Below are positions 1-15,947 of a DNA stretch of 15,947 bases, one piece after another. Origin of the DNA: Acidobacteriota bacterium (GTDB taxonomy: Bacteria; Acidobacteriota; Terriglobia; Acidiferrales; UBA7541); contig QHYO01000372.1 in NCBI GenBank assembly GCA_003224135.1, forward strand, positions 1 to 15,947, written 5' to 3'. A model generated the notes under the pieces. That model did no database searches. It was not told where the DNA came from and saw nothing but the letters and a program-made list of their open reading frames with translations. Made by a program: the position numbers and the translations under genes. Every line of letters begins with the position of its first letter. Positions within the stretch are counted from its first letter, which is position 1.

Positions 1-18
1 CTTGTGAGAGGTCTCGGC

Positions 19-1569
19 CTAGTTTGCAGAAGCGAAGGATTTTTCGTCGGCGAGGAGATTGTCGAGAGCTGCGCGGTCGAGGAATTTGCCGCCCAGGATG
101 ACTGCGCGGATTTTGCGCGTGTTGCCGATGTCCTCGAGCGGATTTGCGTCGAACAACACTAGATCGGCGAACTTTCCTTGTTCGATTGTCCCCGAACCTT
201 TTGTGGCGTGAAGAAATTCGACGGGACTTCGTGTCGCGGATTGGAGTGCCTGGAGCGGCGTGAGGCCCGCTTTGACCAACAATTGGAGTTCGTCGTGAAG
301 GCTTGAACCGGGGAAAACAAAGGGTGCGGGAGAATCGGTGCCGGCGAGAATTCTTACGCCGGCTTTTTGCATTTCAGCGACAAGATTCATGGATTTTTGC
401 AAGAGTCGCGCGTTCAATTGAGAATCCTGAGGTGAAACGAGTTGCATTTGTACGGAACGAGTTTTTCTCCAGGTGTCCAACGTGCGCGCTGGGACGTATT
501 CGGCGTGGTCGTCGGACGCATCGGTATTTTCGAGGGTTGGGAACGCGTCGTTCTTCAGAAGGATGAGCGTGGGCGTCTGCCAGACATCTTTTTCTCTGAA
601 TCTTGCGATCAGCGCGGCGGCATCTTCTGGCGAGTAGGAGTCGAGAAGTTCTTGCCGCCAGCGAACGATGCGTTCGCGAGATTGCGGGGGAGATTCCTGT
701 TTCAGCGGAATGTAGACCTGCTCACGCATGAGCTTTGGTTCATCGCGCGAGCAACCGCGAAGAACGTTGGTGAGATGTTCGATGCTGTGCTGCCCGGCAT
801 TGGCGGCTTCGGCGGCAGTGATTCGGTCCGGAACGTGGCCAACGAAGGTAATGTGTTCTTGCTTGGCGGCATCCGCGATCGCAAAGTAGGCATCGCGACT
901 GAGCAGCGATTGTACTTTAATAAAATCCACGCGGCGCAAGACGAGTTGGTGAACATCTTCGTTCGCCTGTACGCGATTGGTGACGACCAGGGAAGGTTCG
1001 AATGATGGCGGCGAACCATCAAGATAAGGGCCCGGCGTCACGATGCGCGGTCCAAGACGCTTAGCTTCCTCGATTTCGTGGCGGAGCGGAATAAGGGATT
1101 CGAGATAACCGCCCATGTCACGAACGCTGGTGATGCCATTGGCGAGCAAGAGAGGAAGCATGAATTTGCGGCTTCCGTCGGGTTCACCGGCGGCGGTGAG
1201 GTGGACGTGCATGTCGACGAGTCCGGGGATAAGAAATTTTCCGTGCGCGTCCAGGACTTGCGCGCCGCGCGGAATGGCGACGGCATTCGAAGTGCCGATC
1301 GCCGCGATGCGCTCTTTTTTCATGATGATTGTTTGATCGGCGCGTGGCGGCGCACCGGTCATATCAACAATCGTGACGTGGGTGATGGCGAGGATGTCAG
1401 CGGGGCGGAATGAGCAGGAAGCCAGGAAAGCGCTCGCGCCGAGAAACAAGAGTATTGTCGCCGCGAAGAGTGGTTGCGCGGCAAATTCCCAAATTGTCGA
1501 CTGCGCAGGCCGCCATTCGCTCCGCAAAAAGTCAGCCTGCTCCGCTCGGGATGACATGTTTTGCTTCAT
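19..1569 (-). CDS. Metal-dependent amidohydrolase (imidazolonepropionase-like), membrane-tethered or lipoprotein
   Basis: 516-residue member of the amidohydrolase superfamily (urease/dihydroorotase fold), which hydrolyses C-N bonds; relatives include imidazolonepropionase and exported Xaa-Pro or acyl-amino-acid dipeptidases. The substrate cannot be told from sequence. A full metal-site set is visible: HVH at residues 121-123 after IPGLVDM, a probable carboxylated lysine K218 in FIKVQ, H245, H265 in HSIEHL, and D412 in AGTDSP. The C-terminal small beta-domain motif KFADLVLFDANP (about 466-477) is intact. Residues 33-52 are hydrophobic and end in LASC, a lipobox-like site with Cys52, so the enzyme probably acts outside the cytoplasm. 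The start is uncertain. ATG at 1569 and ATG at 1557 both lack a close Shine-Dalgarno, and codons about 5-26 lie in a repeat-like element. It sits 32 bases after the P1 peptidase stop, so the two are probably co-transcribed. Ends in TAG. Confidence 0.88.
   Translation of the reverse strand: MKQNMSSRAEQADFLRSEWRPAQSTIWEFAAQPLFAATILLFLGASAFLASCSFRPADILAITHVTIVDMTGAPPRADQTIIMKKERIAAIGTSNAVAIPRGAQVLDAHGKFLIPGLVDMHVHLTAAGEPDGSRKFMLPLLLANGITSVRDMGGYLESLIPLRHEIEEAKRLGPRIVTPGPYLDGSPPSFEPSLVVTNRVQANEDVHQLVLRRVDFIKVQSLLSRDAYFAIADAAKQEHITFVGHVPDRITAAEAANAGQHSIEHLTNVLRGCSRDEPKLMREQVYIPLKQESPPQSRERIVRWRQELLDSYSPEDAAALIARFREKDVWQTPTLILLKNDAFPTLENTDASDDHAEYVPARTLDTWRKTRSVQMQLVSPQDSQLNARLLQKSMNLVAEMQKAGVRILAGTDSPAPFVFPGSSLHDELQLLVKAGLTPLQALQSATRSPVEFLHATKGSGTIEQGKFADLVLFDANPLEDIGNTRKIRAVILGGKFLDRAALDNLLADEKSFASAN
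1495..1556 (-). repeat. REP-like palindromic element overlapping the amidohydrolase N-terminus
   Basis: Read on the minus strand, this stretch begins TGTCATCCCGAGCGGAGC and ends near GCGCAGTCGA. In between are inverted arms GCAGGC and GCCTGC (plus-strand positions 1505-1510 and 1535-1540) around a 24-base centre. I recall short intergenic elements starting TGTCATCCCGAGCG and ending in a GTCGA-type motif as very common in Acidobacteriota genomes; that is memory, not a search. Only one copy is visible here. It is unusual because it is read as coding sequence, giving about 20 N-terminal residues before the hydrophobic segment. Boundaries are approximate. Confidence 0.45.
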
Positions 1570-1601
1570 TCGGGGTTGTTCGAAAATCTAACCTCAGATC
1601 C

Positions 1602-2792
1602 TTATTCGACCAGGCGATTGTATTTTTTCAGGACGGCTCGTAATTTGTCGTGTGGAAGCGCGATGACCTTGTGATTTTCAATTCCGGTCATAGTTTCTGC
1701 GGCGACCATTGAGTTCACGATGGCTTCTACAGTGGCTTGGACGGTCGCAGCGAAGATTGGATCGACGGCATCGTTGGGGAGCATCTTCAAGTCCACAACC
1801 TTCTTGCCGCGGTCAGCGTGCGGATTGGCAGTGGAAAACGCGATAAAGATATCACCGGAGCCGTTGCCGGAAATGCTCCCGTTTCGGCCAAGACCGAGCG
1901 AGACGCGGCGCGCGAGTCTTTTCAGTTGATGAGAAAGCAGTGGCGCGTCGGTAGCAACGACGACGATAATCGAGCCGCGATCAACTTCATCAAAGGGTGC
2001 CGCGGCATAGGCGGGGTCTTCAGAAATTTCTTTTCCCACGGGAACGCCCGCGATCCGCAAGTTTGGGCGGATTCCGTAGTTGCACTGAACGAGGACGCCT
2101 ATCGTGTAGCCTCCGTCTTTCGCGTCGAGTTTGCGGGAAGAAGTGCCGATTCCGCCCTTAAACTCGTTGCAAATCATTCCCGTGCCGCCACCGACGACAC
2201 CTTCCTCGACATACCCATCGTGAGCTGTGTCAATGGCGTGGAAGGCGTGCTCGGGCTTCACGTGAAAACCGTTAATGTCGTTGAGCCAACCGTCCCAGGT
2301 TTCAGCGACAACCGGCAGCGACCACCAATAACCTGTAGGATCGGGCTGGCCGTGGGCGACGCGCCACTGAATCACGGCGTCGCGAACGACGCCGACGCTG
2401 TGAGTGTTGGTGATCATGACGGGACCTTCGAGGAAGCCAGATTCTTCAACCCATGTGGTGCCGGTCATTTCACCATTTCCGTTTTGGGAAAACCAACCTG
2501 CAAAGACTGCGTCGTTCATGGAATTTTTTCCCCGAGGAAGGACGGCTGTGACGCCGGTTCGAACCGGGCCCTTGCCGATTTGCAGCTTTCCTTCTCCCGA
2601 AACCAGAGTAGTGTGGCCGACAAGGACGCCGCTGACATCGGTGATGGCGTTGAATTTGCCGGGAGTGCCGTCAAACGGAACGCCAAGCTCGCGCGCGCGC
2701 GGTTTCCTGGGTGCCTCCCGCTGAGCGAATGAGACGAACGGAACGAGGAGAAGAAATACCGCTAAGAACGAAAGACGGAAACGATTGCGCAT
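1602..2792 (-). CDS. P1 family (DmpA/BapA-type) Ntn-hydrolase peptidase, secreted
   Basis: 396-residue homologue of the DmpA/beta-peptidyl aminopeptidase family (MEROPS S58, P1), self-processing N-terminal-nucleophile hydrolases that release amino-terminal residues, often D- or beta-amino acids. Family landmarks are present: ITDVSGVLVGHTT near the N-terminus, GVTAVLPRGK, ITNTHSVGVVRD, GGGTGMICNEFKGGIGTSSR at about 201-220 (the segment where the chain cleaves itself to expose the nucleophile serine), and SGNGSGDIFIAFST near 308-321. The length is close to DmpA plus a Sec signal peptide (residues 1-23, LSFLAVFLLLVPFVSFAQ). I chose ATG at 2792, not a TTG 33 bases upstream, because GGAG lies 10 bases before it and the signal peptide then starts correctly. 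Stop TAA. First gene of a likely two-gene operon with the amidohydrolase. The exact specificity cannot be read from sequence. Confidence 0.9.
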   Translation of the reverse strand: MRNRFRLSFLAVFLLLVPFVSFAQREAPRKPRARELGVPFDGTPGKFNAITDVSGVLVGHTTLVSGEGKLQIGKGPVRTGVTAVLPRGKNSMNDAVFAGWFSQNGNGEMTGTTWVEESGFLEGPVMITNTHSVGVVRDAVIQWRVAHGQPDPTGYWWSLPVVAETWDGWLNDINGFHVKPEHAFHAIDTAHDGYVEEGVVGGGTGMICNEFKGGIGTSSRKLDAKDGGYTIGVLVQCNYGIRPNLRIAGVPVGKEISEDPAYAAAPFDEVDRGSIIVVVATDAPLLSHQLKRLARRVSLGLGRNGSISGNGSGDIFIAFSTANPHADRGKKVVDLKMLPNDAVDPIFAATVQATVEAIVNSMVAAETMTGIENHKVIALPHDKLRAVLKKYNRLVE

Positions 2793-2857
2793 TCCGATTT
2801 TTCTCCGAATACGGATTAGAAACAAGAACGGTATGAAATCGAACCAGTGTAGCGTAA

Positions 2858-2878
2858 CTCAGAAGAGGAACTTCTGAG
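2858..2878. repeat. Perfect 8-bp inverted repeat, operator-like or 5'-UTR hairpin
   Basis: Arms CTCAGAAG (2858-2865) and CTTCTGAG (2871-2878) flank the 5-base centre AGGAA. No T-run follows on either strand, so it is not a typical terminator. On the minus strand it lies 66 bases upstream of the P1 peptidase ATG and just upstream of a TACACT -10-like hexamer. It could bind a dimeric regulator or form an RNA hairpin. Confidence 0.5.
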
Positions 2879-2920
2879 CGAGAGCCAATTCGAGAGCTTG
2901 CGCAATCTAAGAACGCCCCT

Positions 2921-2935
2921 TTTGAGAGACTCAAA
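2921..2935. repeat. Perfect 6-bp inverted repeat TTTGAG-AGA-CTCAAA
   Basis: TTTGAG and CTCAAA are separated by three bases in the divergent spacer, 42 bases from the larger inverted repeat. A compact palindrome like this is typical of dimeric regulator sites, but it is short enough to occur by chance. No regulator gene lies nearby to link to it. Confidence 0.3.
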
Positions 2936-3059
2936 TCCGGCGCTGCGTTTCGGAGCTGCGTGCGTCTTATCGGAACGAATAGCTGGCGTGAATGTACTGC
3001 AAGTGCGATTGGAAAAATGCTTGTGATACGCTGACGCGGACTCTGTTGGAGGTGCGTTC

Positions 3060-3134
3060 ATGCGGGCTTGTGTCAGGCTGGATGGTCGGCCGGAGTGTTA
3101 CTTCTCATCTGCGGAGCAGCTGCTCAGCCGATAG
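3060..3134 (+). CDS. Possible 24-residue leader peptide ahead of the permease
   Basis: ATG at 3060 follows GGAGGT (3048-3053) by six bases, the best Shine-Dalgarno/ATG arrangement in this spacer. The frame runs 24 codons (MRACVRLDGRPECYFSSAEQ then LLSR) to TAG at 3132-3134. The likely permease GTG begins at 3137, two bases after that stop and in a different frame. Ribosomes ending here could re-initiate on the permease, so the ORF may be a coupling or attenuating leader. It contains two Cys and four Arg but no run of one amino acid. It could also be the remnant of an older start disrupted by an indel, or a chance ORF. Confidence 0.35.
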   Translation: MRACVRLDGRPECYFSSAEQLLSR

Positions 3135-3136
3135 TT

Positions 3137-4444
3137 GTGGGGAAGCCGGAACTGGTTCGCACGATCGGGCGATGGAGCCTGGTCGCACTGATGGCGAACT
3201 CAATTCTGGGCGCTGGAATTTTTGGATTGCCGTCGCTGATTGCGGCGCGGCTGGATGGTTACAGCCCCTTGAGCTGTCTGATCGCGGGATGCGGGGCGCT
3301 GATTATCGCCTCGTGCATCGCCGAGATCTCCTCGCGATTTGAAAAAACAGGCGGTCTATATCTCTACGGACGGGAGGCGTTCGGAAGATTTGCCGGGCTG
3401 GTGATTGCGTGGCTGATGCTGCTGACGCGAATCGCCGCGCCGGCTGCAGCGGCAGACTTGTTTGCCAATTATCTGGGACAGTTCATTCCTCTCCTGCGCG
3501 GAAAATTATCCGAGGTGATTGTGGTTGGCGTGCTGATCGGACATCTGGCGATTTTGAATTACGTAGGCGTGAAGACCGGGAAGACGGTCAGCAATATTTT
3601 TTCCGCGATGAAAGTTGGGATGCTGGTGCTGTTCATCGCCGGTGGATTGATTGCGCTGGCGTTGCGTCCGGAATTGCGGGTACCGCTGCACTTTACGCCG
3701 ACGACTGCGGAAGGCTGGTTCGCAGCTCTGCTGCTGCTGGTGTTTGGGTACGGCGGATTCGAAGGCGCGCTGATTGTGGGCGGCGAGTCAAGAAGTCCAA
3801 AACGGGACATGCCGTTCGCGCTTCTAGCGGCGCTGGCGCTGCAGTGTTTTCTTTACACGGGCGTCGTGTATGTGGTGGTGAGCACCCTTCCGGGCGCGGG
3901 TAGCTCGGTGCGCCCGCTGGCCGATGCCGCGCGGAATTTCCTGGGCGGGTGGGGAGCAACAGCGATCGGCATCGGCGCGCTTATCTCCACGTACGGATAT
4001 TTGAGCGCAAATCTGCTGCATTCCGCGCGGATACCGTTTTCGCTGGCCGAGCAGGGGGATTTTCCGGGCGCCTTCGCGCGGATTCATGAGAGATTCAGGA
4101 CGCCGCATGTTTCGATTGCAAGTTATTCGCTGGTGCTGTTTGCATTCGCGGCCCTGGGAGATTTCCGGTGGAACGCCGTCCTCTCCGCGGCGACCAGGCT
4201 GGTGGTGTACGGAATGATGGCTGTGGCGTTGCCTGTGATGCGGAAGCAGAACGGCCCAGCGCCATTTAGATTGCCTGCGGGAATCGCGTTCAGCGCCATG
4301 AGCATGGCAATTGTGCTGGCGCTATTGGGCCACATCGGCCAAGGCGAAGCAGCCGTGCTTGGATTGACGGCCATAGGGGCGTTGGCGAATTGGGCAGTGT
4401 TAAAACAGCCGCGGGACGTAATCGGCGGGAAAGAGAGTTCGTGA
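3137..4444 (+). CDS. APC superfamily amino-acid permease
   Basis: About 435 residues, strongly hydrophobic, with roughly 12 predicted transmembrane segments. The first carries the APC signature LVALMANSILGAGIFGLPS, where the unwound substrate-binding glycine motif GxGIFG lies in TM1. FGYGGFEGALIVGGE in the middle matches TM6 of the family, and the EISSRFEKTGGLYLYG stretch matches the TM2-TM3 region. The family takes up amino acids or amines by proton or sodium symport, or exchanges them, across the inner membrane; the substrate is not assignable. The start is unclear. GTG at 3137 puts TM1 at the usual distance (MGKPELVRTIGRWS), but its own Shine-Dalgarno is poor. GTG 3095 and TTG 3068 are alternatives in the same frame. 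A leader ORF ends just before it. Stop TGA. Its divergent partner is a peptidase gene, which fits amino-acid scavenging. Confidence 0.85.
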   Translation: MGKPELVRTIGRWSLVALMANSILGAGIFGLPSLIAARLDGYSPLSCLIAGCGALIIASCIAEISSRFEKTGGLYLYGREAFGRFAGLVIAWLMLLTRIAAPAAAADLFANYLGQFIPLLRGKLSEVIVVGVLIGHLAILNYVGVKTGKTVSNIFSAMKVGMLVLFIAGGLIALALRPELRVPLHFTPTTAEGWFAALLLLVFGYGGFEGALIVGGESRSPKRDMPFALLAALALQCFLYTGVVYVVVSTLPGAGSSVRPLADAARNFLGGWGATAIGIGALISTYGYLSANLLHSARIPFSLAEQGDFPGAFARIHERFRTPHVSIASYSLVLFAFAALGDFRWNAVLSAATRLVVYGMMAVALPVMRKQNGPAPFRLPAGIAFSAMSMAIVLALLGHIGQGEAAVLGLTAIGALANWAVLKQPRDVIGGKESS

Positions 4445-4448
4445 AATA

Positions 4449-4477
4449 TTGGAAATGAGCGGGAATGGGCATACTAT
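4449..4477 (+). promoter_or_regulatory. Candidate sigma70-type promoter for the S9 peptidase gene
   Basis: TTGGAA (4449-4454) and TACTAT (4472-4477) are 17 bases apart, four of six matches to consensus at each hexamer. The start of transcription would be near 4484, giving a leader of about 50 bases before ATG 4533. It begins right after the permease stop, in an 88-base gap. Promoter only by inspection. Confidence 0.35.
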
Positions 4478-4532
4478 TTGACGATCAAAGAATAGCGATC
4501 CCAAGAAATTTTCGTGTCGACGAGGAGAGAGC

Positions 4533-6581
4533 ATGAGAACGAGTGTGCATAAGCGAGCCATGGCTTGCATCGCGTGCGCGGGTGTGGCGGCGTTGGCGAT
4601 TCTGACGGCGGCGGGAGCACAGGAGACCGCGAAACATCCCATCACGTTTGACGATCTGATCGCCATGCACCGCATTGCCGAAGCCGAGCTTTCGCCAGAT
4701 GGAAAGTGGGTGGCGTATACGGCCGCGACTCCAGACATGGAGGCGAACCGGAATGCGACGAATTTGTGGATGGCGCCGGTGGCGGGCGGCGATGCAATTG
4801 AATTGACGCGGACGGGAAAGGATTCATCGCCTAAATGGTCGCCGGACGGAAAGAAGATTGCGTTTTTGTCGGCGCGCAGCGGGGATTCGCAGGTGTATGT
4901 GCTGTCGATGGACGGTGGCGAAGCGCATCCGGTGACGAAGATTTCAACTGGCGTGGATATCGTGAAATGGTCGCCGGACGGGAAGACGCTGGCGTTCACC
5001 TCATCGGTGTATCCGGATTGTGTGAGCCGCTCGTCGGGCTCGCCGAACAACGACGACGAGTGCAACAAGAAACGAAATGATGAGAAAGAAAAGAACAAGG
5101 TCAAAGCGCACGTTGCGGAAAATTTGCTCTACCGGCACTGGACGCACTGGAATGAGGGACCCCGCGCGCATTTGTTTGTGATCGCACCAGACGGCAGCGG
5201 CGAAGCAAAGGATTTGACGGCCGGAGCGAACTACGATGTGCCGCCCGATCAGCGCGGCGAAGAGAGCGATATCAATTTTTCTCCAGATTCAAAGGAGATC
5301 TGCTTCACCGCAGTGACGGACAAGGTTGAGGCGACAAGCACGAATGGAGACTTGTTTACCGTGCCGGTAAGCGGTGGAGAGCCGAAGCGTATTACAACGC
5401 AGCCCGGATTTGACGGTAATCCGGTGTATTCCCCTGATGGGAAGTACATTGCATATCACGCGCAATTGACTGCTGGTTACGAAGCTGACCGGTGGCGCGT
5501 GATGCTCTACGATCGCGCAAGTAGAAAAAGCGAAAACCTGAGTGAAGGATTTGACCGAAGCGCAACGAATCTGGCGTGGTCACCGGACAGCAAAACGATT
5601 TATTTTTTGGCGGAGAACGAGACGCAGCAGCCGGTATATGCGATGGCGGCGAGGCCGGGAGCTACACCCAAGAAGCTAGTGGACGGGTTCAACAGCGCAA
5701 TCGAGCTGAGCGAAGACGGCAAGACGCTCCTGTTAGCCCGCACAAGCCTGACAATGCCAGCGGAATTATTTGTGGCAGCAAGCGACGGGACGGGCCTACA
5801 GCAGGTCACCCACATGAATGATGCGTTGCTGGCGAAGCTGGAGCTGAAGGTGCCGGAAACATTCTGGTTTGAAGCAGCCGAGGGAGCAAAGGTGCAGGCG
5901 ATGTTGATCCGTCCGCCACAATTCGAAGCGAACAAGAAATATCCGCTGCTGGTACTGCTGCATGGAGGGCCGCAGACGATGTGGTCAAACGCGTAGGGCT
6001 ATCGCTGGAACGCGCAACTGTTTTCCGGGGCGGGCTACGTAACGCTGATGATCAACCGGCGGGGTTCGACGGGCTACGGGCAGAAGTTCACGGACGAGAT
6101 CACGAACGATTGGGGCGGAAAGGCGTATGGCGATGTGATGAAGGGTGTGGACGCTGGTGGATCGTATGGCGGCTACCTGGTGGACTGGATTGCGACGCAC
6201 ACCGACCGTTTCAAGGCCCTGGTGAGCCACGCCAGCGTGTACGACAAAGTTTCGATGTACGCGACCGAGGAGCTGTGGTTTGAAGAGCATGACTTGCAGG
6301 GCACGCCGTGGTCGAATCCGGAGAGCTATCGAAAGTGGGCACCAGTGACGTACGCAGGCGCGTTGGGAAAGTACAAGACGCCAACGCTGGTGATTGCGGG
6401 CGAAAAAGATTTTCGCGTGCCATACACGCAGTCTCTGGAATTTTTCAGCGCGTTGCAACGCCAGGGGGTGCCGTCGAAATTAGTGGTTTTTCCAGACGAA
6501 GGACATTGGGTATTGAAGCCGCAGAACAGCCAATTTTGGTACAAGACATTTTTGGATTGGCTGGCGACGTACTTGAAATAG
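4533..6581 (+). pseudogene. S9 family prolyl-oligopeptidase-like (acylaminoacyl-peptidase type), disrupted
   Basis: One reading frame of 683 codons interrupted by TAG at 5994-5996; the downstream part stays in the same frame. N-terminal Sec signal peptide (about 1-29, ending TAAGAQ), then a beta-propeller with at least six PD40-type motifs (LSPDGKWVAY, WSPDGKKIAF, WSPDGKTLAF, FSPDSKEICF, YSPDGKYIAY, WSPDSKTIYF), then the alpha/beta-hydrolase domain. HGGPQ lies just before the stop. After it come NRRGSTGYGQKF, the nucleophile motif GGSYGGY (Ser codon 6162-6164), Asp in GEKDFRVP, and His in DEGHWV (6504-6506). The stop falls where relatives usually have Trp (SNxWGYRWN-like), so TGG to TAG is likely. 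About 18 residues usual between MKGxD and the nucleophile loop seem missing at about 6152. The intact family is an exported serine peptidase acting on short peptides. The upstream part alone (487 residues, 4533-5996) lacks the catalytic triad. Strong ribosome site AGGAG, five bases before ATG. Confidence 0.85.
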
Positions 6582-6630
6582 AACAATTTCGTCGCTGCGA
6601 GCGGGTCGCCCGTGCATGCGCGAATCATCT

Positions 6631-6639
6631 TGCTATAAA
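6631..6639 (+). promoter_or_regulatory. Candidate extended -10 promoter for the FAD enzyme
   Basis: TGCTATAAA matches the extended -10 pattern TGnTATAAT at all but the last base. No good -35 lies 17 bases upstream. A second weak option is TTGCAT (6649-6654) with TAGATT (6672-6677), 17 bases apart. Both are in the 148-base gap before ATG 6730, which contains nothing else I recognise. Confidence 0.3.
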
Positions 6640-6729
6640 CAAATAATCTTGCATTTCGATATCTAAACGCGTAGATTCCGCCGGAAGTCCCAACCCTGCT
6701 CGCAAAAGATTACCGAGGAGGCGTGAGCT

Positions 6730-8577
6730 ATGTCCAAAGAGGGAAACGACAAAATTCAGCGGCGCGATTTCATTAATGGAATGTTAATTGCGGCGGGAAC
6801 GACGGCGGTTGGGAGTTCCTTCCCGATGAGAATGTTCGCGGCTGGCACAACCTTCCCATGCGACGGTCCAATCGGCAGCGACGCACGCGTGCTGCGAGGC
6901 GGAAACTTGCCATCGGTTTTCAACATAGCGCATTGGCTCAGAGACGGCCGGCTCACGTTCAAGACCGACAGCGTGTTGATCTCTTCATCTCCTTGTGACA
7001 GCTTTCAGGGTAGTCAACCAATCCTGGTGGACAACGGAAATTACGAGCTGATTATCGTGGGAAGCGGTATGTCCGGCTGCTCTGCAGCCTATTACACGAC
7101 GCGGCAACGGACCGGAACGAAGATTCTGATTTTGGATGGACAACCTACGCCAGGTGGGAACGCGAATCGGGACGACGCGGCGCCAATCCCGGATGTGGCC
7201 TCAACCGCGACGGCTTATGCGGTGCAGCCTTACGCACCTTTTCTGGAAGATATTTACAACACGACGGGAATCCTCTGGCAGAACTACGTTGTACCAGCCC
7301 CTTTCTACAGCTACTTCTTCGACAGTCAAACGCCTTACGTCAATCCGGGAACGAACAGCTGGAACATCGACACGTATGGAATTGGACTCAATTCAGTTCC
7401 CTATCCGATGAATATTGTGAACGATCTTAAAGCCGCAAGACAGGACTTGATGAACTGGTATCACAAGCCAGGAGCTCCGACCGATCCTGCAGACAACAGC
7501 GATCCGAAATACGATTACCTGTCGCCGATGACGTTCGACGCGTATTTGAGGCAGACGAAGGGATTCCATCCGGCTGTCTCTGATTTTTACACGCGATACG
7601 CCGTGGACGCTCTGGATGGAACAATGGCGCAAGCCTCGGCGTATACCTCAATCAGTTTTCTGGGCGCCGAATATTTCCCATCGTTCGCTTATCCGGGCGG
7701 AAATTCGGGGATGCTGCGACACATCATAAAATGGCTGATTCCGAATGCCATAAGCGGCAGCAGCGAGGCAGAAATACTGGGAAATCCATTCGACTTGGCG
7801 GCAATGGATAATCCCAACAATAATGTGCGGATACGGCAGGGCGCGCTCGTATTGCGGGGCGACACGACGAATTCGAACGCCAGCGTGATTTATTTCAAGG
7901 ACGGCAAGTTCTATCGCGCCGCGGCCAAAGCGGTGATTTTCGCAGGACAGTCGCATACCGCGCGCACGGCGTGTGAACATCTGTTGAGCGCATCGCAGGC
8001 TAACGCGTTCGATCAGGTAACACTCAGTCCGGTATTGACCGCGAACGTGACGCTGCGAAGCGCAGCGCCAATCGTGGACTTGGGATACGACGGATATTAT
8101 TGGGGAAGCCAGTACTGGGCGGATTTCGTGGTGGCCGATTGGGTCGGGCCAAATCGCAGTAACGCCAACCGTCAAACCGTGCTTACGTTCTACGGAGGGA
8201 ATACGGCATCGGTGGAAGACCAACCCAATGAGCGGATCAAACTGCTGACTACACCGTTTTCGAGCTACGAAGATTCCTTGCGAGCTGACTTGAATCGTGT
8301 GCTGGCCGGGCGAAACTTCGATTTTGATCGCGACGTTACCGCAGTCTACCTCTACCGCTGGGGACACAGCATGGTCTATCCGAAACCCGGGTGGCCGTTC
8401 AGCGCTCCGATCAACAAGAACGGGCAGGTGATTCGCGTACCTTCCGCGCGATTCTATGCGCGACAGCAGATCGGGAGGATATCTTTCGGCGCCCAGGACG
8501 TGGAGTCGAGCCCTGCGAATGAAAGCGCTATTGGCGCAGGTGTTCGAACGAGCGGCGAAATTTTACCGCTGCTTTAA
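6730..8577 (+). CDS. Tat-exported FAD-dependent oxidoreductase, spermidine dehydrogenase (SpdH)-like
   Basis: 615 residues. The N-terminus has a Tat signal: QRRDFINGML (Arg11-Arg12) followed by a hydrophobic stretch to about residue 38, so a folded flavoprotein is exported to the periplasm. The conserved pre-domain motif LRGGNLPSVFNIAHWLRDG (54-73) and the Rossmann FAD site LIIVGSGMSGCSAAYY (GxGxxG at 111-116, with acidic D136 ending the second strand) match Pseudomonas-type spermidine dehydrogenases. A C-terminal FAD-contact region GRISFGAQDVESSPANESA lies near the end. SpdH cleaves spermidine oxidatively to 1,3-diaminopropane and 4-aminobutyraldehyde. The polyamine specificity of this protein is inferred from family resemblance only; another amine oxidase activity is possible. 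ATG 6730 has GAGGAGG eight bases upstream. No cytochrome partner gene is adjacent. Ends TAA, facing a convergent gene. Confidence 0.8.
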   Translation: MSKEGNDKIQRRDFINGMLIAAGTTAVGSSFPMRMFAAGTTFPCDGPIGSDARVLRGGNLPSVFNIAHWLRDGRLTFKTDSVLISSSPCDSFQGSQPILVDNGNYELIIVGSGMSGCSAAYYTTRQRTGTKILILDGQPTPGGNANRDDAAPIPDVASTATAYAVQPYAPFLEDIYNTTGILWQNYVVPAPFYSYFFDSQTPYVNPGTNSWNIDTYGIGLNSVPYPMNIVNDLKAARQDLMNWYHKPGAPTDPADNSDPKYDYLSPMTFDAYLRQTKGFHPAVSDFYTRYAVDALDGTMAQASAYTSISFLGAEYFPSFAYPGGNSGMLRHIIKWLIPNAISGSSEAEILGNPFDLAAMDNPNNNVRIRQGALVLRGDTTNSNASVIYFKDGKFYRAAAKAVIFAGQSHTARTACEHLLSASQANAFDQVTLSPVLTANVTLRSAAPIVDLGYDGYYWGSQYWADFVVADWVGPNRSNANRQTVLTFYGGNTASVEDQPNERIKLLTTPFSSYEDSLRADLNRVLAGRNFDFDRDVTAVYLYRWGHSMVYPKPGWPFSAPINKNGQVIRVPSARFYARQQIGRISFGAQDVESSPANESAIGAGVRTSGEILPLL

Positions 8578-8630
8578 CTTACCTGTGTACTATTCGCAAG
8601 TTGTGTTGACCGCTTCGCGAAAAGGATACT

Positions 8631-8657
8631 GATGCTCGCCGAAAAGAGCCGTGCATC
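8631..8657. terminator. Hairpin in the convergent spacer, possible terminator
   Basis: Between the convergent stops at 8577 and 8684, GATGC-t-CG (8631-8638) can pair with CG-t-GCATC (8650-8657), seven base pairs with one T-T mismatch and an 11-base loop. Neither strand has a clean T-run directly after it; on the minus strand TTTT follows seven bases later. It is placed where a bidirectional terminator would be expected, but the structure is weak. Confidence 0.3.
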
Positions 8658-8683
8658 CACACATAATAAAAAAGGAAGCGGGC

Positions 8684-9343
8684 CTAAAGTCTTGCGAGCG
8701 CGGCACGCGCGAAGCGGAACAAATAGTAGAGCAGAAAGGCGCAAAGGATCAGAAGCGCTACAACGATGACGATGGTTGCGATGGGATGGACCGTCGTGAA
8801 CCATGTTAACCACACGGCGAGCATGTCTTCGCCAAAACTCAAGGCCCAATTGCTGAAAGGTTCGGGGACGGTGTTGACAGCGGCACGCGTCGAGGCTTTC
8901 GCGCTGTGAGAAGTGAGAGCGACACCGCCGGCGAGCAAGGCGGCAGCCCAGCGCCATTCCTGCGGCGCGGCTACGGAAGCGCCGTACGCAATCACGGCAG
9001 CCGCGGGCGGACGTATGAAAGTGTGAATCGCGTCCCAAACGGTGTCGAGATAAGGAACTTTGTCGGCGAGAAATTCGATGATGTAGAGCGCGACAGCAAT
9101 GCCAAGCACGATCGGGTGCCCCACGATTTCAAGCGTCGGCGGAAGGTGAATCAAGCCGAATCGTTGCAGGACGCCCAGCGTTGCTACGGTTGCGTAAAGG
9201 TTGAGGCCAGAGGAAAAACCGGCTCCCAGAGCGAGCCCTAGTGTTTGGAGAGGGTTCACAAGTTGTGATGATATCAGGGGCAAGCGAGGCGACCGGGAAA
9301 AATCTCGCGCTCGCGGCAAAGCTTCGGCCAGGGAAAACCTCAC
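8684..9343 (-). CDS. DUF4126 family integral membrane protein
   Basis: 219 residues with about five hydrophobic segments. Motifs fit DUF4126: ALGAGFSSGLNLYATV, FGLIHLPPTLEIVGHP, IIEFLADKVPYLDTVWDAIHTFIRP, and an alanine-rich TM region. The function of this family is not established, so none is given. GTG at 9343 shares four bases (GTGA) with the TGA stop of the KDPG aldolase gene, so translation is probably coupled and this is the last gene of the cluster. An alternative GTG at 9259 (VNPLQTLGLALG) would remove 28 residues with no hydrophobic character and would start at the conserved region; neither start has a clear Shine-Dalgarno. The C-terminal end is a strongly hydrophobic helix followed by basic residues. 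Stop TAG. Confidence 0.8.
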   Translation of the reverse strand: MRFSLAEALPRARDFSRSPRLPLISSQLVNPLQTLGLALGAGFSSGLNLYATVATLGVLQRFGLIHLPPTLEIVGHPIVLGIAVALYIIEFLADKVPYLDTVWDAIHTFIRPPAAAVIAYGASVAAPQEWRWAAALLAGGVALTSHSAKASTRAAVNTVPEPFSNWALSFGEDMLAVWLTWFTTVHPIATIVIVVALLILCAFLLYYLFRFARAALARL

Positions 9344-9993
9344 CTAGGTCGGCGAGCGGCGCGAACAATGGACACGAGTTCGCGCGCGGCTTCGATGACT
9401 TCTCTTTTGCGGCCTGCTTGCAGCGCGGAAGAGTTGATCAATTCGCTTCCGACTCCAATTGCGAAAGCTCCGGCCGCGAAGTATTCGGCGGCATTCCCTG
9501 CATTCACACCGCCTGTCGGGATCAGAGCGGCGCGCGGAAACGGCCCGCGCAGTGCCTTGATGTGTTTGGCGCCTCCGACACTTCCGCAAGGAAAAATCTT
9601 GACAGCAGGAGCGCCCTCATCGAACGCGACCATCAACTCGGAGGGAGTGAGCGCGCCCGGAATGGCTAGTTTTTCTTTGGCCTGCGCGGTCCGTAGAACG
9701 GAGACACAAAGTCCCGGGCTAACGAGAAATTCGGCGCCGGCGTCCATGCATTCGGCGGCTTCCGCGGAATTTGTGACCGTGCCAGCACCGACCAGAACGC
9801 GGCCGCTGAATTCAGCGGCGACTTTGCTTATGACTTCGAGCGCATTCGGAACGGTCATCGTGATTTCGACTATGGGAATGCCGCCTTCTTCCATCGCTTC
9901 GGCGGCAAGGAGAGCTTCTTGCGCGCTCTGAGCACGAATGACGGGAATAACTCCCACTCGACGGATCGTACTTAGTGTCTGTTCAACGCTCAT
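9340..9993 (-). CDS. eda: 2-dehydro-3-deoxy-phosphogluconate (KDPG) aldolase
   Basis: 217-residue class I aldolase of the KDPG/KHG family, cutting 2-keto-3-deoxy-6-phosphogluconate to pyruvate and glyceraldehyde 3-phosphate in the cytoplasm. The Schiff-base lysine is K132 in AVKIFP, the general acid/base glutamate is E43 in IVEITM, and the phosphate-binding motifs VGAGTV (68-73) and PTGGV (159-163) are intact. The length is normal for the family (E. coli about 213). I start at ATG 9993 (MSVEQTLSTIRRVGVIPVIRA), which fits the family; the frame stays open 56 codons upstream, but that part overlaps the kinase gene and is not conserved-looking. The gap to the kinase stop is 41 bases and holds a weak GAGGC/GCCTC hairpin (10017-10034). 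Overlaps the DUF4126 start by four bases. Relatives (DgaF) pair with a DgaE-type ammonia-lyase in Salmonella, as here. Confidence 0.93.
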   Translation of the reverse strand: MSVEQTLSTIRRVGVIPVIRAQSAQEALLAAEAMEEGGIPIVEITMTVPNALEVISKVAAEFSGRVLVGAGTVTNSAEAAECMDAGAEFLVSPGLCVSVLRTAQAKEKLAIPGALTPSELMVAFDEGAPAVKIFPCGSVGGAKHIKALRGPFPRAALIPTGGVNAGNAAEYFAAGAFAIGVGSELINSSALQAGRKREVIEAARELVSIVRAARRPR

Positions 9994-10034
9994 TTCGTTT
10001 TTCCGTTCATGGATAAGAGGCAACTGCCAGCCTC

Positions 10035-11126
10035 TCAGCGCGAAATTCTTGCTGACTGTCCTTTCATCACCGCCAGGACTTCCTGCAAACTGGCCATGGA
10101 TGTGTCGCCAGGAGTGGTCATTGCGAGTGCCCCGTGAGCCACGCCGCATTCGACGGCCCACGCGAGGTCGTGGCCAGTGAGAAAGCCGTAGATCAAACCG
10201 GAGGCGAACGAGTCTCCTCCACCAACTCTGTCAAAGATCTCCAGGTCCTTTCTTGTTGCGGCCTCGTAGAAAGAGTCGTCGGCAAGCGCGATGGCTCCCC
10301 AGTCATTTCGCGTCGCCGTATGGGCGGTCCTCAAAGTGACCGCAACCACCGACAGATTGGGAAATTCAGAGCGCACGGTTTTCATCATCGTCTTGAAATT
10401 TGCATGATCGAGCCGAGAAATGTTTTCGTCCATTCCCGGAACCGAATAGCCCAATGCTGCGGTGAAGTCCTCTTCGTTTCCGATAAGCACATCGACGAAC
10501 GGCATGAGAGCGCGATTCACTTCTTGAGCTTTTGCTTTGCCACCGACAGATTGCCAGAGTGAAGGGCGGTAGTTCAGATCGTAGGAGACAGTTGCACCCG
10601 ACTTTTTGGCGAGCTGCATGGCCTCGAGGGCGACCGCGGGCGTCGTTTGAGAGAGCGCGCAGAAAATTCCCCCAGTGTGAAACCATCGAGCGCGCTGCCG
10701 AACAAAGATTTCCTCCCAATCAATGTCGGCTGTCTTCAATTGAGAAACTGCGGTGTTTCCACGGTCCGAACAGCCGCAAGCAGCTCGTACACCGAAGCCG
10801 CGTTCCGTGAAATTCAGGCCATTGCGGACTGCGCGGCCTACGCCGTCGTACTTCACCCATCGGACATGGTCTAGGTCGACGCCACCTTGCAACATGAGAT
10901 CTTCGACAAGGCGTCCTACTGGGTTGTCAGCGAGCGACGTGACGATGGCGGTATTCATCCCGAACGTGCGACGTAACCCGCGCGCCACATTGTATTCGCC
11001 GCCGCCTTCCCATACGCGAAATTCCCGCGCCGTGCTGACGCGCACGTCGCCTGGGTCGAGGCGTAGCATTACTTCGCCCAAGCTGATCAGGTCCCAACGG
11101 CAGCCTTCTTTTGCGCGGACTTTCAT
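10035..11126 (-). CDS. kdgK: PfkB family sugar kinase, probable 2-keto-3-deoxygluconate (KDG) kinase
   Basis: 363 residues, ribokinase/PfkB fold. N-terminal LISLGEVMLRLDP and the substrate-binding GGGEYNVARGL (41-51) are present. YDLNYRPSLW (182-191) is the motif seen in KDG kinases. The C-terminal PfkB signature DRVGGGDSFASGLIYG (299-314) holds the catalytic base D305. The expected reaction is ATP-dependent phosphorylation of 2-keto-3-deoxygluconate to KDPG, the substrate of the adjacent aldolase; the neighbour is the strongest argument for KDG over another keto sugar acid. About 50 residues longer than E. coli KdgK, through inserts around 105-130 and 225-275. ATG 11126 overlaps the MFS stop (ATGA) and has AAGGA eight bases upstream, so coupled translation is likely. 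Stop TGA. Confidence 0.85.
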   Translation of the reverse strand: MKVRAKEGCRWDLISLGEVMLRLDPGDVRVSTAREFRVWEGGGEYNVARGLRRTFGMNTAIVTSLADNPVGRLVEDLMLQGGVDLDHVRWVKYDGVGRAVRNGLNFTERGFGVRAACGCSDRGNTAVSQLKTADIDWEEIFVRQRARWFHTGGIFCALSQTTPAVALEAMQLAKKSGATVSYDLNYRPSLWQSVGGKAKAQEVNRALMPFVDVLIGNEEDFTAALGYSVPGMDENISRLDHANFKTMMKTVRSEFPNLSVVAVTLRTAHTATRNDWGAIALADDSFYEAATRKDLEIFDRVGGGDSFASGLIYGFLTGHDLAWAVECGVAHGALAMTTPGDTSMASLQEVLAVMKGQSARISR

Positions 11127-12469
11127 TTCGACATCCTTTGCGGAAACATTTGTACCGCCGGACGGATTTGTAGTGATGTTCGGGGATCAACCCCCAGCCA
11201 AAAGATCGCGCCGAGAACGGAAACGGCCGCAGCTGCGTGAAATGACGCATTCCATCCAAACTTATCGGCGAGCCATGGCGTGAGAGAGACCGTGAGCATA
11301 CCGCCGAACTGGTTTCCCATGTTCATCAAGCCGGATACCGAGCCGGAGGATTTGCCGCCAAGATCGGCGGAAACAGCCCAGAACGAACTTTGTGTCAGAT
11401 AGAGCGAGCCAGCCCCTCCCGCGAGAACCACGCTCGCAAGGCGTGCGTCTTCTGCGGCAGATCCCGCAGTAATGAAAACGGCGGTCAACAAGAAACCTAG
11501 CACGGAAATGCCGCAGCGCCCGAGGCGAGAGTTTGTGCGTTTGGTGATCCAATCGCCAATCGCTCCTCCCAAGGGACTGCAAACAGCCATAGCCAAGAAC
11601 GGGAGCGTTGCGTAGAGCGCGCTCGATTTGAGATTCAGTCCGCGCACTTTTGCGAGATAGAGATAAAACCAACTGAAGAAGACCCACGCAACGTAGCCAA
11701 AGCAAAAGTAGGCCAATGTGATAGTCCAGATGGTGCGGCTTGAAAGAATTGCCACCCATGACAGAAGCGAAGCGGCCGAGTTCCCTTCCCTCTGATGTTC
11801 AGGAAGTCCTCGCTTGATGGATTCGAGTTCACTCGGCGAAACCCAGTGATGCGACTGGGGCGTATCACGAGATGTGACGTACCATACGACTCCCGCGGCA
11901 AGTCCAATGAATGCACAGAGCACAAAGGATGACCGCCAGCCGTAGTGCGACATCAAAAACGAAATGAGCGGAGGAGTGACCCCGGCCCCGATTCCCACGC
12001 CGGCGAAGATGATTCCGTTTGCGATGCCTCGTTCATTGCTGGGAATCCATCGGGAAACAAACTGGTTCGATGTCGGGTAAATGACCGCTTCACCCGCGCC
12101 AAGGAGGAAGCGGATCACGATCAGGAGCGCCAATGCCGATCCCATGCGAGTCGAAATTCCTGCTGTCAAAGCGCTAAACAGCCCCCACCACAACACTCCG
12201 ACAAAGAGCATGCGCCTTGCGCCAAAACGGTCGGCCAGCCAGCCGGCTGGGGTCTGGAACAGCGCATACCCCAACAGAAATGAACTGAAGACCAGACCCA
12301 GCTGAACGTTAGTGATGTGAAATTCTTCGGCAATCAGCCCGCCTGCGATGGAAATGTTGACGCGATCGAGGTAGGCGACAGCACTGAGCACAAACAGCCA
12401 GAAAATCAGAAACCAACGAACGTGGCTTGAAGCGCGCGGGCTCACCGTGACGCTCTCAACTTGCGACAC
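11123..12469 (-). CDS. MFS transporter, ACS (anion:cation symporter) type, probable sugar-acid importer
   Basis: 448 residues with 12 predicted transmembrane helices in two halves around a hydrophilic loop (about 195-235). The ACS-family start SAVAYLDRVNISIAGGLI and the MFS motif A WLADRFGARRMLFVG (77-91) are clear, as is the second-half GGAIGDWITKRTN. ACS members such as ExuT, GudP and DgoT bring hexuronates, glucarate or galactonate across the inner membrane with protons. Position between the PLP lyase and the KDG kinase suggests the substrate is the sugar acid made in the periplasm, plausibly 2-keto-3-deoxygluconate; this is inference. The start is uncertain: GTG 12469 has no clear Shine-Dalgarno, and GTG 12445 eight codons later has GAGAG nearby. 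The 55-base gap to the PLP gene holds nothing obvious. Stop TGA overlaps the kinase start. Confidence 0.88.
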   Translation of the reverse strand: MSQVESVTVSPRASSHVRWFLIFWLFVLSAVAYLDRVNISIAGGLIAEEFHITNVQLGLVFSSFLLGYALFQTPAGWLADRFGARRMLFVGVLWWGLFSALTAGISTRMGSALALLIVIRFLLGAGEAVIYPTSNQFVSRWIPSNERGIANGIIFAGVGIGAGVTPPLISFLMSHYGWRSSFVLCAFIGLAAGVVWYVTSRDTPQSHHWVSPSELESIKRGLPEHQREGNSAASLLSWVAILSSRTIWTITLAYFCFGYVAWVFFSWFYLYLAKVRGLNLKSSALYATLPFLAMAVCSPLGGAIGDWITKRTNSRLGRCGISVLGFLLTAVFITAGSAAEDARLASVVLAGGAGSLYLTQSSFWAVSADLGGKSSGSVSGLMNMGNQFGGMLTVSLTPWLADKFGWNASFHAAAAVSVLGAIFWLGVDPRTSLQIRPAVQMFPQRMSK

Positions 12470-12524
12470 GCTGAGAGCAAGGCGAGGTTGCGCGGATTAA
12501 CAAACGCGGAATTGCGCGACAATT

Positions 12525-13784
12525 TCAAGCGCTGTGTGCCTTAAATAGTTGCGCGAGCTGGGCCGCGATCATTTTCTCTTCGCCGGGCTGGAGCATGAAC
12601 GAATTCATGGAGAGCGCGGTTTCGGACGAATCGAGCACGATGCAGGGTTTCCCGTTGCGCAGGGCGTTGACGGCATCCTTAACCGTCAGCACGACCTTCT
12701 GGTCCCAGGAAATCTTCATGTGCGGCACGTGGTTGGCCACGTCCGGTGTGAAAAATGAGGTGCTGACGCCGGGCACGCGAGTGATCTCGGCGGAGATTGC
12801 GTCGAGACGTCTTTGCCATTCCTTGCTCAGGGCTGCGTGGTCCTCGCTCAGGTAAGATTCAAGCGCCTTCACCATTCCTACAATTTCTTCCTTGCCGACT
12901 TTTTGACTGCGTCCCAGAGTGTCCTCGTGAGGACTATTGTTCAAGAGAGCGTTTGCGACGAGGTCCCTTTTTCCAAGTAAAATGCCCGCGCACTGTGGTC
13001 CACGAATGGCCTTGCCGCCGCTGAAGGCAATTAAGTCGTAGCCCATATTCGCGTAGTCCGAGAGATGCGAAACGGGAGGCGTATCGGCAGCGGCATCGAT
13101 GAAAGCTGGGATTTTGTATTCGTGCGCAAGCTTCACCCACTCCTCGACTTTAATTTCCCCAGCGGCGTCGGCGAAATTGGTGAAGTGCATCATCGCGGTT
13201 TGCGGGTTGACTGCTTTCTTCAAATCGTCACGCGTCTCTACAACCACGAGCTTCACGCCGGTTGCACGCAACTGGTGATCGAAGGGATTGCGATGAGATT
13301 TCTGGATGATGACTTCCGACTTCATGCCGGTGAGATCGGGAAGTTGCTCGATAAACTTGGGATTGTCGCCGGTAAGAATTCCCGCGAGGCCGGACTGCAT
13401 TGCCGCCGCCGCTCCAGAGGTGACAATCGCTGAGTACCCTTCCGGCAGCTTCAGCAGCTGCGTGATGCGCTTTCCGGCCGCGACTTCTAATTCGGCAACG
13501 CTGACAAAATGTTGCGAAGCCAGGGCCATCACGGCTTCCACTTCCGGGCGTACCAGCGAGCCACCTAATACAGTCATCGTTCCCTGACCATTGATGACGG
13601 TTGTGACGCCCAATTCTTCGTAGACATTGCCTGTGGCGCCGAAACCCGTTAAGTTCCCGGGCACGCCTGCCACCGGCTGGCTGACCGTCCAACCGAACGT
13701 CTTTTTGGCGCTCACTAACATTCCGGCCAGCGTGCCTGCACTTCCGAGAAACGCTCGGCGATTCCAAATTTGACGGAGGCTCAT
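12525..13784 (-). CDS. Tat-exported PLP-dependent lyase of the SelA/DgaE family
   Basis: 419 residues of the fold-type I PLP family that includes selenocysteine synthase SelA and D-glucosaminate-6-phosphate ammonia-lyase DgaE. The PLP lysine is K258 in FSGGKAIRGPQ and the pyridine-nitrogen aspartate is D230 in FIDAAAD. VTSGAAAAMQSGLAG (121-135) is the cofactor phosphate loop, and NGQGTMTVLGG (65-75) is the DgaE/SelA-like N-terminal motif. It lacks a tRNA-binding context, so a true SelA role is unlikely. Unusually, the N-terminus has NRRAFLGSAGTLAGMLVSA (8-26), a twin-arginine signal, so a folded PLP enzyme is apparently exported. Likely chemistry: removal of water and ammonia from a 2-amino-3-hydroxy sugar acid, giving a 2-keto-3-deoxy acid. 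The substrate is inferred from neighbours. ATG 13784 lies four bases after the RidA stop, with AGAGGT inside the end of that gene. Stop TGA. Confidence 0.85.
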   Translation of the reverse strand: MSLRQIWNRRAFLGSAGTLAGMLVSAKKTFGWTVSQPVAGVPGNLTGFGATGNVYEELGVTTVINGQGTMTVLGGSLVRPEVEAVMALASQHFVSVAELEVAAGKRITQLLKLPEGYSAIVTSGAAAAMQSGLAGILTGDNPKFIEQLPDLTGMKSEVIIQKSHRNPFDHQLRATGVKLVVVETRDDLKKAVNPQTAMMHFTNFADAAGEIKVEEWVKLAHEYKIPAFIDAAADTPPVSHLSDYANMGYDLIAFSGGKAIRGPQCAGILLGKRDLVANALLNNSPHEDTLGRSQKVGKEEIVGMVKALESYLSEDHAALSKEWQRRLDAISAEITRVPGVSTSFFTPDVANHVPHMKISWDQKVVLTVKDAVNALRNGKPCIVLDSSETALSMNSFMLQPGEEKMIAAQLAQLFKAHSA

Positions 13785-13788
13785 TGGT

Positions 13789-14304
13789 TTACCTCTTTCC
13801 CTTAGCGTTCGTCACGGCGGCCGTGCAATTGATTTCGACGAGGGAATTCCCCGGAAGAGCGGCGACTGCGACGGTAGTACGCGCCGGTCCGCCGTTTGGA
13901 AAATATGTCTTGAAGACTTTGTTCATCCCGTCGTAGTTGTCGATCGTCGTCAGGTAGACCGTGAGCTGCAGAATGCTGTCCATGCCGCCGCCGCCTGTTT
14001 CGACCAGCGTCTTAACGTTGTCCATTACCTTTTTTGTGTGCGTCTCAATGTCCATCGGGAATTTTCCCTCAGGATCATACGAGTGCGCACCCTGACCGGC
14101 GATATAAATCACACCGTTGTGGATGATCAAAGGAGTGATGAAACCCGTGCCGGCGGGCTTTCCTTCATAGTCCAGTTTTTGTACGCCTGTAGCTGCTTGT
14201 GGCTCGGAGTTTAGGGGAAGTGCAGTTCCACTCAGGCCCAGACCCGGAATCAGTGCTGCAAGTCGCCCCGCGAAGCCACGCCTAGTCGATAAAGTCGAAA
14301 ACAT
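13789..14304 (-). CDS. Tat-exported RidA family enamine/imine deaminase
   Basis: 171 residues: a RidA (YjgF/YER057c/UK114) domain from about 40 to 165 behind an N-terminal signal. RidA hydrolyses reactive enamine/imine intermediates released by PLP enzymes to keto acid and ammonia. The signature ARTTVAVAALPGNSLVEINC (141-160) contains R142, equivalent to the carboxylate-binding Arg105 of E. coli RidA, and E157, equivalent to Glu120. IYIAGQGA (66-73) matches the core strand. RidA is normally about 128 residues and cytoplasmic; here TRRGFAGRLAALIPGLGLSG (7-26) looks like a Tat signal. Its exported location and its position four bases ahead of a Tat-exported PLP lyase indicate a working pair. 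ATG 14304 has a perfect AAGGAGG six bases upstream. The gap to the PQQ enzyme stop is 39 bases. Stop TAA. Confidence 0.88.
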   Translation of the reverse strand: MFSTLSTRRGFAGRLAALIPGLGLSGTALPLNSEPQAATGVQKLDYEGKPAGTGFITPLIIHNGVIYIAGQGAHSYDPEGKFPMDIETHTKKVMDNVKTLVETGGGGMDSILQLTVYLTTIDNYDGMNKVFKTYFPNGGPARTTVAVAALPGNSLVEINCTAAVTNAKGKR

Positions 14305-14343
14305 GTTATTCCTCCTTCGAGATTGGTTTTTGAAAAGCAGCTG

Positions 14344-15947
14344 CTAGGGAAGCGCAAAACTGAAAATGTCACTTCCAGCAGCAATGGCCACATACTGTTT
14401 CTTGTCAACTGCATAGCTCATGGGCGACGCGCTGATCGTCTGGCCAGTATTGAAATGCCAGAGAGGCCTGCCCGATGCGGCGTCGACTGCTTCGAATGAT
14501 TGCGCATCGTCTCCGAAAAAAACCAGACCGCCCGATGTAGACATGCTTCCACCAGACGAATGACCCGCACCCGATTGGACATACCGCCATGCCGGCTTGT
14601 CCCCTTCCAGTGAAAACGCCAGCAAGATTTTTTGGCCGTGATCTCCTTCACTATGTCGAACGCCAGTCGAATAGTAGGTCTTGCCGGGTTCGAACTTCCG
14701 CGGCTTCAAAAGATAGAGGTCGCAGTTTTCAAGAGCGAGAAAATAGAACAGTCCAGTGGACGGGTTGAACGAAGGGGCATACCAATTCGTTGCACCCGCA
14801 AATCCTGGGCACACGCGCGTTCCCGCCGGGCTAGGTTTGATATCGGTTCGAATAGGCCGACCGCTGGAATCGATTCCGCTTGCCCAGTTCAATTTTTCTA
14901 CAAAACGTGTCGCGGAAAGGAATTTGCCGTCGATGCGATCGAGAACATACAGGAAACCGTTGCGATTCGCCTCGACCACAAGTTTTCGAGGCTGACCGCG
15001 AAACACAGCGTCAATCAGAACGGGAGTTTCCGTGGCGTCGTAGTCGAAGAGGTCGTGCGGAGTGAACTGAAAAAACCATTTGAGCTTGCCGTTGTCAGGA
15101 TCGAGGGCTAGCAGGCAATCGGTATAAAGGTCGTCACCGGGACGCGGTCCGCCGTCGAAGTCGGGCGCTGGATTGCTCGTTCCCCAAAAAAGTGTGTTTA
15201 GTTCCGGATCAAAAGTGCCGGGCATCCACGCGGTGCCTCCACCAAGCTTGTATGATTCGCCGGGCCAGCTGGAAGAACCGAATTCTCCAGGCCCGGGAAT
15301 TGTCCAGAAGCGCCACACTTCGCTGCCGGTTTCCGCGTCGTAAGCGGCGACGAAACCGCGCACTCCGTCATCACCGCCCGATGTACCTACGACGATTTTG
15401 TCTTTGACGACCAATGGCGCGCTGGTCGCACCATAATTTTTGTTTCCGTCAGTGTAGGCAACGTCCCACAAAAGATGACCTGAGCGCGCGTCCAGGCAAA
15501 GTAAATGCGCGTTATCCGTTTCCAGGTACACGCGCGAATGCCACAGACCCACGCCGCGATTGTGATGTTGCGCAGCGTCGTCAATGAGACCCTCAGTAAT
15601 GGGGCGGGAGTAGTGCCAGAGCGAACGGCCGGTTTGCGCGTCCAACGCATAAGCATCGTTCGCCGAAGTGACGAACATGATTCCGGCGGCGACAACCGGA
15701 GTAACCTCCAGACTGCTGGAGTTCGGTGCGTGAAAAACCCACTGTACGCGCAGGCTGGCGACATTTTTTGTGGTGATTTCCTGGAGTTCGCTGTATCGCT
15801 GCCCTGTGTAGTCGGCGTTGTAGGACAGCCAATTCGAGAGCGGCGGTTTTGCGAGCAGTTCGGCAGGCTTGACATCAATCGCAACTGCAGCGGAAGCGCG
15901 GCTTATGGTCTGGGCGGAAAGAGAGGACGCGCATGCCGTGAACAGCG
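14344..15947 (-). CDS. PQQ-dependent dehydrogenase (quinoprotein beta-propeller), 5' end outside window
   Basis: The frame is open to the window edge, giving 534 visible residues; Met at 15678 is internal. The first visible residues LFTACASSLSAQT look like the end of a signal peptide, so only a few residues are missing. Quinoprotein features follow in order: NWLSYNADYTGQRYSELQEI (38-57), NRGVGLW, TSGGDDGVRGFVAAYD, GGGTAWMPGTFDPELNTLFW with GTSNPAPD, FQFTPHDLFDYDATE (holding the expected catalytic Asp), GATNWYAPSFNPSTGLFYF, and the C-terminal SGGLVFFGD and QYVAIAAG. No CxxCH haem motif is present, so this is type I. The vicinal Cys pair of methanol/ethanol dehydrogenases appears replaced by Ala-Ala (codons 15571-15576), and the usual calcium-ligand Glu before GVRG by Asp. 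It oxidises an alcohol or sugar in the periplasm; substrate unknown. First visible gene of the cluster. Stop TAG. Confidence 0.9.
   Translation of the reverse strand, partial: LFTACASSLSAQTISRASAAVAIDVKPAELLAKPPLSNWLSYNADYTGQRYSELQEITTKNVASLRVQWVFHAPNSSSLEVTPVVAAGIMFVTSANDAYALDAQTGRSLWHYSRPITEGLIDDAAQHHNRGVGLWHSRVYLETDNAHLLCLDARSGHLLWDVAYTDGNKNYGATSAPLVVKDKIVVGTSGGDDGVRGFVAAYDAETGSEVWRFWTIPGPGEFGSSSWPGESYKLGGGTAWMPGTFDPELNTLFWGTSNPAPDFDGGPRPGDDLYTDCLLALDPDNGKLKWFFQFTPHDLFDYDATETPVLIDAVFRGQPRKLVVEANRNGFLYVLDRIDGKFLSATRFVEKLNWASGIDSSGRPIRTDIKPSPAGTRVCPGFAGATNWYAPSFNPSTGLFYFLALENCDLYLLKPRKFEPGKTYYSTGVRHSEGDHGQKILLAFSLEGDKPAWRYVQSGAGHSSGGSMSTSGGLVFFGDDAQSFEAVDAASGRPLWHFNTGQTISASPMSYAVDKKQYVAIAAGSDIFSFALP

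Follow-up and report, generated by a model that had tools for sequence, protein, structure and literature searches.

What would an Acidobacteriota bacterium break down with a quinoprotein dehydrogenase, a PLP-dependent lyase and a RidA protein that both bear Tat-type export signals, a transporter, a sugar kinase and an aldolase, and on which side of its inner membrane would each step take place? The question is raised by contig QHYO01000372.1, in which an earlier note had claimed these as six adjacent genes. All six were found, on the minus strand and with at most 55 bases between neighbours, and their families matched in Pfam, NCBIfam and PDB comparisons. The aldolase gene (eda) is separated by 41 bases from the kinase gene, which overlaps the MFS gene by 4 bases; the MFS and lyase genes lie 55 bases apart, the lyase and RidA genes 4, and the RidA and quinoprotein genes 39. 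The window (the whole stretch of DNA analysed, 15,947 nucleotides) is the entire contig (C348), so the quinoprotein gene is cut off at the contig end. The last 127 bases (15821..15947, no strand assigned) exactly match the opening 127 bases of another contig from this genome, C599 (L102), which carries on the cluster with three of the conserved lyase-neighbour families. The first half of the window encodes an S58 peptidase and an amino-acid permease, along with an amidohydrolase-like ORF recognized by eye.

The quinoprotein (14344..15945, minus strand, 5′ end missing) has a PQQ propeller (PF01011), with 1kv9 as its best PDB match (1.5e-96). The truncated protein barely passes the PQQ dehydrogenase model TIGR03075 (481.3 vs 480.05), and among NCBIfam models it scores best with TIGR04528 (‘acido-empty-quinoprotein group A’), at 520.2 bits and below the cut-off of 650. 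It contains all five motifs that we take to be those of PQQ alcohol dehydrogenases, namely PHDxxD (with the presumed catalytic Asp), GG[DE]xG, GGGxxW, NRG and NPxP, which regex searches of 50 quinoproteins found in 49, 49, 40, 35 and 29, respectively. A vicinal Cys-Cys pair was absent from the first 200 residues of all 50. PqqC and PqqE both score above cut-off in the bacterium's own genome (at C507; 0 of 14 controls for each), ruling out that this quinoprotein is surely cofactor-free, as the ‘acido-empty’ name might imply. Of the 17 genomes in the genus that have the lyase, 15 also contain both PqqC and PqqE. One genome (G006) has a quinoprotein orthologue without a PqqC match and without PqqE above cut-off, and another (G007) has both under cut-off, so in some relatives the quinoprotein may be cofactor-free.

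At the other end of the cluster, the MFS transporter (11123..12469, minus strand; PF07690, MFS_1) is of the sugar-acid type, its best NCBIfam model being the D-galactonate transporter TIGR00893 (254.5 bits, below the cut-off of 395). The PfkB sugar kinase (10035..11126, minus strand; PF00294), predicted to be cytoplasmic, is KDG-kinase-like: its nearest solved structure is T. maritima KDG kinase (2afb, E 1.4e-55), and it misses the KDG-kinase equivalog cut-offs (NF041332, 163.7 vs 440; NF040938, 74.2 vs 400). The KDPG/KHG aldolase Eda (9340..9993, minus strand), likewise predicted to be cytoplasmic, matches PF01081, exceeds the TIGR01182 cut-off (194.8 vs 156.05 bits) and has T. maritima KDPG aldolase (1wa3) among its best PDB matches. 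Its start is probably at 9993, because an ORF reaching 10161 would overlap the kinase gene.

To see which of these genes belong together, we surveyed 66 loci with a lyase orthologue, with denominators that differ by neighbour. Orthologues were split from paralogues at 58% identity among ORFs of at least 380 aa; two paralogue rows nest among the orthologue rows in the tree, so this cut does not delimit a strict clade. RidA is encoded upstream of the lyase in 49 of 60 loci, a linkage that the earlier note had proposed to look for, the quinoprotein is adjacent in 44 of 57 (within 9 kb in 48 of 53) and a sugar-acid-type MFS transporter lies downstream in 45 of 57. Nearby, a two-haem cytochrome c is found in 47 of 53 loci, a secreted gluconolactonase-like protein in 30 of 53 and a mutarotase-like protein in 14 of 53; the DUF4380-like neighbour is assigned a mutarotase fold on a model with a pLDDT of 74.9 (Foldseek E 3.7e-10). 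The arrangement thus mostly recurs in other genomes and is not due to chance, yet only half of the testable loci (24 of 48) have the complete quinoprotein-RidA-lyase-MFS unit, and two loci (L039 and L041) have the lyase and MFS genes without quinoprotein or RidA. The cultured Acidobacteriaceae bacterium KBS 96 (L062) encodes the quinoprotein, the cytochrome c, the lactonase-like protein and the lyase, with neither RidA nor MFS adjacent. Among 297 genomes searched in a phylum sample (own included), no other had the lyase at E <= 1e-140; with 66 orthologous loci in another collection, the gene is therefore patchy.

Regular linkage to the kinase and aldolase, which the note had also proposed to look for, was not borne out. 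The kinase adjoins the lyase in 10 of 42 loci and the aldolase in 8 of 39, so that, at the level of linkage, lyase homologues usually stand without them, a situation that the note itself had named as speaking against its proposal. Within the genus, the kinase adjoins the lyase in 3 of 17 genomes. It is present in all 17 genomes with a lyase orthologue vs 11 of 19 without (Fisher p 0.003, uncorrected for relatedness), and its occurrence in the latter marks it as a general gene.

Such minority linkage favours a reading in which lyase and RidA act on a different amino acid (of beta-hydroxy or D type, derived from a peptide or the cell wall), with the kinase and aldolase serving general KDG metabolism from uronic acids and adjoining them by chance. 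It would also suit the peptidase, permease and amidohydrolase-like genes of the window's first half, and the continuation of the cluster on C599 into genes for a GH67 alpha-glucuronidase, a KduI/IolB-family protein, a KduD-like SDR and a hexonate epimerase. We nevertheless consider this reading rather unlikely, as genes for the quinoprotein, the cytochrome c and the lactonase-like protein accompany that of the lyase from genome to genome, which suits a sugar better than a peptide. Amino sugars are pointed to by a NagB-like gene, present in 11 of 66 loci, whose product scores under the NCBIfam cut-offs and is closest among solved structures to glucosamine-6-phosphate deaminase 2bkv (E 8e-29), and by polysaccharide-deacetylase-family genes in 3 of 66, plus C599. 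The hexonate epimerase, the sole uronate gene tested, occurs in only 6 of 36 genus genomes and lies on a different contig from the lyase in the others having both, ruling it out as part of the conserved unit. Next to the NagB-like gene is encoded a secreted family with F5/8-type domains, whose match to GH39 stays below threshold.

The lyase itself (12525..13784, minus strand) carries a twin-arginine motif at residues 8–13 (NRRAFL; 13746..13763, minus strand), and a loose Tat regex matched 59 of 59 orthologues (the window's included) and 19 of 19 paralogues, vs 0 of 7 DGL sequences. The earlier note had assigned it to a SelA/DgaE fold. The fold stands: the lyase has the SelA/Aminotran_5 fold, its best PDB match is DgaE, and its model matches 7lc0 (DGL) with a Foldseek E of 3.0e-30. 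In common with DgaE/DGL it has the PLP lysine (Lys258, in SGxK; codon 13011..13013, minus strand), present in 58 of 58 orthologues, 19 of 19 paralogues, 7 of 7 DGL sequences and Cap15, as well as Arg292, Lys295, Lys298 and Glu299, common to the lyase family and DGL in all rows; the class of product and the aldolase step would presumably be alike too. Asp230 is present in 58 of 58 orthologues. Membership of DgaE does not stand, being ruled out by residues, model cut-offs and the export signal. Identity to DgaE/DGL is 26%, and the DgaE models are missed (TIGR01437, 180.7 vs 385.3; NF047797, 138.4 vs 600). The proton donor of DGL, His162/163, is absent in all 58 orthologues, giving way to Asn (58 of 58) and to Phe (54) or Tyr (4), and none of the 58 has Arg at the phosphate-binding positions Arg301/332/346 (1 of 19 paralogues has Arg at the first). 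These sequence changes support an active site of the kind needed for a substrate without phosphate.

The lyase is also related to Cap15 (PDB 8t7j), a PLP- and O2-dependent monooxygenase-decarboxylase of a beta-hydroxy-alpha-amino acid, whose fold is as close to the lyase model as that of DGL and which has Lys295 and Lys298 in common with it. Might the enzyme use O2 like Cap15 or PvdN, oxidatively deaminating or decarboxylating a beta-hydroxy amino acid, with RidA clearing the imine? PvdN, from pyoverdine maturation, is reportedly periplasmic and Tat-exported, and so an existing example of an extracytoplasmic PLP enzyme, but differs in using O2 and a siderophore substrate. We regard O2 use as improbable here: Cap15 is phosphate-dependent and retains the three phosphate arginines missing from the lyase family, and in the tree it groups with DgaE, away from that family. 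The sequence score also favours DGL (106.6 vs 90.6 bits for Cap15), the two lysines are equally common to DGL, a lyase, and some loci have genes for a KDG kinase, a KDPG aldolase and a sugar-acid carrier next to the lyase.

RidA (13789..14304, minus strand) matches PF01042, misses the TIGR00004 cut-off (80 vs 106.25 bits) and bears a twin-arginine motif at residues 7–12 (TRRGFA; 14269..14286, minus strand). The strict regex RRx[FLM][AMLV] matched 36 of 46 same-strand RidAs, with 8 of the other 10 reading RRxF followed by Thr or Gly. A catalytic Arg (Arg105 type), required in RidA for imine hydrolysis (PMC4433059), lies 15 residues before Glu120 (P-x-R-x14-E) in the window protein's family (64 of 67 members; 44 of 46 same-strand). 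The H163A mutant of DGL lets its enamine escape into solution, where products of this sort are removed by enzymes for which RidA is given as the example (PMC9529869). We infer that, outside the membrane, the lyase deaminates a 2-amino sugar acid that bears no phosphate and RidA completes the reaction.

The earlier note's module of extracytoplasmic oxidation, a PLP lyase/RidA pair and an importer holds in its conserved linkage and Tat motifs, with the kinase and aldolase dropping out as regular neighbours; it is strengthened by neighbouring genes for secreted proteins (gluconolactonase-like, cytochrome c, mutarotase-fold), by PqqC and PqqE and by the NagB-like gene. The extracytoplasmic layout is thereby supported. 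The genes present and their conservation, the signal motifs and active-site residues, the fold of the lyase model and the PQQ-synthesis genes are results of this analysis; from them we infer the reactions, substrate, location and flow of an oxidative route by which a 2-amino sugar would be degraded, split between periplasm and cytoplasm, and the balance tips slightly towards it. In the periplasm, the quinoprotein would oxidize the amino sugar at C1, with the two-haem cytochrome c as electron acceptor; in loci that have them, the mutarotase-fold protein would give the right anomer and the gluconolactonase-like protein would open the lactone. The exported lyase would take the 3-hydroxyl off a 2-amino-2-deoxy aldonate of the D-glucosaminate type, without a phosphate; as it lacks DgaE's proton-donor histidine, it would release an enamine or imine, which the adjacent exported RidA would convert into the 2-keto-3-deoxy acid and ammonia. 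The keto acid would be brought in by the MFS carrier and converted by KDG kinase and KDPG aldolase, encoded adjacently or elsewhere in the genome, into pyruvate and glyceraldehyde-3-phosphate. Set against this route are the rarity of adjacent kinase and aldolase genes, the quinoprotein's lack of a vicinal Cys pair, the equal closeness of Cap15 in fold, and the NagB-like gene, whose product would have a phosphorylated amino sugar as its cytoplasmic substrate and so belong to a different route.

That the entire route to pyruvate is extracytoplasmic, with a secreted RraA-like aldolase splitting the keto acid and the MFS carrier importing the smaller acid, is very improbable: although a secreted RraA-like protein lies near the lyase in 46 of 53 loci, more often than the kinase, and a second RraA-like gene (16 of 66 loci) has Asp at its position in the functional D-x20-R-D motif of RraA in 11 of 16 matches, the common protein has Gly there in 43 of 45 and so may not be an aldolase, and the carrier is of the sugar-acid type. 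One ORF family (c14) was an antisense artefact, the actual gene being that of the minus-strand RraA-like protein.

For the split route, the exact sugar is a guess, with D-glucosaminate as candidate substrate, and known systems resemble it in part. In the marine ong oxidative chitin pathway of Pseudoalteromonas prydzensis (PMC9537276), glucosaminate is likewise deaminated to KDG, and growth needs a RidA-family protein and the KDG kinase KdgK; in vitro, though, the ong deaminase yielded KDG and ammonia even with its RidA left out, a point against the split route. However, the deacetylase and deaminase are predicted to be cytoplasmic, the deaminase OngC is of PLP fold type III, unlike the SelA-type, Tat-motif lyase described here, and oxidation is started by an LPMO rather than a quinoprotein. 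Gluconobacter converts glucosamine, mannosamine and galactosamine into hexosaminates by oxidative fermentation, as the present cluster would, but the part of this source consulted describes no linked lyase or RidA for acetic acid bacteria (PMC9171043). A literature search, in a collection of open-licence full texts, turned up no paper with this gene combination in its title or abstract opening.

More tentatively, and with the balance somewhat against it, the lyases may form a distinct Tat-exported, SelA-fold branch that deaminates sugar acids outside the inner membrane, having lost its internal proton donor so that the exported RidA serves as a dedicated second enzyme; the nitrogen would be left behind as ammonia in the periplasm, the keto acid alone entering the cell. 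If right, amino-sugar use in soil Acidobacteriota would be split between compartments, with oxidation, deamination and removal of the enamine all preceding uptake, and this branch would be a third functional one in the DgaE/Cap15 group of PLP enzymes. It would also give exported RidA a physiological role, possibly explaining why a RidA-family protein is needed for growth by the marine chitin-oxidation pathway.

The six adjacent genes that the earlier note had claimed are all present on the minus strand, with families matched by Pfam and NCBIfam models: KDPG aldolase (eda), PfkB kinase, MFS protein, SelA-fold PLP enzyme (the Tat-type exported lyase, 12525..13784), RidA and quinoprotein, separated by 41, −4, 55, 4 and 39 bases, respectively. 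The nearest solved relative of the kinase is the T. maritima KDG kinase, and those of the aldolase include T. maritima KDPG aldolase. The window is one complete contig of a 4.54-Mb genome (85% complete), and its final 127 bases are identical to the first 127 bases of another contig of this genome (C599, locus L102), onto which the cluster extends. Encoded there are an RraA-like protein, a cytochrome c (divided between two ORFs), a gluconolactonase-like protein and a polysaccharide-deacetylase-family protein. L102:3113-6168 and 10074-12605 form a sugar-acid island beside the cluster, comprising a putative nickel-dependent hexonate epimerase (LarA superfamily; 622.8 bits versus a cut-off of 500), a gluconate-5-dehydrogenase/KduD-like SDR, a KduI/IolB-family protein and a GH67 alpha-glucuronidase. 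Elsewhere in the window, an S9-type peptidase gene (4533-6581, identified by eye) has an in-frame stop at 5994-5996, beyond which the frame resumes, and seems to have lost a short internal stretch close to its catalytic-serine motif; it is either a pseudogene or an assembly error. The product of 6730-8577, an oxidoreductase of the FAD/NAD-binding type that carries RRDF close to its start, is unrelated to the six-gene cluster.

One scan for the lyase yielded 68 loci, 66 of them with an orthologue (tblastn identity of at least 58%; L090 and L099 were left out), and the closest matches lie in records nearly all titled as Acidobacteriota MAGs. Counting only loci with sufficient flank, and bearing in mind that the counts are not independent because the genomes are related, conserved linkage was found for RidA, immediately upstream of the lyase in 49/60 loci, while the kinase (10/42) and aldolase (8/39) failed to show it. 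The quinoprotein adjoins the lyase in 44/57 loci and lies within 9 kb in 48/53, and the MFS gene is downstream in 45/57; the full quinoprotein-RidA-lyase-MFS unit occurs in 24/48. Also nearby are genes for cytochrome c (47/53), RraA-like (46/53), gluconolactonase-like (30/53) and mutarotase-like (14/53) proteins and an IclR regulator (24/53), with RraA, cytochrome c and quinoprotein together in 40/53. Among 36 genomes of the genus, 17 carry a lyase orthologue (identity of at least 69%); the kinase (identity of at least 60%, a few matches being partial) is found in all 17, versus 11 of the 19 others, and adjoins the lyase in only three (G000, G002 and G021). The conserved part is therefore the periplasmic module, with kinase and aldolase usually encoded elsewhere.

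L039 and L041 have lyase and MFS with quinoprotein and RidA absent nearby, representing a minimal unit or a remnant; in L017 (G017:C388:2040-3263), on a short contig, the orthologue is interrupted by one internal TGA. L043 (CAJCHZ010000056.1) is titled Betaproteobacteria, yet its acidobacterial-type cluster closely resembles that of L042, and the bin is probably mislabelled. A secreted DUF4380-like protein with a galactose-mutarotase-like fold is encoded near the quinoprotein (L070:1792-3234, plus strand, and relatives). The common RraA-like protein has Gly at the acid position of the aldolase motif in 43/45 members. A second secreted RraA-like protein (L053:1477-2382, minus strand, and 15 other loci), in several loci between lyase and MFS, has D-x20-R-D in 11/16 matches and is possibly an extracytoplasmic pyruvate aldolase.

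Among 50 long quinoproteins, regular expressions found PHDxxD in 49, GG[DE]xG in 49, GGGxxW in 40, NRG in 35, NPxP in 29 and a vicinal Cys pair in none, all of them motifs expected of a PQQ alcohol dehydrogenase. Two CxxCH motifs are present in 47/49 cytochrome c members. The source genome encodes PqqE and PqqC, both above cut-off, on a single contig; in the genus they occur in 26/36 and 27/36 genomes, and together in 15 of the 17 lyase-bearing ones, the exceptions (G006 and G007) leaving room for imported PQQ or no PQQ. Users of quinoproteins include Acidobacteria, as excerpted from PMC12124388. Imine hydrolysis by RidA needs an Arg, followed 15 residues on by a Glu (excerpt of PMC4433059), and P-x-R-x14-E is found in 64/67 RidA-cluster members and 44/46 same-strand ones. 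A strict Tat expression matches 36 of these 46, and eight of the other ten have RRxF followed by Thr or Gly.

By sequence, the nearest solved relatives of the lyase are DgaE/DGL (7lc0, 106.6 bits) and the O2-dependent Cap15 (8t7j, 90.6 bits), and its predicted structure (pLDDT 86.8) matches both about equally and SelA less. O2-dependent chemistry is a less likely possibility for the PLP enzyme. In a 44-row tree, built from 16 of the 59 orthologues, every one of the 19 paralogues, 7 DGL, Cap15 and one Latescibacterota protein, DGL and Cap15 share a long branch with full support that stands apart from the acidobacterial enzymes; the program warns of long branches. In DGL numbering, the PLP Lys and Asp and Arg292, Lys295, Lys298 and Glu299 are conserved in 58/58 orthologues. 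DGL has His162/His163 and Arg301/332/346 and lacks a twin-arginine motif (0/7, loose expression), whereas the lyase family is the reverse: these residues are absent from 58/58 orthologues, and the motif is present in 59/59, including the window's, and in 19/19 paralogues. Substitutes at the lost positions include Asn203 (58/58), Phe204 (54; Tyr in 4), His355 (51/58) and Phe396 (58/58). As excerpted from PMC9529869, a docked model of DGL places the three arginines close to the phosphate, His163 protonates C3, and H163A is still active and releases the enamine into solution. That an exported enzyme has naturally lost these residues would fit release of an enamine and a substrate that carries no phosphate, the RidA gene lying 4 bp away. 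A second Tat-type paralogue (~32-46% to the window lyase; L032, L033, L034, L035, L037, L042, L043 and L078) lies near a secreted triple-RidA protein, often within the first lyase's cluster. Most of these loci also carry a TPR protein and a small secreted protein, which we take to resemble CBM9.

On the substrate, a NagB-like protein (PF01182) is encoded in 11/66 loci (L048, L052, L059, L064, L066, L067, L069, L072, L073, L075 and L085), eight of which also have a secreted F5/8-type-domain protein. Its top NCBIfam models, under cut-off, are glucosamine-6-phosphate deaminases, as is its closest solved structure (2bkv, E 8e-29). None of the 14 loci that have a kinase within 4 kb contains it (the kinase of L052 lies further off). 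The NagB-like gene possibly represents a second amino-sugar route. Together with polysaccharide-deacetylase-family genes (3/66), such neighbours lend independent, modest support to an amino sugar. The substrate could instead be a different beta-hydroxy amino acid, and D-glucosaminate in particular is a tentative, rather doubtful assignment. Acetic acid bacteria are described as oxidising hexosamines to hexosaminates (excerpt of PMC9171043).

We lean slightly towards a split route, in which a 2-amino sugar would be oxidised in the periplasm, the lactone opened, and the product subjected to beta-elimination by the PLP lyase and hydrolysis by RidA; the keto acid would then be imported for KDG kinase and, last, the aldolase. 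Pseudoalteromonas, as excerpted from PMC9537276, has a cytoplasmic glucosaminate-to-KDG route in which growth requires a RidA-family protein, although the deaminase is active in vitro without it. Compared with that route, the layout proposed here would use another compartment and another PLP fold type.
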